From Natrialba hulunbeirensis JCM 10989 (GTDB lineage: Archaea > Halobacteriota > Halobacteria > Halobacteriales > Natrialbaceae), in assembly GCF_000337575.1 (NCBI RefSeq), contig NZ_AOIM01000036.1, positions 1 through 64,000 on the forward strand: a DNA stretch of 64,000 nt, read 5' to 3'. Positions 1 to 64,000 of this stretch are shown here, piece after piece (within the stretch, counting starts at the first letter, position 1; each line of letters opens with the position of its first letter). A program made the translations under genes and the position numbers. A model generated the notes under the pieces. The model was not told the origin of the DNA, did no database searches, and saw only the letters and a list, made by a program, of their open reading frames with translations.

Positions 1-18
1 GATGTGTATAAGAGACAG
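1..18. other. Nextera mosaic-end adapter remnant
   Basis: The first 18 bases equal bases 2-19 of the 19-base Tn5 mosaic end used in Nextera libraries (ending TATAAGAGACAG). Haloarchaeal coding sequence in frame with a TrpD-like protein begins directly after it. This is library adapter left at a contig edge, not a biological transposon end. Confidence 0.95.
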
Positions 19-170
19 GTCTCGTCGGGTTCGGCCGCGAGAATGCGCTGGAACGCCTCTCGTGCCTGCTCGCGGGTCATGTCGTCGGCGGACTTGTGTC
101 CCGAGCCGACGACCTCCGTCATCAGCCGTTTGAGCGGCCACTCACCGAACTCCTGGGATGCCTGAGCCAT
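19..170 (-). CDS. Anthranilate phosphoribosyltransferase-like protein, N-terminal fragment
   Basis: Reading from the ATG at 170 gives about 50 codons (MAQASQEFGEWPLKRLMTEV, then KSADDMTREQAREAFQRIL and AAEPDET) before the contig edge. The helical pattern LMTEVVG...DMTREQAREAF resembles the N-terminal domain of glycosyltransferase family 3 (TrpD/TrpD2), which binds the partner substrate beside the phosphoribosyl diphosphate domain. The catalytic part is missing because sequence ends at the adapter. Whether this is the tryptophan-pathway enzyme or a TrpD2-like paralogue cannot be decided from 50 residues. Confidence 0.6.
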
Positions 171-284
171 GCGAACGACTTGGGACGGACGGCGCAAAAG
201 CCTCCCGTTTCCGGCGGCGGACTCCTGCCGAACACCATCGGTAGGTTGGAGTCAGCGCCGTTCTCGTCGGTTCGTTGGACCGCG

Positions 285-959
285 TCAGCCCGTCTCCTCA
301 GTATCGCCGTCGACCTCTGCTGTGTCCGCGAGATCGACCAGCTGGCCGGTGACATCTCCGTCAACTTCAGCGTCCTCTTCGAGTACCACGTCGCCATCGG
401 CGTCGATGCTGCCATCCACTTCCGCGTCCTCCTGCAATAGCACGTCGCCGCCAGCTTCGACGTCACCGTCGACGCTCGCGTCGTGTTCGAGCGCGACGTG
501 CTCGCCAGCCTCGATACCATCGTCGACCTCGGCGTCCTCCTCGAGAAGAACGTGTTCGCCCGCATCGACGTGGCCGTCGACTTCGGCGTCTCGCTCGAGG
601 ACGACCGAGCCCTCAGTGGAGAGGTCGCCGTCGAGTTCGACGTCTTCGGCGATGACGACGTCGTTGTCGGTGTCGACCTCGCCCTCGTCTTCGTCGACGA
701 CCATCGCGTCGTCTCGGTCCTCGATCGGCCACGAGTCGTCGATTTCGTCGTCGTCCAGCGGGCTGTAGTCGTCGTCGACGCCGTCGGTGCCGTTGCCGTT
801 GGTTTCGTCGGTCTCGTCGGTCTCGTCGGTCTCGTCAGTCTCGTCAGTCTCGTTGTTCTCGTCTGACTGCGCGCTCGCCCCGCTCGCGACGAACCCAGCC
901 GTAACCGCCGTTCCAGTGAGCTGTAACACGTGCCGCCGTGTCGATTCTCGTCCCATCAC
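285..959 (-). CDS. Tat-exported acidic bactofilin-like beta-repeat protein
   Basis: This 224-residue protein begins with a twin-arginine signal (residues about 7-30, TRRHVLQLTG then an Ala-rich stretch ending ASGASAQ). A (Thr-Asp-Glu)n linker follows at about 36-55. Residues about 95-215 hold roughly six to seven copies of an 18-residue unit of the form VVLEEDAEVDGDVDAGGD. Regular alternation of Val/Leu with Asp/Glu/Gly at this period is what polymer-forming bactofilin domains show as a right-handed beta-helix. Bactofilins are usually cytoplasmic, so an exported version is unusual. The repeats are clear in sequence; family membership and filament formation are inferred. It could also be a generic secreted beta-helix. 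Confidence 0.7.
   Translation of the reverse strand: MMGRESTRRHVLQLTGTAVTAGFVASGASAQSDENNETDETDETDETDETDETNGNGTDGVDDDYSPLDDDEIDDSWPIEDRDDAMVVDEDEGEVDTDNDVVIAEDVELDGDLSTEGSVVLERDAEVDGHVDAGEHVLLEEDAEVDDGIEAGEHVALEHDASVDGDVEAGGDVLLQEDAEVDGSIDADGDVVLEEDAEVDGDVTGQLVDLADTAEVDGDTEETG
804..852. repeat. 9-bp tandem repeat (TCTCGTCGG)n inside the exported repeat protein
   Basis: Five to six near-identical 9-base units encode the Thr-Asp-Glu linker between the Tat signal and the beta-repeat domain. The unit is a multiple of three, so copy-number changes would alter linker length without a frameshift. Confidence 0.8.
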
Positions 960-1013
960 GAGTGGCTGGCCACGATAAGGAGCATAAAGGATTCATCAGG
1001 ATTGCTGACCTGA

Positions 1014-2054
1014 TCACTCGTTTCGAACGCGGTTGCGAACGCGTTCGGCGCACTCGCTGAGCGCCGAGAGGGCACGTCGCCAGGTGCGCGGCGAAAGGAG
1101 ATATCTGAGGCCGGCTAGCGCCGCCCGGAGCCAGAACGCAAGCGACACGCCAGCCCGGCGCGCGTGCGGAGAGTGACGGAGTACGGGGATGGTGACGACG
1201 AGTGCGGTGGCAAGTCCGGCGAGCCCACCTGCAACGTACACCGAAAGCACCGGGAACAGTTCGAACGTCCCAACGAGCGGCGCGAGTGTGAGTGCTGCCA
1301 GTCCCCCGTGGAGCGCGACCGGACGGGCTGCCTGCGAGGGCAAATCGACGGCGACGAGGCGGCGGCCGAGCACGATCAACTGCCAGCCGGCGAACGCGCC
1401 AAGCGAGGCCGCGAGGATGAAGACCGATTCCATCGCCACGTCGCTCGTCACGACGAAGAACCCGCCGAAGACGATCGCGGCAGCAAACGCGACCGTTGTT
1501 CGATCGGTGAGGCGGTTCGAAAGCGCCTGGACGGAGAGGAGCAAGAGTGCACCGACGGCGAACCCGACGACGACATCGACGAGATAGTGCACGCCGAGTG
1601 CGACGCGAGAGAAGGCGACGGTCGCGACCAGGCCGGCTGCAACGGCAAATCGACGGCGGCGCGTACTCACGGTGAGCACGTGCGCCAGGCCGAAGAAGAC
1701 GATCGTCGTGTTGACAGCGTGACCGCTTGGAAAACCGTAGCCGGATGCGAACGCCGTCGCTTCGTAGAGTTGCTGGACGCCGACCGGAAGCAACTCCGGA
1801 TCGAGTAGTGGCTCGTCCGGCCGCGGGAAGCCAAAGATTTCCTTCAGGCCCTTGTAGAGCCCCATTCCGGCCAGCCAGACGCCCGCAACGGCACCGATAT
1901 CGTCGCGGTTCGGAACACCAATCCAGTACGCGACGGTGAGCACGAGCGCCAGAAACCAGATGTCACCGAGCTGGGTGAGCAAGGCGATGATGACGGCAGC
2001 CCACTCGGGAATCTGTTCCTGAATCTGGTTGAACTCGCCGATTCCACGCGACAT
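1014..2054 (-). CDS. PAP2-superfamily membrane phosphatase
   Basis: The 346-residue polytopic protein carries the three-part acid phosphatase signature of PAP2 enzymes: KEIFGFPRP (motif 1), GFPSGHAVN (motif 2, PSGH) and SRVALGVHYLVDV (motif 3, with the catalytic His and Asp), all within about residues 70-180. Such enzymes remove phosphate from lipid phosphates or isoprenyl diphosphates on the outer membrane face. The C-terminal half adds several further hydrophobic segments not needed for catalysis. It is divergent from the siroheme decarboxylase gene and transcribed towards the exported repeat protein. The substrate cannot be told from sequence. Confidence 0.85.
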   Translation of the reverse strand: MSRGIGEFNQIQEQIPEWAAVIIALLTQLGDIWFLALVLTVAYWIGVPNRDDIGAVAGVWLAGMGLYKGLKEIFGFPRPDEPLLDPELLPVGVQQLYEATAFASGYGFPSGHAVNTTIVFFGLAHVLTVSTRRRRFAVAAGLVATVAFSRVALGVHYLVDVVVGFAVGALLLLSVQALSNRLTDRTTVAFAAAIVFGGFFVVTSDVAMESVFILAASLGAFAGWQLIVLGRRLVAVDLPSQAARPVALHGGLAALTLAPLVGTFELFPVLSVYVAGGLAGLATALVVTIPVLRHSPHARRAGVSLAFWLRAALAGLRYLLSPRTWRRALSALSECAERVRNRVRNE

Positions 2055-2185
2055 TATTCGAAGTCAATCGCCCAACAGGTAAAACACCACCTATAGTATG
2101 CGCCGAACGTGGCCATGGAACAAGCCGTTGTGCGAGCCGCCACGGACCCGAAAGCGATACAGTACCCGTTTCCCTAGATTCGCCA

Positions 2186-3235
2186 ATGACCACATCGGCG
2201 GGGACCTGGCGCGACGCCATCGACGACGTCGACGCAGCGCTGATCGACGGCTACCAGAGCGGTTTCCCGATCGAGGAACGGCCGTTCCAACGAGTCGCAG
2301 GTAATCTCGGAATCGAGGCGGACGACGCCGTCGACCGCGTTCGGGCCCTCATGGACGCCGGCATCGTCCGCCGGTTCGGTGCCGTGCTCAACCCGCCAGT
2401 GATCGGCTCCTCGACGCTCGCAGCAGTCAAAGCCCCCGAGGACCGGTTCGACGAGGTTGCGGCGACGATCAACGACTACCGGCAGGTCAACCACAACTAC
2501 GCCCGCGATCACGAGTGGAACATGTGGTTCGTCGTCACCGCCGGCTCGCAGGCCACACGCGACGCAATCCTCACCGAAATCGAGGAGAAAACTGGGTGTA
2601 CAGTGCTCACCCTCCCGATGCTCACCGACTACTACATCGACCTCGAGTTCCCCGTCGTCAACACCGACCGCTTCGCCCGCGAGTCACTCACCGCACAGAC
2701 CGACGCGTCGGCGACCCGGATCAGCGAATCCGCAACCAGTTCACTGTCGGTACTCGAGTCCGACCTCCTGCTCGAAATTCAGGACGGGTTCCCGCTGTCG
2801 GCGACGCCGTACCGAGACGTGGCCGACGAACTCGATGCAGATGTCGAGGCTGTCCTGGATGCAATCGACCGGCTGTACGGAAACGGTTGCATCAAGCGAA
2901 TCGGCTGCATCATCAACCACGTCGTGACCGGCTTTGATGCGAACTGTATGGTCGTCTGGGACGTGCCGGACGAGAAACTCGACGAGTGGGGTGAGCGCGC
3001 AGGCGGGCTGCCGTACGTGACGCTGTGTTACCACCGCCCGCGCCGACCCGAACAGGACTGGTCGTACAACCTGTTCACGATGATCCACGGCAGAGATTCC
3101 GACGCCGTCGACGAGAAGATCGACGAACTGGCGACAGACTACCTACCAGTCGACCACGATCGACTGTATTCGACGGAGACGCTGAAGCAGACGGGTGCAC
3201 GGTACGACGAAATCGTCAGTTCGGCCGATGACTAA
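2186..3235 (+). CDS. Siroheme decarboxylase, AhbA-AhbB-type fusion
   Basis: This 349-residue protein contains two consecutive AsnC/Lrp-like units (about 15-160 and 190-345), each a winged-helix part plus a RAM-like fold. The first has the signature VNHNYARDHEWNMWFVV, the second YVTLCYHRPRRPEQDWSYNL. These match siroheme decarboxylase subunits (AhbA/AhbB, NirD/L/G/H), which convert siroheme to 12,18-didecarboxysiroheme in the alternative heme pathway. In bacteria and methanogens the subunits are separate; here they are one chain. Automatic pipelines often call it an Lrp/AsnC regulator, which remains the alternative. A TATA-like box CCTATAGTAT lies near 2088. Confidence 0.8.
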   Translation: MTTSAGTWRDAIDDVDAALIDGYQSGFPIEERPFQRVAGNLGIEADDAVDRVRALMDAGIVRRFGAVLNPPVIGSSTLAAVKAPEDRFDEVAATINDYRQVNHNYARDHEWNMWFVVTAGSQATRDAILTEIEEKTGCTVLTLPMLTDYYIDLEFPVVNTDRFARESLTAQTDASATRISESATSSLSVLESDLLLEIQDGFPLSATPYRDVADELDADVEAVLDAIDRLYGNGCIKRIGCIINHVVTGFDANCMVVWDVPDEKLDEWGERAGGLPYVTLCYHRPRRPEQDWSYNLFTMIHGRDSDAVDEKIDELATDYLPVDHDRLYSTETLKQTGARYDEIVSSADD

Positions 3236-3292
3236 GCAGCCACTGTCACAGCGTTGGACAGCCACCGTCTAATCGCAACGTCGAACTACGCC

Positions 3293-3586
3293 TCAGCCAA
3301 ATTTCTCGTTCTCCGGATGCGTGGCGCTTCGTGCCTCCCGATGTTCCTGTTCTTGGCGTGCCTGTTGTGCCTGTGCGGCCTGTTCTGCGTTGAATTGACC
3401 GCTCTCACGGCCGAGCGTTCGTGCAAGCCAGACGGCACTGTAACTCACCGCGACGAACCAGATGACGGCGATGAGCACCAGCGACCAGCCGCCGAGAGCT
3501 ATGATGCTGGCGGCACTGACGGCACCGAGAGTACCGCCAGTAGCGGAGACTGCCTGTCTCGCTCTCGGCGAGAGCGTGGAGCGCAT
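3293..3586 (-). CDS. Small membrane protein of unknown function
   Basis: This 97-residue protein has two hydrophobic segments at about residues 15-32 and 34-54, followed by a polar Gln/Glu-rich tail (AEQAAQAQQARQEQEHREAR) that may form a cytoplasmic helix. It lies 68 bases downstream of the FAD/Fe-S dehydrogenase on the same strand but transcribed away from its stop, so cotranscription is possible. No family is recognised. Confidence 0.55.
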   Translation of the reverse strand: MRSTLSPRARQAVSATGGTLGAVSAASIIALGGWSLVLIAVIWFVAVSYSAVWLARTLGRESGQFNAEQAAQAQQARQEQEHREARSATHPENEKFG

Positions 3587-3654
3587 ACGTCTCCGTTCAG
3601 TCTGATCAGCGATAATTATTGGGGAAAAACACGTTCTCAGGTGACGCGATCTGA

Positions 3655-6600
3655 TCAGTTCTCGATTGTCGTCGCAACCAGTTCGATCGGCGTCGGCGGC
3701 TTTTCGTCTGTACTCGAGCGCCCCTCGAGTTGGCTGCGACAGGAGGCACCGGGGGCGACGACGCGCTCGCCGTCGCTGTCGTCGACCTGGTCGAACAGGA
3801 TACCCGCGATAGCGTCGCTCATCGAGGCGTGTTCGGCCTCGTAGCCGAAACTGCCGGCCATCCCACAGCAGCCGGAGTCGAGCGGGTCGACGGTGTACCC
3901 GGCGCGCCGAAGGACGCCGACGGCGTGGTGGTCCTTCTTGGTCGCCTTCTGGTGACAGTGGCCGTGGTAGGTGAGTGACTGGGCGGCCTCGCTCTCGTCG
4001 AAATCGATTGCATCGTCCAGCCGGAACACGTCGAGATACTCACAGACACCGTAGGTCGCCCCGGCGAGTCGCTTCGCGGACTCACTCGAGAGCAAGTCGA
4101 GATAGTCCGACTGGAACATGACCGCGTCGGAGGGCTCGATGACGACGACGTCCCAGCCGTCCGCGACGAGCGGCGAGAGAGTCGCGACGTTTTCGCGGGC
4201 TGTCTTTCGGGCCTTCTCGAGGAAGCCCTTCGAGAACGCCGGCCGGCCCGTGTCGTCGAGTTCGTCGGGAACGGTCACGTGGACACCCGCAGCTTCGAGG
4301 ACGCGGACGGCGGCCTTCCCGGCCGCGGGATTGCTGTAGTTAGTGTACGTGTCGGGGTAGACGACCGCCTTGTGTTCGGCCTCGGCTTCGGGGACGTGCG
4401 CGCCGCCGCGTTCCTGGAACCAGGTGCGGAACGTGACCGGTTCGAACGTCGGAATCGGGCGCTTCGAATCGATGCCGACGGTCGCCTCGAGGAGCGTGCG
4501 TGCGCCGGGAATCGACGCCATGGCGTTCGAGAGCGGCGCGAGCCGCGACCCCCATCGTGAGAGCGTCGCGACGTTCGCGAAGAGTCGATCCCGAAGACTT
4601 GCCCCGTTCCGCTGGTGGTACTCGTGGGTCACCTCGGCTTTGAGCTTCGCCATATCGACCTCGCTCGGACAGTCGATCGCACAGCCCTTGCAGCCGATAC
4701 AGAGGTCCATCACCTCCTCGACGAACTCGTCCGACGTCGCCTCGTCGGCATCCATCCCGCCGCTCATCGCCTGCCGCAGCGCGTTCGCCCGGCCGCGCGT
4801 GGCCGTGATCTCCTCCTGGCTCGCCCGATAGGTCGGACACATCACGCCGCCGGTCGTCTCCTGCTCGCCGCGACAGCCGCCACAGCCGTGACAGAGCTCG
4901 ACCATGCCCTGCATGCCATTGTCATTTTGCCACTCGAGTGCGGGCTCGAAGTCGGCCTCGAAGTCGTAGTCGGGATCGAACCGGAGATTCTCGCGCAGGT
5001 CGGTCGGGTTCTCCTCGCGGAAGACGACCTGCCCAGGGTTGAGGATCCAGTCGGGGTCGAACGCCGTCTTCAGGTCCTGGAAGGTTTCCCAGAGCTCCTC
5101 GCCGTAGAGCTTGCGGTTCCACTGGGTGCGCGCGCGGCCGTCGCCGTGCTCGCCCGACACGGACCCGCCCAGTTCGACGACGAGGTCCGTCACGTCGTCC
5201 GCGATGCCGTGGAGTTGGTCGAGACCGAACTCGGTCTTCGTGTTGAGCAGCGGCCGGACGTGGAGCACGCCGGGGCCGGCGTGGGCGTAGAAGCTGGCGT
5301 AGGTGTCGTGATCCTCGAGGATGGCCTCGAAGCGTTCGACGAATTCGGGGAGCTTCGCGGGCGGGATGGCGGTATCCTCGATGAACGAGATGTGCTTTTC
5401 GTCGGTCGTCCGCGAGAGCAAAATTGGGAGTCCGGACTTGCGGAGCTTCCAAAGCTTCGCACGCTCTGCCTTCTCGTAGGCCTCGAACGCGTCGATCGCG
5501 TGTCGGTTGGCGTCCGTCGTGGGGGCGTCTGCGGCCGGCTCACCCTCGGCGGTTGCGTCGGGACAGCGGTCGGCGAACAGGCCGGCGACCTGCTCGCGCC
5601 CGTGGTCCGTATCCTCGGCGTAGAACTCGACGAGGAGCACGGCGTTCGTGCCCTCGGGAAGCATCTCGGCGACGGGGCCGAACTCGGCCGTATCGCGCGC
5701 GAGATCGAGCAGCACGTCGTCCAACACCTCGACGGCGGCCGGGCTGTGTTCGAGGATCGGCGCGACGTCCTCCATCGCCTGGTGGAGGTCGGGATAGCAG
5801 AGCAGCGAGACCGCCTTCGTTTCCGGTACTGGCTCGAGCGAGACCGTCGCCTCGGTGACGACCGCGAGCGTGCCCTCGCTGCCCGCGAGCAGCCGCGCGA
5901 GATTGACGGAGCCGGGCTCGCCGGTGTCGCCTGCGGTCTCGCCGCCAGGGAGATCCGCCCCGCGGTCCTCCGCGACGAGACGGTCCAGGTTGTAGCCCGA
6001 GACGTTGCGCTTGAGTTCCGGGTAGGCGTCCTCGACGAGGTCCGCCTTCTCGTCCAGAATGTGCGCCACCTCGGCGTAGAGTCGCGCCTCGAGGTCTCCC
6101 TCGGGATCCGCCCGCTCGTCGAGTTCCTCGCGAGTGACCTCACCGAACTCGGTGACGGTCCCGTCCGCGAGGACGACCTCGCAGGCCTCGATGTAGGCGT
6201 CCGTCTTTCCGTACTTGAGCGAGTGCGAGCCAGTCGAGTTGTTCCCGATCGCGCCGCCGATGGCGCTCTTGTCGCCCCAGGCCGGGTCCGGCGCGAACTT
6301 GAGATCGTGTTCGGCGAGCGTCTCGTTCAGCGTCCCGAGCACCGTCCCGGGCTGGACGGTCGCCGTCTCCCCGTCGAGGTCGATCTCCCGAATCGCGTTC
6401 ATGTGGCGGGTGAAATCGAGGACAACGGCCCGGTTGACCGTCTGGCCCGCGAGACTCGTTCCGCCCCCGCGCGGCAAGACCGGAATCTCGCGTTCGGCGC
6501 AGTACTCGAGTATCCCCGAAACGTCGGCAGTCGATTCGGGGAAGGCGACGGCGATGGGTGTCACCTCGTAGGCGCTCGCGTCGGTCGCGTAGAGCTGGCG

Positions 6601-6741
6601 AGAGTAAGAATCGGCACGGACGTCGCAGTCGACGAGCCGCGTGAGGTCGTCGACCAGTGCAGGCCGATCGACGTCCGAACTCTGATAGTCGTAGGTCGCA
6701 CGTCGGTCGGCGGCCGGGTCGACACTCGGCTCCAGAGACAT
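3655..6741 (-). CDS. FAD- and Fe-S-binding 2-hydroxyacid (D-lactate/glycolate-type) dehydrogenase
   Basis: The 1028-residue protein fuses two modules normally separate in glycolate or lactate oxidases. Residues about 40-190 form the FAD-binding fold (PRGGGTSLAGQ, GGAIGNNSTGSHS), and 290-580 the FAD-oxidase C-terminal domain (SGEHGDGRAR). Fe-S cysteines follow near 615 (CHGCGGC) and 680 (CIGCKGCAIDCP). The C-terminal part resembles GlpC/GlcF CCG domains (HGHCHQKA near 925, SGCCGMAGSFG near 957). Such enzymes oxidise D-lactate, glycolate or similar acids and pass electrons to the quinone pool. Exact substrate is not visible. The start at 6741 is followed at once by a plausible N-terminus. Confidence 0.88.
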   Translation of the reverse strand: MSLEPSVDPAADRRATYDYQSSDVDRPALVDDLTRLVDCDVRADSYSRQLYATDASAYEVTPIAVAFPESTADVSGILEYCAEREIPVLPRGGGTSLAGQTVNRAVVLDFTRHMNAIREIDLDGETATVQPGTVLGTLNETLAEHDLKFAPDPAWGDKSAIGGAIGNNSTGSHSLKYGKTDAYIEACEVVLADGTVTEFGEVTREELDERADPEGDLEARLYAEVAHILDEKADLVEDAYPELKRNVSGYNLDRLVAEDRGADLPGGETAGDTGEPGSVNLARLLAGSEGTLAVVTEATVSLEPVPETKAVSLLCYPDLHQAMEDVAPILEHSPAAVEVLDDVLLDLARDTAEFGPVAEMLPEGTNAVLLVEFYAEDTDHGREQVAGLFADRCPDATAEGEPAADAPTTDANRHAIDAFEAYEKAERAKLWKLRKSGLPILLSRTTDEKHISFIEDTAIPPAKLPEFVERFEAILEDHDTYASFYAHAGPGVLHVRPLLNTKTEFGLDQLHGIADDVTDLVVELGGSVSGEHGDGRARTQWNRKLYGEELWETFQDLKTAFDPDWILNPGQVVFREENPTDLRENLRFDPDYDFEADFEPALEWQNDNGMQGMVELCHGCGGCRGEQETTGGVMCPTYRASQEEITATRGRANALRQAMSGGMDADEATSDEFVEEVMDLCIGCKGCAIDCPSEVDMAKLKAEVTHEYHQRNGASLRDRLFANVATLSRWGSRLAPLSNAMASIPGARTLLEATVGIDSKRPIPTFEPVTFRTWFQERGGAHVPEAEAEHKAVVYPDTYTNYSNPAAGKAAVRVLEAAGVHVTVPDELDDTGRPAFSKGFLEKARKTARENVATLSPLVADGWDVVVIEPSDAVMFQSDYLDLLSSESAKRLAGATYGVCEYLDVFRLDDAIDFDESEAAQSLTYHGHCHQKATKKDHHAVGVLRRAGYTVDPLDSGCCGMAGSFGYEAEHASMSDAIAGILFDQVDDSDGERVVAPGASCRSQLEGRSSTDEKPPTPIELVATTIEN

Positions 6742-7135
6742 ACCTGACCCTTGCCCGGCGGCGGCATAAATGATCGTCCTTTGCGGAAAGATACCGTACC
6801 AGGAGTGACTGCTTTCCCATCATGATAATGAGTCGACTTATCAGAATCTACTCATGCCTTCTCTCTTAACAAATCATACAGGGAATACTTGGCGAGTGAT
6901 CCCCGGGAACGCAGGATATGGTGTTCAAAAAGGAAAGATAGAATGCTTTCGAATCACATCTCTGTTCGATCATCTGGAGATGCCAATGGCCAACAGAACG
7001 GGACTTTGGTCGCTCTTAGACACGTTTCACTGTGGTATGTATCTGTAGCCACTTCTTGTCCCAGACTGTATGGATACCTAGCTATTGGTAGAAATGTCAG
7101 GAAGAGGACGGTACGGCAAAACGACGGCGCGTTGC
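6742..7135. other. Intergenic region, AT-rich, no gene seen
   Basis: The segment between the FAD/Fe-S gene start and the enoyl-CoA hydratase stop is clearly more AT-rich than its surroundings around 6820-7060. It contains an inverted repeat TGATAA/TTATCA (6823-6828 and 6838-6843, 9-base spacer) about 82 bases upstream of the dehydrogenase start, a possible operator. Short open frames here have no haloarchaeal composition and I do not call them. Confidence 0.5.
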
Positions 7136-7963
7136 TTACTCGCCGGTGAACTCCGGCTCGCGCTTCTCGAGGAACGCCTCGATTCCCTCGTCCTTGTCTT
7201 TCGTCGCGAACAGCTGGACGAACAGTTCGGACTCGTAGTCGAGCCCCTCTTCAAGTCCCATGCGGGAGCCAGCCTTCACCGCGTCCTTGGCGAACTCGAG
7301 TGCGATCGGACTCTTGGCTGCCATCGATTCGGCGAGGTCGTAGACGCCCTCGTCCAGGTCGTCCGCGTCGTAGACCTCGTCGACGAGGCCGATCTCGTGG
7401 GCTTCTTGGGCGTCGATCAGTTCGCCCGAGAGGATCAGCCGCATCGCCTGGCCCTCGCCGACGAGGCGGGCGAGGCGCTGGGTGCCGCCGCCGCCCGGAA
7501 TGAGGCCGAGGTTGATCTCGGGCTGGCCGAGTTTCGAGCCCTCGGAAGCGATGCGGACGTCACAGGCCTGTGCGAGTTCACAACCACCGCCGAGCGCGTG
7601 GCCGTTGATCCGTGCGATGACGGGAATCGACGCATCGTCGACGGTCTCGTAGACCCGCGGGCGCTCGCTGGCCTCGCGCTGCTCGACGAGGCTGCGGTCT
7701 TTGAACTCCGTCACGTCCGCGCCGGCGACGAACGCGCCAGAGCCCTCACCGCCGGTGAGCACGAGCACGCGCACGGCATCGTCGTCCTCGGCGGCCGCGA
7801 CGGCCTCCTTCAGCTCCGTGCGAACCTGGCCGTTGAGCGCGTTCCGCGCGTCGGGACGCTCGATTGCGATCGTCGCGACCTTCTCGGCGTGCTCGCCGAC
7901 TGAGACGGAGACCAACTCGAGTTCCTTGCCGACTGCAGCCAGTCCGCTTGCATCCTCGCTCAT
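7136..7963 (-). CDS. Enoyl-CoA hydratase/isomerase family protein
   Basis: This crotonase-fold protein (275 residues from ATG 7963) hydrates 2-enoyl-CoA to 3-hydroxyacyl-CoA in beta-oxidation. The oxyanion-hole segments are visible: GAFVAGADVTEF (about 64-75) and GHALGGGCELAQACDVRIA (about 100-118). The active-site region GQPEINLGLIPGGGGTQRL supplies the catalytic Glu residues. The start is set by an ATGA overlap with the stop of the upstream 3-hydroxyacyl-CoA dehydrogenase, indicating translational coupling in one operon. Chain-length preference is unknown; a methylglutaconyl- or crotonyl-type specificity is possible. Confidence 0.9.
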   Translation of the reverse strand: MSEDASGLAAVGKELELVSVSVGEHAEKVATIAIERPDARNALNGQVRTELKEAVAAAEDDDAVRVLVLTGGEGSGAFVAGADVTEFKDRSLVEQREASERPRVYETVDDASIPVIARINGHALGGGCELAQACDVRIASEGSKLGQPEINLGLIPGGGGTQRLARLVGEGQAMRLILSGELIDAQEAHEIGLVDEVYDADDLDEGVYDLAESMAAKSPIALEFAKDAVKAGSRMGLEEGLDYESELFVQLFATKDKDEGIEAFLEKREPEFTGE

Positions 7964-8847
7964 TCGTCTGCACCCCACTCACCGCTCATGCCGACGCGCT
8001 CGCCGTCCTCCCAGACGTAGAAGCCCTCGCCGGACTTCTTGCCGAGGTTGCCCGCGCGAACCTTCCGACGCAGCGCCTGCGGTGGCTTGAACCGTTCGCC
8101 GAGTTCCTCGCGGAGGTGTTCGGCGATGTGCAGGCGCACGTCGAGGCCGACGTGGTCGCCGAGTTCGATCGGCCCCATCGGGTAGCCGTAGCCGAGTTTC
8201 ATCGCCTCGTCGATGTCCGCCGGGCTGGCGACGCCTTCCTCGACCATCCGGATCGCCTCGAGTCCCGTCACGAGGCCGAGTCGCGAGGTCGCGAAGCCAG
8301 CGCTGTCGCGGACCACGACGTCCTCCTTCTCGATCTCGCGAACGTACTCGACCGCGAGCTCCTCGGTCCGGTCGTCGGTCTGCTCCGCGATCACGATCTC
8401 GACCAGGTCCATCAGGTGCGGCGGGTTGAAGAAGTGCAGCCCGACGACGCGCTCGGGGGACTCGAGTGCGCTCGCCATCTCGGTCACAGAGAGCGAGGAG
8501 GTGTTCGACGCAATCACCGTCTCCTCGCCGGTTTCGGCCTCCACGTCGGAGAGGACGTCCTTCTTCAGGTCCATGTCCTCGGGGACGGCCTCGATGACGA
8601 GGTCGGCGTCGACGACGGCGTCGGCGAGGTCGGTCATGCCCTCGATGCGCTCGAGTGTGGCGTCCATCTCGTCTGCGGTGAGTTTGTCCCGGTCGACGCC
8701 ACCCTGGAGGTTCTTGCGAATGCCCTCGAGTCCCTTCTCGACGAGGTCGTCCTCGATGTCTCGCAGGACGACATCGTAGCCCGCCATCGCGGACACCTGT
8801 GCGATTCCGTGGCCCATACTACCGGCTCCGAGTACCGTGACTTGCAT
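7960..8847 (-). CDS. 3-hydroxyacyl-CoA dehydrogenase
   Basis: The 295-residue protein begins at ATG 8847 with the NAD-binding Rossmann motif VLGAGSMGHGIAQVSAMAG. The catalytic region follows (GLHFFNPPHLMDLVEIV, with the active His), then the C-terminal dimerisation domain (GFATSRLG, GYGYPMGPIEL). It oxidises 3-hydroxyacyl-CoA to 3-ketoacyl-CoA. It is coupled by a 4-base overlap to the enoyl-CoA hydratase and divergent from the thiolase, so steps 2-4 of beta-oxidation sit together. The length fits the single-function short HCDH family rather than the fused FadB type. Confidence 0.92.
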   Translation of the reverse strand: MQVTVLGAGSMGHGIAQVSAMAGYDVVLRDIEDDLVEKGLEGIRKNLQGGVDRDKLTADEMDATLERIEGMTDLADAVVDADLVIEAVPEDMDLKKDVLSDVEAETGEETVIASNTSSLSVTEMASALESPERVVGLHFFNPPHLMDLVEIVIAEQTDDRTEELAVEYVREIEKEDVVVRDSAGFATSRLGLVTGLEAIRMVEEGVASPADIDEAMKLGYGYPMGPIELGDHVGLDVRLHIAEHLREELGERFKPPQALRRKVRAGNLGKKSGEGFYVWEDGERVGMSGEWGADE

Positions 8848-9028
8848 GGTCGAAACCCACACGGGAGTCGATCAAAAGCGTTCCTGTTCGCACACTCTGA
8901 GTGGCCCGACCGTGTTCGGTGAGTAATAGGACGTAACGCAGTGAGTCGGAGATGAGACGCAGTAACGTCGTCACGCCTGCGGAGAACGGAGCGATTTTAC
9001 CCCTCCCCCTGAAACACCGTGACAACCG

Positions 9029-10174
9029 ATGAGCGATACCCAGCCAGTAGTCGTGCAAGCAGTCAGGACTCCACAGGGAAAACACGGCGGCGTCTTCGCC
9101 GAAACCGGTAGCGAGGAGCTCTCCGTCCCGCTGGTCGATACGATGCTCGAGCGCACCGGGCTCACGGGCACAGACGTCGACGACATTCGATGGGGCTGTG
9201 CGAAGCAGGTCGACGAGCAGAGCAACAACATCGCCCGCGTGATCGCGCTCTGCTCCGAACTCGGTGAGGACGTGCCGGGGACCACTATCGACCGGCTCTG
9301 TGCCTCCTCCGCGGAGGCGATCATGAGCGCGAGCGACGCCATCCGTGCGGGCCAGCGTGAGGTCATCATCGCCGGCGGCGTCGAGAACATGAGCCGCACC
9401 GAGCGCCGGAAGGGAATCGGCTCCTACGACGGCATCGCCGAGCAGTACGACGCGGCGGACCTCCAGATGGGCCAGACCGCCGAAACCGTCGCCGATCGAT
9501 ACGACATCAGCCGCGAGGAGCAGGACGCCTACGGTGCGCGCAGCCAGCAGCGCGCCTGCGAGGCAACCGACGAGGGCCGCTTCGACGACGAAATCGTCCC
9601 GATCGACACCGGCGAACAGGTCGTCGAAGAAGACGAGGGCCTCCGGCCTGGTACGTCCCAGGAGAAGATTTCGGGGCTCCCGCCCGCCTTCGAGGAGGAC
9701 GGTACCGTCACTGCGGCCAACGCCTCCCAGATCTCCGACGGCGCGGCGGCCGTCATGCTCACGAGTCGGGGCTTCGCCGAGGAGCACGGACTCGAGATCA
9801 TGGCCGAAGTCGGCGACCACGAAGTCGCCGGCGTCAATCCCGAAGTGATGGGGATCGGGCCTGTCCCAGCCGTTCGGGGCATCTGGGAGCGAAACGGCCG
9901 CTCGGCCGACGACTACGACCTCGTCGAACTCAACGAGGCCTTCGCGAGCCAGACGCTGTACTGCCAGAACGAACTCGGCTTCGACGACGACGTGTTCAAC
10001 GTCAACGGCGGCGCAATCGCGCTCGGTCACCCGCTCGGCGCGTCGGGTGCTCGCCTTCCCGTCACCTTAATCCACGAACTTCGGAAACAGGGCGGTGGCC
10101 TCGGTCTGTCGACGATGTGCGTCGGCTACGGACAGGGGGCTGCGGTCGAGTTCCGCGTGCCCGGCGAAAAATAA
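9029..10174 (+). CDS. Acetyl-CoA C-acyltransferase (thiolase)
   Basis: The 381-residue thiolase has the nucleophilic Cys in [10 protein letters not shown] (about residue 92), the NEAFASQ segment (about 312), [16 protein letters not shown] with the active His (about 330-345) and CVGYGQGAA with the second catalytic Cys (about 370). It cleaves 3-ketoacyl-CoA, or condenses two acetyl-CoA in the reverse direction. It is transcribed divergently from the hydratase/dehydrogenase operon and ends 15 bases before the convergent acyl-CoA dehydrogenase stop. The context favours beta-oxidation, but a biosynthetic role cannot be excluded. Confidence 0.92.
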
Positions 10175-10189
10175 CGTCTCGAACGGCGC

Positions 10190-11329
10190 TTACAGCAACT
10201 GATCCGCGATGATGTTCTTCTGAATCTCCGAGGTTCCCTCGTAGATCTTCGTAATACGGGCGTCACGGTAGTACCGCTCTGCTGGGTAGTCCGTGACGTA
10301 ACCCGAGCCACCGTGGACCTGGATGCCCTCGTCGGCGACCTCGACCGCGATCTCGCTGGCAAACAGCTTCGCCATACTCGAGAACTGCGCGGCGACGTCC
10401 TGGTTGTTCTGCTCGACCTCGGTTGCGGCGCGGTAGGTCAGCGAGCGGGCGGCCTCGACACGAGTCGCCATCTCGGCGAGCTTGTGCTCGATGGCCTGGA
10501 ACTCCTTGATCTTCTGGCCGAACTGTTCGCGCTCGCCAGCGTAATCGATCGCGGCGTCGAGTGCACCCTGTGCGGCACCGACCGCCTGGGAGGCGACGCT
10601 CGTACGGCCGGCGGCGAAGAACTCCATCAGCTGGTAAAAGCCTTTGTCGACCTCGCCAATGACGTTCTCTTCGGGGACGCGCACGTCGTCGATGACGACC
10701 TCTGCGAGGTCCGAAGCGCGGATGCCGAGCTTGTTGTCGATCTTCTCGGTCGAGACGCCGTCGGTGTCCATCTCGACGAGGAAGGCGGTGATCCCGCGGT
10801 GGCCCTCGTCCGGGCTGGTCTTGGCCATCAGGACGCCAACGTCGGCGACGGTGCCGTTCGTGATCCACATCTTGTTCCCGTTCAGGACGTAGCCGTCGCC
10901 GTCCTCCTCAGCAATAGTCTCAATGCCGGCGACGTTCGAGCCGTGTGCGGGCTCGGAGATCATCGAACAGGAGGCCGTCTCGCCGTTTGCGACCTTCGGC
11001 AGCCACTCCTCTTTCATCCACTCGTCACCGAACTCGACGATCATGTTCGTCCCGAAGCCGGCGGAGCCGACGGCCGAGCCGATACCGGGGTCCGCTCGCC
11101 AGAGCTCTTCGGTGACGATCGTACTCGAGATCTTGTCCATGCCGGCACCGCCGTACTCGATCGGGATGCCCGGGGCGACGAAGTCGTACTCTGCGGCCTT
11201 CTTGCGCAGTTCGATTGGGTACTTCCCCTCGCGGTCGTACTCCTCTGCGACCGGCTTGATTTCGTTCTCACCGAACTCACGAACGGCGTCGCGAATCGCC
11301 TCGTGTTCGTCGGATAGACTGAAAGCCAT
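10190..11329 (-). CDS. Acyl-CoA dehydrogenase
   Basis: This 379-residue FAD enzyme has the three-domain acyl-CoA dehydrogenase layout. The flavin-binding loop is MISEPAHGSNVAGIET and KMWITNGTVADVGVLM (about 125-160). The C-terminal helical domain carries REQFGQKIKEFQAIEHKLAEMATR and GGSGYVTDYPAERYYRDARI. The catalytic Glu sits in KIYEGTSEIQ (about 365-372). It introduces the first double bond into acyl-CoA and hands electrons to electron-transfer flavoprotein. It lies convergent to the thiolase, completing a local set of beta-oxidation genes. Chain length is not deducible. Confidence 0.93.
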   Translation of the reverse strand: MAFSLSDEHEAIRDAVREFGENEIKPVAEEYDREGKYPIELRKKAAEYDFVAPGIPIEYGGAGMDKISSTIVTEELWRADPGIGSAVGSAGFGTNMIVEFGDEWMKEEWLPKVANGETASCSMISEPAHGSNVAGIETIAEEDGDGYVLNGNKMWITNGTVADVGVLMAKTSPDEGHRGITAFLVEMDTDGVSTEKIDNKLGIRASDLAEVVIDDVRVPEENVIGEVDKGFYQLMEFFAAGRTSVASQAVGAAQGALDAAIDYAGEREQFGQKIKEFQAIEHKLAEMATRVEAARSLTYRAATEVEQNNQDVAAQFSSMAKLFASEIAVEVADEGIQVHGGSGYVTDYPAERYYRDARITKIYEGTSEIQKNIIADQLL

Positions 11330-11622
11330 ATGGGATGCTCGTGGGCAAGTTACAAAATAGCTTCGATGATTCCAAACGCTGCAAAAGATTCTGCCGAAGT
11401 TGTTACCACTGTAAAGTTATTCGGATGTCAGATACGGACAGCTATCGGTGCCGGCACTCGACCAGGAGGTGGCACCACTGGTGGACTGCGTCAGTTGCGA
11501 TCGTGTCGTGAGTTGTGTTCTGTCCGAGCGTGTCTGTGTTGTGATCGGGCTGCACTCGAGTAGCGTCGAACTGCGGTGCCCGCCGGCAGCTCGTACTCGA
11601 GTCGTTTTGCCTGCGGGTTCGC
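11330..11622. other. Intergenic region, no gene seen
   Basis: The gap lies between the acyl-CoA dehydrogenase start and the acyl-CoA ligase stop on the same strand. The part near 11340-11430 is AT-richer and probably carries the dehydrogenase promoter. No supported coding frame or RNA was found. Confidence 0.45.
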
Positions 11623-13194
11623 TTACTCCTCGTCGCGGATCTTGAACTTCTGGACCTTGCCGGTCGTCGTTCGTGGCAGTTCCTCGACGAACTCGACCTC
11701 ACGGGGGTGTTTGTACTCCGCGAGGCTCTCGAGGCAGTACTGTTTGATGTCCTCCGGCGTGGCGTCGGCGTCGGGCGTCGGCACCACCAGTGCCTTGACC
11801 GTCTCGCCGCGGCGTTCGTCCGGGACGCCGACGACGGCGGCGTCGGCGACGGCCTCGTGCTCGAAGAGCAACTCTTCGACCTCGCGCGGGTAGACGTTGT
11901 AGCCGCCCGTCACGATCATGTGCTTCTCGCGGTCGACGACGAAGAAGAAGTCGTCCTCGTCCCAGTAGCAGATGTCGCCGGTGTGGAACCAGGTCGTCCC
12001 GTCTTCCTCGGTGAAGGCGTCCTCGTTCGCCTCGGGCAGTTCGTAGTAGCCCTGCATCACGTTCGGCCCGGAGATGACGAGTTCGCCCGTGATCTCGTGG
12101 AGGTCCGCCTCCTCTTCGTCGATTGGTCCCTCCTCGACGCGCGGAACCGTCTCGAAGTCGTCATCGACGACCTTCGCCTCGACGCTCGTCTCGCCGGGGC
12201 CGTCGAGCGGCGTCCCGATACTGCCCTTCCGGCGCACACCCTTGCGGTTTGCGTGCGTGACCGGACTCGTCTCCGTCAGGCCGTACCCCTCGTAGAGTTC
12301 GACGCCGTACAGTTCCTCGAAGCGCTCGAGGACCTCGTGTGGGAGACTGGCACCGCCGGAGTTGACGAACCGGAGTGCCTCGAGTTCGTACTCTGCGGCG
12401 TCGGGCTGGTTGATCATGTCGTTGAACATCGCCGGGACGCCGAACATGATGGAGAGGTCCTCCTCCTCGATCAGGTCCATCACAGTCGGTGCGTCCCACT
12501 CAGGGATCGGGTAGTAGGCACCGCCGCTGTACATCGCGCCGTTCATCACGACGGACATACCGTAGATGTGAAAGAGCGGCAGGGTGCCGACGAGGCGGTC
12601 CGAGGACTGGAAGCCACCGTGAGGCACGTCGGCGTTGGCTTCGGTCGTCCAGCGGATGTTGTTGTGGGTGAGGAGAACGCCCTTCGGCGTGCCGGTGGTG
12701 CCCGACGTGTAGGGCTGGACCGCGACGTCGTCGTCCGCACGGTCGACAACGTCCGTGGTGTCGTCCGCGAGGAAGTCGTCGAAGGCTGTCGCACCCTCGG
12801 TCTCAGCGCCAACGCTGATGACCTGCTCGACATCCGTGTCATCGAGCACGTCGACGACGTTTGGAACGTTGTCCGCGAGGGAGACGACCGCCTTCGCCCC
12901 GCTGTCGCCCAGCAGGTGGCCGATCTCGCGGGCCTTGTACTGCGGGTTCATCGGGACGACGATGGCCCCGGCACGCAGCGTGCCGTAAAACGCCGTCACG
13001 AACTGCGGCAGGTTCGGGAGGTAGATGCCGACGCGGTCGTCCTCGCCGATGCCGTTGTTCTCGAGTGCCTGTGCGAACTGGCCGGCGCGCGTCCAGAACT
13101 GTTCGTAGGTGAGTTCGGTGCCCTCGTAGACGATTGCGGGGGACTCAGAATACGATTCGACAGTCTCGGCGACAGTCGTGACGAGATTTGTCAT
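11623..13194 (-). CDS. Long-chain fatty acid/acyl-CoA ligase (AMP-forming)
   Basis: From ATG 13194 the protein has 523 residues and all core ANL-superfamily motifs. These are the phosphate-binding loop YTSGTTGTPKGVLLTHNN (about 160-178), GYGLTETSPVTHANR (about 310), WFHTGDICYWDEDDFFFVVD (about 400-420), KHMIVTGGYNVYPREVEE and the C-terminal catalytic Lys in PRTTTGKVQKF. It activates a carboxylic acid to acyl-AMP and then acyl-CoA, feeding the adjacent beta-oxidation enzymes. Upstream in-frame sequence lacks haloarchaeal character, so the internal ATG is preferred. Medium- versus long-chain use is not resolvable. Confidence 0.92.
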   Translation of the reverse strand: MTNLVTTVAETVESYSESPAIVYEGTELTYEQFWTRAGQFAQALENNGIGEDDRVGIYLPNLPQFVTAFYGTLRAGAIVVPMNPQYKAREIGHLLGDSGAKAVVSLADNVPNVVDVLDDTDVEQVISVGAETEGATAFDDFLADDTTDVVDRADDDVAVQPYTSGTTGTPKGVLLTHNNIRWTTEANADVPHGGFQSSDRLVGTLPLFHIYGMSVVMNGAMYSGGAYYPIPEWDAPTVMDLIEEEDLSIMFGVPAMFNDMINQPDAAEYELEALRFVNSGGASLPHEVLERFEELYGVELYEGYGLTETSPVTHANRKGVRRKGSIGTPLDGPGETSVEAKVVDDDFETVPRVEEGPIDEEEADLHEITGELVISGPNVMQGYYELPEANEDAFTEEDGTTWFHTGDICYWDEDDFFFVVDREKHMIVTGGYNVYPREVEELLFEHEAVADAAVVGVPDERRGETVKALVVPTPDADATPEDIKQYCLESLAEYKHPREVEFVEELPRTTTGKVQKFKIRDEE

Positions 13195-13464
13195 TCGCTT
13201 GTTCGTGAGTTGCGTGAGAACTACTAAAGGATTGCTGTCCGGTAGCGGTGACGGTGCGAGCGGCGGTGTGACGTCGGCGTTGCCAGTTGCCGTTGTCTGA
13301 CTCTCACCGCGAGAGCAGTGGCGAGAGAGACCGATGAGAGAGACAAACCGACAGGCAGTGAGCAATAGTGCCAAGAATCGGAACGAACGGAGAGTGGAGA
13401 TGGAGGTGCGGTAATGGGAGATGGGAGAGTCGAACGAATCAGTGCGATGCTGCCGGCAGGAGTC

Positions 13465-15819
13465 TTAGTCCGAGGTCGTCTCGGTTTCGGCCTCGGTTTG
13501 CGGTCCTGCGTCTGCGCCGGCGTCGGCGTCGATGTCGTAGCCGAGAACGACCTTCGCGTACAGCAGTGCGCCGACGATGGCCGCTGCGGCGACGACCTGA
13601 ATTGCGACGCTTACGACCGAGCCGAACATCGCACCGAACGCGGCGATAGCGTACAGCCCACGAGCAGGATAGGAGAGGTCGCGTGCGCCGTCGAAGCCGA
13701 TCGTGGCCACGATGAGCGCGACCGTTCCGGCGAGGACGACGGGGAACGCGAGCAGCGTCTCCTGGGTCCAGGTGATGAGGCTGTTGTTCGTCACGAACGC
13801 GAACGGGATGATGAATCCGGGTGCACCGATCCGAAGCGCCTGGATACACGACCGGACGAAGTCCGTGCCGGCGATGCGCGAGCCGATCGCGACCGAAATT
13901 GCGACCGGCGGCGTGATCGCAGAGAGCATCGCGAAGTAGAAGACGAACATGTGTGCCGTGATGTCCGGGACGCCCATCTCGGTGACGCCGGGAACGACGA
14001 GCACGACGACCAGCACGTACGCGGCTGGCGTCGGCATCCCGAGCCCGAACAGGATACTCGCGATCATCGCGAGTACGAGCACGACGACCAGCAGTCCGCC
14101 GCCGAGGCTCAGAATACCGGTGCTCACACGCGGTGCGAGCCCGGTGAACGTGAGCATCTCGATGATGATACCCATCGCGGCGAGGACGCCGACGAGTGGG
14201 GCCATCTCGAGTCCACCCCGGCGGAGGCCGAGGGCGATTTGTTCGATCACGCGATAGCACTCGCGGAAAACCCAGTAGACGCGGTAACCGATCGACGAGT
14301 ACTCGGCGTCCGTCTTGCGAGCCTCCAGGATGTCGACCGCGACGAGCTTCAGGCTGCCGACGAGGAAGATCGTCACGATACTGTAGAGACCCGCATAGAG
14401 CGGCGTGTACCGCAGGACGACGAGCGTGACGATCAACACACCGAGCGGGACCGCGAAGTGGATGCCCTGAAGCAGCAGCCGCCAGTCGAACGACCCCCTG
14501 TTCGGCGTCGTCCAGCCGAATTTGAGGATCGCGAAGTGGATCCCGATACCGACGCTGAGGTAGAATAGCGCGGCCGGAATCACGCCGGCCTGCACGATGG
14601 TGAGGTAGCTCTCGCCGAGCAGGTCGGCCATGAGGAACGCGGCGACACCCATCACTGGTGGAAGCATCTGCCCGCCAGCGGACGCGACGGACTCGATCGC
14701 GGCGGAGAAGTCGTCGCGGACGCCCTGATCCTGCATCATCGGAATCGTGAAACTCCCGGTGGTCGCGGTGTTCGCTGCGGCACTGCCCGTGATCGACCCC
14801 ATCACCATGCTGGCGATGACGGCGATCTGGACGACACCGGTGCGGAGTGTCTTACCGAGTTCCCGTCCCACGTCGAGGACGAAGTCCATCAGGCCGTAGG
14901 CTTTCGCGATCCCGGCGAACATGATGAAGATCGCGACCCAGGTCGAACCGATCCCCATCAGGGTATCGTGGTAGACACCGGTAAGATCGATCGCTCCCTG
15001 TCGCGCGATGCGCTCCCAGCCGTAGCCGGTGTGGCGGAGTACGCCCGGTAGAATCGTCGCGAACAGGACGTGTGCGTAGGCGATCGAAACGACCGTAACG
15101 CCCGCAATGATGTTTCCGAACGCCCGTCGGGTCGCGTCGATAACGAGACCGATCAACAGCGCACCGACGATGAGGTCGGCCTGGGTGTGTCCCATCAGGT
15201 GGACGTCCTCGTGAAGTCGATCGAAGTTGAGTTCGACGTAGGCCGTGGCCAGCAGCGCGAGCGCGGCGAGCGAGAGCGCAACGTAGGGGTCGATGCGGTC
15301 ATAGGCCGCTCGGAGACGGGCAATCCGCTCGCTCCAGTGTGGACCGAGACGTGAACCGATGCCCGTTGAGCCAATACTTGAACTCGAAGCCGAAGTCGAA
15401 CCCGAACTCGAACTCGAACTCGAGTTCGATTGTGCGTCCGACTCCGCCGCAGCGGACGACGGGGATTCGGACTCGGCTGCCGGTGCGCTATCAGCCTGCG
15501 TGGCAGCGGTCGTGTCACTGTCAGCGTCGGTTTCAGCGTCGGCTTTAGCCTCCGCTTCAGCTTTGTACCGCCGTCTCACCACATCGAGATAGTACAGCGC
15601 CAGTCCCAGACCGAGGAACACGTTCGAGTACCGCAACCGCATCCACATCAGCGAGTACGCGTAGTAGACCGTCCACACCGTGAACGTGATCGCAAACAGC
15701 GTCACCAACACGTTGAGCACGAGCAACCGGGTCACCGTCACTCGCCGCGGGATATCCGTCGCTACGAACGGCGGCACCTGGTCGTTGATCCGAGCTGCAA
15801 GTGGAATCGGGAGTTCCAT
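13465..15819 (-). CDS. TRAP transporter permease, fused DctQ-DctM type
   Basis: The 784-residue protein has a short N-terminal membrane part, an unusual Ala/Asp/Ser-rich low-complexity linker (about 87-158), a few segments resembling the small TRAP subunit, and a large DctM-like domain. Typical large-subunit signatures are GSAAANTATTGSFTIPMM (about 345-365), GLGMPTPAAYVLVVVLVVPG and FYFAMLSAITPPVAISVAIGSRIAGTDF. Together with the binding protein just upstream it forms a TAXI-type TRAP importer, driven by ion gradients and probably taking up an organic acid. The stop of the binding protein and this start are 12 bases apart, so they form an operon. Confidence 0.9.
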   Translation of the reverse strand: MELPIPLAARINDQVPPFVATDIPRRVTVTRLLVLNVLVTLFAITFTVWTVYYAYSLMWMRLRYSNVFLGLGLALYYLDVVRRRYKAEAEAKADAETDADSDTTAATQADSAPAAESESPSSAAAESDAQSNSSSSSSSGSTSASSSSIGSTGIGSRLGPHWSERIARLRAAYDRIDPYVALSLAALALLATAYVELNFDRLHEDVHLMGHTQADLIVGALLIGLVIDATRRAFGNIIAGVTVVSIAYAHVLFATILPGVLRHTGYGWERIARQGAIDLTGVYHDTLMGIGSTWVAIFIMFAGIAKAYGLMDFVLDVGRELGKTLRTGVVQIAVIASMVMGSITGSAAANTATTGSFTIPMMQDQGVRDDFSAAIESVASAGGQMLPPVMGVAAFLMADLLGESYLTIVQAGVIPAALFYLSVGIGIHFAILKFGWTTPNRGSFDWRLLLQGIHFAVPLGVLIVTLVVLRYTPLYAGLYSIVTIFLVGSLKLVAVDILEARKTDAEYSSIGYRVYWVFRECYRVIEQIALGLRRGGLEMAPLVGVLAAMGIIIEMLTFTGLAPRVSTGILSLGGGLLVVVLVLAMIASILFGLGMPTPAAYVLVVVLVVPGVTEMGVPDITAHMFVFYFAMLSAITPPVAISVAIGSRIAGTDFVRSCIQALRIGAPGFIIPFAFVTNNSLITWTQETLLAFPVVLAGTVALIVATIGFDGARDLSYPARGLYAIAAFGAMFGSVVSVAIQVVAAAAIVGALLYAKVVLGYDIDADAGADAGPQTEAETETTSD

Positions 15820-15831
15820 CGTGACTCAGTC

Positions 15832-16875
15832 TCAGGGTTCGTCGGCGCGTTCAAACTCGTCCTGCCAGATACCCAGTTCCTCGTAGAAGTCAGCCGCGGC
15901 CGCGTGGAACGGAATATCGTCGTAGGCGTTCTCCAGCCAGAACTCCTCGTCCTCGAGTGGCGCGAGCACAGCGCTGTACTCCTCGAGTTCCGCGCGGTGC
16001 TCGTGCATGAGCTCTAAGAAGTTGTAGACGAGGTTGTAGTCGAGATCAGCCCGCGACATGAAGTTGTACGCGAACGTCGGGCAGTGGACCTCGTCGGGGA
16101 CCGACGCCGGCGTGGACTCACCCTCCTCGAGTTCCGCGCCGTCGAAGGACTCGATGAGCAGGCGGTCGTCGTCCTCCCACTCGGTGAGGACGTCGTCGTC
16201 GACGCCGAGAATCGAGAGATCGACCGTGCTCATCATCTCCTGGAGCCAGCCGGGCTCGATGTCGAAGTTCATGTAGGTGCCGACGCCGACGTCGAGGCGG
16301 CCTTCCTGCATCGCACTGCTCTGCTCGCCGTAGGTGAGACTCTCTCGATCGTAGTCGTCGACTGCCGCATCGAGGGCGTGCTCGAGTGCAGGTGCGGTAC
16401 CAGACCCTTCTGGCGTTGGGGAAACGCCGTGGTCTTCGGTGATGTCCGTAAGGGTCTCGAGGTCCTCGTTTGCGGTGCAAAAGAACCACGGGAGGTCGTA
16501 GTAGTGGAAGACCTGCGAGATCTGGAAGTCGAGATCGCCGAGCTGGCCGATGCCTTCGGAGATCTCGTGCGCCGACCAGTTCTGGAGGTAGACCATCTCG
16601 GCTTCCTCGTTCGCGAGTGCGCCGATGTTGGCCTCGGTTCCGGGGCTGGTCTGTGCTTCGGCGAAGAGGTCATCGGTGTACTCGTTGATGACTGCCGTAA
16701 TTCCCTGGTTGGCGGCGTAGGCCGTCGTCCCTTCTGTGGCGGTTCGCATTCGAACGGGGTCCCCATCCTGACTGTCAGAACACCCTGCGAGTGCTGCCGT
16801 GACGCCGGCACCAGCGGCGCTCAACACTGCGCGTCGACTCGTCAGTTTGGACTGACCACTAGATTGGTGTGCCAT
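15832..16875 (-). CDS. TAXI-family TRAP transporter solute-binding lipoprotein
   Basis: This 347-residue exported protein starts with a twin-arginine signal and lipobox (TSRRAVLSAAGAG then ALAGC, Cys at residue 32). The mature part has TAXI features: RTATEGTTAYAANQGI near the N-terminus, NEEAEMVYLQNWSAHEI, and HAAAADFYEELGIW at the end. It binds the substrate outside the cell for the coupled permease. ATG 16875 is chosen over GTG 16884 because a TATA-like box lies about 26 bases upstream, fitting a leaderless message. Substrates of archaeal TAXI systems are mostly unknown; dicarboxylates are a guess. Confidence 0.9.
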   Translation of the reverse strand: MAHQSSGQSKLTSRRAVLSAAGAGVTAALAGCSDSQDGDPVRMRTATEGTTAYAANQGITAVINEYTDDLFAEAQTSPGTEANIGALANEEAEMVYLQNWSAHEISEGIGQLGDLDFQISQVFHYYDLPWFFCTANEDLETLTDITEDHGVSPTPEGSGTAPALEHALDAAVDDYDRESLTYGEQSSAMQEGRLDVGVGTYMNFDIEPGWLQEMMSTVDLSILGVDDDVLTEWEDDDRLLIESFDGAELEEGESTPASVPDEVHCPTFAYNFMSRADLDYNLVYNFLELMHEHRAELEEYSAVLAPLEDEEFWLENAYDDIPFHAAAADFYEELGIWQDEFERADEP

Positions 16876-16895
16876 GCCATGCACGTCTGTAAGCC

Positions 16896-16906
16896 ATTAT
16901 TATATA
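16896..16906 (-). promoter_or_regulatory. TATA box of the TRAP operon
   Basis: On the minus strand the sequence reads TATATATAATA, centred about 26 bases upstream of ATG 16875. This is the spacing expected for a haloarchaeal promoter giving a leaderless transcript. Confidence 0.6.
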
Positions 16907-17036
16907 TGTACCGAAACAACTCTAAACACAGGAAATCCGTTCACAGTTCTTGTAAAATTGAGCGTGAACCAGACGCACGCATGTGTGTGATAGGCAAACC
17001 ACAATACCTATGCTTCCGTTGGCTGATGTTCAATCT

Positions 17037-18200
17037 ATGCTGGATTTCGTTCAGCTCGAAGCGGATTTAGACCAGGAAGAACGGTTGATCCGGGACACTG
17101 CCCGGGAGTTCGTCGAGGAGCACGTCAAGCCCGATATTGGCGAGCACTTCGAGGAGGGGACGTTCCCAACCGAACTGATTCCCGAGATGGGCGAGCTCGG
17201 CTTCTACGCACCCAACCTCGAGGGATACGGTTCGCCGAACGTCTCCGAGACGGCCTACGGCCTGCTGATGCAGGAACTCGAGGCCGGCGACTCGGGGCTG
17301 CGTTCGATGGCCTCCGTACAGGGTGCACTCGTCATGTACCCCATCCACGCTTACGGCAGCGAGGAGCAGAAAGAGGAGTGGCTCCCGAAGCTCGGCCAGG
17401 GTGAAGCCGTCGGCTGTTTCGGCCTCACTGAGCCCGAACACGGCTCGAACCCGTCGGGAATGGAAACCCACGCCGAAGCCGACGGTGACGGCTACGTCCT
17501 GAACGGCTCGAAGACGTGGATCACGAACTCGCCGATTTCGGACGTCGCCATCGTCTGGGCGCGCGACCGCTCGGCTGAAGACAATCCCGTTCGCGGGTTC
17601 CTCGTCGAGACCGACCGCGACGGCGTCTCGACCAACAAGATCACTGAGAAGCTCTCGCTTCGTGCGTCGATCACTGGTGAGATCGGATTGAACAATGTTC
17701 ACGTGCCGGAAGCGAACGTCCTGCCGGGCGTCTCCGGTATGAAGGGGCCACTCTCCTGTCTCACCCAGGCCCGCTACGGTATCGCCTGGGGTGCGATCGG
17801 TGCAGCGCGTGACGCCTTCGAAGAGGCACGGCAGTATGCCCAGGACCGCGAACAGTTCGGCGGCCCAATCGGTCGGTTCCAGCTCCAACAGCGCAAGCTC
17901 GCCGAGATGGCGACCCAGATCACGCTCGCCCAGCTGCTCGCCTACCGGCTGGCCGAACTCAAAGAGCGCGGTGACATGCAGCCCCACCACGTCTCGCTCT
18001 CGAAGCGCAACAACGTGCGCATGGCCCGCGACCAGACCCGCGTCGCCCGCGAGATGCTCGGCGGCAACGGCATCACCACGGACTACTCGCCGATGCGTCA
18101 CATGGCGAACATGGAGACGGTCTACACCTACGAGGGTACCCACGACATCCACACGCTGGTGCTCGGCGAGGAGCTGACCGGTATCAAGGCGTACCAGTGA
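17037..18200 (+). CDS. Glutaryl-CoA dehydrogenase-like acyl-CoA dehydrogenase
   Basis: The 387-residue enzyme (ATG 17037) resembles glutaryl-CoA dehydrogenase more than general acyl-CoA dehydrogenases. It has LRSMASVQGALVMYPIHAYGSEEQ (about 75-100), GCFGLTEPEHGSNPSGMET, ARYGIAWGAIGAARDAF and MLGGNGITTDYSPMRHMANME, with the catalytic Glu in YTYEGTHDIH. Classical members oxidise and decarboxylate glutaryl-CoA to crotonyl-CoA in lysine/tryptophan breakdown. The Arg-Ser pair LRS, which contacts the substrate carboxylate in human GCDH, is present. It is divergent from a TAXI-TRAP importer and followed by an IclR regulator, which suggests a dicarboxylate or aromatic-acid degradation locus (inference). 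Confidence 0.87.
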   Translation: MLDFVQLEADLDQEERLIRDTAREFVEEHVKPDIGEHFEEGTFPTELIPEMGELGFYAPNLEGYGSPNVSETAYGLLMQELEAGDSGLRSMASVQGALVMYPIHAYGSEEQKEEWLPKLGQGEAVGCFGLTEPEHGSNPSGMETHAEADGDGYVLNGSKTWITNSPISDVAIVWARDRSAEDNPVRGFLVETDRDGVSTNKITEKLSLRASITGEIGLNNVHVPEANVLPGVSGMKGPLSCLTQARYGIAWGAIGAARDAFEEARQYAQDREQFGGPIGRFQLQQRKLAEMATQITLAQLLAYRLAELKERGDMQPHHVSLSKRNNVRMARDQTRVAREMLGGNGITTDYSPMRHMANMETVYTYEGTHDIHTLVLGEELTGIKAYQ

Positions 18201-18568
18201 ACGAACGCCACCGTCAACGTTGACGCCGACGCCGGCGTCACCGGCACAACTCCACTTCGCCTCTCAGATTGCCGCCACTTCCGTTCTTCTTGCTCTATCT
18301 TTGTCGCTCTCTTTTCCGACATCCACACTGGCCTCCATCACCAACTGGTCTCTGCACACTCGTTTTTCGATCCTGTTCCGGAGATTGAACGCATCTGGCT
18401 GAATGGTGAAACACCACAGCCGCTATGTGAAATGAGTGCAGTAGGGTAGCAACCAACACAGATCGCAAAGGGGCGGGGCTGTTCCGTTTGACACCGTCTG
18501 TTTCACGTTGAGGTGGCATCGTTTTACTCTCCGGAACATTCATTGGCGCGCCGCCGGAACGCGCTGCT
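18201..18568. other. Intergenic region, no gene seen
   Basis: About 370 bases between the glutaryl-CoA dehydrogenase-like gene and the IclR gene. It is pyrimidine-rich in the middle (18280-18330), which could contain a U-rich archaeal terminator for the upstream gene. No coding frame with haloarchaeal composition is present. Confidence 0.4.
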
Positions 18569-19333
18569 ATGTGCACCGATCGAACCGACCGGGACAACGC
18601 GGGGGTGTCGACGACTCGCAAGACCTTCGAAATCCTCGAAACGCTCGCAGACGAGGACGGCGTGACGATCACAGAACTCACGCGAGAGACGTCGTTCACC
18701 AAAAGCACCGTCTACCGCCACCTCTCGACGCTCGTCGACCTCGGCTACGTCGTCGAGCGCGACGGCGCGTACTTCGTCGGCTTTCGGTTCCTCGAGATCA
18801 GCGAACAGGCCCGGGGCCGTAAGAAGGGCTACACCGCGGCGAAACGGAAGGTGTTCGAACTCGGCAAGGAGACCGACGAACGCGCCGTCTTCATCGTCGA
18901 GGAGGACTACGAGGGCGTCTACATCCACCGGTATGGAAGCCTCTCCGATACGATGATTGGCAAGCGACGTCCGTTACACTCACTCGCCGCCGGAAAGACG
19001 ATTCTCTCGGAGTGGGACGACGACGCCGTCGCCGAGTTCATCGACACTGTCGGATTGGAGTCGAGCACGGACAACACCATCACTACCCCCGACGATCTGT
19101 ACGCCGAACTCGAGACGATTCGTGAGCGCGGCTACGCCGTGAACAACGAGGAGTATATGGCCGGCCTCCGTGGCGTTGCCGTCCCGGTCTATACGCCGGA
19201 CGAGACGCTGCTCGGCGCACTGAGCGTGTTCGGGCCGACGAGCCGATTCAAGGACGAGTACGTCCACGAGGAACTGCCAAACCGCCTCTGGGATAAGGCG
19301 GGCGAAATCAAAGTGACGCTGGCGTACGGCTGA
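18569..19333 (+). CDS. IclR-family transcriptional regulator
   Basis: This 254-residue protein has an N-terminal winged helix (about 12-75: STTRKTFEILETLADEDGV, FTKSTVYRHLSTLVDLGYV). A C-terminal IclR effector domain follows (about 95-250: RRPLHSLAAGKTILSEW, GYAVNNEEYMAGLRGVAVPV, LGALSVFGPTSRF). IclR proteins bind small organic acids and repress or activate neighbouring degradation genes. Its position behind the glutaryl-CoA dehydrogenase-like gene and near the TRAP importer suggests it controls them. The ligand is unknown. Confidence 0.92.
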   Translation: MCTDRTDRDNAGVSTTRKTFEILETLADEDGVTITELTRETSFTKSTVYRHLSTLVDLGYVVERDGAYFVGFRFLEISEQARGRKKGYTAAKRKVFELGKETDERAVFIVEEDYEGVYIHRYGSLSDTMIGKRRPLHSLAAGKTILSEWDDDAVAEFIDTVGLESSTDNTITTPDDLYAELETIRERGYAVNNEEYMAGLRGVAVPVYTPDETLLGALSVFGPTSRFKDEYVHEELPNRLWDKAGEIKVTLAYG

Positions 19334-19677
19334 TCGGGAGGCGGTGGTTGCAGTATCCGGTTTCTGTCCGCGTTCCACTTCTGTCGAAGGACCACGCACT
19401 CAGACTGTTTTCGTTTCTGCGGAACAGACACGTCGGCCGGATCCAAACCGGACCGAACACGTCACGCACTGACCGAACGGAACGCATCCTGTGCTGCCCA
19501 CCTTCGACATACGAAACGGATTCCTCCAGTGTCGGACTGTGAGCTATCGACTCCCTGTGAGCGTCTATTACCGTCAGTCGTCCTGCAAGCCTGTTCCAGC
19601 TATTGGATGAACGCATCCGACATACGGAACGGCAGGATCGCTCGCTGATGGTCCGGGCTGGACGTGCCACCACCGAA

Positions 19678-19706
19678 ACGACTTTCGGCAACTGACCGAA
19701 AGTCGT
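19678..19706. promoter_or_regulatory. Perfect inverted repeat upstream of rdfA
   Basis: ACGACTTTCGG and CCGAAAGTCGT form perfect 11-base arms around a 7-base spacer, ending 85 bases before the rdfA start. It may be a dimeric-regulator operator or a leader hairpin. No known binding protein can be assigned. Confidence 0.5.
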
Positions 19707-19748
19707 CGCAAACGATGGACCACAAGACGACGCGACGAGGATGGAGCC

Positions 19749-19760
19749 GGCGCATGCGCC
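19749..19760. promoter_or_regulatory. 12-bp palindrome close to rdfA start
   Basis: GGCGCATGCGCC is self-complementary and sits 32 bases upstream of ATG 19792, in the core-promoter position. Its GC-richness makes it a poor TATA element, so a regulator site is as likely as chance. Confidence 0.3.
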
Positions 19761-19791
19761 AGTCACCAGCGCTGGGGGCTCTTACTCCGCT

Positions 19792-20415
19792 ATGACCGAC
19801 GAATCGTCGACGCCAGGACCGAAGCCGAAAGTCGTTCGCCTCATCGACACGTACGAGCACGAACTCGCTGGAATCGGCGCGGAACTCGAGAGCCGCTGGA
19901 CGGATCCCGACACCGACGACAGCTTGCGGACGCTCGCAGACTGGTTCAACGAGCAACTGTTGCGGGCGGCACTCGCCGACGCCGACGTCGAAACGGTGAC
20001 CGACGACGTCTCACAGCTCTACTCGCTGCTCGCTGGCGATACCGGGAGCCGCGGCGAACGAACACAGGTCGAACGCCGACTCGAGCGCCAGGGCGTCGAC
20101 GTGTCGTCGCTTACCGACGAGTTCGTCTCCTACGGTGCGATTCGGTCGTATCTGACCGGCTATCGAAACGCCTCACCACCGCCAACCGAAGAGCAAACGA
20201 GTGCAGCGACGACGGCCCGCACGATCGATGGGCTGCGCCAGCGGACGGTCGCCGTCACGGAGAGCAAACTTGATCGACTGCAGGATACCAACCAGCTCCG
20301 AGTAGGTCCCCATCGAGTTTTTGCAGACGTGCAGGTTCTCTGTGAACGCTGTGGAAAACAGTACGACGTAGCGGACTTGCTGGCTGCAGGTTCGTGTGAC
20401 TGTTATGAGTCCTGA
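19792..20415 (+). CDS. rdfA: Rod-determining factor RdfA
   Basis: The 207-residue protein shows the RdfA pattern: PKVVRLIDTYEHELAGIGAE at the N-terminus, SLRTLADWFNEQLLRAAL (about 42-60), YSLLAGDTGSRGERTQVERR, LERQGVDVSSLTDEFVSYGA and a C-terminal Cys-rich part (LCERCGKQYDVADLL). RdfA is needed for rod-shaped cells in Haloferax. Here it faces the archaea-specific SMC-related gene tail to tail, an arrangement I recall as common in haloarchaea. ATG 19792 fits homologue starts better than the in-frame ATG 19741. Biochemical activity is unknown; the Cys cluster may bind zinc. Confidence 0.85.
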   Translation: MTDESSTPGPKPKVVRLIDTYEHELAGIGAELESRWTDPDTDDSLRTLADWFNEQLLRAALADADVETVTDDVSQLYSLLAGDTGSRGERTQVERRLERQGVDVSSLTDEFVSYGAIRSYLTGYRNASPPPTEEQTSAATTARTIDGLRQRTVAVTESKLDRLQDTNQLRVGPHRVFADVQVLCERCGKQYDVADLLAAGSCDCYES

Positions 20416-20523
20416 TGACTGGCATACGGTCCGTCATGCCCCCTGCTCCGTTGCTCAACGAAAATAACGCCATCCGTAACGAGGAACCACAACCAGCAAC
20501 CGAACTGTTTCGCATGGCGAACA

Positions 20524-20547
20524 CATAACACCAGTACCAGTGTTATG
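20524..20547. terminator. Palindrome between convergent rdfA and SMC-related gene
   Basis: CATAACAC and GTGTTATG form perfect 8-base arms around an 8-base centre, in the 154-base gap between two converging genes. A role in termination or in transcript 3' ends is inferred from position only. Archaeal termination depends mainly on U tracts, which are weak here. Confidence 0.35.
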
Positions 20548-20569
20548 GAATGTGGCCAACGAGTGGTGA

Positions 20570-22558
20570 TTAAATCTCGGTCACGCGGTCGTACTCGTCG
20601 TCAATCGCCGCTGCGTCCTCGGGCAGCAAGGCGACGACGAGGAAGTCGGTGTGTGATTCGAAGTACTCCACGAGCGACGCGATTCGGTTCGAGTCAAGCG
20701 CCTCGAGCGAGTCGAGCAGCATGAACGGCACTTCCTCGTAAACCTCGTGGACGAGATAGCCCGCGAGCCCGAAGATCAGGCCCGTCACCTCCCGCTCGCT
20801 CTCGCTCAGGTGATCGATCGTGTCCTCGTAGGTCCGCCCATCCGCCGTACTCCGGACGATGTGTAGATCGAACGCCGTCTGCTCGACCTTCCGTCGCCCC
20901 TCGCGAACCGTCTTCCCGACCCGCTCGATCCAGATCCGGTCGATGTTGTCGTACTCGAGTACCTCGAGCACGGCGTCCATGTGTTCGTTGAACGATTCGA
21001 CGGCCTCGCGCTCGATCCGGTCGATTCGCGTCCGAAGTTCCTCGAGTTCCTCACGAATTTCCTCACGGCGCTGTTCGAGGCGGTCTCGTTCGTCGAGGTC
21101 GGATTCGATCTCCTCGATGCGTTCGGTCGTCGTCTCGAGGTCGCGCTCGAGCCGTCCGAGGGAGAACTCGAGTTCGTTCGCACGGCGGTTGAGGTCGAGG
21201 AGGCTCTCCTCGTCCTCGCTCTCGTCGTCTCCCGTGTCAGCTTCGGCCTCGAGTTCGGCGGCTTCGGTTTCGAGGGCGTCGATTTCGGTTTCCAGTTCTT
21301 CGCGGCGGTCGGTGAGCTCGTCGAGACGGGCCTCACGCTGGTCGATCTCGTCGCTGACGGACTCGAGTCGGCGGTCGACGCGCTCGTGCCGTTGGCGCGT
21401 CTGGTTGATCTCGCGGCGCTCAGTACGAAGCGATTCGATCCGGTCTTCGAGGTCGTCACGCTCTGCCAGTTTCGTCTCCTGGTGGTCGCGCAGGCGTTCG
21501 ATCGTGCGCTCGATTTCGTCGCGCTCGACCTGCGATCCACAGGTCCAACAGCGGACGGTTTCCTGGTCCTCGATGAGCTGGTCGGTGAGGGATTCGGCGT
21601 CCGACTCGTGTTCGACGCCGTCGGCCAGCAGCTGCCGAATTTCGGGGTGTGACCCCTCCAGCATCTCCTCGTTGAACTGGACGATGCTCTGGAGTTGGCT
21701 GATGACGCCGTCGATCGACTGCGATTGGCGCTGGAGACGGTCGATTTCGTCGTCGACCTCCTCGCGATCGAGCGAGTCGAGGTCAGGAAGCTCCGCGCGT
21801 TCGTCCTCGAGTTCCTCGTACTCCCCGCGCAGCGCGGAGAGACTCTCCCGTTCGGTTTCGAGATCGAAGCGGACGTCCTCGAGTGCGGAGCGGCGCTCAC
21901 GGAGTTCGCTCAGTTTTTCCTCGAGTTCGTCTTGGCCTTCCTGCTGGGCGTCGGCGCTGGCTTCGGCCTCCTCGATGGCCTCCTTGACAGTCTCGAGTTC
22001 GTTGCGTTTGTCTTCGATTTTGTGCTGGAGGTCGGTGCGCTCCTGTTCCAGTGCGGGGAGGTCGTTCTTGAGCGACTCCAGGCGGTCGAGTTCGCTCGAG
22101 AGGTCGTTCTTTTCGTCGGTCAGGCGCGAAATCTCGCGTTCGATCTCGTCGGTGTCGACCGGCCGGAGGATGATCTCGCGCAGGTCGTCCTCCATCGTAA
22201 CGGCGCGGCGAGCCGGGTTCGACTCGAGTAAGAACGCGTAGAGGTCGGCGAGTTTCGGCTCGTCGAGATACGGGTCGCCGTCGGTGACGACGGTGTTCCC
22301 AGAGCGGGTGAGCGTGCGGGTGTAGGTGTCGCCGTCGAGTTCGAGTTCGGCGTACCCCTCCTCGGCGTCGGCCTTGAGCGAGGCCGATTCGCCGCCGAGA
22401 GCGGCCATGAACGCCTGGAGAAGCGACGTTCGGTTCGTCGCGTTGCGCCCGGCGAGGACGGTTATGCCCGACTCGAGTTCGACTGTCGTCTCATCGATCC
22501 CACCGATGTTCTGCGCCCGTAATCGCGCCTCGTGGGCAATCGACTCCTGTGTAGCCAT
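20570..22558 (-). CDS. Archaea-specific SMC-related protein (Rad50/SMC-like ATPase)
   Basis: The 662-residue protein has an N-terminal ATPase lobe, two long coiled-coil arms (about 140-330 and 370-540), a central CWTCGS motif like a Rad50 zinc hook (near 335), and a C-terminal lobe. Its nucleotide-binding motifs depart from the canon: Walker A is GRNATNRTS with Arg in place of Lys, the signature is LSESERE, and Walker B reads FMLLDSLEALD with Ser where the catalytic Glu normally is. These features match the haloarchaeal SMC-related family next to rdfA. It probably acts in chromosome or cell-shape organisation. A second ATG three bases upstream (22561) is equally possible. Confidence 0.88.
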   Translation of the reverse strand: MATQESIAHEARLRAQNIGGIDETTVELESGITVLAGRNATNRTSLLQAFMAALGGESASLKADAEEGYAELELDGDTYTRTLTRSGNTVVTDGDPYLDEPKLADLYAFLLESNPARRAVTMEDDLREIILRPVDTDEIEREISRLTDEKNDLSSELDRLESLKNDLPALEQERTDLQHKIEDKRNELETVKEAIEEAEASADAQQEGQDELEEKLSELRERRSALEDVRFDLETERESLSALRGEYEELEDERAELPDLDSLDREEVDDEIDRLQRQSQSIDGVISQLQSIVQFNEEMLEGSHPEIRQLLADGVEHESDAESLTDQLIEDQETVRCWTCGSQVERDEIERTIERLRDHQETKLAERDDLEDRIESLRTERREINQTRQRHERVDRRLESVSDEIDQREARLDELTDRREELETEIDALETEAAELEAEADTGDDESEDEESLLDLNRRANELEFSLGRLERDLETTTERIEEIESDLDERDRLEQRREEIREELEELRTRIDRIEREAVESFNEHMDAVLEVLEYDNIDRIWIERVGKTVREGRRKVEQTAFDLHIVRSTADGRTYEDTIDHLSESEREVTGLIFGLAGYLVHEVYEEVPFMLLDSLEALDSNRIASLVEYFESHTDFLVVALLPEDAAAIDDEYDRVTEI

Positions 22559-22989
22559 CATTCGAATAACTTCCTAGCCGAGTGATAAACCTTTGGAGGG
22601 GAACGATTGGCTTTGGTTGGGTACTCGAGTACCGAATCCACGACTGGCTGCGAGTGTACAAAACATATCATAAAAAATTTCTACTACGGCATTAATCATA
22701 TAGCACTCAGAATTCGGGGTGGTCAGCGTAGTAAGCGGTGGGGATAGCAATACACCATGGGTGAGTCCTATCCATGACTACACCCTGCTGAGAAAAACTG
22801 ATGAAGAGCTATCACTAAAGAAATAGTCAACGTCTATATCTGTAGCTAAAAACATCGAAAGAGATTACAATCGAATCTGGAGTACTAACTTCTAACCATC
22901 GCTTCAGTACCACTTGTGTCGGGTTGATCTATCATGGCTGGTAGTTTATATACGATGGGGGAACCACCGAATCTATAGCTTCACAACAG
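22559..22989. other. AT-rich intergenic region, no gene seen
   Basis: About 430 bases between two divergent genes, markedly AT-rich from about 22660 to 22980 compared with neighbouring coding DNA. It contains several TATA-like stretches, including TTTATATACG near 22948, about 35 bases before the DUF3006-like gene. No open frame longer than short shadows is present. It may simply be a double promoter, or eroded sequence of foreign origin. Confidence 0.5.
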
Positions 22990-23430
22990 ATGCCATCACG
23001 ACGCGTGACACTCCGGACGTTGACTGCGCTCGCAACCGGCCTGACAGTTGGGAGCGGGAGTGTTGCTGGGGTTGTCGATGCACAAACTGATTCGGACACC
23101 GATGGGACCGCCGATACCGAACGATACGTCGCCGTCGTCGACCGAATCGTCGATGGCGAACACGTCGTCTTGCTACTCGAGGAGGATGGCCAACTCGTCG
23201 ACCAGCTGGTCGTCTCCCGGTCGGAGTTCGACACCGTCTCAGAAACCGATATTCTGGCCGTCATCATCGCGGACGACGAACTCATCGACTATCGAATCCT
23301 CCCAGAACGACCCTGCGATATCGACGCTGTGGCCGTTGCTGTCGGCAGTCAGGCCGAAGTGAATGCTGATCGTGAGACACCGCCAGCGTCGTCACCGCAG
23401 ACCCGAGGTGAACAACCCGACTGCCTGTAG
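22990..23430 (+). CDS. Tat-exported DUF3006-like protein
   Basis: The 146-residue protein begins with a twin-arginine-like signal (PSRRVTLRTLTAL, cleavable near AVVDAQT at about residue 33). Residues about 45-105 form a small beta-rich domain (RYVAVVDRIVDGEHVVLLLE, QLVDQLVVSRSEF) resembling DUF3006, whose function is unknown. The tail is polar with one Cys near the end. A strong TATA-like TTTATATACG lies about 35 bases upstream. The gene stands alone in an AT-rich stretch. Family assignment is by visual pattern only. Confidence 0.7.
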   Translation: MPSRRVTLRTLTALATGLTVGSGSVAGVVDAQTDSDTDGTADTERYVAVVDRIVDGEHVVLLLEEDGQLVDQLVVSRSEFDTVSETDILAVIIADDELIDYRILPERPCDIDAVAVAVGSQAEVNADRETPPASSPQTRGEQPDCL

Positions 23431-23537
23431 ACTGTTGCTACCATTGTTTTTTGAGGAAGGTTACTTTCCGAACAACGGCAATCATTGGTGGTCAGACAAT
23501 GAACGAATTTATATATTGTCCGGATGATGGCGCACCC

Positions 23538-24293
23538 ATGCGACTCGCTGACAAAACCGTGGTCATCACCGGTGCAGCGGCAGGGATCGGACAGGCAACC
23601 GCCGAGCGATGTGCCGAGGAGGGTGCACACGTCATCGTCACGGACATCAACGACGACGGAACGGCCATCGCCGACGCCATCGAGGAAGCAGGCGGCTCCG
23701 CTGCGTTCTACAAACTCGACGTGACCGACGCCGAGCAGTTCCACGACGTGATCGACGAGGTCGCCGCCGAGCACGGACTCGATGTCCTCGTCAACAACGC
23801 CGGCACCGGCCACCCCGGCGGCAGTCTGGAAACCATCGACGAATCTATTCGCGATTTCGTCGTCGACGTCAACATTAACGGCGTCTGGAACGGCTGTCAC
23901 GCCGCGTTGCCACATCTGAAAGAACAGGGCCACGGCGCGATCGTCAACGTCGGTTCGCTGGCGAGTCTGCTCGGTTTGCCGAAACAGGCAGCGTACTCGC
24001 TGACAAAGGGTGCCGTCCTGAACATGACCCGCGCCGTCGCGGCCGAGGCTGGCCCCTACGGCGTCCGTGCGAACACAGTCTGTCCGGGCTTTACTGAAAC
24101 ACAACTGCTCGATCAGTATTTAGCAACGCAGGACGACCCCGAGGCAGCGCGCGAGCAGATGGCCGAGGAGTACCCGCTGAAACGCCTCGCCACCCCCGAG
24201 GAGATCGCCGACGCGATTCTCTTCCTCGCGAGCGACGAGGCGTCGTTCGTGACCGGCCACGGACTGGTCGTCGACGGCGGGTTCTCGGCGTAA
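23538..24293 (+). CDS. SDR-family oxidoreductase
   Basis: From ATG 23538 the protein has 251 residues and is a classical short-chain dehydrogenase/reductase. The cofactor motif is VVITGAAAGIGQA (about 8-20) and the fold marker NNAGTGHPGG lies near 85. The catalytic Ser is in VNVGSLASLLG, and Tyr/Lys are in AAYSLTKGAV (about 150-160). The end carries CPGFTETQLL and VTGHGLVVDGGFSA. The acidic residue after the second strand (IVTDINDD) favours NAD(H). The substrate is unknown; 3-ketoacyl or sugar-alcohol dehydrogenases share this form. Confidence 0.9.
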   Translation: MRLADKTVVITGAAAGIGQATAERCAEEGAHVIVTDINDDGTAIADAIEEAGGSAAFYKLDVTDAEQFHDVIDEVAAEHGLDVLVNNAGTGHPGGSLETIDESIRDFVVDVNINGVWNGCHAALPHLKEQGHGAIVNVGSLASLLGLPKQAAYSLTKGAVLNMTRAVAAEAGPYGVRANTVCPGFTETQLLDQYLATQDDPEAAREQMAEEYPLKRLATPEEIADAILFLASDEASFVTGHGLVVDGGFSA

Positions 24294-24440
24294 CGCTGTT
24301 GGATGGCCCGAGTGCAGTCACAGCCACGGTCATCACCGACGACGACGAGAACCAGTCGTATCACGTCGAGTCGAAAACCATTTGCTTTCTGCGATTCAAG
24401 TTCCCGAATAATACTCTCGCTTTCGGGGCTGTCACCGGTC

Positions 24441-25037
24441 GTGGACGTGGGGTCGACCGTCGACCTCAGCGCGGGTCTCGATGTCGGAACGACGCTCGAG
24501 GAGTCGACCGGCATCGTCCGCTACCTCCTCGTGTTCGTGTTCGCGATGGTGCCCGCAGTCGAGCCGTTCATCGTGATCCCCGTAGCGATCGGTCTCGGAC
24601 TCGACCCACTTGCCACCGGTATCGCCGCCTTCGCCGGCAGCGTCACCGCCGTCTCTCTGATCGTCGTGTTCCAGCACCGACTCCGGCAGTGGTGGGCGCG
24701 TCGTCGTGCTCACGACGGTGACGGCACGGCGGGACTCGAGTACGAAGCTGAACGCGACGCCGCATCCAGTGTCGAATCAGGTGAACCTGAGCACAATCAG
24801 CACACGGAATCGACGGGCCGATACGGACGTGCACGGCGAATCTGGGACCGGTACGGACTCCCCGGACTCGCCGTTGCCGGTCCGATCCTGGCAGGGATTC
24901 ACCTCACAGCCCTGCTTGCACTCGTCGTCGACGACCGGCCACGGGTTGTCGTCGCCTGGCTGACGGTCGGTCTTGGTGTGTGGACGGTCGGCCTCGTCGC
25001 CGCCTCGCTGCTCGGGTTCGCACTGCTTGGTCTGTAG
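24441..25037 (+). CDS. Small multidrug export-type membrane protein
   Basis: The coding frame holds two pairs of hydrophobic helices separated by a long acidic cytoplasmic loop (about 90-130). The first pair contains VFAMVPAVEPFIVIPVAIGL and GIAAFAGSVTAVSLIVVF; the second contains GLPGLAVAGPILAGIHLTAL. The PAVEPFIVIPVAIG stretch matches the Sm_multidrug_ex family, whose transport role is poorly established. GTG 24441 is taken as the start because the further upstream ATG 24303 adds a Ser/Arg-rich stretch unlike haloarchaeal protein. The start is uncertain. Confidence 0.7.
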   Translation: MDVGSTVDLSAGLDVGTTLEESTGIVRYLLVFVFAMVPAVEPFIVIPVAIGLGLDPLATGIAAFAGSVTAVSLIVVFQHRLRQWWARRRAHDGDGTAGLEYEAERDAASSVESGEPEHNQHTESTGRYGRARRIWDRYGLPGLAVAGPILAGIHLTALLALVVDDRPRVVVAWLTVGLGVWTVGLVAASLLGFALLGL

Positions 25038-25045
25038 GCGAGCGT

Positions 25046-25076
25046 GCGACTCAGACGACAGTTGTCGGTGAGTCGC
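25046..25076. terminator. Long hairpin between converging genes
   Basis: GCGACTCA and TGAGTCGC form perfect outer arms, and inside them CGACA pairs with TGTCG around a 2-base loop with one small bulge. About 13 base pairs fit in 31 bases. It lies between the stops of a membrane exporter gene and the opposing aspartoacylase-like gene, so a bidirectional terminator or processing site is likely. Confidence 0.5.
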
Positions 25077-25097
25077 TTGGCCACTTTTCTCACCCCA

Positions 25098-26117
25098 TCA
25101 GTTCTCTGACTCCCGAACCAGCGCGACACTCGCGAGCGTCTCTCCCTCCACGACGGTGGCTTCCTTCGTGAGGGCGTACAACACTCCCGCTCGCTCCGCC
25201 GTCGCTGTCGCCAACGGCTCGTAGGTCGCGGGATCGAACACTGTCCCCAGGGTCGTCCCCGCCGAGATGAGCTCGCCTACCTCGAGTGCCGGTTCGGGAC
25301 GGAACAGGCCGGATTCGGGTGTGGTCACCTTTCCGAGGTGGTTTCGGGCAACGGTCTGGTCGTGGTCGATGACATCTCCTGGCAGGAGCTCGAGTGTGCG
25401 ACAGACGTTGAAGAGGCCGTCGACGCCGGTTTCGACGGCACTCTCGACGATCTGTTTGCTGTGTGCGAGTTCGGGGGTGATCGCCGGAATGTCCTCCTCG
25501 GCGGCGGCGACGCGGAGTTTGCCGGCGAAGCCGCGGCGGTGCCACTCTTCGGAGGCGTCGTCGTTGGCCTCCTCCGAGAGGAGCAGGTCGGTCCCGAACG
25601 CGGTGGCGAGGTCGCGAGCGCGGTCGTCGCCCTCGCGGTAGACGACGTGGGGATACATGTCCGGGCTGCCGGTGTGGAGGTCGACGATCGCATCGGCCTG
25701 TGTCGCGTACTCCCAGAGCGTGGCGGCCATGCGCTGGTGGAGGCTGCCGTCAGCGTCGCCCGGCCAGACCCGATTCATATTGCTGTTGACGCTGTCGAAG
25801 GCCTCTGGGGCGGTGTAAGAGACGCGGTCGAAGGTGAGCGGATTCGCGACAGGAACGGCGACGATGGTCCCGGACAGGGGTTCCTCTAGGAGCCGCTCGT
25901 GAAAGCGTCGCAGGGTTTCGGTGCCGTTCACCTCGCGGCCGTGTTGGGCGGCCTGGACGTACAGCGTTGGTGCCCCCCTGTCTGTGATTTCGGTCGCCTC
26001 GCCCCCATCGGTGTCCGTGCCAGCAGGACGATAGCTGTGCACTGTCGTCGTGAGCGGAACACCGGACGGAAGTCGTGCGAGCGTCACCGTCTCGGACGTA
26101 TGCACCGTCTCGGTCAT
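25098..26117 (-). CDS. Succinylglutamate desuccinylase/aspartoacylase-family hydrolase
   Basis: The 339-residue protein (ATG 26117) is a zinc carboxypeptidase-fold hydrolase. Metal ligands are visible as QAAQHGREVNG (His and Glu, about 55-65) and IVDLHTGSPD (second His, about 145). The catalytic Glu is probably in ITPELAHSKQ. The C-terminal part is beta-rich as in the AstE/ASPA family. Members remove acyl groups from amino acids or deacetylate ectoine precursors. There are no arginine-succinyltransferase or ectoine genes nearby, so the substrate is open. Longer in-frame upstream sequence lacks halophilic composition. Confidence 0.88.
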   Translation of the reverse strand: MTETVHTSETVTLARLPSGVPLTTTVHSYRPAGTDTDGGEATEITDRGAPTLYVQAAQHGREVNGTETLRRFHERLLEEPLSGTIVAVPVANPLTFDRVSYTAPEAFDSVNSNMNRVWPGDADGSLHQRMAATLWEYATQADAIVDLHTGSPDMYPHVVYREGDDRARDLATAFGTDLLLSEEANDDASEEWHRRGFAGKLRVAAAEEDIPAITPELAHSKQIVESAVETGVDGLFNVCRTLELLPGDVIDHDQTVARNHLGKVTTPESGLFRPEPALEVGELISAGTTLGTVFDPATYEPLATATAERAGVLYALTKEATVVEGETLASVALVRESEN

Positions 26118-26234
26118 GCTCGGGGCTACGACCGCCTGTTGTATGTAGGTGCGGCCCGCGAAACGCAGCGGCGGCCACCGTCTCACACGAGTCGAGACCA
26201 CTATCGTTTTCACTCGTCCCGTCGACCCCGACGT

Positions 26235-26753
26235 ATGGGCAACGTTACTGCAACCCTGCACACGAACCGGGGCGACATCGACGTCGAACTCTACGACGAG
26301 CGCGCACCGAGCACCGTCGACAACTTCGTCGGTCTCGCGACCGGCGGCAAGACGTGGGAAGACCCCGAGACGGGCGAGGAAGTCGACGGCGAACCGCTGT
26401 ACGACGACGTTGCCTTCCACCGCGTCATCGAGGGCTTCATGATTCAGGGCGGCGACCCAACCGAAACCGGTCGCGGCGGCCCAGGCTACCAGTTCGACGA
26501 CGAGTTCCACGACGAACTGCGCCACGACGACGCCGGTATCCTGAGCATGGCCAACTCCGGCCCGAACACCAACGGCTCGCAGTTCTTCATCACGCTCGAC
26601 GCCCAGCCACACCTCGACGACCGCCACTCCGTCTTCGGTAAGGTCACCGACGGGATGGATATCGTCGAAGAGATCGGCAGCGTCGACACCGACCGCAACG
26701 ACAAGCCGCGCGAAGAGGTCGTACTCGAGTCGGTTTCGATCGACTACGAGTAA
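26235..26753 (+). CDS. Peptidylprolyl isomerase, cyclophilin type
   Basis: The 172-residue protein (ATG 26235) is a compact cyclophilin. The signature and active-site residues are present in VAFHRVIEGFMIQGGDPTET (catalytic Arg), MANSGPNTNGSQFFITLD and HLDDRHSVFGKV. It catalyses cis-trans isomerisation of prolyl bonds in the cytoplasm; no signal peptide is visible. An insert WEDPETGEEVDGEPLYDD in the loop before FHRV is typical of haloarchaeal cyclophilins. It is divergent from the aspartoacylase-like gene. Confidence 0.95.
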   Translation: MGNVTATLHTNRGDIDVELYDERAPSTVDNFVGLATGGKTWEDPETGEEVDGEPLYDDVAFHRVIEGFMIQGGDPTETGRGGPGYQFDDEFHDELRHDDAGILSMANSGPNTNGSQFFITLDAQPHLDDRHSVFGKVTDGMDIVEEIGSVDTDRNDKPREEVVLESVSIDYE

Positions 26754-26873
26754 CGACCACTGGTCGCTGGCCGAAATCAGATTGATTTTGTAGCAGTTCT
26801 GGATCGGTTCTGAATCGGTTCTGAATCGATTCCGCACCGATTTCGCACCAGTTCGCGACGACGACCGTCACCA

Positions 26874-26891
26874 CACAGTCCAGCGACTGTG
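26874..26891. terminator. Hairpin between cyclophilin and lipoprotein genes
   Basis: CACAGTC and GACTGTG form perfect 7-base arms around a CAGC loop in the gap between two converging genes. It is preceded (about 26800-26850) by imperfect repeats of GGTTCTGAATC. A terminator role is inferred from position. Confidence 0.4.
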
Positions 26892-26931
26892 ATCGACCGG
26901 ATAGCAGCGTCGGGTCCGGACGTGACGGCTG

Positions 26932-27336
26932 TCAAAAGTGGTCCCAAATCGAATCACCGTCTTCCCAGACGGCGGTAAACAGGTCGCCGTTCCGCATGAG
27001 CGTGATAACAGCAGCAGACTCGCGATCACCGCGAAGTACGGGGATTTCGTGTGTATCGTCCCAGACGAGTTCGTCGTCGACGTACGCTCGAACGGTTAGC
27101 GTTCCCTCCGTTTCGAACCGGGTAGGGACCCACTCGTCGGATTCCCTGTCGAACCGATGCGGACCGTACTCACGCTCCGTGCCGTCGAACGATGTCTCGA
27201 TGCGGACAACCTGTGGTGTCGGTCGCTGGCTACTGATGTGAATCCGGTGATCGGGCGTCGCTCGAAGCGACGAACAGCCGGCGAGCAGCGCCGTCGTCCC
27301 TGCTCCCGCGGCGGCGAGGACCGATCGTCGTTTCAT
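26932..27336 (-). CDS. Haloarchaeal lipoprotein, function unknown
   Basis: From ATG 27336 the protein has 134 residues. It starts with a twin-arginine-like signal and lipobox (KRRSVLAAAGAG then LLAGC, Cys at 21), so it is probably lipid-anchored on the cell surface. The mature domain of about 110 residues is beta-rich (QVVRIETSFDGTE, TLTVRAYVDDELVWDDTHEI) and resembles small immunoglobulin-like or ligand-binding folds. No family is recognised. It lies 200 bases downstream of the XRE regulator on the same strand. Confidence 0.75.
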   Translation of the reverse strand: MKRRSVLAAAGAGTTALLAGCSSLRATPDHRIHISSQRPTPQVVRIETSFDGTEREYGPHRFDRESDEWVPTRFETEGTLTVRAYVDDELVWDDTHEIPVLRGDRESAAVITLMRNGDLFTAVWEDGDSIWDHF

Positions 27337-27536
27337 ACAGACACCAACCGAACAATATGACATATACCTTGTGGAAGCGGTTCTACCGAATCTGCCGATA
27401 ACCTCGGAAGAGAGCGCCACTGCTCCGAGAAATCCGCGACTGGATTGGGACAGTTCAGCGCGTGCGGGTGCGGGTCACGCGCCGGTTGCTGACGCTCAGT
27501 TCTGAAACTCGGACTGTCGCGGTCCTGCAGTTACAG

Positions 27537-27776
27537 TCACTCGGATGTGAGGTCGAGTTCTGACACGGACGCAGACTCCCGATCGAAATCCGGTTCGAAG
27601 AGCTCTTCGATGTGACACTCGAAGAAGGCAGCCAGTTTGAACGCGAGTTCGAGCGACGGATCGTACCGTTCGCGCTCGATTGCGTTGATCGTCTGGCGTG
27701 TCACGTCGACGGCCGCGGCGAGATCGCCCTGGCTCAGCCCCGCTTCCTCCCGCCGTTCGGTGAGATGGTTTTCCAT
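27537..27776 (-). CDS. XRE-family (Cro/CI-type) transcriptional regulator
   Basis: The 79-residue protein (ATG 27776) has a helix-turn-helix at about 5-60 (LTERREEAGLSQGDLAAAVD, VTRQTINAIERERYDPSL, ELAFKLAAFF). It is the single-domain type often paired with a DUF2178 membrane protein in archaea. It starts 10 bases after the DUF2178 stop, so both form an operon. It probably binds the repeated CTTTAC palindrome directly upstream of the operon, giving autoregulation (inference). Confidence 0.9.
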   Translation of the reverse strand: MENHLTERREEAGLSQGDLAAAVDVTRQTINAIERERYDPSLELAFKLAAFFECHIEELFEPDFDRESASVSELDLTSE

Positions 27777-27786
27777 GCTGGAGCAA

Positions 27787-28218
27787 TCAGGAGCGGCGGT
27801 TGATGATCGTATAACAGGCACCGTAGAGAAGCCCGAACGCCGAGAACAGGTAAATCCCGCCCCAGACCGTCGCCGAGATCGTGATATAGTTGCCCGCATC
27901 GAGGACGTAGAGTGCCGGAATGATCCCGATTCCGGCCACGAACGCGATGCCGATCGTCATCCCGCTGGCCTGATTGTGAAGGCGCTCGTCGCGTTCGTCG
28001 GCAAGTTTCGTGTCGCTAACGTACGGGAGTGTGCCAGCGACGATCACGGCAGCCCAGACAGTCACGAGATACGTTGCGGTTCCGATAAGCTGTTCGCCAA
28101 GGAGGATGCCAGCGAGAAGGCCGAGGCAGCCGATACCGACGAGTCCCCAGATCGTTCGTTCGTACGTTCGCTTGCCGATTCCGAGTACTGCGTTCGTCGA
28201 TTCCATGGTGTCGGACAT
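27787..28218 (-). CDS. DUF2178-type membrane protein
   Basis: The 143-residue protein has four hydrophobic helices in two pairs (about 23-43, 50-66, 87-107, 112-135). The conserved cytoplasmic loop motif KLADERDERL lies between the second and third helix (about 70-79). This layout matches DUF2178, found next to small XRE regulators in archaea and some bacteria, possibly as a membrane partner of the regulator. The start codon directly abuts a palindromic operator. Function is unknown. Confidence 0.8.
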   Translation of the reverse strand: MSDTMESTNAVLGIGKRTYERTIWGLVGIGCLGLLAGILLGEQLIGTATYLVTVWAAVIVAGTLPYVSDTKLADERDERLHNQASGMTIGIAFVAGIGIIPALYVLDAGNYITISATVWGGIYLFSAFGLLYGACYTIINRRS

Positions 28219-28242
28219 GCTTTACAGTAAAGCGTACTTTAC
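28219..28242. promoter_or_regulatory. Triple CTTTAC/GTAAAG operator of the DUF2178-XRE operon
   Basis: GCTTTAC-A-GTAAAGC (28219-28233) is a perfect 7-base-arm palindrome, and GTAAAG-CGTA-CTTTAC (28227-28242) overlaps it as a second one. The site touches the start codon of the DUF2178 gene and lies between it and a TTTAA-like box at about 28251-28256. Binding here would block a leaderless transcript start. The divergent SDR gene starts at 28280 and could share it. Confidence 0.6.
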
Positions 28243-28279
28243 ACCAGGCCTTAAAGCTACCGTTGGTTGTTCGACACCT

Positions 28280-29260
28280 ATGGGCTGGACAGCTACCGAC
28301 ATTCCCGACCAGCATGGCCGAACGATCGTCGTCACGGGCGCAAACAGCGGTATCGGACGCGAGGCGACCTGTGAACTCGCGCGCAACGGCGCGACTGTGA
28401 TCATGGCGTGCCGGAGCCTCGACCGCGGCGAAAAGGCCGCCGTCGACATCTGCCGGGAGGTTCCGGATGCCGACCTCCACGTCAAACGGTGTGATCTGGC
28501 CAGTCTCGAGTCAGTCCACGAGTTTGCGGCGCGTGTAGACGACCCGATCGACGTGTTGATCAACAACGCCGGAACGATGGCGATTCCGCGTTCAGAGACC
28601 GCAGACGGCTTCGAGACCCAGTTCGGCGTCAACCACCTCGGCCATTTCGCGCTCACCGGACTGCTGCTCGATCGGTTGCAGGCCGCTGCTGACGAAACCG
28701 AGAACGACGCTCGTATCGTCACCGTCTCGAGTGGCATGCACGAACGCGGCGACATCGACTTCGACGACCTCCACCACGAGTCGTCGTACGACCCCTGGGA
28801 TGCCTATGCGCAGTCGAAACTCGCGAACGTGCTCTTTGCGTACGAACTCGAGCGGCGGTTGCTCACTGCGGATGCGAACGCGAGGAGTGTCGCCGTCCAC
28901 CCCGGCTACGCAGATACCCGACTCCAGTTTCGTGGTCCCGAAGAGACCGGATCGCGGCTTCGAAAGGCCGGGACGTGGGTGCTAAACACCGTTCTCGCCC
29001 AGTCTCCGAAACGGGGCGCGCTCCCGGTGCTGTACGCTGCAACTGCACCCGCTGTCGAGGGTGGTGCGTACTACGGTCCCAGCGGACTCGCAAACATGCG
29101 CGGTACTCCGGCACGACAGGCTTCCTCGGATCGGTCGTACGACGAGGAGGTAGCTCGTCGTCTCTGGGCGGTCTCACGCGAGTTGACCGGCGTCACGTAC
29201 GACCTGCCGCGACCGGCGGCGGAGCCGTCGCCATCGGCGAGTGACACACCACAACCGTAA
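28280..29260 (+). CDS. SDR-family oxidoreductase (retinol dehydrogenase-like)
   Basis: From ATG 28280 the protein has 326 residues. It has TIVVTGANSGIGREAT (cofactor loop, about 14-28), ACRSLDRGEKA, VLINNAGTMAIP, NHLGHFALTGLLLD, VTVSSGMHERGDI (Ser) and YAQSKLANVLFAYEL (Tyr/Lys). The Arg after the second strand (MACRSLDR) suggests NADP(H). This extended pattern with FGVNHLGHF is that of retinol dehydrogenase/WWOX-like SDRs, common in haloarchaea without known substrates. It is divergent from the DUF2178-XRE operon and 32 bases upstream of a ferredoxin gene. Confidence 0.9.
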   Translation: MGWTATDIPDQHGRTIVVTGANSGIGREATCELARNGATVIMACRSLDRGEKAAVDICREVPDADLHVKRCDLASLESVHEFAARVDDPIDVLINNAGTMAIPRSETADGFETQFGVNHLGHFALTGLLLDRLQAAADETENDARIVTVSSGMHERGDIDFDDLHHESSYDPWDAYAQSKLANVLFAYELERRLLTADANARSVAVHPGYADTRLQFRGPEETGSRLRKAGTWVLNTVLAQSPKRGALPVLYAATAPAVEGGAYYGPSGLANMRGTPARQASSDRSYDEEVARRLWAVSRELTGVTYDLPRPAAEPSPSASDTPQP

Positions 29261-29292
29261 CGCGAAAGACGACGCAGCCGAACAGGCAGACA

Positions 29293-29640
29293 ATGACAGA
29301 CGACGGCGACGACGGCATCCAGCGCGCGAGCGATGTCGGCTCGACTGACGCGCCACCGATCGAGGAAAAGCCATACAAGATCATCTTCGAGGCCAACAAG
29401 TGCTTCGGGGCCGGCAAGTGCGCCGAGGTTAGCGACAACTGGGAGATGTCACTCGCCTCCGGTATCGCGAAACCGAACGAGTACTTCATTGACGAGGCGG
29501 ATCTGGATCACAACGTCCGCGCCGCAGAGATCTGTCCGGCGAAGAAGGACGACGGCTGCATCCACGTTATCGACCGCCGGACCGACGAGGAAATCGCGCC
29601 GGATCCACACGGTGATGGGACGCTGAGCGTCGACTGGTAG
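29293..29640 (+). CDS. Ferredoxin-like Fe-S protein
   Basis: The 115-residue acidic protein holds four Cys, at 37, 43, 81 and 89, in NKCFGAGKCAEV and EICPAKKDDGCIHVID. The order is like bacterial-type 3Fe-4S/4Fe-4S ferredoxins, but the first motif lacks the usual CxxCxxC spacing, so one cluster held by four Cys is the most that can be supported. It probably serves as an electron carrier for an oxidoreductase, possibly the SDR 32 bases upstream in the same direction, although SDRs rarely need one. Partner unknown. Confidence 0.75.
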   Translation: MTDDGDDGIQRASDVGSTDAPPIEEKPYKIIFEANKCFGAGKCAEVSDNWEMSLASGIAKPNEYFIDEADLDHNVRAAEICPAKKDDGCIHVIDRRTDEEIAPDPHGDGTLSVDW

Positions 29641-29744
29641 CGCGAATTGTGTTCACGACGGCTGGGCTGCGCCACGGGTTCATCTGAGAGACGGACACCG
29701 AAACGCACATTTTAGCGGGGCGGATATCCACGAGTGCCTTTTGT

Positions 29745-29828
29745 GCGAGGGTAGCCAAGCAGGCCAACGGCGGTGGGCTTAAGACCCGCTCCCGTAGGGG
29801 TCCGAGGGTTCAAATCCCTTCCCTCGCA
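29745..29828 (+). tRNA. tRNA-Leu (anticodon UAA)
   Basis: An 84-base class II tRNA folds by eye. The acceptor GCGAGGG pairs with CCCTCGC, the anticodon stem GTGGG pairs with CCCGC around loop CTTAAGA (anticodon TAA), a long variable arm TCCCGTAGGGG follows, and the T loop is TTCAAAT. The discriminator is A and CCA is not encoded. A TTTTAG element near 29711 may be its promoter. It reads UUA codons, which are rare in GC-rich haloarchaea. Confidence 0.95.
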
Positions 29829-29923
29829 TGTTACCGCGAACATCCGTGAGCGGTGACTGCGAGACGACGGGATTTGAACGACGCGAGACGCAGCGCGAAC
29901 GCCGTGAGCGACCGTCTCGTGGT

Positions 29924-29945
29924 GGTTCAAATCCCTTCCCTCGCA
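29924..29945 (+). repeat. Direct copy of the tRNA-Leu 3' end
   Basis: These 22 bases (GGTTCAAATCCCTTCCCTCG, then CA) repeat exactly tRNA positions 29807-29828. In between, GGGATTTGAAC at 29869-29879 is the same T-arm sequence inverted. A copied tRNA 3' end is the classical attachment-site footprint of integrases, but only 95 bases separate the copies here, so this is at most the scar of an excised or decayed element. Confidence 0.7.
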
Positions 29946-30081
29946 ACGTACCATTCCACAATAATCAGGAGACAAATACCGAGTTCAGTCCGTCGGCTCT
30001 CGTTCGGCACTTCCCCAAGCAGCGTCTGTTTGTATCGCCAGTAGAAGCTTCACGAGGCTGGCCGCGATAGAAGGTCCGGCT

Positions 30082-31065
30082 ATGTCCGACGACGCAAACG
30101 AACGAGGCCGCAGCGTCTTTCACTGGACTGTCATCGACGGAAACCGCTTTTCGGTCGCGGGCGTGCTCCTCGGCGGGATTTTCGTCCTCCTCTGTGCGCT
30201 CCTCGCTGCGAATCTCTTTCCCAGTGAGCCCGGCGAACCACTGTACCTGCTATTCAGCGCATTTCTCGGCGGGAATCTCACACTGATCACGGTCGTCATC
30301 GCGATCAACCAACTCGTCTTCTCGCGAGAACTCGGATCACCCGGAGACCTAGAGCAGCGGACACGAAACGCTGTCGAGTACAGGAACGAGGTCCAGTCGG
30401 TGATGGACCGCGAGGTGAGTCCGGTGATGCCCGGCTCGTTCTTGCTCGTCCTCCACGAGAACCTGGGGAACCGGGCACAGCAATTACGCGAGACGAACAC
30501 GGGTCAGGAGTCAGACGACCTCTCGGACGAACTCGACGAACTCATCGGAGCGCTTCGAGAGGACGTTCGCCGAGTGACGCAGGCGCTTGACACACCCGCA
30601 GCCGACGAGCAAATCTTCGGTGCGATTGCGGCGACGCTCGGGACGACGCAGGCCGAACAACTGTACGAACTCACGCGGATCGAAACCGAGTACGAAGAAC
30701 AACTGTCCGACGACCAGCGAGACCTCTTTGAGTCGATCCGTGAACATCTGCTCCACATCGACGTGGCCCGGAAGTACTTTCGAACCGTCTACATCACGAA
30801 AGAGCTCTCGTTCCTCTCGCGGACGCTGCTATTTGTCGGGCTCCCAGCGCAGTTTCTCACCGCCGCGACGCTCGCAGTGTACGACCTCGCGGCGATCGAA
30901 GCACTGCCGGCGGCCGCCATCGTCGGCGCGACACTCGTCGCCATGATCGCCTGCTTCGCGCCCCTCGCGATCCTCGCCTCGTTCGTTCTGCGCCTCTCGT
31001 GGGTCGCCCAGCGAAACGCGACCGTCATGCCGTTTGCGGCCTCGGAGAAAGACTACACGCTCTAG
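30082..31065 (+). CDS. Conserved haloarchaeal-type membrane protein, function unknown
   Basis: The 327-residue protein has two N-terminal membrane helices (about 24-46 and 55-82), a large mainly helical soluble region (about 85-240, rich in Glu/Asp and Arg) and two C-terminal helices (about 252-275 and 280-308). A segment DDLSDELDELIGALREDVRR is amphipathic and may pack as a helical bundle. No catalytic motif is seen. The layout recalls membrane-anchored helical sensors or channels, but no family is recognised. It stands alone between the tRNA region and a convergent aldehyde dehydrogenase. Confidence 0.7.
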   Translation: MSDDANERGRSVFHWTVIDGNRFSVAGVLLGGIFVLLCALLAANLFPSEPGEPLYLLFSAFLGGNLTLITVVIAINQLVFSRELGSPGDLEQRTRNAVEYRNEVQSVMDREVSPVMPGSFLLVLHENLGNRAQQLRETNTGQESDDLSDELDELIGALREDVRRVTQALDTPAADEQIFGAIAATLGTTQAEQLYELTRIETEYEEQLSDDQRDLFESIREHLLHIDVARKYFRTVYITKELSFLSRTLLFVGLPAQFLTAATLAVYDLAAIEALPAAAIVGATLVAMIACFAPLAILASFVLRLSWVAQRNATVMPFAASEKDYTL

Positions 31066-31125
31066 CGGAGGTGGTTGTGTGAGCTGCCAGGCTGCCAGGC
31101 ATAAACCCAACGGGTCACCCACAGG

Positions 31126-32619
31126 TCAGAACGGATACTCCCGCGGCTCGCGCTGCACCGAAATCCACTTCGTCGTCGTCACCTCCTCGAGTATCGACTC
31201 GCCGTTGTACCGCCCCAAGCCGGACTGTTTCATTCCGCCGAACGGAACGTGGGGCTCGTCGTTGACCGGCTGGTCGTTGATGTGGATCATCCCCGTCTCG
31301 ATCCCGTCTGCAATCCGGCGCGCCTGGGCGAGGTCCTGGCTGTGCACCGAGCCCGAGAGGCCGTGAATCGTGTCGTTGGCCAGTTCAATCGCCTCCTCGG
31401 TACTCGAGTACGGAATCACTGGCGCGACGGGGCCGAAGTGTTCGTTGCACGCAGCGGGCATGTCGTTGTCGGCGTCGGCGAGCACAGTTGGTTCGACGAC
31501 GAGGCCGTCGTGGTCGCCGCCGGCCTCGAGTGTGGCACCCTCGTCAACGGTGTCCTCGATGTACTCGACGATCTGGTCGCGCTGGCTCTCGTCTATGATC
31601 GGGCCGATGATCGTTTCCTCGTCGGTCGGGTCGCCGGTTGGCAGGCTCGCGGCGCGCTCGGCCAACTGGTCGACGTACTCGTCGTAGACCTCCTCGTGGA
31701 CGAGGTGGCGGTTGGCCGAGATACAGATCTGGCCCTGGTGGAGGAACGAGCCGAAGGCACCGGCGTCGGCGGCCTGTGCGACGTCTGCCCGGTCGGTGAC
31801 GACGTGGACGTTGTTCCCGCCGAGTTCGAGCGCCGGGAGCGCACAGTTGCCCGCGGCCTGCTCGGCAACGGAGAGGCCGACCGGTGTCGAGCCGGTGAAC
31901 GCGACCACACGCGGGATGTCGTGGCCGGCGATTTCGTCGCCGATTTCGGAGCCGGGACCAGGGACAACGCTAATCAGCCCCTCGGGCGCGCCCGCCTCTT
32001 CGAAGATGCGAGCCAGCAAGAGGCCGCCCGTGATCGGCGTGTTCGACGCCGGCTTGAGCACCACGCCGTTACCCGCCGCGATCGCCGGCGCAACCGCCCG
32101 CATCGAGAGGTGCAGCGGGAAGTTCCACGGCGAAATCACGCCGACGACGCCGACCGGGACGCGCTCGACCGTGTTCTCCTTGCCCGGCACGATCGACGCC
32201 GTCTGCTGGCCGTCCATCCGAAACGGAAAACTCGCCGCCTGCTGCATCATCCCCGTCGCCGTCTGGATCTCGGCGACTCCCTTGACCCGCGCGCTCCCCG
32301 CCTCAAGCGCGAGTAACTCGAGTATCGCCTCGCGATTGTCGCGGACGAACTCGAGTGCGGCGGTGACGACCTGGGCGCGGCCCTGTGGCGGTTGGTCGGC
32401 CCACTGTTCCTGTGCCGCTGCAGCGGCTTCGTAGGCCTGGTCCACGTCGGCGGGCGTGCCGGCGGGGACCGTCGTGAGTTCCTCGCGCGTGTAGGGATTC
32501 TCGACGGAAATCGAGTCGCGACCGCCCTGGTCGGTCCACTCGCCGCCGAGGTACAGTGCGTTCCAGCCGTCGGTCTCCGCGTCGGCTTCGGCGTCGGGAG
32601 AAAGGGGAAGCTCCGTCAT
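31126..32619 (-). CDS. Aldehyde dehydrogenase family protein
   Basis: The 497-residue enzyme has the full NAD(P)-dependent aldehyde dehydrogenase set. These are VISPWNFPLHLSMRAVAPAI (about 163-182), the cofactor loop AFTGSTPVGLSVAEQAA, the general base Glu in PALELGGNN (about 270) and the nucleophile Cys in HQGQICISANR (about 303). ACNEHFGPVAPVIPY and PFGGMKQSGLGRYNGE follow near the end. It oxidises an aldehyde to its acid; benzaldehyde- or vanillin-type members look similar. No flanking pathway genes identify the substrate. Confidence 0.93.
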   Translation of the reverse strand: MTELPLSPDAEADAETDGWNALYLGGEWTDQGGRDSISVENPYTREELTTVPAGTPADVDQAYEAAAAAQEQWADQPPQGRAQVVTAALEFVRDNREAILELLALEAGSARVKGVAEIQTATGMMQQAASFPFRMDGQQTASIVPGKENTVERVPVGVVGVISPWNFPLHLSMRAVAPAIAAGNGVVLKPASNTPITGGLLLARIFEEAGAPEGLISVVPGPGSEIGDEIAGHDIPRVVAFTGSTPVGLSVAEQAAGNCALPALELGGNNVHVVTDRADVAQAADAGAFGSFLHQGQICISANRHLVHEEVYDEYVDQLAERAASLPTGDPTDEETIIGPIIDESQRDQIVEYIEDTVDEGATLEAGGDHDGLVVEPTVLADADNDMPAACNEHFGPVAPVIPYSSTEEAIELANDTIHGLSGSVHSQDLAQARRIADGIETGMIHINDQPVNDEPHVPFGGMKQSGLGRYNGESILEEVTTTKWISVQREPREYPF

Positions 32620-32739
32620 GGGTCGGCTTACCTGACCAGTGCGGAAAAACAGCCGACCGGCAGGCGCAACCCGGGAAGACCGGCGAGCAGAGAAGGTTGC
32701 GAGCAGGGAGTGCAGGGAGTGCAGGGGAGCAGCGGCCGG

Positions 32740-33174
32740 CTACTCGAGTTGGGCGTTCGGGAGCAGCCACGCGAGCGGGACGTAGAGGCCGGCACCGGCG
32801 AGGAGCGCGATGGCGAGACCGAAGAACGGATCGAGCTCGACGAACTGTGTGACGAACAGGACGATACCGGCGGGCGGGAGCGCCATACCGGCCGCGAGCC
32901 GGTGGAACGAGCGGAACGGACCGCCGCCGCTCTCGGGTGCCATATTCTCGAGGCCGCCGTTTGGCTCGGCCCACATGAATAGCGGGAGAAACAGGAAGAT
33001 GCCGCCGCCGACGAAGAGGCCGGCGAGCGCGCCGAGTGCGGGATCCTCGAACATGAAGTGGCCGATGAGGGCAAAGACGCCGATGTCGACGAGCGCAACT
33101 GCCGCGCCGATGCGTTCGGGTGTGATCGGTCCGTCTTCGAACTGTGCAGTGTTCGTTTCGTGTACGTCGCTCAT
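32740..33174 (-). CDS. Four-helix membrane protein, function unknown
   Basis: The 144-residue protein has a polar N-terminus (about 1-20) and two pairs of hydrophobic helices: about 23-42 and 47-67 (ALAGLFVGGGIFLFLPLFMW), then about 92-112 and 116-138. The middle loop (EPNGGLENMAPESGGGPFRS) is hydrophilic. No family motif is recognised. It lies between an aldehyde dehydrogenase and an ABC exporter on the same strand, with gaps of more than 70 bases on both sides, so it may be monocistronic. Confidence 0.7.
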   Translation of the reverse strand: MSDVHETNTAQFEDGPITPERIGAAVALVDIGVFALIGHFMFEDPALGALAGLFVGGGIFLFLPLFMWAEPNGGLENMAPESGGGPFRSFHRLAAGMALPPAGIVLFVTQFVELDPFFGLAIALLAGAGLYVPLAWLLPNAQLE

Positions 33175-33246
33175 GGTTCGTAGACAGGTAGGAGTACCAT
33201 CACTTTTTCGCTGCGCGACGGGAGATTCGGTCAGCAGAGTGGCCGA

Positions 33247-34077
33247 CTACTGCTGCGCGCGGAAGAGATACATGGTGAGCGGGCCGAAGACGGCGACGAG
33301 CGCCACGGACAGCAGAAGGACGATGCCGACCTCGCCGGCCGTCGCGGTGCCGTGCATCAGCCCGCGCATAGCCGTAACGAGGTGACTGACCGGATTGATC
33401 GCCACGAACGCTTCGAGCCAGCTCGGCATCGTTCGCGGGTCGACGAAGACGTTGCTGACGAACGTCAGCGGGAACAGAATCAGCATACTGACGCCCATGA
33501 GTGACTCCGGCGTTCGCATGACGAAGCCGAGCGCCGTCCAGATCCACGAGAGGCTGAACGAGAACACCAGGAGTAACGCGACCGCCGCGAGGACGCCGAC
33601 GAGACCGCCTGCGGGGCGGAAGCCGAGCGCGACGCCGAGGACGATCACGAGCGTCGAGGCGATGGTGTACCTGACGGCGTCGCCGAGCAGGGCACCGACG
33701 ATGACCGACGGCTGCCAGACTGGGATCGTCCGGAACCGATCGAAGACGCCCTCGTCGATGTCGTCGTTCAGCGTGACGCCGGTGTAAATCGTGATGAAGA
33801 CGACCGTCATCGCCAGAATTCCCGGCAGGAGTTCCTGCAGGTACGCATCCGTCGACCCGGCCAGCGCCCCGCCGAACAGATAGGTGAACAGCAACAGGAA
33901 CATGATCGGGAAGACGGTAACGTCGAACAGCTGTTCGGGCACGTGCTTGATCTTCAACAGCGCGCGCCAACCGAACGTCAGCGAGGCGGAGACTGCGCTG
34001 GGACGCGACGGTCGTGGGCTATCCGAGACTGCTAGCTGGAGCTGATCGACGTCGGGGTCGGGAGGCCCGTCACTCAT
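33247..34077 (-). CDS. ABC-2 type permease (DrrB-like)
   Basis: The 276-residue protein has six hydrophobic segments and the ABC-2 pattern of antibiotic and lipid exporters. Visible are [80 protein letters not shown] and [20 protein letters not shown]. It forms the membrane channel of a DrrAB-type exporter with the ATPase encoded directly upstream. Its ATG overlaps the end of the ATPase frame, which implies translational coupling. If the ATPase is truly broken, this permease may lack a partner. Confidence 0.9.
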
Positions 34078-35285
34078 TGTGATCGCCTCCTAAGCCACCC
34101 TCGGGTCGATCGGCAGTTCCCGCAACCCCGGCAGCCCCAGCGGTCCCAGCAGTTGCCGCCTCTGTACGTCCTGGCCGGTCCGTCACCGTCAGGAAAAACT
34201 CGTCCAGACTCGGCTGGCCGAGCGTGAACTCGCTCACCTCGATACTCGAGTGCGACAGCGCCTCGAACGCCCGCGTAACCCGATCGGAGTCCGTAACCCG
34301 AGCCGAGAGCGCCGCCGGATCGGACTCGAGTACGACCGGCGCGTCGAGCGCGGGTTGTAACACGTCTCGTGCCGCCTCCCGTCGGGTCGGGTGACAGCAC
34401 ACCAGAGCCGACGGAGGCTTTGAGTTCGCCGGGTGTTCCCTCGGCGATGATCCGTCCCTCGTCGATGACCGCGATCCGGTCCGCGAGCTGGTCGGCTTCG
34501 TCCAGGTACTGCGTGGTCAGGAGGACCGTGGTACCGTTCGCGACCAGTGCGCGGATGATGTCCCAGACCTGATTCCGGTTCCGCGGGTCGAGCCCGGTCG
34601 TCGGCTCGTCGAGGAAGAGCAACTCCGGCGTGACGACGATGCTCGCCGCGATGTCGAGCCGGCGACGCATGCCGCCCGAGTAGGTCTTCACCTGCCGCGT
34701 CCCTGCCTCGGTGAGCCCGAAGGCGTCGAGAAGTTCGCTCGCCCGCTCGCGAGCACCGGCTCTCGAGTAGCCGAGCAGACGAGCCAGCAGTACGAGGTTC
34801 TCGCGGCCGGTGAGATCCTCGTCGACGGACGCGAACTGGCCCGTCAGACTCACTCGCCTGCGGACCGCGTTCCCCTCTGTCGAAACATCGTCCCCGAACA
34901 CCCGTGCCGTTCCGGCGTCGGGCTGTAACAGCGTTGCGAGCATGCGGATGACGGTCGTCTTTCCGGCTCCATTGGGTCCGAGGAGGCCGTAGATCCCGCC
35001 GGCGGGGACCTGCAGGTCGATGCCATCGACGGCTTTCGTCTCGCCGAAGTGCTTGACGAGCCCCGCGATTTCGATGGCGAGCGGCGCGGCGTCGTCGGCT
35101 GTCGGTTCGGTGGTTTGTCCTCGTTCTTGTTCTCGTCCTCGCCCTCGCCCTCGATCTTGACCTCGCTTCCACTGGCGCTCATCCAGCGTCGCTGAGCTGG
35201 CGTGCACGTCCGATTCTTGCGGGTCGGCGGTTCCCGGTTGGCTACGGCTCGTGCGGTCTGCAGGACTCGGCTGTCGGTCGGTCAT
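34070..35285 (-). pseudogene. DrrA-like ABC transporter ATPase with a C-terminal frameshift
   Basis: The ATPase core is complete: Walker [16 protein letters not shown], the Q loop, signature [14 protein letters not shown], Walker [13 protein letters not shown] and the H loop [15 protein letters not shown]. After KASVGSGVL the frame turns into basic junk, while the next frame (from about 34402 down to 34070) supplies the expected DrrA tail: [26 protein letters not shown] and [18 protein letters not shown]. The tail frame ends in overlap with the permease ATG, as in intact operons. The N-terminal 65 residues up to the core are low-complexity and the start (ATG 35285) is uncertain. This is either a real mutation or an assembly error. 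Confidence 0.75.
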
Positions 35286-35421
35286 CCGGTCGCCTCCATC
35301 CTGTCGAGCCGTGGTCGGGTCCGAACGAGAGACGCCGCTTCCGTCTGTCTGTGGTGGGAAAAGCTGGTCATACGCACTCCTCACTATGCGTAGGACTCGC
35401 ACGGTGATGAACTCGCGCCAA

Positions 35422-35503
35422 CCGGTGTGAAAGTGAACGGCACGGACGCTGAGCAGTGCCGTTATCGAGGGGGAGACGTGGCGTCGGTACACTTTCGCAC
35501 CGG
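35422..35503. other. Nested inverted repeat downstream of nadC
   Basis: An outer pair of 14-base arms (35422-35435 and 35490-35503, one mismatch) encloses an inner perfect hairpin with 8-base arms, AACGGCAC (35436-35443) and GTGCCGTT (35456-35463). The 82-base element lies 43-124 bases after the nadC stop and 137 bases before the ABC ATPase start, both on the minus strand. It could be a nadABC 3'-end structure, a leader structure of the exporter operon, or a regulator site. Confidence 0.55.
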
Positions 35504-35545
35504 CGCTGACGGCACCGAATTCGACGGCCTTACCCCCGCACTGAC

Positions 35546-36418
35546 TCAGACCCCCGTCCGGAACGACAGATCCAGCGACGGCGCGGAGTGGGTCAGCGAT
35601 CCCATCGAAATCACGTCCACACCCGTTGCCGCGTAGTCGGCGACGCACTCGAGTGTGATCCCGCCGCTGGCTTCGGCCAGCACGCCCTCGTACTCCGCGA
35701 GCAGCGAGACGGCTTCGCGCGTCTCTGCGGGCGTCATGTTGTCCAGCAGGACGATATCCGCACCCGCCGCCGCTGCTCGTGGCGCGTCCTCGACAGACTC
35801 CACCTCCACGTCGAGTTTCGTCGCGAACGACGCGCGCTCGCGGAAGTGCTCGATTGCGCCCTCGAGCCCCATCTCCGCGATGTGGTTGTCCTTCACCATG
35901 ACCATGTGCGAGAGGTCGAGGCGGTGGGTATCGCCGCCGCCAGCGACGACGGCGCGCTTCTCGAGTCCGCGCAGGCCGGGCGTCGTTTTCCGGGTTGCAG
36001 CGATTCGGATGTCGTCGAAGTCGGAATTAACACCTCGCTCGCGGCCTGCAGCCGCTTGTGTATTCGAAGCGCGTTGCGCCTCGCGTGCCTCGTCGACGAC
36101 CCGGCGCGTCCGCGTCGCGATGCCCGAGGCGTGACCCGCGAGGTTGACCGCGACACGCTCCCCGCGGAGGACATCGCGGGCGCTGCCCTCGACGGCGAGC
36201 AGTTCGTCGCCCGCCTCGATTCGCGCGCCCGACTCGAGTTGGTCCGTCACAGCCACGCCGAGATACTCGAAGACGGCGGCCGCGGTCTCGAGGCCGGCGG
36301 CGACGCCGTCCGCTTTGGCGACGAGTCGGCCGGTCGTCTCGCCGGGCACCTGGTTCGTCACGTCGTGGTGGCCGACGTCTTCGCGGAGCCAGCGGTCGAT
36401 CTGTTGGTCGGTGATCAT
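35546..36418 (-). CDS. nadC: Nicotinate-nucleotide pyrophosphorylase (carboxylating)
   Basis: The 290-residue enzyme converts quinolinate and PRPP to nicotinate mononucleotide, CO2 and pyrophosphate. Family motifs are [12 protein letters not shown] at the N-terminus, [20 protein letters not shown] (about 92-112), [19 protein letters not shown] (substrate phosphate and carboxylate binding, about 137-156), KDNHIAEMG and ILLDNM-like [11 protein letters not shown] short insert ([19 protein letters not shown]) interrupts the segment before IAATRKT and may be an expanded loop. It is the last gene of nadA-nadB-nadC, 5 bases after nadB. Confidence 0.95.
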
Positions 36419-36423
36419 GGGTA

Positions 36424-38016
36424 TCAGTCGTCCGCCATCTGCTCGAGCGCTGATTCATCCCCGACGACGTGATGACAGCCCAGGGATTCCGTGTTCTCGC
36501 TGGCGGCGCGTGCGATCAACAGCGCGACGACGCTCGCGTTCCGCAGTTCGTAGAGGTCACGCGCCGTCCGCGTGCGGATGTAGGCGTCCACCTCGCCCTT
36601 GAGTCGCCGGAGCACAGCACCCGCACGGGCGACCTCCTCGGGGTCACGCTCGAGTCCGAGATACTCGTCCATCGTCCGCTGGAGGCGTGCGAACTTCTCG
36701 GCGGCGAAGCGCTCCGGGAGGTCGGGATCGCGGTTCAGGAGGTCCGGCGCATCGACGGCTGTCGGGTCGGGGTCGGAGTCCGCTCCAGCCCCGGCCGCGT
36801 CCTCTCCCGCCCGCAGTCCCCAGACGAGTCCCTCGAGAAGGCTCGTGCTCGCGAGTCGGTTCGCACCGTGGACACCCGTCCGAGCACACTCGCCGACGGC
36901 GTAGAGCCGGTCCAGCGAGGTACGCCCGCGGTCGTCGACCGCAATACCACCACAGAGGAAGTGCTCGCAGGGTGCGACGGGAATTTTGTCACCCTCAATG
37001 CCGCGGTCGCGACACTTCGCGGCGATGGTCGGGAACTCGGCGTCGAACTCGAGTGGACTCACGTCGAGTACGACCTCGCCGGTCGCCTCCCGCTCGGTTT
37101 CGACCGAGCGGGCAACGACGTCTCGCGGTGCGAGTTCGGCGTCGGAGTGGTAGTCGGGCATGAACCGCTCTCCGTCGGCGTTGCGGAGGAGTGCGCCCTC
37201 ACCACGGAGGGCTTCGGAGAGGAGGAACGTGTCCTGCTTCGCGGCTCCGCCGCTTCGCTTCGAGGCGCTACGCGCCTCGCAATCGTAGGCCGTCGGATGA
37301 AACTGGACGTACTCGAGATCGGCCACATCTGCACCGGCGAGCGCGGCCATCGCGATTCCGTCTCCGGTAGCGTCGTCCGGATTGGTCGATCGGCTGTAGA
37401 GCGCGCCGATACCGCCGGTTGCGAGGATCGTCGTCCCGGCGTAGATTGGGTGGCCGCCGGGCGCTTCGTCCGTGACTACGCCGTGGACCCGGCCCTCGTG
37501 AGTGATGAGTTCGAGTGCGGCGGTATCCTGGCGGACCTCGATCTTCTCGTGGTCGTCGACGTGGTTCAGGAACGGACGGAGGATGTGGGTGCCCGTCGCT
37601 GCGTCGACGTGGAGGATCCGATTCTCGGAGTGGGCGGCCTCGCGGGCGTAGTCGAACTCGCCGCTGTCGGTCTCGTCGAACCCGATGTCTAAGGTGTCGA
37701 TGAGCACGTCCTCGACCGCCGCGTCGGCGTGCTCGACGAGAACGTCGACGGCGTCGGGATCGGCAGTGCCGTCGCTGGCTGCAATAATGTCCTTCGTGAG
37801 CGCGGCGGGGTCGCCGCGGGTGGTCGAGATGCCGCCCTGTGCCCAGTCGGTGCTGGCGTCGTCGGGTTTCGTTGCTTTGGTCAGCAGGAGCACCTCGGCC
37901 CCCTCGCGGGCGGCAGCGAGTGCGGCGGCACAACCTGCAATACCGCTGCCGACGACGAGGACGTCCACGGTTTCGGCGGCCACTGCTGTGTTCGGGGTGG
38001 ATTGTGTCTCGGTCAT
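36424..38016 (-). CDS. nadB: L-aspartate oxidase
   Basis: The 530-residue flavoprotein oxidises L-aspartate to iminoaspartate, the first step of quinolinate synthesis. Visible are the FAD-binding start VLVVGSGIAGCAAALAAAREG (about 18-38), the substrate region DWAQGGIS (about 55), GTTILATGGIGALYS, CEHFLCGGIAVDDRGRTSLD (about 345-365) and VGECARTGVHGANRLASTSLLEGLVWG. The C-terminal helical domain follows, as in the succinate dehydrogenase/fumarate reductase flavoprotein family. The gap to nadA is 3 bases and to nadC 5 bases, so the three genes are one operon. Confidence 0.95.
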   Translation of the reverse strand: MTETQSTPNTAVAAETVDVLVVGSGIAGCAAALAAAREGAEVLLLTKATKPDDASTDWAQGGISTTRGDPAALTKDIIAASDGTADPDAVDVLVEHADAAVEDVLIDTLDIGFDETDSGEFDYAREAAHSENRILHVDAATGTHILRPFLNHVDDHEKIEVRQDTAALELITHEGRVHGVVTDEAPGGHPIYAGTTILATGGIGALYSRSTNPDDATGDGIAMAALAGADVADLEYVQFHPTAYDCEARSASKRSGGAAKQDTFLLSEALRGEGALLRNADGERFMPDYHSDAELAPRDVVARSVETEREATGEVVLDVSPLEFDAEFPTIAAKCRDRGIEGDKIPVAPCEHFLCGGIAVDDRGRTSLDRLYAVGECARTGVHGANRLASTSLLEGLVWGLRAGEDAAGAGADSDPDPTAVDAPDLLNRDPDLPERFAAEKFARLQRTMDEYLGLERDPEEVARAGAVLRRLKGEVDAYIRTRTARDLYELRNASVVALLIARAASENTESLGCHHVVGDESALEQMADD

Positions 38017-38019
38017 CGG

Positions 38020-39153
38020 TCAAATTTCGAGCATTCGATCGAGCGCGACCTGCGCGAGTTCTTTTTCGTCGGGCGCGACCTCGATCACGTTTCGTTCGCG
38101 GCTGGCGACGAGTTCCTCAAGGACCCACGTCAGATAGTTGGGGTCTATCTGGCGCATAGCGTTGCAGTCCATGCAGGCGTCACCACAGAGGGGAAGCACG
38201 TTCACCTCGGGGTGCCAGCGCTGGAGGTGACGGGTGAGGTGGATCTCGGTGCCGATCGCCCACGTTTCGCCTGGCTCGGCGTTCGCGACGGTGTCACAGA
38301 TGGTCGCAGTCGAGCCAGCCACGTCGGCGGCTTCGACGACCTCGCGGCGACACTCGGGGTGGACGATGACGTTCGCATCCGGATCGTCCGCACGGACCTG
38401 CTCGATGTGCTCCTCGCGGAAGCGCTCGTGAACCTGGCAGTAGCCGTCCCAGAGGATGATGTCGCTCTCGGCGACTTCCGTGGCGTCCTTGCCCTCGGGG
38501 TCCCAGGGGTCCCACTCGGCGATGGCATCTTCCATGCCGAGTCGGTGGGCAGTGTTCTCGCCGAGGTGCTTGTCGGGAAGGAACAGCACCTTGTCGCCGC
38601 GGTCGAACGCCCACTCGAAGGCCCGGTGTGCGTTCGAGGAGGTGCAAACGAGGCCGCCCTGGCTGGCACAGAAGGCCTTCAGGTCGGCGTAGGAGTTCAT
38701 GTACGTGATCGGGATGATGTTCGCGTCGGGCGCGGCGTCGGTGATCTCGGCCCACGCGGCGTCGACCTGGAGCGCCTCGGCCATGCCGGCCATCGGGCAG
38801 GACGCCTCCATGCTCGGGAGGATCACCGTCTGCTCGTCGTCCGTGATGATGTCTGCGCTCTCGGCCATGAACGTCACGCCGCCGAAGATGACGTACTCGG
38901 CGTCCGCCTCGGCAGCCTCCTTCGAGAGCTGGTAGGAGTCGCCCACGAAATCGGCGTGTTCGACGATCTCGCGTCGCTGGTAGTTGTGTCCCAGAATAAC
39001 GACGTCGTCGCCGAGTTCGGCGAGCGCCGTTTCGATGCGGTCCGTTCGTTCTGCCTCGTCTAAGTCCCGGTAGGACGCCGGGAGCTGCTCTAACGAGTCG
39101 TATTTGAACAGACTCAGGTCGGTTTCCAGTTCCGCAGTTTCCATCGTGACCAT
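38020..39153 (-). CDS. nadA: Quinolinate synthase
   Basis: The protein (377 residues from ATG 39153; ATG 39144 is also possible) condenses iminoaspartate with dihydroxyacetone phosphate to quinolinate. The three cluster Cys can be placed in LPSMEASCPMAGMAE, VIVHPECRREV and PLCGDACMDCNAM. Further family motifs are VVILGHNYQRREIVEHADF and CTSSNAHRAFEWAF. It is oxygen-sensitive through its [4Fe-4S] cluster. First gene of nadABC; a palindrome covers its likely promoter. Confidence 0.95.
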   Translation of the reverse strand: MVTMETAELETDLSLFKYDSLEQLPASYRDLDEAERTDRIETALAELGDDVVILGHNYQRREIVEHADFVGDSYQLSKEAAEADAEYVIFGGVTFMAESADIITDDEQTVILPSMEASCPMAGMAEALQVDAAWAEITDAAPDANIIPITYMNSYADLKAFCASQGGLVCTSSNAHRAFEWAFDRGDKVLFLPDKHLGENTAHRLGMEDAIAEWDPWDPEGKDATEVAESDIILWDGYCQVHERFREEHIEQVRADDPDANVIVHPECRREVVEAADVAGSTATICDTVANAEPGETWAIGTEIHLTRHLQRWHPEVNVLPLCGDACMDCNAMRQIDPNYLTWVLEELVASRERNVIEVAPDEKELAQVALDRMLEI

Positions 39154-39190
39154 TGTGTGGTACCCGTCGGTACATCGACAACACACGGCA

Positions 39191-39217
39191 GTATTGAATA
39201 ACTTTTTCCTTCAATAC
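39191..39217. promoter_or_regulatory. Palindrome in the nadABC promoter
   Basis: GTATTGAA and TTCAATAC form perfect 8-base arms around an 11-base AT-rich spacer that contains the likely TATA element on the minus strand (AGTTATTC). It lies 38-64 bases upstream of the nadA start. Binding of a dimeric regulator here would control the whole NAD operon; the regulator is not identified. Confidence 0.55.
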
Positions 39218-39363
39218 GGCACACTGGTTGTGTTCGGAAGTACCAAGTCGGCTATTGGGGCGGAAGTGTTCGTAAATCAGGTCGTCGAACAAATTCGGGC
39301 CCTGACTGGTCCGTCGTTGGTAACAGCCGCTTTTCGGTCCAGCAACCGTAGTAAGGGAGGCCA

Positions 39364-40521
39364 ATGTCACTCGAGAACGCCTTCGCCGAGTTCACCCATC
39401 GCGACTGGGAGCGCACAGAGCGAGAACAGGCGGGCGAGGACGCCCAGCCGGCAGCGTCGGATAGGTCGGGGACACCGGCAACATCGGAAACATCGGCGAC
39501 ACCGGCAACACCGGAAACTATCCGACTCGCCATCGTCGGCGTCGGCAACTTTGCTCGCAACCGGGCACTCCCCGCAATTGCGGAGTCGCGATACTGCGAA
39601 ACGACCATGCTCGTCACCGGCTCGCCCGACCAGTGTCGGACCCTCCACGAACGGTTCGGCATCGACCACATCGTCACATACGATGCCTTTCTCGCCGGCA
39701 ACCACGTCGACACCTACGACGCCGTCTATGTCGCGACGCCGAACGCGTTTCACGGCCGCTACGCGATCACCGCCGCCGACCACGGCAAACACGTCCTCTG
39801 TGAGAAACCCCTCGAAACGACGGCGGAACGAGCCCAGGAAATCGTTGACGCCTGCGATGATGCCGGCGTGACGCTGATGACCGCGTACCGTCTGCAGGTC
39901 GAGCCGGCCGTCCGCCGAACGAAAGAACTCGTCGCCGACGGCGTCATCGGCGACGTCGTCCAGGCCCACGCCGGCTTCTCACACCCACTGCTCGACCACG
40001 CCGACCCCGACACCTGGCGACTCGACCCCGACCTCGCCGGCGGCGGCGCGCTCGTCGACCTCGGCATCTACCCGCTGAACACCATCCGCTTCATCCTCGA
40101 GATGGATCCCGACAGCGTCTACGCGACGACGCACTCGAGTACCGCACCGTTCGACGCGGTCGACGAACACGTCTCGTTCCAACTCGAGTTCCCGACGGGT
40201 GCAACGGCTGCCTGTACGGCGAGTTTCGATGCGCACGCGAGCAGTTGGCTCGAGTTGATCGGCACGGACGGACTGATTTCGATAGCGTCGCCGTTCGGTG
40301 GGGTGGTGCCCCAAGAGATGGTCGTCGAGAGCGGCGATGTGCGAATGGAGTACACGGGGCCGTCGGTGGACGAGGTCCGAGAGGAGTTCGAGTACTTCGG
40401 CTACTGCGTAGTGACAGGGACCGATCCGGAGCCGGACGGCGAGGATGGGGTGGCGGATCTGGCGATCATCGAGGCGGCGTACGAGTCGGCGGAGACGCAC
40501 TGTCGAGTAGAATTATCGTAG
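39364..40521 (+). CDS. Gfo/Idh/MocA oxidoreductase, D-xylose dehydrogenase-like
   Basis: The 385-residue protein has a Rossmann start IRLAIVGVGNFARNRALPAI after a 50-residue leader, VYVATPNAFHGRYAITAADH, the hallmark LCEKPLE (about 142), MTAYRLQVEPAVRRTKEL and GALVDLGIYPLNTIRFIL. The resemblance by eye is strongest to haloarchaeal NADP-dependent xylose dehydrogenase (XacA/Xdh), including AHAGFSHPLL- and EEFEYFGYC-type segments. The leader carries a Thr/Ser/Pro repeat (residues about 35-52) absent from typical members. No xylose-catabolic genes lie nearby, so another sugar is possible. Confidence 0.85.
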   Translation: MSLENAFAEFTHRDWERTEREQAGEDAQPAASDRSGTPATSETSATPATPETIRLAIVGVGNFARNRALPAIAESRYCETTMLVTGSPDQCRTLHERFGIDHIVTYDAFLAGNHVDTYDAVYVATPNAFHGRYAITAADHGKHVLCEKPLETTAERAQEIVDACDDAGVTLMTAYRLQVEPAVRRTKELVADGVIGDVVQAHAGFSHPLLDHADPDTWRLDPDLAGGGALVDLGIYPLNTIRFILEMDPDSVYATTHSSTAPFDAVDEHVSFQLEFPTGATAACTASFDAHASSWLELIGTDGLISIASPFGGVVPQEMVVESGDVRMEYTGPSVDEVREEFEYFGYCVVTGTDPEPDGEDGVADLAIIEAAYESAETHCRVELS

Positions 40522-40557
40522 GCGTAGTGCGGTGAAGAGAGACAATCTGCTGCCCGT

Positions 40558-41541
40558 TTACAGCCGCGCCGGAGCCAGCGCGTCGATCGTCGCCTCGGTC
40601 ACGGCGTTCGAGGCCGGCTCTGGGACGACGACGATCGGATGGTCGATGCCGGTCTCCGACACCAGCGATCGGAGCTGATCGCGTGCGTCGTCGGGCGTGC
40701 CCGCAACGCCGAGGTCTCCGAGCATCTGGTCGGAGACGGCCTCGGCGGCGGTCGCCCGGTCGCCCTCACGCCAGGCCGTTGCGATTCGATCCGCTCGGTC
40801 GGGATAAACCGTCGAGACTGCGCGCCGGTAGCCCTCGCCGCTACCGACGTAGTAGGCGACGTGCTGGCGCAGCGTCTCGCGGGCCTCGTCGGCGTCCTCG
40901 CTAACCGCCGAGGGGACGTACGGCGCGATAGTGATTTCCTCGGGATCTCGGTCGCGTCCGCGCGCGGCGTCCGCGACCTCCTCGAAGGCAGTGTCGAGGT
41001 TCGAGAACGGGATATTGTGCGGGATCCAGCCGTCACAGAGCCGACCGACGACGCGCCGGTTCGCCGGGCCGAGTCCGGCGTGGTAGATCGGCACGGGTGC
41101 ATCGATCGAGGGGAAGTCAGCAGCCTCCAGGAGTTGTCCCTCGTAGTCGACCGGCTCGCCGTCGCCCGCGGTGTACTCCCGAATCAGTTCGATCGTCTCG
41201 TGGGCGCGGCGAACGGGTCGGTCGAAGGACATGCCGTGGAGGTCCTCGACGGCCTTCGGCGTGCTCGTTCCGAGTCCGAGTCTGAATCGCCCGTCGGAGG
41301 CCTGCGAAAGCGAGGCAGCGGTCATCGCGAGCACGGCCGGCGACCGGGAGTAGACGTTCAAAATCGCGCTCCCGAGGTCGATATCGTCGGTCCGACAGGC
41401 CATCTCGGTGAGCTGCACAACACCGCTTGCGCCCCAGAGTTCTCCCACCCAGACGGCGTCGTACTCGCGTTCTTCCGCCCGAACGGCGACGTCTGCCTGA
41501 TCGACGTCCCCGAACGACGTGACCATGAGTCCTACGTCCAT
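40558..41541 (-). CDS. LLM-class F420/flavin-dependent oxidoreductase
   Basis: From ATG 41541 the 327-residue protein fits the luciferase-like monooxygenase superfamily. It starts MDVGLMVTSFGDVDQADVAV, followed by EEREYDAVWVGELWG, GSAILNVYSRSPAVLAMTAA, RFRLGLGTSTPKAVEDLHGM and a C-terminal GTPDDARDQLRSLVSETGID. The single-chain TIM-barrel type with these features is usually coenzyme F420-dependent, as in methylene-tetrahydromethanopterin reductase relatives. Haloarchaea make F420. The substrate is not apparent. Confidence 0.87.
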   Translation of the reverse strand: MDVGLMVTSFGDVDQADVAVRAEEREYDAVWVGELWGASGVVQLTEMACRTDDIDLGSAILNVYSRSPAVLAMTAASLSQASDGRFRLGLGTSTPKAVEDLHGMSFDRPVRRAHETIELIREYTAGDGEPVDYEGQLLEAADFPSIDAPVPIYHAGLGPANRRVVGRLCDGWIPHNIPFSNLDTAFEEVADAARGRDRDPEEITIAPYVPSAVSEDADEARETLRQHVAYYVGSGEGYRRAVSTVYPDRADRIATAWREGDRATAAEAVSDQMLGDLGVAGTPDDARDQLRSLVSETGIDHPIVVVPEPASNAVTEATIDALAPARL

Positions 41542-41661
41542 GCTCGGAGGATACGCGGGAATCGATAAAAGTGTCCGTGCCGGTTGCACGTTCGAGTGGT
41601 GGCGCTCTGCTGCGAAGACGGCACTCTACTACAGCCCCATCTGTCAGGTGATGAGGCAACT

Positions 41662-42138
41662 CTACTCGGGGTAGACGGTCAACGACGGATAGTACGTTTC
41701 GTAGAAGGCGGTATCGAAACTGAGCAGCGCGTCACCGTCTACAGTCGCGTGCGCGCCGATGACGAAGTCCGCAGCGATGTGCTGACGCGGTGAGAGACCG
41801 TTGCTGCACTCCTCGCAGTGAACGCGCTGTTTCGTCCCGCAGGATGGGCACTGGAGACCATCAGGTCGACGATCAGTGTATCGCTGGAACCCCTCGCCGG
41901 CCTGGAACAACGCCTCCCGTGACGGCTCGACGACCTGAATACTGAGGTCCGCTAGAAACCGATCCAGTTCGGACGCCGTCTCGAAGTGACCGTCTGCTGC
42001 GAGTTCGGCGTACACGATCGACGAAATAACGATTCGGCCCCGACGGTAGGCTCGTCGAAGTTCCGCTTCGCTTGCGTTCGCATAGTCGTCTTCGTAGAGA
42101 AGCGCCAGAAGAACGTTCGTATCGACTGCTGTCGTCAC
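41662..42138 (-). CDS. PIN-domain ribonuclease (VapC-like) with a zinc-ribbon insert
   Basis: The 158-residue protein has PIN acidic residues in AVDTNVLLALL (Asp6), VYAELAADG (Glu about 45), ADFVIGAHA and LLSFDTAFYETYY. Between the third helix and the ADF motif it carries CPSCGTKQRVHCEECS (about 97-111), a four-Cys zinc-ribbon-like insert not found in canonical VapC toxins. PIN toxins cleave RNA and are neutralised by the partner antitoxin. The gene overlaps the AbrB-type antitoxin stop by 4 bases, typical of such modules. Confidence 0.85.
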   Translation of the reverse strand: MTTAVDTNVLLALLYEDDYANASEAELRRAYRRGRIVISSIVYAELAADGHFETASELDRFLADLSIQVVEPSREALFQAGEGFQRYTDRRPDGLQCPSCGTKQRVHCEECSNGLSPRQHIAADFVIGAHATVDGDALLSFDTAFYETYYPSLTVYPE

Positions 42139-42428
42139 GCGTTGGCCTCCGACTCATCGTCGTCGTTCTCGTCGCCGCTATCGCGAGGGTATTCCCCACG
42201 GAGTCGGCGCATCCGTTCGGGCATTGTATCACCGGTATCACCGCTGTCAGCGCTACCGCGGTATTTCTCGAAGGGGTCCTCACCGTCCGCCGTCGTCGGC
42301 TCCTTCTTTCGGATCTTGTACCCGGACTCAACCTCCTCGAAGGCGATTTCGTCGCCAGGTTCGATTCCGAGCGTCTCTCGAATCTCCTTCGGGATAGTGA
42401 CCTGACCCTTGGTGGTGACGCGCGGCAT
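42135..42428 (-). CDS. AbrB/MazE-type antitoxin (VapB-like)
   Basis: The 97-residue protein starts with a SpoVT/AbrB DNA-binding fold (PRVTTKGQVTIPKEIRETLG, IEPGDEIAFEEVESGYKI). An acidic, disordered tail (about 50-97) follows and probably wraps the toxin. Such antitoxins bind palindromes in their own promoter. The palindrome GTATTACTC/GAGTAATAC touches this start codon, fitting autoregulation. Operon order is antitoxin then toxin with an ATGA overlap. Confidence 0.92.
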   Translation of the reverse strand: MPRVTTKGQVTIPKEIRETLGIEPGDEIAFEEVESGYKIRKKEPTTADGEDPFEKYRGSADSGDTGDTMPERMRRLRGEYPRDSGDENDDDESEANA

Positions 42429-42469
42429 GTATTACTCAGTGTTAGGGAGTAATACTCCATAAGTATTAC
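42429..42469. promoter_or_regulatory. Autoregulatory palindrome of the vapBC-like operon
   Basis: GTATTACTC (42429-42437) and GAGTAATAC (42447-42455) are perfect 9-base arms with a 9-base spacer, followed by a third half-site GTATTAC at 42463-42469. The site begins at the base next to the antitoxin start and includes the TATA-like AATACTTATGG (minus strand, about 42455-42465), so occupancy would block initiation. Confidence 0.65.
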
Positions 42470-42593
42470 CCACAACATCGTACTCGACCGTTCAGCGAGA
42501 CTGGCAAGTGAGGCGCTATCGACTGGTCACACCAAAGTACGGGCGAGGTACCTTCCGTACACGGAAGTCGTACGTCTGCAGTTCCGCAGATGT

Positions 42594-43352
42594 TCAGAAC
42601 GCCATTGCAGCCGTCATCCAGAGTCCGAAGACGAAGACAATCGCGCTGATCGCGAGCCACGAGAGCTGTTGCCTGACGAGCAGTCTGGTGGCACCATCCT
42701 GGCACGAGTCCGCGACGACGAACGCCGGCGTGTCCGGCCCATCGCCGACGACGGCACTGATGTCGCGCATCGTCTCCCGAGCCTCCACGTCGTAGCGTGA
42801 CTGGCCGAAGACGTACGCCTCCTCGCCGGGGTCGAGCCTGCGCTCGTGGTACTTCCGGTCGTTCCCGGTGGCGAATTCGACCACGCCGAGATCGAGCGAG
42901 GTGTTCTCGGACTCGAGATCCGACTCGTGTTCGAGGAACCGACGAATCGACCCCGGTTCACGCTCACCGCCGTCGATTCTGGTGCTGGCCGACGTGGAGA
43001 GGGCAAGGTCGGCACCAGCAGGTTCGACGCGGACGCTCGCCGTGCGGTCCTCGAGTCGGAACGGGAGCCCGCCCATTCCGCTGTCGACGGTGTCCCACGA
43101 GGAGTTCTTCCCGCTCGATCGGAGCTCTTCGACCTCGTACTCGTAGACGAGACAGGGGGTGCCGGTCAGGGGAGCCTCGACGGTGTCGTCGATCTCGCTT
43201 GCGGTGCCCTCGAGTTCGACCGGGCCGTCGGCGCGCTCGGCGGCGATCACGTCGTCGGTGTCGCCGCGGTAGACGTGGTAGGCAGGGCGGAGTCGGTAGC
43301 CGGTGTAGAGGAAGCCGGCGATGCCGAGGAAGAGGAGTGCGGGTCCAACCAT
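42594..43352 (-). CDS. GIDE/MULAN-like domain membrane protein
   Basis: The 252-residue protein has one N-terminal membrane helix (about 4-20), a C-terminal one (about 228-250) and a soluble domain in between. Segments APLTGTPCLVYEYEVEE (about 60-76), DLGVVEFATGNDRKYHERRL and LDPGEEAYVFGQSRYD resemble the GIDE domain found in mitochondrial MUL1 E3 ligases and many prokaryotic membrane proteins. No RING finger is present, so no ligase activity is implied. It lies downstream of an FtsX/MacB-type permease on the same strand. Function in archaea is unknown. Confidence 0.75.
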   Translation of the reverse strand: MVGPALLFLGIAGFLYTGYRLRPAYHVYRGDTDDVIAAERADGPVELEGTASEIDDTVEAPLTGTPCLVYEYEVEELRSSGKNSSWDTVDSGMGGLPFRLEDRTASVRVEPAGADLALSTSASTRIDGGEREPGSIRRFLEHESDLESENTSLDLGVVEFATGNDRKYHERRLDPGEEAYVFGQSRYDVEARETMRDISAVVGDGPDTPAFVVADSCQDGATRLLVRQQLSWLAISAIVFVFGLWMTAAMAF

Positions 43353-43444
43353 CGGCGGAACGTCTCAGTTCGTGACCATAACGGTAGCGGTTCTCCCCCA
43401 TTCGCTGTCCGCTTGGGACTGTGCCGACACGCACACCGTACGGT

Positions 43445-44683
43445 TCACTCGTGGCGCAACGCCTCGATCGGATCCACCCTCGCCGCTCGCCAGGCCGGAT
43501 ACAACCCCGAAACGACCCCCACACCGATCCCAACCGCCGCCGCGATGGCGATCCACTCGAGTGGGTAGACCATTGGCCACCCGATGAGTTGCACGCCGAG
43601 GTAGCCGACGCCGAGGCCGAGCGCGATGCCGAAGACGGCACCGACGAGCCCGAGGATGACGGATTCGACGAGGAATAGCTGCATGATGTCTCGCTTCGTT
43701 GCACCGATGGATTTCATGACCCCGATCTCGCGGGTGCGTTCGGTGACGCTGACGATCATGATGTTCGCGATGCCGATGGAGCCGACGACGAGCGCGATGG
43801 CGGCGACGGCGGCGACGAAGCCGGTGAGCTGGTTCACGAGGTCCATGAACTGGTCGATGGCGTCCTCGACGGTCTGGACCTCGATCTGGTCGCCGTCCTG
43901 TTTCAGTTCGGCGGCGTGGGAGTCCGTTTCGAGGTAGTCGGTGACGTCATCCTGCGTGGGCTCGATCGCTTCGAAGTCTTCAGCCCCGATCTGAAGGAGT
44001 GGATACGCGCGTTCGTCGTCGCCGTCGGGCGTCTCGATTGTCGTCGTGTAGTACGACTCGGCGGACACGTAGACGTGTGGCGGCGTCTGTCCACCGAACT
44101 CTTCCTCGACGACGCCAGTTACCGTCACAGTCGTCGTCTCGCCGTCCTCGAAGGTGAGCGTGAGCTCGTCGCCCGTCGAGACGTTCTCCTCGAAGACCTG
44201 GCTCGCCGGTTCGTTGATCACCGCCTCGTCCTCGGCGTCCTCGTCGAACGTCTCGCCCTCGACGAACGGCGTGAACTCGAACGCATCGTCGGTCGTCGCC
44301 TGTACGTCGACGACGCCGGTCACCTGCTCGTCGCCCGTCCCGGTTTGAATTACGTCCAGTGATCCCTCTGGCGCGACGAACTCGACGCCGTCGATCTCCT
44401 CGAGTGTCTCGATGTCGCTCTCCGTGTAGATCGGTGTCTCGACCGGCATGATCCCGAAGCCGTCCTCCGGTTCGGTCTGGGTCTGGACGAGCATCACGGG
44501 CTCCTGGTCGTCCTCGATATCGCCGACGATGCTCTCGGAGAAGCCCGAGCCGAGCACCATGAAGGTGATTACCGCCGCAATGCCGATGATCACCCCGATG
44601 GTCGTCAGCGTCGAGCGAAGCTTGTGGGACGTGATCGACCGCCAGCTAATTCGGAGGCTCTCGAGTAGGTTCACGTCGACCAC
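43445..44683 (-). CDS. FtsX/MacB-type ABC transporter permease
   Basis: The 412-residue protein has one N-terminal helix (about 22-45: LRSTLTTIGVIIGIAAVITF), a large extracytoplasmic domain (about 50-280) and three C-terminal helices. The conserved segment IANIMIVSVTERTREIGVMK, SIGATKRDIMQLFLVE and the end YPAWRAARVDPIEALRHE are diagnostic of MacB/LolE/FtsX-type permeases. The start is probably GTG 44683. Such permeases act with an ATPase in extrusion or envelope processes, but no ATPase gene is next to it. The domain is very acidic, fitting exposure to high salt. Confidence 0.9.
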   Translation of the reverse strand: MVDVNLLESLRISWRSITSHKLRSTLTTIGVIIGIAAVITFMVLGSGFSESIVGDIEDDQEPVMLVQTQTEPEDGFGIMPVETPIYTESDIETLEEIDGVEFVAPEGSLDVIQTGTGDEQVTGVVDVQATTDDAFEFTPFVEGETFDEDAEDEAVINEPASQVFEENVSTGDELTLTFEDGETTTVTVTGVVEEEFGGQTPPHVYVSAESYYTTTIETPDGDDERAYPLLQIGAEDFEAIEPTQDDVTDYLETDSHAAELKQDGDQIEVQTVEDAIDQFMDLVNQLTGFVAAVAAIALVVGSIGIANIMIVSVTERTREIGVMKSIGATKRDIMQLFLVESVILGLVGAVFGIALGLGVGYLGVQLIGWPMVYPLEWIAIAAAVGIGVGVVSGLYPAWRAARVDPIEALRHE

Positions 44684-44853
44684 CGCCCGCGCGCTCGCAT
44701 TGGCGCTCGCTACCTCGTACAGCCAGTTAGTCGTTTCAATCGGTCAATAGGCGTGAGAATCGGGCGGTCACTGTGCTGACTGCGATTGAGACTGCGCCGA
44801 CGGCGACGACGGCATATCTCCCTCAACCAGCGACACTGTACACCAGACCCCAG

Positions 44854-46497
44854 TCAATCAGCGGCATCGTACACTACATCGCCATCAACCAGCGTCATCG
44901 CCACGTCGATCTCGTCGATCGCCTCGGACTGCTCCCATGGTGACTCCTCGAGGACGACCAGATCGGCGCGCTTGCCGACCTCGACGGTCCCCAGTCGATC
45001 CTCGTCGAAACCGACGTACGCGCCGCCGCGCGTGTAGGCCCGGATCGCTTCGGTTACCGAGAGACGCTGCGCTTCCGTGCCGGCGTTAACCGCGTGGTGG
45101 ATGCCGAGCAGCGGATCGAGCGGCATGCAGTCCGAACTGAACGCGAGCGGGACGCCGGCATCGAGCACGCGGCGGAATCGGTTGGTCCGCTTGCGACGTT
45201 CCTCGCCGAGACGCTGGTCGTAGAGTCCGCCTTCGTCTGCCCAGCGGTGGAAATTAGGCTGCATCGAGGCGACGATTCCCGCGTCGGCCATCCGGGCCAA
45301 CTGGTCGTCGTCGACGAGTTCGGCGTGCTCGATCCGGTGTCGGGAGCCGGCCGGATCGTCGGTGGACTCGAGTAGGGTGAGCGTTTCCTCGATGGCCTCG
45401 TCGCCGATGGCGTGGATGGAGAGCTGGAAGTCTGCGTTGTCGGCACGGTCGACGATGTCGCCGAGTTCGTCGGGGTCGACGACCCATTGGCCGCGTCCGG
45501 CGTCTGTGTCTGCGTTTGCGTTTGCGCTTGCGTCTGTGTCTGTCACCTCCTCGCCGTCTCCATCCTCGTCCCCGCCCGCACCGACGTACGGCTCGTACAC
45601 CTTCGCCGTCTCACCGCCGAAACTGCCGTCGGAGAAGGACTTGATCGCGCCCACCTGCACGCGCTCACTACCTGCGTTCGTCGGCATGCCTGCGGCGGTG
45701 AGGTGCTCAAGGAAGTCACTCCAGTAGTTGATCCGCACGCGAAGCGGCAGGTCGCCCTCGGCTTCCAGGTCGCGGTAGGCCCGGGCGGCCGTCGAGCGCT
45801 GCACCATGTCGTGGACGCCCGTCACGCCGAGTTCAACCGCGTGTTCTGCGGCCGCCGAAATGATCTTGCGCATCTCCGCGCGACTGGCGGCGACCTCGTC
45901 TTTGACGACGCCGATGGCGTCCTCGACGATGACGCCGGTCGGCTCGTCGCCCTCGACGTGGACCTCCTCGTCGGGCAGGTCGTTCTCGAGTTCCGCCAGC
46001 GCGACGGAGTTCAGCGAGGCCGTGTGGCCGTCGACGCGAATCGCGGCGATGGGGCGCGTCTCGGACACCTGATCGAGGTCCTCGCGCGTGAGGTATCCCG
46101 CTGTGCCGCCCCACGTGCTCTCGTCGTAGCCGAATCCGAGAATCCAGTCGTTCTCGGCGTTGTCGGTCCCATCCTCCACGCCCGCTGTTTCGTCCCCCCG
46201 CGCGGCGAGGGACTCGAGTGCTTCTTCCCGCGAGTCGACGGTCGAGAGGTCGGCGTGGACGAGGTGTTCGCCGAGGTGGTCGAGGTGGGTGTGGGCGTCG
46301 ATGAAGCCCGGAAGGACGGTGCGGCCTTCGCAGTCGATGACCTCGGTCTCGACGCCCTCGAGGAACTCGATTTCGTAGGTGTCGCCGAGGCGGACGAGTT
46401 CGCCGTCGCGGATCGCAGCGGCTTCGTGGACGGTGTCGGGTGCCGTCAGGCTGTGGATCTCTGCGTTCGTGAGCAGCAGATCGGCGGCTTCGGTCAT
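44854..46497 (-). CDS. Amidohydrolase family protein (YtcJ-like)
   Basis: From ATG 46497 the 547-residue protein shows the YtcJ/AepA subgroup of metal-dependent amidohydrolases. These are PGFIDAHTHLDHLGEHLVH (metal HxH, about 67-85), GRPI-like RPIAAIRVDGHTASLNS, VGAIKSFSDGSFGGETA (Lys region), FQLSIHAIGDEAIEETL, SRHRIEHAELVDDDQLARM and ALAFSSDCMPLDPLLGIHHA (catalytic Asp). An acidic low-complexity insert (Asp/Ala/Asn/Thr repeats, about 318-348) is encoded by a hexanucleotide tract. Substrate unknown; N-substituted formamides are suggested for some relatives. It is divergent from hmgA. Confidence 0.9.
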   Translation of the reverse strand: MTEAADLLLTNAEIHSLTAPDTVHEAAAIRDGELVRLGDTYEIEFLEGVETEVIDCEGRTVLPGFIDAHTHLDHLGEHLVHADLSTVDSREEALESLAARGDETAGVEDGTDNAENDWILGFGYDESTWGGTAGYLTREDLDQVSETRPIAAIRVDGHTASLNSVALAELENDLPDEEVHVEGDEPTGVIVEDAIGVVKDEVAASRAEMRKIISAAAEHAVELGVTGVHDMVQRSTAARAYRDLEAEGDLPLRVRINYWSDFLEHLTAAGMPTNAGSERVQVGAIKSFSDGSFGGETAKVYEPYVGAGGDEDGDGEEVTDTDASANANADTDAGRGQWVVDPDELGDIVDRADNADFQLSIHAIGDEAIEETLTLLESTDDPAGSRHRIEHAELVDDDQLARMADAGIVASMQPNFHRWADEGGLYDQRLGEERRKRTNRFRRVLDAGVPLAFSSDCMPLDPLLGIHHAVNAGTEAQRLSVTEAIRAYTRGGAYVGFDEDRLGTVEVGKRADLVVLEESPWEQSEAIDEIDVAMTLVDGDVVYDAAD

Positions 46498-46547
46498 GGT
46501 CGTGGTGTGGGAAACCAGGGGCAAAGAGAAACCGGTTTGGAATGCGA

Positions 46548-46602
46548 CTGATTCGTGCTCGCTTCAGTGGTGGGTCCTCACTGAAGCAGCCGCGCGAATC
46601 AG
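46548..46602. promoter_or_regulatory. Nested palindrome between the amidohydrolase and hmgA genes
   Basis: Inner arms GCTTCAGTG (46561-46569) and CACTGAAGC (46579-46587) are perfect, with a 9-base spacer. Outer arms CTGATTCG (46548-46555) and CGAATCAG (46595-46602) are also perfect. The 55-base element sits 36-90 bases upstream of hmgA and 51-105 bases upstream of the divergent amidohydrolase, so it could control both. Confidence 0.6.
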
Positions 46603-46611
46603 CAACCCTTA

Positions 46612-46629
46612 GGAGACACCGCTGTCTCC
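46612..46629. promoter_or_regulatory. Palindrome next to the hmgA start
   Basis: GGAGACA and TGTCTCC form perfect 7-base arms around CCGC, ending 8 bases before the hmgA start codon. The site overlaps where a leaderless transcript would start, so it may be an operator or a leader hairpin. GGAG at its left is too far upstream to be a ribosome-binding site. Confidence 0.55.
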
Positions 46630-46637
46630 ACCAACGC

Positions 46638-47870
46638 ATGACCACGACCGATCCGGAGGCCCTCGCCGACCGCGTGCAGGACGGCGACCTCCGCATCCAC
46701 GAACTCGAGGAGCACACCGACGCCGACACCGCGGCCGAGGCCCGCCGCCTGTTCGTCAAACGCGAGACGGGAGCCGATCTCAGCACCACCGGCGACTACG
46801 CCTTCCCCGCCGAGGAGGCCGACTCCGCAGTCGAAAACATGATCGGCGCGGCCCAGATCCCGATGGGCGTCGTCGGCCCGGTCGACGTCTCCGGCAGCGC
46901 GGCCGACGGCGAGCACTACCTGCCGATGGCGACGACTGAAGGGGCGCTGCTGGCATCGGTCAACCGCGGCCTCTCGGTGATCCGATCAGCCGACGGCGCA
47001 GACGCCCGCGTGACGAAGAACGGCATGACCCGCGCCCCCGTGTTTCAGGTCGAGGGCGTCGCAGAGGCCGCCGAAACGGTCGAGTGGGTCGACGACAACG
47101 TCGATGCGCTTCGGGAGGCCGCCGAGTCGACTACCAGCCACGGCGAACTGCTCGCCGTCGATACCTACGTCGTCGGCGACTCGGTCTACCTCCGCTTTGC
47201 CTACGACACGAAGGACGCGATGGGGATGAACATGGTCACCATCGCTACCCGCGAAGCCTCCGAACTCGTCGAAGCCGAGACGCCGGCCTCGCTCGTCGCG
47301 CTCTCGGGCAACCTCTGCTCGGACAAGAAGCCGGCGGCCATCAACGCCGTCGAGGGCCGCGGGCGCTCGGTCACCGCCGACGTGCTGATTCCGGGCGAAC
47401 TCGTCGAGGAGCGCCTGCACACGACCGCCGACGCGATCGCGGAGGCCAACACCCGAAAGAACCTGACCGGCAGCGCGAAGGCCGGCAGCCTTGGGTTCAA
47501 CGCCCACGCGGCGAACGTGATCGCCGCAGCGTTCCTCGCGACCGGCCAGGACGAAGCCCAGGTCGTCGAGGGCGCAAACGCCATCACCACGATGGAGGCC
47601 CGCGAGCGCGAGGACGGCACGACGGACCTCTACGCCGCCGTCTCGCTCGCCTCGCTCGAGGTCGGTACCGTCGGCGGCGGGACGAAGCTCCCGACGCAGG
47701 CAGAGGCACTCGAGGTCCTCGGACTCCGCGGCGGCGGCGACCCGGCCGGCTCGAACGCCGACGCGCTGGCGGAAATCATCGCGGTCGGCGCGCTGGCGGG
47801 TGAACTCTCCTTGCTCGCCGCGCTCTCCTCGCGGCATCTGGCGAGTGCACACGAGGATCTCGGCCGATAG
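46638..47870 (+). CDS. hmgA: Hydroxymethylglutaryl-CoA reductase (NADPH), class I
   Basis: The 410-residue enzyme makes mevalonate, the committed step for archaeal isoprenoid lipids. Catalytic positions of class I are visible: Glu in MATTEGALLASVNRG (about 100), Lys in LSGNLCSDKKPAAIN (about 233), Asp in KDAMGMNMVTIATRE and the C-terminal His in SRHLASAHEDLGR. The ENMIGAAQIPMGVVGP segment near 70 is the substrate entrance. There is no membrane domain, as usual in archaea. This enzyme is the target of mevinolin in haloarchaea. The upstream region contains two palindromes. Confidence 0.97.
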   Translation: MTTTDPEALADRVQDGDLRIHELEEHTDADTAAEARRLFVKRETGADLSTTGDYAFPAEEADSAVENMIGAAQIPMGVVGPVDVSGSAADGEHYLPMATTEGALLASVNRGLSVIRSADGADARVTKNGMTRAPVFQVEGVAEAAETVEWVDDNVDALREAAESTTSHGELLAVDTYVVGDSVYLRFAYDTKDAMGMNMVTIATREASELVEAETPASLVALSGNLCSDKKPAAINAVEGRGRSVTADVLIPGELVEERLHTTADAIAEANTRKNLTGSAKAGSLGFNAHAANVIAAAFLATGQDEAQVVEGANAITTMEAREREDGTTDLYAAVSLASLEVGTVGGGTKLPTQAEALEVLGLRGGGDPAGSNADALAEIIAVGALAGELSLLAALSSRHLASAHEDLGR

Positions 47871-47950
47871 AGCCAGCGAGAATTCGCAGAGTGAAATCGG
47901 AGAATCAACCCGAACCGTCCGTCACGTTCTGTCTGGAACGTTCGTCTCGT

Positions 47951-48313
47951 TTACTCTGAACTGGCCGTCTCGTTCAGTTCCCGTCGCGCACGAACCGTTT
48001 TGACCGCGATATAGATGCCGCCGCCAAGAAGCAAGACCAGCCCCAGAAGCGCCTGCGGTCCGTCCGAGGCGAGCAAGAAGATTGCGAGTCCGAGCGCCGC
48101 AGTCCCGTGTGCGGCCGCGAAGTCCCGCCGACCGTACGCGCCGTGAAAGACCGCGACCGCGGCGAACGTCCCCACGAAAACCCACATCGCGAGCGTCGTC
48201 GCCTCGTAGCCGAACAGCGTCTCGTCGATGACCGTTCCGTAGCCGTAGAGCACCAGCGCGGCTACCGTTCCGATACCGATCGTCTCCTGCTGGACGTCCA
48301 CCATTTCGGCCAT
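47951..48313 (-). CDS. Four-helix membrane protein, function unknown
   Basis: The 120-residue protein has four hydrophobic segments (about 12-30, 40-58, 67-85, 88-106) with short loops and a basic C-terminal tail (KTVRARRELNE). This pattern predicts a small integral membrane protein with its C-terminus inside. It is convergent with hmgA and 88 bases downstream of the DUF5817 gene on the same strand. No family is recognised. Confidence 0.65.
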   Translation of the reverse strand: MAEMVDVQQETIGIGTVAALVLYGYGTVIDETLFGYEATTLAMWVFVGTFAAVAVFHGAYGRRDFAAAHGTAALGLAIFLLASDGPQALLGLVLLLGGGIYIAVKTVRARRELNETASSE

Positions 48314-48401
48314 TGCGTCTGCGCTGACGTTTCAGCGCCCGAGTGAAAGCCTTGCCGTTCGCGTTCCAGACGCGGCGATTCCCAGGAATTGCAGCGCGAC
48401 C

Positions 48402-48926
48402 TCAGAGCAACCGGTACTCACCACGGCTCTCGCTCACCGTTCCCTGTCTCGTAAGCTTCTCGAGTGCCCGCTGAACGTAGCCAGCCGAGACCCCGCGCTC
48501 GCCGGCGTAGGAGATAATCTCGTCTTCGGTGGGCGAGTCGAGTTCAGCCAGCGCCCGTTCGACGATCTCCTTCTTGCTCCCGCTGCGTGTGGACCCGCGC
48601 GGGTCTCGGTCGCTAGCAGCCTCGACCTCGTCTACATCGAGGCCCGATTGCTCTAGGTACTCCGTGTCGTCGACCACTCCGTCTGCGACGTCGGACTCGA
48701 GTGCCTCGAAAGAGCCGAGGTCGGCGAAGGCCTCGCCCTGGCCCTGGCGGTTCGCGAGCATCGAGGCGCGAACCTCGCGGGCGTGGTTGGCGTCGTCGGT
48801 TTCGACGAACTTCTTCCGGCGCTCGTAGGGGCGACGGGCACCACAGCGGGGGCACTGGGTGGTTTCCGAGCGCCCCTCGATGATCCAGAGGTTCGAACAC
48901 TCGCTACAGCCGACGACGGCGTACAT
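48402..48926 (-). CDS. DUF5817 protein (zinc ribbon plus winged helix)
   Basis: From ATG 48926 the 174-residue protein begins with a zinc ribbon: VVGCSECSNLWIIEGR and TTQCPRCGARRPYER (Cys at about 7, 10, 25 and 28). A conserved helical segment follows (KKFVETDDANHAREVRASML). The C-terminal 65 residues form a winged helix (EIVERALAELDSPTEDEIIS, GYVQRALEKLTRQGTVSES). This is the haloarchaeal DUF5817 layout. The domains suggest a DNA- or RNA-binding regulator, but no role is known. A stretch around residues 92-122 is variable and acidic. Confidence 0.85.
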   Translation of the reverse strand: MYAVVGCSECSNLWIIEGRSETTQCPRCGARRPYERRKKFVETDDANHAREVRASMLANRQGQGEAFADLGSFEALESDVADGVVDDTEYLEQSGLDVDEVEAASDRDPRGSTRSGSKKEIVERALAELDSPTEDEIISYAGERGVSAGYVQRALEKLTRQGTVSESRGEYRLL

Positions 48927-49008
48927 GGCTCCTCGTGGGTGAGCGACGTAGTTCAAGGTTGGGCAACCGGAGCGAAAGTGAACGCGTTAGTGCCGACCGT
49001 GGACGGGA

Positions 49009-49956
49009 CTATGCGCCGTCGACGTCGAGCACGACTTTTCCCGTGAGTCCACCTCCCTCGACCAGTTCGTGCGCCTGCGCGACATCCGCGAGCGGGAGCA
49101 CCGAGTCGAGAACGGGCTCGAGTCGCTTCGCCTCGACGAGTCGGCGGAGCGCGTCGAGCGGTCGTCGGTCACGCTCGAGGAAGAGCATCTCGAGCGTGTA
49201 GTTCTGTTGGTAGGCGGTCCCCCACTCGCCTTCGGGTTCGAGGATCGTGACGAGGCGACCGTGTGGATTCGTAATTTCGGTGCTGCCGACTAGCGTCTCG
49301 CCGCCAACGGTATCGAAGACGAGATCGACGCCCTTGTCGAACTCCGACTCGATCACGTCGACGAAGGAGTCGGATTCGTAGTCGATCGCTCGCGCCGCGC
49401 CGAGTTCCTCGGTCTGGTCGACAGTCTCGGGACTCGTCACTGCGATCACCGTCGCGCCGCTCGCATCGGCGATCTGGACCGCGTGCGAGCCGACACCGCC
49501 CGCGCCGTGGATCAGGACCGTCTCGCCGGCCGTGACCGCGCCCCGCGTGACGATTGCCTCCCAGGCGGTCGCCGCAGCAAGGGGGAGCGCTGCGGCCTCT
49601 TCGTGGGAGAGCGACCCGGGTTTGGGCGCAACGATGGACTCGTCGACAGTGTGGAACTCGGCGTAACTCCCCTGCTCGCCGAAGATTTCGGAGGTGTAGA
49701 AGACTTCGTCGCCGACCGTGAAGTCCGTAACGGCCTTGCCAGTCTCCTCGACAACGCCCGAAACGTCGTACCCGATAATCGTCGGTGGAGAGATGCCGGC
49801 CCACGAGCCGGCCTGTCGAATTTTGCAGTCCACGGGGTTGACCGACGACGCGTGCACGCGAACGAGCAGTTCCGTCGGTCCGGGTTCCGGCCGGTCCGCG
49901 TCGCGGTGTTCGAAAACGTCGGTGTCGCCGAAGTCGGTGATGACCATTGCGTCCAT
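49009..49956 (-). CDS. Zinc-free medium-chain dehydrogenase (quinone oxidoreductase-like)
   Basis: The 315-residue protein (ATG 49956) shows SSVNPVDCKIRQAGSWAGIS (about 45-63), IIGYDVSGVVEETGKAVTDF, ALPLAAATAWEAIV, the NADPH-binding loop VLIHGAGGVGSHAVQIAD (about 145-162), DLVFDTVGGETL and a C-terminal LADVAQAHELVEGGGLTGKV. Zinc ligands of alcohol dehydrogenases are absent, which places it in the quinone reductase/enoyl reductase branch. It reduces a quinone or enone with NADPH. The upstream MTAVS extension is not needed. Confidence 0.92.
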   Translation of the reverse strand: MDAMVITDFGDTDVFEHRDADRPEPGPTELLVRVHASSVNPVDCKIRQAGSWAGISPPTIIGYDVSGVVEETGKAVTDFTVGDEVFYTSEIFGEQGSYAEFHTVDESIVAPKPGSLSHEEAAALPLAAATAWEAIVTRGAVTAGETVLIHGAGGVGSHAVQIADASGATVIAVTSPETVDQTEELGAARAIDYESDSFVDVIESEFDKGVDLVFDTVGGETLVGSTEITNPHGRLVTILEPEGEWGTAYQQNYTLEMLFLERDRRPLDALRRLVEAKRLEPVLDSVLPLADVAQAHELVEGGGLTGKVVLDVDGA

Positions 49957-50102
49957 ACTGACCGCTGTCACCAGACGGCGAGATATAGGTTCGACCCGCG
50001 CTCACCGCGTCGTGAGATTCTCGTACAGTGGACGAACGGTGAGGGGCAGGAGCTGACCGATCCGCCCGTACATTATTAGCGTCCCCCGTCTTCTCTGACG
50101 AT

Positions 50103-50444
50103 ATGGACCATCGTTCACTGTCCGAAATCGAAGCATCCGAAGCCGCAGACGGCGTTCACCTGGCGCTGATGGCCGGCTCCGACTCGATGAACGTTCAGCA
50201 CTTCGAGATCGAACCCGGTGCAACCGTCGAGGAGCACAGCCATCCGCACGAACAGACCGGTTTTATTTACGAAGGCGAACTGACGTTCCTCACCGACGGT
50301 GAGGAGATCGTCTGCGGTCCCGGCGATTCCTATGCCCTACCGGGTGATCAGCCCCACGGAGCCGAGAACCGTGGCGACGATACGGTTCGCGGGGTCGACA
50401 TCTTTAGCCCGCCACGCGAGAATCCGAGCTGGCAATCAGAATAA
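50103..50444 (+). CDS. Single-domain cupin protein
   Basis: The 113-residue beta-barrel protein has both cupin motifs: VEEHSHPHEQTGFIYEGEL (about 41-59, metal-binding His and Glu) and PGDSYALPGDQPHGAENRG (about 77-95). The metal-ligand set H-x-H...E...H is intact. Small cupins bind metal and may be isomerases, dioxygenases or storage/sensing proteins. A TATA-like TTATTAG lies about 28 bases upstream, fitting a leaderless message. Substrate unknown. Confidence 0.9.
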   Translation: MDHRSLSEIEASEAADGVHLALMAGSDSMNVQHFEIEPGATVEEHSHPHEQTGFIYEGELTFLTDGEEIVCGPGDSYALPGDQPHGAENRGDDTVRGVDIFSPPRENPSWQSE

Positions 50445-50530
50445 ACGAACCGGATGAGGTAGAGTCAACTAACCACCATTTTACGAGGCGATACCACGGA
50501 GTTATATGCCCCAGTTGGCAAGCACGTCCG

Positions 50531-51892
50531 ATGGCAACCGAGACGGAGTCGACCGGCTGGGCGGTCGGACGGATCGAGTCGTTCGTGAGACGGTTAGGGC
50601 CGACGTGGCTTGCGGGTGCAATCGCAGCCGGGCCCGCAACGATGGTGAGTTTGCTGGCTGCTGGTGCGGGCTACGGCTATACGCTGTTGTGGGTCGTCGT
50701 TCTCGCGGCGGTCCTCGGCACCGTCGGCCAGTACCTCGCGATGCGACTCGGATTGCTCACCGAGGCGGGGATCGTTTCCGTCGTCGAAGACCACCTCGGC
50801 TCGTTCTGGGCCTGGGTGCTCGTGATCGACGTCGTCCTCGCGGCGGGACTCGCACAGCTCGTGATCATGAAAACGCTGGCGGATGTCAGCGCGACGATGG
50901 TCGCGACCGCGGGCGTTGCAGGACTCGCTGACCCTCGGATCTGGGGCGTTCTCTGGGCAATGATTCTCGCGCTTGGACTCGCGGGCGGCGGCTACCGCGT
51001 CGCCGAAATTGGCGCCAAGGTGCTCGTTTCGTGTGTCGTGCTCGCGTTCGTCGTCTCACTCTTCGTGGTTCCGGTCGATCCCGCCGCAGCGGCGACCGGA
51101 CTCGTTCCCGAACTGCCCGGCGTCGGTGGCGCTGTCGTCGCCGCCGGCGTTCTCGGTGGTGCGGTTCACATCACCTTACTGACGATGCAGAGCTACACGA
51201 TGCGGACTCGTGGCTGGACCGAAGCTGATCGGGACATCGCCCTCTTCGACGTTGTGAGTTCGATGCTCGTCGCGTTCGGCGTCTTCAGTCTCGCCGTCTT
51301 CCTCGTCGCGGCGAGTGTCCTCCCAGAGAGCGGTCTCGATCCCGCGACGATCGACGAGATTCAGGCCGCAGAGGCACTCGGTCCGATCGCCGGCGAATAC
51401 GCAATGTGGGTGTTCTTGCTCGGACTGCTCGGTGCGGCCGTCTCGACGCTCGGCGGAAACACGATCGTCCCACCATATCTTCTCGCGGACAAACTCGGCT
51501 GGGAACAGTCCGTCGCGGACCCGCGCTACCGGGCAGCTATCATCGCCGTCGCACTCGCCTCCGCGGTCGGCGTGTTCCTCGAGGGCGCGTTCTTCCAGTT
51601 GCTCGTGATCATGCTCGCGTTCGGCCTCGTCGGCACGCCGTTCGCGCTCGCCGTGATCCTCTACCTGCTCAACGACCCCGACGTCGTCCCGGAGACGAAC
51701 TCGTGGCTCGAGAACCTCGGTGGTGTCGTCCTCTTCGGGGTCGCGACCGTCCTCGCCGCCGAGTTCGTCCAGGAGGAGCTCCCCGGTGCGATGGACGGCG
51801 AGCTATCCTCGCTGTTCGTCGTCGCCTTCGCGGTCGCGATGGGGCTCGCGATGTGCGGTCTCGCGGTCCGGTACGTCCGCGAACGGTACTGA
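50531..51892 (+). CDS. NRAMP-like divalent metal transporter family protein
   Basis: The 453-residue protein has about 11 hydrophobic helices with the overall NRAMP/SLC11 layout (LGPTWLAGAIAAGPATMVSL at helix 1, GTVGQYLAMRLGLLTEAGIV, GGAVHITLLTMQSYTMRTRG at helix 6, GTPFALAVILYLLN near the end). The helix-1 metal motif DPGN is GPAT here, and the helix-6 Met-Pro-His is replaced, so the usual Mn/Fe site is missing. It may transport another ion or solute. Downstream, a sensor-domain protein starts 43 bases later in the same direction. Confidence 0.8.
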   Translation: MATETESTGWAVGRIESFVRRLGPTWLAGAIAAGPATMVSLLAAGAGYGYTLLWVVVLAAVLGTVGQYLAMRLGLLTEAGIVSVVEDHLGSFWAWVLVIDVVLAAGLAQLVIMKTLADVSATMVATAGVAGLADPRIWGVLWAMILALGLAGGGYRVAEIGAKVLVSCVVLAFVVSLFVVPVDPAAAATGLVPELPGVGGAVVAAGVLGGAVHITLLTMQSYTMRTRGWTEADRDIALFDVVSSMLVAFGVFSLAVFLVAASVLPESGLDPATIDEIQAAEALGPIAGEYAMWVFLLGLLGAAVSTLGGNTIVPPYLLADKLGWEQSVADPRYRAAIIAVALASAVGVFLEGAFFQLLVIMLAFGLVGTPFALAVILYLLNDPDVVPETNSWLENLGGVVLFGVATVLAAEFVQEELPGAMDGELSSLFVVAFAVAMGLAMCGLAVRYVRERY

Positions 51893-51935
51893 CACCGGAC
51901 GAACGTTTTTGAGACTGTCAACCGAAGGCTCCTGT

Positions 51936-52670
51936 ATGAGCAACCACGCCCCACTTCGGGGCGAAGAGAGCCGACTTCGCTCGTTCGTCGGCGTCGCCAC
52001 TGCGGGCCAGACCTATCGCAACCTCGCCTACCTGCTGCTGGCGATTCCGATCGGCATCGCCTACCAGTTCGGACTCATGCTCGGGTTCTTCGGCGGACTC
52101 ATCCTCGCGTTCATGCTCGTTGGCATTCCGATCCTGCTTGGCACCATCGTAGGCTCGCGATATCTCGCCGAACTCGAGCGACTGCTCGCTAATCGGCTGC
52201 TAAGGACGGAGATCCAACGACCGGGCGGTGGACCGATACGCGGTACTGACGCCGGTATTCTCGGCTCGCTAAAGGAGATTATCATCTCGGAGGTCACCTG
52301 GAAGGGCGTCGGTTTTCTCGTTCTTCGGTCGTTTCTCGCCCTCGTCGTGCTCTTTCTGGTCATACTCGGTGGGTTCGTCTCACTCGCGCTCGTGTTCGCA
52401 CCGTTCTCGAGTTCGACCGTCGTGCTGGGGTGGGAGATCGAGACACTCGCTGAGTCGGTACTCGCGGTCCCGCTGGGAATTGTGTTAGGACTGTTCTTCT
52501 TGCACGTCACCAACGGTGTTGCGCGGATCGTCGGCTCACTCGCGACGGCGCTGCTCGGCGACGAGTCGGCTTCGGATCCTGTCCGTCAGAACGGCGATGG
52601 GAACGGGACTGATTCTGGATCCGGTGAGCGGACGGCACCTGAGTGGGCAGACGGGCAGACAGGCGAATAG
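51936..52670 (+). CDS. Sensor-domain membrane protein without kinase
   Basis: From ATG 51936 the 244-residue protein has two pairs of hydrophobic helices (about 27-50, 52-75, then 125-150 and 168-195). It has the segment GQTYRNLAYLLLAIPIGIAY and FHVT-like LFFLHVTNGVARIVGSLATA, which match the putative sensor domain (PF13796) at the N-terminus of some histidine kinases. Here the polar C-terminus (about 205-244) has no kinase domain. It may be a stand-alone sensor or lipid-associated protein. The gene lies 43 bases after the NRAMP-like gene. Confidence 0.75.
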   Translation: MSNHAPLRGEESRLRSFVGVATAGQTYRNLAYLLLAIPIGIAYQFGLMLGFFGGLILAFMLVGIPILLGTIVGSRYLAELERLLANRLLRTEIQRPGGGPIRGTDAGILGSLKEIIISEVTWKGVGFLVLRSFLALVVLFLVILGGFVSLALVFAPFSSSTVVLGWEIETLAESVLAVPLGIVLGLFFLHVTNGVARIVGSLATALLGDESASDPVRQNGDGNGTDSGSGERTAPEWADGQTGE

Positions 52671-52863
52671 GCGAATAGACGGCCAGGCGGATCTCTCGAC
52701 GGGCAGGCACATACAGGTGCCAGTGGCAAACGCCCGACGGCCGTAGCGGACGATAGCTGACACAGATTCCTATGAACGAGAGATCACGGGTACCGTCACC
52801 GAGCGGCCATTCCACACCAGGTGTACCGGGTAGCCAGACAGCCACGTCGCGACCAGAAACACC

Positions 52864-54015
52864 ATGAGACCGGAGTTACGACCGATCTCGGAGCAGGTCA
52901 TCGTCATCACCGGTGCCTCGTCCGGCATCGGATTGACCACCGCGCGAATGGCGGCCGACCGCGGTGCACGACTGGTCCTTGCGGCACGGAGCGAAGAGGC
53001 GCTGCAGGAACTAAAGCAGGAGCTAACGGAGCAGGGCCACGATGTAGAGTACGTCGTCGCCGACGTCCGCGAGCCCGAGGATATCCGTACCATCTCGCAA
53101 ACCGCACAGGACACCTACGGCGGCTACGATACGTGGATCAACGGCGCCGCTGTCTCCATCTACGGCAAACTGCGAGACGTTCCACTCGAGGACCTCAAGT
53201 CACAGTTCGACACCAACGTCTGGGGACTGCTCTACGGCTCCTTCGAGGCGGCCGAGCACCTGCGGGACCGCGAGGGCGGCGGTGCGATTATCAATATCGG
53301 CAGCATCGCCTCCGAACGCGCGTTTCTCATGCAGGGTAGCTACTCGGCCTCTAAACACGCCGTCAAGGGATTCACTGACGCGCTGCGGATGGAACTCGAG
53401 AAGGAGGGCGCGCCAGTGTCGGTGACGCTCATCAAACCCAGTGCGATCGACACGCCGTATCCAGAACACGCGAAGAACTACATGGACCAGGAGGCGACGG
53501 TTCCAGCGCCCGTCTACGCCCCGGAAACAGTCGCGAGAGCGATTCTCCACGCGGCCGAGGAGCCACAGCGGGAGGTGACCGTCGGCGGCGGTGGCAAAGC
53601 GCTTACCGTCGCGAGCAAGTACGCACCGCGGCTCCTCGATCGCGTCATGGAAGCGATGTTTATCGAGCAACAACAACGGGACCGACCGGCCAGCGAGGGT
53701 ACTGAAGCCGAGGCGGACAGCGGTCTCGAGGAGCCCTCCGCGGGCGGCGAACTCGCCGAGCGCGGCGAGTACGAGGGCCACGTCGCTGAGACGAGTCTCT
53801 ACACGAGACTCACCCAGCGCCGGTCGGTTTCGACCTCGGCACTCGCCGGCCTGGGTGCAGTCGTCGGATACGCAGGCTACAGGGTACTGCGCAGCATGAA
53901 ATCAGCAGGGAAAACTGAGAGTGCGTCGAAACTGCCCCCATCCCAGAACCAGCAATCCGAGCAACCGCAGTCGCAGTCTACTGCACAGCAACTCAGAAAC
54001 ACGCTACGTATTTGA
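52864..54015 (+). CDS. SDR-family oxidoreductase with a C-terminal membrane-like extension
   Basis: The 383-residue protein has a standard SDR core (about 8-250: VIVITGASSGIGLTTARMAA, WINGAAVSIYGKL, IINIGSIASERAFLMQGSYS, SASKHAVKGFTDALRMEL). The core is followed by some 130 extra residues. These include an acidic stretch (GTEAEADSGLEEPSAGGELA), a hydrophobic segment (about 330-347, SALAGLGAVVGYAGYRVL) and a Gln/Ser-rich tail. Long SDRs of this type are common in haloarchaea and bacteria. The substrate is unknown. Its last 12 bases overlap the opposite-strand acetyltransferase end. Confidence 0.88.
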   Translation: MRPELRPISEQVIVITGASSGIGLTTARMAADRGARLVLAARSEEALQELKQELTEQGHDVEYVVADVREPEDIRTISQTAQDTYGGYDTWINGAAVSIYGKLRDVPLEDLKSQFDTNVWGLLYGSFEAAEHLRDREGGGAIINIGSIASERAFLMQGSYSASKHAVKGFTDALRMELEKEGAPVSVTLIKPSAIDTPYPEHAKNYMDQEATVPAPVYAPETVARAILHAAEEPQREVTVGGGGKALTVASKYAPRLLDRVMEAMFIEQQQRDRPASEGTEAEADSGLEEPSAGGELAERGEYEGHVAETSLYTRLTQRRSVSTSALAGLGAVVGYAGYRVLRSMKSAGKTESASKLPPSQNQQSEQPQSQSTAQQLRNTLRI

Positions 54016-54540
54016 TCCGGCACCCGCACTCGAGTCCCCAAGCGATCGTTCCATCGCCACGTGCGGAATCCCCGCCTCCTCGAATTCGTCGCCGTACGTC
54101 TCGTAGCCGAGTCCCTCGTAGAATCCTGCGGCGTGCGTCTGCGCGTGGAGTTTGAGCGTCTCCAGTGACTGCTCGCGTGCCTCCGTCTCGAGTGCCTCCA
54201 TGAGCGCGCGGCCGACACCTGTGCCGCGGTGGGACTCGAGTACCGCGACGCGTTCGACCTTCCCGGTGGCCTGGTCGACGGTGCGAAGGCGGGCGGCACC
54301 GATGGGGGTTGCTGTGCTCGAGTCGTCTTCGGCCTCGTCATCGCTGTCGGCGTACGCGACGAAGTGCACCGCCGCCGCATCCGGTTCGTCGTGCTCGTCG
54401 TACTCGAGTTCCTCGTCGACGTCCTGTTCGTCGACGAAGACATCGTAGCGAACGTCGAAGGCGTCCTCGAGTTCGCTCTGAGCAGTGGCGACGCGGACGG
54501 TTGGGGGGTTGGTTGTGCCTGTTTGTGCGTTCGGTTCCAT
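54004..54540 (-). CDS. GNAT-family N-acetyltransferase
   Basis: The 178-residue protein has the GNAT fold. The N-terminal strand-helix is AFDVRYDVFVDEQDVDEELE and the acetyl-CoA loop (motif A) is KVERVAVLESHRGTGVGRAL (about 92-111). Motif B residues HAAGFYEGLGYETYGDEFE and a C-terminal GIPHVAMER follow. It resembles ElaA/YjdJ-type acyltransferases of broad specificity. The EDDSSTATP loop is acidic and variable. The gene is tail to tail with the SDR gene, with a 12-base overlap. Substrate unknown. Confidence 0.9.
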   Translation of the reverse strand: MEPNAQTGTTNPPTVRVATAQSELEDAFDVRYDVFVDEQDVDEELEYDEHDEPDAAAVHFVAYADSDDEAEDDSSTATPIGAARLRTVDQATGKVERVAVLESHRGTGVGRALMEALETEAREQSLETLKLHAQTHAAGFYEGLGYETYGDEFEEAGIPHVAMERSLGDSSAGAGSNT

Positions 54541-54728
54541 TGTGTTCGTGTTCTGCCCGAGGTATGGAGAGCGTTACGGGACGCTCTGCTGGTTCGCGTC
54601 AGTGCCAGTGTGGGTCAGACGCGGGTGTCTGTCTTGAGGGAGGGACCCGACAAAAAAGCGAAAAGCGAAAAGCGAATTCGAACGAGTCGCAAGTCAGTGT
54701 CGCTGGTTCTGACTCGCCGAAATCCGGT

Positions 54729-55991
54729 CTACGACAGCTGTTCGATGTTTGCGACGACTTCGTCAGCGAACTCGCTGGTGGCGAGCTTCTCGGCGTCCTC
54801 AAGCTGGCGCTCGAGGTCGTACGTGACCTTGCCCGAGGAGATGGTCTCCTCGACGGCGTCGCGCACGAGGTCTGCGGCGTCGTTCCAGCCCATGTACTCG
54901 AGCATCATGCGGCCCGAGAGGATCATCGCGGTCGGGTTGACCTTGTCCTGGCCCTCGTACTTCGGTGCGGAGCCGTGGACAGGTTCGGCGAGCAGGCGGC
55001 CGTCGCCGAAGTTGGCGCCGGGTGCGATGCCGAGGCCACCGATCTGTGCGCCGGCGGCGTCGGACATGTAGTCGCCGTTCAGGTTCATCGTGGCGATGAC
55101 GTCGTAGTTGTCCGTCCGGGTCAGCAGCTGCTGGAGCATGTTGTCAGCGATGCGGTCGTTGACGACGAGCGTGTCGTCGTCGACTTCGCCGTCTTGCTCC
55201 TCCCAGAGGGTGTCCTCGGTGATGACTTCGTCGCCGTACTCCTCTTCTGCGACCTCGTAGCCCCAGTCACGGAACTGGCCTTCGGTGAACTTCATGATGT
55301 TCCCCTTGTGGACCAGCGTGACCGAGTCACGGTCGTGCTCGAGTGCGTAGTCGATCGCGCGGCGGACGAGACGCTTCGTTCCGAACTCCGTGATCGGCTT
55401 GACGCCGATGCCGACGGGACCGTCGTGGATGATGTCGGTTTCGCCCATCTCGTCTTCGACGAACTCCTTGACCTGCTGGACTTCGTCGGAGCCGGCTTCC
55501 CACTCGATGCCGGCGTAGACGTCTTCCGTGTTCTCGCGGAAGGTGACCATGTCCATCTGCTCGGGTTCGGAGACAGGAGACGGAACGCCGTCGAGGTGGT
55601 AGGTCGGGCGAACGTTCGCGTAGAGATCCAGAAGCTTGCGCAGACCGACGTTCAGCGAGCGGAAACCGGCGCCGACGGGCGTCGTGAGCGGACCCTTGAT
55701 GGCGACGCGGTGTTCTTTGATTGCCTCGACGGTCTCGTCCGGGAGGTTCTCGTCGTACATCTCGCGGGCGGACTCGCCGGCGTAGACGCGCATCCAGTTG
55801 ATCTCTCGGCCGGTCGCCTCGGCGGCGGCCTCGAGGACCTGCTGTGCGGCTGGGCCGACGTCGCTACCGACGCCGTCGCCGTGGATGATCGGGATAATCG
55901 GGTTGTCAGGGACTTCGAGTTCGGTCTCGCTCCCCTCTTTCAGCGTGATCTTTTCTCCCTCGTCAGGGACCTCGATCTTGTCGTAGCTCAT
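54729..55991 (-). CDS. icd: Isocitrate dehydrogenase (NADP-type)
   Basis: From ATG 55991 the 420-residue enzyme converts isocitrate to 2-oxoglutarate in the citric acid cycle. Typical motifs are PIIPIIHGDGVGSDVGPAA (about 29-48), IKGPLTTPVGAGFRSLNVGL and RKLLDLYANVRPTYHL (substrate Arg residues). FRENTEDVYAGIEWEAGSDE, VHKGNIMKFTEGQFRDWGYE and GDYMSDAAGAQIGGLGIAPG (metal-binding Asp) follow. The length and pattern match haloarchaeal NADP-linked forms; cofactor choice is inferred. Upstream in-frame sequence (to 56132) lacks family similarity. Confidence 0.96.
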   Translation of the reverse strand: MSYDKIEVPDEGEKITLKEGSETELEVPDNPIIPIIHGDGVGSDVGPAAQQVLEAAAEATGREINWMRVYAGESAREMYDENLPDETVEAIKEHRVAIKGPLTTPVGAGFRSLNVGLRKLLDLYANVRPTYHLDGVPSPVSEPEQMDMVTFRENTEDVYAGIEWEAGSDEVQQVKEFVEDEMGETDIIHDGPVGIGVKPITEFGTKRLVRRAIDYALEHDRDSVTLVHKGNIMKFTEGQFRDWGYEVAEEEYGDEVITEDTLWEEQDGEVDDDTLVVNDRIADNMLQQLLTRTDNYDVIATMNLNGDYMSDAAGAQIGGLGIAPGANFGDGRLLAEPVHGSAPKYEGQDKVNPTAMILSGRMMLEYMGWNDAADLVRDAVEETISSGKVTYDLERQLEDAEKLATSEFADEVVANIEQLS

Positions 55992-56168
55992 CTCGTCTGT
56001 ACGGTTCTTCGACTGGGGTAAAAGGGCTACCATTTCGTTCGAAGAACGGCAAATATTGCACAGGCCGGACCGCTGCCGGGATTCGTCTGGATCGTAGTGG
56101 ATCGCCTCTACTGTGCACAGCCACCGGTGCACCCACGACGCTGTGCAGTGTCAAACCAGGTCTGTCAG

Positions 56169-56534
56169 TCAGGATCGCAGGTCGTCGGAGCCGCTGTCTC
56201 TCTCCCGCTCTCTGTCGTCGTGTTCCGGACGTGAACGGCCGCTGTCTGATCCGCGAATTGGAGTCGTATCGTGCCAGTATCGTGCGATCAGTCCGGTGCC
56301 GACGGCGATAGTTCCAACGCCGAGCATACCGAGCAGGAACTGAAACTCCGTCGAGAGCCACCCCTCCCGATACGTGGCCCAGAGCGTCGCGAGAACCGTA
56401 ATACCGATGACGACGACCGTCGACCCGAGGTCGACACGATCCGCCTCATCGTCTAGCGCCAGCCGTCCCACTGCGAACAGCGACAGTAGCGCACAGAACC
56501 CGGCGAGCAACACGGCTGGCGTCATCGTCGTCAT
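56169..56534 (-). CDS. Small membrane protein, function unknown
   Basis: The 121-residue protein has three hydrophobic segments (about 5-26, 38-54, 64-86) and a hydrophilic, charged C-terminal tail (about 90-121, rich in Asp/Arg/Ser). This is the usual build of small haloarchaeal integral membrane proteins with a cytoplasmic tail. It lies downstream of isoaspartyl peptidase in reverse orientation. No motif or family is recognised. Confidence 0.6.
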   Translation of the reverse strand: MTTMTPAVLLAGFCALLSLFAVGRLALDDEADRVDLGSTVVVIGITVLATLWATYREGWLSTEFQFLLGMLGVGTIAVGTGLIARYWHDTTPIRGSDSGRSRPEHDDRERERDSGSDDLRS

Positions 56535-56669
56535 CCGTTCTCAGGCGTCGGCCGTAAGTGTGTGGGTTTCGGCCAGTGTCCTGTGCCGCTGCCGTCGCCG
56601 TGAACCGCCAGCCGTGCCTGGATCGCTGAAACCCAAAGGTCGTTATAATCCGTCTGTGAAAGCCCGTCC

Positions 56670-57620
56670 ATGCAGGTACTCGTTCACGGTGGAGCCGGTA
56701 GCGACCCCGACGAACCAGCCCCGAGACAGGCCGTCCTCGACGAGGCAGCCGAAACCAGTGCAGCGACGAGCGACCCGGTCGACGCCGTCGAGGCAGCGAT
56801 TCACGTCCTCGAGTCCTCGCCGCGGTTCAACGCCGGCGTCGGCAGCGCCGTCCAGAGCGACGGCGCGATCCGTACGGATGCAGGCATCATGACCGACGAC
56901 CGCGCTGTCGGCGCAGCCTGCTCGATGCCGAACGTCGAACACGCCGTCAGCGTCGCCCGCGTCGTCATGGAGGACACCCCCCACGGGTTCGTCTCCGGGG
57001 AGCACGCCGTCGAACTCGCCGAGGCGTTCGACGTCGAGACCGGTGTCGACCTCTGGTCTGAGCGAACGCGCGAGAAGTGGGCCGAGACCGAAGCGGATCG
57101 GCCGACCGACGGCGTGGCGAGCGAACTCGAGTGGATCCAGGATCAGTACGGACAGACTGATCCGGGTGGCCGTGACGAAGATAGCGACGGGGAGACAGCC
57201 ACCACGGAACAGACCGAAACCGGCGCACGCGACGGCGATCTGGACCACGACACCGTCGGTGCGGTCGCGTTCGACGGTGAGCACCTCGCCGCGGCGACCT
57301 CGACCGGCGGACGCTGGCTCGCGCTCGCAGGCCGCGTCGGTGACGTCCCGCAGGTCGGCTCCGGATTCTACTGCTCACCCGCTGCTGCGGTCAGCGCGAC
57401 CGGGGCCGGCGAGGACATTGCCCGCGTCACGCTCTCTCGGCGGGTCGCTCGTCACGTCGAACGCGGACTCGACGCCGACGCAGCGGCCGAACTCGCGATC
57501 GACGAGTTCGCCGAACTCACCGGATCGACGGCCGGCGTGATCGCGGTCGACTCGAGTGGAACGCTCGGATCGGCGTTCAACAGTTCGATGATGCAGACGG
57601 CGCGGGCGACGACGCGGTGA
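56670..57620 (+). CDS. Isoaspartyl peptidase/L-asparaginase (Ntn-hydrolase)
   Basis: The 316-residue protein is a plant-type asparaginase precursor. The alpha part has FNAGVGSAVQSDGAIRTDAG (about 52-72) and VARVVMEDTPHGFVSGEHAV. Autocleavage should occur before the nucleophile Thr in HDTVGAVAFDG (about 194), and the beta part shows GGRWLALAGRVGDVPQVGSGFYCS and TGAGEDI. A variable Asp/Glu-rich linker (about 165-190) precedes the cleavage site. It removes isoaspartyl residues and/or splits asparagine. It is followed by methionine aminopeptidase in the same direction. Confidence 0.92.
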   Translation: MQVLVHGGAGSDPDEPAPRQAVLDEAAETSAATSDPVDAVEAAIHVLESSPRFNAGVGSAVQSDGAIRTDAGIMTDDRAVGAACSMPNVEHAVSVARVVMEDTPHGFVSGEHAVELAEAFDVETGVDLWSERTREKWAETEADRPTDGVASELEWIQDQYGQTDPGGRDEDSDGETATTEQTETGARDGDLDHDTVGAVAFDGEHLAAATSTGGRWLALAGRVGDVPQVGSGFYCSPAAAVSATGAGEDIARVTLSRRVARHVERGLDADAAAELAIDEFAELTGSTAGVIAVDSSGTLGSAFNSSMMQTARATTR

Positions 57621-57726
57621 CGGTCGACTACGGTGGGTTGGAGGCGGAGTGCTGAACAGCGGTTTCCGGACGGCTGCGGCGATCCGAGGCGGAACCTCTT
57701 TTTGTCGACCGGTCCAACCCGGAGGC

Positions 57727-58626
57727 ATGGCCGAATCCGAGGACGTGGACCTCCAGTCCGAGCAGTACGAGAAGCACCGCGAAGCGGGCGAGATTCTCGC
57801 CCAGGTGCGCACAGAGACAGCCGACCGCGTCGAGGTTGGTGCGAGCCACCTCGAGGTCGCCGAGTACGCCGAGGACCGTATCCGCGAACTCGGCGGGAAG
57901 CCGGCGTTCCCGGTCAACATTTCGATCGACGAGGAGGCGGCTCACGCGACGCCCTCGATCGACGACGACTCGACGTTCGGCGAGGAGATGATCAACCTGG
58001 ATATCGGCGTTCACATCGATGGCTGGCTCGCCGACACTGCGATCACTGTCGACCTCTCGGGCAATCCCGAACTCGCCGAAGCCTCCGAACAGGCTCTCGA
58101 GGCCGCCCTCGAGGTCGTCGAACCCGGCGTCGAAACCGGTGAAATCGGCGCAGAGATCGAGGATGTGATCAACGGCTACGGCTACAACCCGGTCGTCAAC
58201 CTGACCGGTCACGGGCTCGGTCACTGGGAACAGCACACCAGTCCAAACATCCCGAACCGCGCGGTTTCGCAGGGAACGACGCTCGAAGTCGGCGATGTCG
58301 TCGCGATCGAACCGTTCGCGACCGACGGCGGCGGGAAGGTCACCGAAGGTGCGAGCGAGGAGATTTTCGCACTCGAGCGCGAGGGAACCGTCCGCAACCG
58401 GCAGGCCCGCGAGGCACTCGATCAGATCTCCGAGGAGTTCCGAACGTTGCCGTTTGCCACCCGCTGGCTCGAGACCGACCGCGCTGAGATGGCGCTGCGG
58501 CGACTCAAACGAAACAACATCGTCCACGGCTATCCGGTGTTGCAGGAAGACGAGGGTCATCTCGTCAGCCAGAAAGAACACACCCTGATCGTCACCGAGA
58601 ACGGGTGTGAAGTGACGACGGAGTAG
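57727..58626 (+). CDS. map: Methionine aminopeptidase, type II
   Basis: From ATG 57727 the 299-residue enzyme removes the initiator Met. All five metal ligands can be placed: Asp in INLDIGVHIDGWLADTA (two Asp, about 92 and 103), His in GHGLGHWEQHTSP, Glu in VAIEPFATDG and Glu in SQKEHTLIV near the end. The type II insert is present between the helices (about 192-260). It lies 106 bases after the isoaspartyl peptidase gene on the same strand. Confidence 0.96.
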   Translation: MAESEDVDLQSEQYEKHREAGEILAQVRTETADRVEVGASHLEVAEYAEDRIRELGGKPAFPVNISIDEEAAHATPSIDDDSTFGEEMINLDIGVHIDGWLADTAITVDLSGNPELAEASEQALEAALEVVEPGVETGEIGAEIEDVINGYGYNPVVNLTGHGLGHWEQHTSPNIPNRAVSQGTTLEVGDVVAIEPFATDGGGKVTEGASEEIFALEREGTVRNRQAREALDQISEEFRTLPFATRWLETDRAEMALRRLKRNNIVHGYPVLQEDEGHLVSQKEHTLIVTENGCEVTTE

Positions 58627-58649
58627 TCACTCACGGCTGGTCGCTGTAC

Positions 58650-58688
58650 GTGTCAGTGTCAGTGTCCATGCCAGTGTCAGTGTCTGTG
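58650..58688. repeat. Imperfect GTGTCA hexanucleotide tract
   Basis: Six to seven imperfect copies of a GTGTCA/GTGTCC unit lie in the gap between methionine aminopeptidase and the DUF7835 gene. It is one of several short hexanucleotide tracts in the window, and the only one here in a non-coding position. Confidence 0.6.
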
Positions 58689-58803
58689 GCGGATGGCGGA
58701 ATTAGGAGGACAGCAGTGCGGTCGTCACGTCCAACGGCGGAGACATACCGCAGACGGGGAGCACTTCGACAGCGATTCGCTCGGCTGAGTCCGAATCGAC
58801 ACG

Positions 58804-59004
58804 TTAGGCGTTGTTCATGCGCTGGCTCGACCGATTGCCACAGCGCTGGCACTCACAGACGCGATACGGTTCGCGGGAGAACTGTGCGTTTTCCTTTTTG
58901 ACGCTTTCTGTGCGAATCTGTACGGAAACCTCATGCAGCGTATTCAGTTCGCAGTCGTCGCAGTATTCGGTAAGCCCGTTTATAGAGTCGTCCGTCGTTG
59001 CCAT
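58804..59004 (-). CDS. DUF7835-type zinc beta-ribbon protein
   Basis: The 66-residue protein has two Cys pairs, YCDDCELNTLHEVSVQIRTE (about 15-18) and RVCECQRCGNRSSQRM (about 48-56), typical of a zinc ribbon. The tiny size, conserved basic middle (KKENAQFSREPYR) and haloarchaeal distribution fit DUF7835. Its role is unknown; nucleic-acid binding is a guess. A TTTAAG box at about 59029-59035 lies 27-31 bases upstream, fitting a leaderless message. Confidence 0.85.
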   Translation of the reverse strand: MATTDDSINGLTEYCDDCELNTLHEVSVQIRTESVKKENAQFSREPYRVCECQRCGNRSSQRMNNA

Positions 59005-59277
59005 TGAGAAAAGAGTAGCTACAGTGAACTCTTAAATGCGCGTCTCATTTCGAATACTGAGTCATAACATCTGATATATCTAACGACGACCTAAGAGAAG
59101 CGGAGACAGTTTATACGACGTCCAGCAACCTCCAATCGAATTTCGAGCTACCCGTTACCAAGACAAGAGTCAACAACCATCTATAAAAGCGTTCCTGATT
59201 TCCATTGCACACAGAAATAGCGAGCAACAGCGCTTGCGAGACACAACCAGTAAGGAGTGTCACGCGCTAGCTCCGCC

Positions 59278-59817
59278 ATGGAACAGGTGTTTGCCCCGTG
59301 GCGAATCGAGTGGATCAAACGGGACAAGGAAACCCCCGACGTCGACGACTGCGTTTTCTGTGAATTCCCCGAACGGGACGACGACCGGGAGAACCGCATC
59401 GTCGCCCGCAGCGAACACGCGTTCGTCCTTCTGAACAACTATCCCTACAATCCAGGGCACGTGATGGTGATTCCGAACCGCCACACCGGTGACTACGCCG
59501 ACCTCAGCGACGAGGAACTACTCGACCATGCCCGACTGAAACAGCGTACGTTCGATGCACTCGAGTCCGCCCTGCAGCCGGACGGGTTCAACGCCGGACT
59601 CAACCTGGGGGAGGGTGCCGGCGGCTCGATTGGGGATCACCTCCACACGCACGTCGTTCCGCGCTGGCAGGGTGATACGAACTTCATGCCGGTGATCAGC
59701 GACACGACGGTGATCGTCGAAGCGCTCGCAGAGACGTACACACACGTCCACGAGGCGTTTGCCGACCAGGAGGGAGCGACCGTTCCGAACTCGGACCGAG
59801 CCGTCGTCTTCGAGTGA
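59278..59817 (+). CDS. HIT-family nucleotide hydrolase/phosphorylase
   Basis: The 179-residue protein (ATG 59278) has the histidine-triad motif in IGDHLHTHVVPRWQGDTNFM (about 110-130). The N-terminal part holds a CVFCEFPERDD motif, NYPYNPGHVMVIPNRHTGDY and FNAGLNLGEGAGGS. This resembles Ap4A phosphorylase/HIT hydrolases that clear dinucleoside polyphosphates or adenylylated products. A strong TATA-like TCTATAAAAG at about 59180 implies a leader of some 70 bases. The next gene, a cupin, lies 63 bases downstream in the same direction. Confidence 0.93.
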   Translation: MEQVFAPWRIEWIKRDKETPDVDDCVFCEFPERDDDRENRIVARSEHAFVLLNNYPYNPGHVMVIPNRHTGDYADLSDEELLDHARLKQRTFDALESALQPDGFNAGLNLGEGAGGSIGDHLHTHVVPRWQGDTNFMPVISDTTVIVEALAETYTHVHEAFADQEGATVPNSDRAVVFE

Positions 59818-59880
59818 GACTGCAGTACGGGTCCGGCGGTCCGTACGTTTTTGCCCCAGTGTCTCGTGGTCACAGACAGC

Positions 59881-60291
59881 ATGGAATACGACGTCGTACA
59901 CACCGACGATGTGCCGTTGACGGATCTCTCGGAGATCGACGAGGTGCCACCAGATCTCCAGATCAGAGCGATCGACGACTTTCTGCCGAGTGATCACCTC
60001 CAGCTCAAACTCTGGTACTTCGAGCCCGGCGAGGAGATCCAGTACCACGCCCACGCGGAACAAGAGGAGCTGTACTACGTCCTCGAGGGCGAGTTCTCGC
60101 TGAAACTCGGGCGATCCGGCGAGGAAGAGTACGTCGAGGCCGGACCGGGCACGTTCTGGGTGGCAAAACCGGAAATCGGTCACGGCCATCGGAACGTCGG
60201 CGACGAGGAAGGCGTCGTGCTCGCGATCGGTGCGCCAGCCGTTGAGGATCCGGGACTGGATCCGCACGAACTGGACGCTGCTGACGAGTGA
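59881..60291 (+). CDS. Single-domain cupin protein
   Basis: From ATG 59881 the 136-residue protein holds the cupin motifs YHAHAEQEELYYVLEGEFSL (about 58-77) and GPGTFWVAKPEIGHGHRNVG (about 88-107). The ligand set H-x-H...E...H is complete, so it binds a metal ion. The N-terminal 40 residues are acidic. It belongs to a row of small redox and hydrolase genes (HIT, cupin, glutaredoxin-like, redoxin-like), but no shared pathway is evident. Confidence 0.9.
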   Translation: MEYDVVHTDDVPLTDLSEIDEVPPDLQIRAIDDFLPSDHLQLKLWYFEPGEEIQYHAHAEQEELYYVLEGEFSLKLGRSGEEEYVEAGPGTFWVAKPEIGHGHRNVGDEEGVVLAIGAPAVEDPGLDPHELDAADE

Positions 60292-60342
60292 TTGGTGCTG
60301 CGTTGTCGGAAGGTGTCGAAGGCTCTATCGGCCCACTCGCGC

Positions 60343-60579
60343 TCAGGCGTACGTCGACTCGAGATACTCGAGTATCCGTTCGGATTCGGCCATCGTCACG
60401 CCGTACTCGTCGTCGACGACGACCGGTACCTGGCGCTGGCCCGAGACGCGCTTGACTTCGTTTCGCTTCGAGTGTAATCCCTCGACCCAGACGCTCTCGA
60501 ATTCGATATCGAGTTCCTCGAGTTCGTCGACGATGATCTCACAGAACGGACAGCCCTCGAGTCGGTAGAGTGTAACCAT
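60343..60579 (-). CDS. Glutaredoxin/GST-N-like redox protein
   Basis: The 78-residue thioredoxin-fold protein starts VTLYRLEGCPFCEIIVDELEE, with the redox-active CPFC pair at residues 10-13. It ends with a cis-Pro motif (QRQVPVVVDDEYGVTMAESE) that binds thiol substrates. It is the small haloarchaeal type that may use a low-molecular-weight thiol such as gamma-glutamylcysteine. It is divergent from the redoxin-like gene next to it. No thioredoxin reductase is nearby. Confidence 0.9.
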   Translation of the reverse strand: MVTLYRLEGCPFCEIIVDELEELDIEFESVWVEGLHSKRNEVKRVSGQRQVPVVVDDEYGVTMAESERILEYLESTYA

Positions 60580-60699
60580 ACGCCCGCGTTCGTGGCGCGG
60601 TCCTAAAAGCGTAGGTGCAGTGTCAATCGGCTCCCGGCAGTTGCGAACGATAGCGTGGGGCGACCGGAGCTTTTTGTCACCCGCGGCCAACGTCAGGCC

Positions 60700-61182
60700 A
60701 TGGCACCGACCGAGGGCGATGTCGTTCCGAACTTCGAGGCCCCGCTGTGTGATGGAGAAACGTTCCGTTCGACCCCGCTTTCGGAGGCGCTTGGCCCACA
60801 CGGCGGCGTCCTCGTCTGCACTGGCTTCGCGTTCAGCGCAATCGCTCGAAACTGGTGGACGCGTCTCGTCCGCGCCGGCTGGGCAGAACTGGACGACGTG
60901 GCCGTCCTCGGCATCAGCCGCGACGGCCCCTACGCCCAGAACGAGTTTCTCCGCTGGCTCGGCAGTCCCGACGTCCGGTTCGTCGCCGACGTCGACGGTG
61001 CGGCGAGCGATGCACTCGAGTTACGCACGTCTCGAGATGGGATGGCGAACGTGTCGACGCCGTGGCGGGCGGCGGTCGTCGTCGATTCACAGCGGCGGGT
61101 GCAGTACGCGTTCGTCGCGGATGACTGGATTTCGCCGTTGCCGCAGGCGGAGATCGAGGCTGCGATCGATTCGTTGTCGTGA
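60700..61182 (+). CDS. Redoxin-domain protein lacking the peroxidatic Cys
   Basis: From ATG 60700 the 160-residue protein has the AhpC/TSA fold order: VVPNFEAPLCDGETFRSTPL at the N-terminus, VLVCTGFAFSAIARNWWTRL, VLGISRDGPYAQNEFLRWLG and a C-terminal RAAVVVDSQRRVQYAFVADD. In peroxiredoxins the active site is P-x-x-x-T-x-x-C; here the aligned segment FAFSAIA has Ala where Cys belongs. A peroxidase role is therefore unlikely unless the earlier VLVC Cys substitutes. It is divergent from a glutaredoxin-like gene. The in-frame leader before MAPTEG is not credible. Confidence 0.85.
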   Translation: MAPTEGDVVPNFEAPLCDGETFRSTPLSEALGPHGGVLVCTGFAFSAIARNWWTRLVRAGWAELDDVAVLGISRDGPYAQNEFLRWLGSPDVRFVADVDGAASDALELRTSRDGMANVSTPWRAAVVVDSQRRVQYAFVADDWISPLPQAEIEAAIDSLS

Positions 61183-61352
61183 GTGGGGACTCGAAAGAGG
61201 TGCCGAGCGGTAGGTGAGCCGTCAATGTGGTGCAGTGCAGCGCATGTCTGGTGGTTGTGGTTGCAATGTGGGAGGCACACGAACTCCCCACCGACGCCGG
61301 CTCTGAAGATAGACCGGTATGTATTTCTGCCCGATATTACAACCCAGTATAT

Positions 61353-61760
61353 ATGTCCCCTCCATCTTCGCCACCCTCCCCGCCGTCTGGTGACTCGTGG
61401 CCGACGGACGACTCGAGTACCCGCTCTCGCTCGTCGTCGCGGTCGAACAAGGGTGTTCCACTCGGACTGTGGATTATCGTCGGGATCGGTTTTCTCGGCG
61501 TGCTGGTCGGACTGTTCGCCTCGCTCGCACTCATCGGCGAGGGAGCAGGCGGCCTCGGGATGATCGTGCTCGCGCTGACCGCACTCGAGGCGGTCGTGCT
61601 CGTTGGGTTGCTCGGATTGCGCTACTGGGCACTTGTGGTCGCGCTCGTGGTCTACAGCTTCGGTGCACTGTTCGACCTGCTTACGGGTTCGTTGCTGGGG
61701 CTCATCGTGAGTATCATCATCGTCGGCTATTTGCTCTCGATTTCCGGGCGATTCGAGTGA
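61353..61760 (+). CDS. Membrane protein with a Ser/Pro-rich N-terminus
   Basis: From ATG 61353 the 135-residue protein begins with a Ser/Pro/Thr/Arg-rich soluble stretch (about 1-36). Three to four hydrophobic helices follow (about 38-58, 65-88, 92-108, 113-130). No family motif is recognised. The ATATATG context at the start supports a leaderless or short-leader message. Possibly a small transporter or channel subunit, but nothing supports a function. Confidence 0.6.
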   Translation: MSPPSSPPSPPSGDSWPTDDSSTRSRSSSRSNKGVPLGLWIIVGIGFLGVLVGLFASLALIGEGAGGLGMIVLALTALEAVVLVGLLGLRYWALVVALVVYSFGALFDLLTGSLLGLIVSIIIVGYLLSISGRFE

Positions 61761-61896
61761 GGCTGGGCAGTTTCGGTGTTTCGCAGCTGATTCTGCCAGT
61801 CTGAGACGCTGGCGAGGGGCACGATGTTGCGGTGTACGGAACACGCGAACACGCAATCACGCACGAAAAAGAGGGAAGTAGCTGTGGTCCGGCCGC

Positions 61897-63891
61897 TCAC
61901 CCCAACACGAACGACTGTAGCGAGTCGAGTGCGGAGTTGATGGCTGCGGAGAGGCTCGATGCGTTTTCGTTTTCGGCGTCGTCATCGTCATCGTTGCCGT
62001 TGTCGTCGTCGTCGTCACCAGCCTCGGCTTCGTCAGCCTCCTCAGCATCATCGTCATCAGCCTCGTCGGACGCATCGGAATCCGCCGCTGCGCCTGACTC
62101 ATCGTCACCGTTCGAACTGGCGTGGCCGCAGTTCGAGTCGTAGGACTCGACGAAGCTGCTCTCGTCGGATTCGGTCTGGAGCGTCGTGCGTTCGGAGTCG
62201 GCATCGGAGTCGCTGCGGGTGCTTTCCCGGTTGTCGACGTCGCTGTCACTGTCGTGCTGGTCGATGCTGTGCTCGCGTTCGCTCTCGTCGCTGCTCTCGC
62301 TGCGGTCGCTCTCGCTCAGGTCGCTGCTGGTGTCCTCGTCGCTTGCGGACTCGGTCTCGATATCGTTGTTCTCGACCGTATCGACACCCGTATCGCTCTC
62401 GCTGGCGGTCTCGCTCTCGGACTCGCTAGATTCGCTCAGGGTACTCTCGTCGAGGTCGCTCTCGTCGCTGTGCGTGCTCAGATCGCGTTCGCTCACGGTC
62501 CGGTCGCTCGAGACCTCGCTCTCGTCGAACTCGCTGCTCGACTGCTCGTTGTCGTTATCAGTGGTCTCCAGGCTGCTCTCGTCCTGCGTGCGCTCGCTGT
62601 CGGCGCTCGTGGTGTCGCTCTCGTCGCTTGCGGACTCGCTGTGGCTCCGGTCGCTGTCTGCGGAACTGGAGTCGCGCTCGCTCTCGTCGAAGGTGAGTTC
62701 GGCACCGTGGCGTTCGTTCTGGCTCGCGTCGAACTCGAGGTCGCCCTCTTCGGAGTGGTCGTGCTCGCTGTCAGCGCTGGTGGAGTCCTGCTGGGAAACG
62801 TCACGCTCGCTGGCGTCGCGTTCGGCTTCGTCCGTGGAGTGCTCGCTGGATTCGCTTTCGCTGTCACTGGACTCGCTGTCACTCTGCGTGTACTCCTCGG
62901 AGTCGCTGTCGCTGGTGCTTTCGATCCGGTCGAAGGTATCGCGGTCGTTTTCGCCACGATCGCTCTCGTCGCGTTCGTCGTGATCGGACTCGCTGTCGCT
63001 CTCAGAGAGTTCGCTCTCGTCGCTCACACTCTCCTCGGACTCGCTGTCGTACTCATCGAGTGACTGCTCGCTGAAGTCGCGGTCCGACGCGTCGAGGGTC
63101 TGTTCGTCGTGATCGCTTTCCTCGAGTTCACTCTCGTTTTCGCTCGTATCGATCGAGTGGGTGTCGCGCTCGCTCACCTCGAGATCGGCATCGTCGTAGT
63201 CGATGTCGGTCTCGCTGCGGTCGCGTTCGCTCTCGTCTGATTTGCTGTCGCTCTCGTCAGTGGTCACCTCGCTGTCGCTCGCGCTCGACTCGCTCTCGTC
63301 GGACTCGCTGTCACTCGCACTCGCGTTCTCCTCGCTGTGCGTGCTGTCGCGGTCTGCCGTGCTGTCGTCGCGCTCGCTGACGGTGCGGTCCACGTCGCTC
63401 TCGCTTTCGTCGAGTTCGACATCAGCGTCGTCGATCTCGCTCTGGCTCTCCGAGCGTTCTTCCTCGTCGACGGTGCTGACGTCGTAGTCGCTGCTCGAGT
63501 CGGATTGCTCGTCGCGGTCGTTCACCTCGGAACTGCTCTGATCGGACTCGGTACTCGAGTCGCTCGCGCTGTCGCTGTCGCTCTGTTCGCGCTCGGACTC
63601 GTCGACAGTGGTGGAACTGTCGTTCTCGCTGTCGAGTTCACTCAGTTCGCTTTCGGTGCTCGATTCGCGCTGGTCGCTACTGGTTCGTTCTCGGTCACTA
63701 CTACTGTCGCTCTCGCTGTCTTCTGCTTCGTCGACGGTTGCCGTACTGTCGTCGACGGATTCGCCTTCGTCACAGCGGTCGTCAACCTGCATGGCTGCGC
63801 CGGGGCTCGCACCGGCGACGCCGCTAACGCCGACGGCGCTGGCAAGCAACAGGAGACCGACTACCGTGATGACTGTCAGTTTTCGGGTCAT
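61897..63891 (-). CDS. Exported Ser/Asp/Glu-rich low-complexity protein
   Basis: The 664-residue protein begins with a typical Sec signal (RKLTVITVVGLLLLASAVGV, cleavage near AGASPGA). Almost the whole mature chain (about 40-590) consists of irregular repeats of Ser with Asp, Glu and Arg, such as SERDxS, SDSES and DESE. A C-terminal Asp/Asn/Ala-rich stretch and a short amphipathic end (LSAAINSALDSLQSFVLG) follow. Two Cys only, in DDRCDEGE near the N-terminus and YDSNCGHASS near the C-terminus. It has no recognisable domain. It could be a surface or matrix polyanion binding cations; function is inferred from composition. Confidence 0.8.
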   Translation of the reverse strand: MTRKLTVITVVGLLLLASAVGVSGVAGASPGAAMQVDDRCDEGESVDDSTATVDEAEDSESDSSSDRERTSSDQRESSTESELSELDSENDSSTTVDESEREQSDSDSASDSSTESDQSSSEVNDRDEQSDSSSDYDVSTVDEEERSESQSEIDDADVELDESESDVDRTVSERDDSTADRDSTHSEENASASDSESDESESSASDSEVTTDESDSKSDESERDRSETDIDYDDADLEVSERDTHSIDTSENESELEESDHDEQTLDASDRDFSEQSLDEYDSESEESVSDESELSESDSESDHDERDESDRGENDRDTFDRIESTSDSDSEEYTQSDSESSDSESESSEHSTDEAERDASERDVSQQDSTSADSEHDHSEEGDLEFDASQNERHGAELTFDESERDSSSADSDRSHSESASDESDTTSADSERTQDESSLETTDNDNEQSSSEFDESEVSSDRTVSERDLSTHSDESDLDESTLSESSESESETASESDTGVDTVENNDIETESASDEDTSSDLSESDRSESSDESEREHSIDQHDSDSDVDNRESTRSDSDADSERTTLQTESDESSFVESYDSNCGHASSNGDDESGAAADSDASDEADDDDAEEADEAEAGDDDDDNGNDDDDDAENENASSLSAAINSALDSLQSFVLG

Positions 63892-64000
63892 ATTCTCTCG
63901 AAACCTATCCCGTAGGCCACTGCTGTCTTCGCCACTGGGTCTTAAGAACGGGAGACGAAGAACCGGGAAAGGACGGGCGCGTTGGGGGCTGGGGACGCCG

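Follow-up and report, generated by a model that had tools for sequence, protein, structure and literature searches.

A proline-free, putatively exported polyanion family of constant length in Natrialba hulunbeirensis and other archaea, several of them haloalkaliphiles

Low-complexity proteins rich in serine and aspartate occur on the cell surface of Gram-positive bacteria as Ser-Asp (SD) repeat stalks and serine-rich repeat adhesins, which consist of true repeats of variable length. Among haloarchaea, the exported surface polyanion halomucin of Haloquadratum is a single giant protein. In alkaliphilic Bacillus, acidic surface polymers are believed to draw protons in and keep hydroxide out at high pH; these include teichuronopeptide, an acidic polypeptide bound to polyglucuronic acid, and the acidic protein SlpA, which is held by SLH domains (PMC5938343). 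The wall of the haloalkaliphile Natronococcus is likewise an amino-acid polymer, glutaminylglycan, a glycosylated polyglutamine of about 60 gamma-linked monomers rather than an exported gene-encoded protein (PMC4243693). The nearest described case that we found of a kept length with changing sequence is that of the synaptonemal complex proteins, coiled coils of eukaryotic meiosis whose length is maintained by selection against insertions and deletions while the sequence diverges (PMC8598163).

We analysed a stretch of 64,000 nucleotides from Natrialba hulunbeirensis JCM 10989, hereafter the window, with a focus on gene B, which encodes an acidic protein with a putative export signal (Table 1). 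The span and the 664 residues given in the original prediction were exact, and the gene lies on the minus strand. About 550 residues had been described as almost entirely Ser, Asp, Glu and Arg, and these four account for 71.1% of residues 41-587, or 78.4% when Thr is added. This core carries a net charge of -181 and contains no proline, no tryptophan, no internal cysteine and one lysine; histidine makes up 2.2%. Cys40 and Cys588 are the only cysteines in B, which bears out a single cysteine on either side of the core, but Cys588 is not terminal as had been supposed, since it precedes an acidic tail of 76 residues. Within that tail, the AlphaFold2 model placed a low-confidence helix at residues 647-662.

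Table 1. Coordinates of gene B, its segments and the linked genes
Feature	Position	Strand	Basis or remark
Gene B, acidic protein (putative export), 664 aa, ATG start	61897..63891	-	ORF; orthologs 93% and 88% identical in two congeners; dN/dS 0.11-0.15 within Natrialba
Putative Sec signal peptide, residues 1-28 (MTRKL...VAGA)	63808..63891	-	Sequence; cleavage site judged by eye
Cys40 codon, N-terminal invariant cysteine	63772..63774	-	Invariant in 34/34 aligned members
547-residue core without proline, net -181, acidic alternation of 2.3-2.4 residues, constant length	62131..63771	-	
Cys588 codon, second invariant cysteine, 548 residues beyond Cys40	62128..62130	-	Invariant in 34/34
C-terminal tail of B: variable-length acidic linker and predicted final helix SLSAAINSALDSLQSFVLG	61900..62127	-	26-77 aa across B proteins
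TTTCCC-N5-TTCGTCTCCCGTTCTTAA promoter element with a TATA-like box about 50 nt ahead of the B start codon	63942..63970	-	Alignment of upstream regions
Paralog A, 586 aa, tandem, directly upstream of B, beyond the window	contig 64291-66051 (L004:4291-6051)		
ZnTM gene, next after A, beyond the window	contig 66615-67286		
C2H2 finger + TM helix + DsbA-like (CPFC) fusion, Natronorubrum thiooxidans	L037:12345-13157		Between two B genes; Thioredoxin_4 E 3e-23

The N-terminus was hydrophobic in all members of the aligned B/A family, with an AxA-like site by inspection. Cys40 lies about 12 residues past the putative cleavage site of B, in the motif DDRCD, and no lipobox cysteine was found at that site; a lipoprotein identity was therefore rejected. 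Inspection of the aligned C-termini of the B/A family revealed no LPXTG wall anchor. It had been suggested that Ser-rich repeats might be glycosylated, a proposal that the analysis did not support, as the core holds only three N-x-S/T sequons and no glycosyltransferase was noticed at the locus. The suggested resemblance of B to a matrix protein rather than an enzyme may hold and is consistent with the analysis.

As judged by sequence comparison, B belongs to an undescribed family. No matches to protein B were obtained in Pfam, NCBIfam, PHROGs or the PDB, nor to its paralog A in Pfam, NCBIfam or PHROGs. A scan of IMG/VR returned no viral relatives, and a viral origin was rejected on that basis. 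A tblastn search of a plasmid collection also gave no matches, a result that the low-complexity filtering of BLAST makes uninformative. The family was detected in 17 of 125 genomes of the host's archaeal family, in 6 of 29 genera, and was arranged mostly as tandem paralogs (A+B or A+B+B). One further genome from another archaeal family (G417) carries it; the search beyond the host's own family used the 43-residue A tail, a query to which loci with B alone are invisible. Hosts include Natrialba chahannaoensis, Natrialba sp. SSL1, Natronorubrum thiooxidans, N. texcoconense, N. bangense, Natronococcus pandeyae, Halostagnicola sp. A-GB9-2 and one metagenome-assembled Natrialbaceae genome. The Natronorubrum bangense locus (L040, NZ_CP031306.1) is carried by a plasmid of 828 kb, which makes transfer from genus to genus a possibility.

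Gene A and the ZnTM gene linked to it both fall outside the 64,000-nt window. The C-terminal tail of A (L004:4294-4440) is of the 38-39 residues typical of A proteins, a constant length unlike that of the variable B tail; its resemblance to an SLH domain (Pfam PF00395) was weak (E 0.014, 15.8 bits, below the cut-off of 20.8). ZnTM comprises a C2H2 finger, one transmembrane helix and an ectodomain that is predicted to be folded (pLDDT 87.7). When orthologs were called at 150 bits or more, ZnTM was found in 16 of the 17 genomes with the family and in none of the 108 genomes of the same archaeal family without it (Fisher p 3e-19). The single exception (G113) has its B gene on an 8.6-kb contig of a fragmented assembly. 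Two ectodomain cysteines, in CFHFH and WHxHC, were present in 17/17 linked ZnTM proteins and in 0/16 unlinked paralogs, including second copies from the same genomes (Fisher p 9e-10, with shared ancestry ignored). The linked ZnTM has gained this pair, which is specific to the linked copies. The two cysteines flank one predicted hairpin, so an internal bridge or a metal site is possible.

A DsbA-like protein joined to the same type of finger and transmembrane helix is encoded at one locus, in N. thiooxidans (Table 1); by domain content it is an archaeal membrane-anchored oxidoreductase with a zinc finger. The metagenome-assembled locus has a thioredoxin-like ORF with no clear CxxC (L050:7414-7848) between ZnTM/A and B, for which the Pfam Thioredoxin match (E 0.001) was below the cut-off. 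The prediction of an exported polyanion with two important cysteines gained support from the hydrophobic N-terminus and AxA-like site, from the invariance of both cysteines, from the co-conserved membrane protein with its acquired cysteine pair and from the DsbA-like protein.

The promoter pattern of gene B, with at most one mismatch allowed, occurs once in the genome. Related elements precede B and most A genes in other species, and none was evident upstream of the Natrialba A genes. ZnTM genes of most species are preceded by a related element, CCGATTCTTCGACC..TTCATA. The element upstream of B, A and ZnTM is an unusual one, with CTTCG directly ahead of the TTCTTAA-type box. This conserved element may mark a small regulon. 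Frequent neighbours of the loci were BAT/HTH_10 regulators, found near most of them, a DUF4352 lipoprotein and an S8 subtilase. Within the window, a glutaredoxin/GST_N-like protein with CPFC (60343-60801, minus strand) and an AhpC/TSA-like protein (60655-61182, plus strand) are encoded close to B; both were rejected as partners because the neighbourhood survey showed them only at Natrialba loci. A 117-aa small membrane protein without a Pfam match (61407-61760, plus strand) is encoded convergently to gene B.

The frame proposed for B proved to be conserved in relatives, with identity reaching its highest values in the two congeners (Table 1) and standing at about 40-60% elsewhere. The dN/dS of 0.11-0.15 within Natrialba shows that the gene is under purifying selection. 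Distant B proteins were 45-47% identical when compared in register, versus 10-25% at other offsets and a compositional expectation of 18%. Both of the unconnected serine codon classes were used in 24 of 61 conserved serine columns.

Of the 22 B proteins, 21, among them the one from another archaeal family, had their two cysteines exactly 548 positions apart; in the exception the distance was 536. Because the spacing itself requires no alignment, its constancy is not an alignment artefact. A tree-based reconstruction of the B core yielded about 2,309 inferred substitutions and three alignment gaps, one of which altered the length. A cores had 9 gaps per 1,699 substitutions, and at the same loci there was one gap per 65 substitutions in the ZnTM ectodomain and one per 38 in the DUF4352 neighbour. 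In contrast to the constant core, the tail past the second cysteine ranged over 26-77 residues in the same B proteins. The corresponding distance in A proteins was mostly 541-551, with a core of 504 residues in the N. hulunbeirensis A and 529 in that of G417, and A is less strictly sized than B. The N. hulunbeirensis A has lost about 45 residues from its core in-frame, with the reading frame and both cysteines retained.

The original prediction had also spoken of loose repeats, which the analysis did not confirm: only short, imperfect tandem arrays turned up. Profile self-comparison of the B family revealed no long unit, its sole signal being one weak 24-residue pair at lag 106, and a tandem-repeat origin was rejected on these results. 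Instead, the core showed an alternation of acidic residues. The family profile gave a spectral peak at 2.32-2.42 residues with a power of 20, and the acidic autocorrelation was positive at lags 2, 5, 7, 12 and 14 and negative at lags 1, 6, 8 and 13. In 110-residue windows the power rose to 27 mid-chain and was low toward both ends, with the alternation weak over roughly the first and last 100 residues. For most members it exceeded the power seen in Markov simulations of order 1-4, and it was borderline in the N. hulunbeirensis A. Serine and arginine were roughly opposite in phase to the acidic residues, partly because of mutual exclusion with acid.

The cores of 35 proteins, 19,069 residues in all, contain no proline, although 6,080 of their codons are one base from a proline codon and 1,707 are one transition away. 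Opposite TCN serines, the aligned residues (99 pairs, whose shared ancestry means that events are not independent) included 751 Ala, 594 Thr and no Pro. Three neighbouring proteins of the window contain 3.8-4.7% proline.

A twisted beta-strand completes a turn about every 2.3 residues, and the acidic spacing of 2.3-2.4 is as on one face of such a strand. No period of 3.5-3.6 residues was present among the top acidic peaks and no core helix appeared in the model; a single alpha-helix of the ER/K type and a coiled coil were accordingly rejected. AlphaFold2, run on B with 34 family sequences, produced no core fold (pLDDT 36.7, pTM 0.17), a result to be read with the caveat that the predictor struggles with shallow alignments and with halophilic sequences of low complexity. 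This null result conflicts with the order suggested by the length, the lack of proline and the periodicity; either the prediction fails here or the constraints have another cause.

Set against the systems described at the outset, B would share with the Bacillus polymers the character of an acidic surface polymer, but its chain is encoded by a gene, lacks proline, has a fixed length and cysteines at its ends, and is related in sequence to nothing known. The likeness to glutaminylglycan is that of an amino-acid polymer in a haloalkaliphile, and Natronococcus is also a genus that carries the B family. With SD-repeat and serine-rich repeat proteins B has in common low-complexity Ser/Asp sequence and, it would seem, a place at the cell surface; an identity with them was rejected, since it has no repeat unit, a core of nearly invariant length with invariant cysteines, and no LPXTG. 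Halomucin would resemble B by description, as an exported surface polyanion of haloarchaea, and is set apart, again by description only, as a single giant protein. The core of B differs from synaptonemal coiled coils in lacking a main 3.5-3.6 period and in not being predicted helical. The novelty lies in the family and its combination of constraints, which matches no tested known kind; the role may prove to be of a known sort.

We tentatively propose, as a possibility that falls short of being probable, that B is part of a ZnTM-A-B surface system of structured polyanions of set length, tied by disulfides, in mostly haloalkaliphilic archaea. A and B are homologous, putatively exported polyanions, each with a predicted signal peptide, a cysteine, a proline-free acidic core of set length, a second cysteine and a type-specific tail. 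In molar salt the core, far from being a random coil, would form an extended chain of twisted-beta-like order with regular hydrogen bonds, one acidic face and one Ser/Arg face. A and B chains would lie side by side in register, with their end cysteines disulfide-tied to one another, to the ZnTM pair in the membrane, or to both. Long chains of B joined end to end by disulfides, as originally suggested, are possible, and the data fit bonds to ZnTM, or bonds that join A to B, just as well. Such an assembly would form a layer or fibre on the cell surface, fixed in length and very strongly negative, and could keep cations and protons close to the membrane at high pH. The analysis demonstrates the family, the selection on it, the constant spacing, the lack of proline, the acidic alternation and the linkage to ZnTM with its cysteine pair; export, beta-like order, the register of A with B, disulfides, surface location and a role at high pH are inferred. 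Rather unlikely, in our estimate, is the stronger claim of a novel class of structural protein, in which a polyelectrolyte devoid of proline would form an ordered, set-length, beta-type fibre in molar salt, with two homologous chains in register, disulfide-stapled at both ends to a dedicated membrane protein and misread by predictors as disorder.

That the B ORF is a non-coding accident of low-complexity sequence, as the long shadow ORFs on the opposite strand might suggest, has next to no chance of being correct given the low dN/dS, the full-length orthologs in several genera, the invariant cysteine pair and the conserved promoter element. A doubtful but real competitor is that A and B are disordered polyanionic brushes, tethered by their cysteines and holding water and cations, whose length is fixed only because the height or charge of the brush has to be. 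The absence of a predicted fold, the net charge and a composition typical of disorder all agree with such brushes, as does the protection of alkaliphilic Bacillus by acidic wall polymers (PMC5938343). However, disordered linkers usually, if not by strict definition, tolerate indels and proline, whereas the core has its three gaps per roughly 2,300 substitutions, is free of proline, and is conserved in register at individual positions.

Two further explanations centre on ZnTM. It could be a transmembrane sensor whose C2H2 finger, on the cytoplasmic side, signals the condition of the surface layer, with A and B as ligands through the cysteine pair and the BAT/HTH_10 neighbours as output. Its finger, transmembrane helix and predicted folded ectodomain would suit that role, as would the regulators near most loci and the related promoter elements; but BAT regulators are abundant in haloarchaea, and the reuse of the same finger-TM stalk for a DsbA-like enzyme in one cluster suggests that it is an anchoring module. 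We regard a sensor as improbable. Still less probable is a system for metal handling, in which the acidic chain with its histidines and the His/Cys cluster of ZnTM would bind Cu, Zn or Ca. The conserved motifs HxHG, FHFH and WHxH of ZnTM point in this direction, and the best though weak match of its model is the beta-grasp-like putative metal-binding protein 3u7z (E 0.07, TM-score by target 0.54-0.58), a weak fold likeness with no sequence match to a protein that lacks the finger and the transmembrane helix. Against it, histidine accounts for 2.2% of the B core, and most of the His cluster is shared with unlinked ZnTM paralogs; what is specific to this system is the cysteine pair alone.

A genome that we take to be that of Natrialba magadii, an alkaliphile (G003), appears to lack the family, which would therefore not be needed for alkaliphily. 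Several hosts are described as haloalkaliphiles, some from soda lakes, in the titles of studies cited by PMC5487899 and PMC6423904, and a link of the family to alkaliphily is a lead only. By analogy, the literature suggests that the B family may function as acidic wall polymers do in alkaliphilic Bacillus (PMC5938343).

Proteins of acidic, low-complexity sequence are commonly written off as disordered and unconstrained, and yet the core of B is under very tight length control. An ordered chain would represent a type of structure that functions in high salt alone and is missed by predictors; a disordered one would offer a clear example of a chain without structure whose length and proline content are under selection. 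How cells build a surface at high pH is a long-standing question, for which acidic wall polymers have been invoked in alkaliphilic Bacillus. ZnTM, A and B together form a defined set of genes that can be deleted to learn how soda-lake haloarchaea do so.
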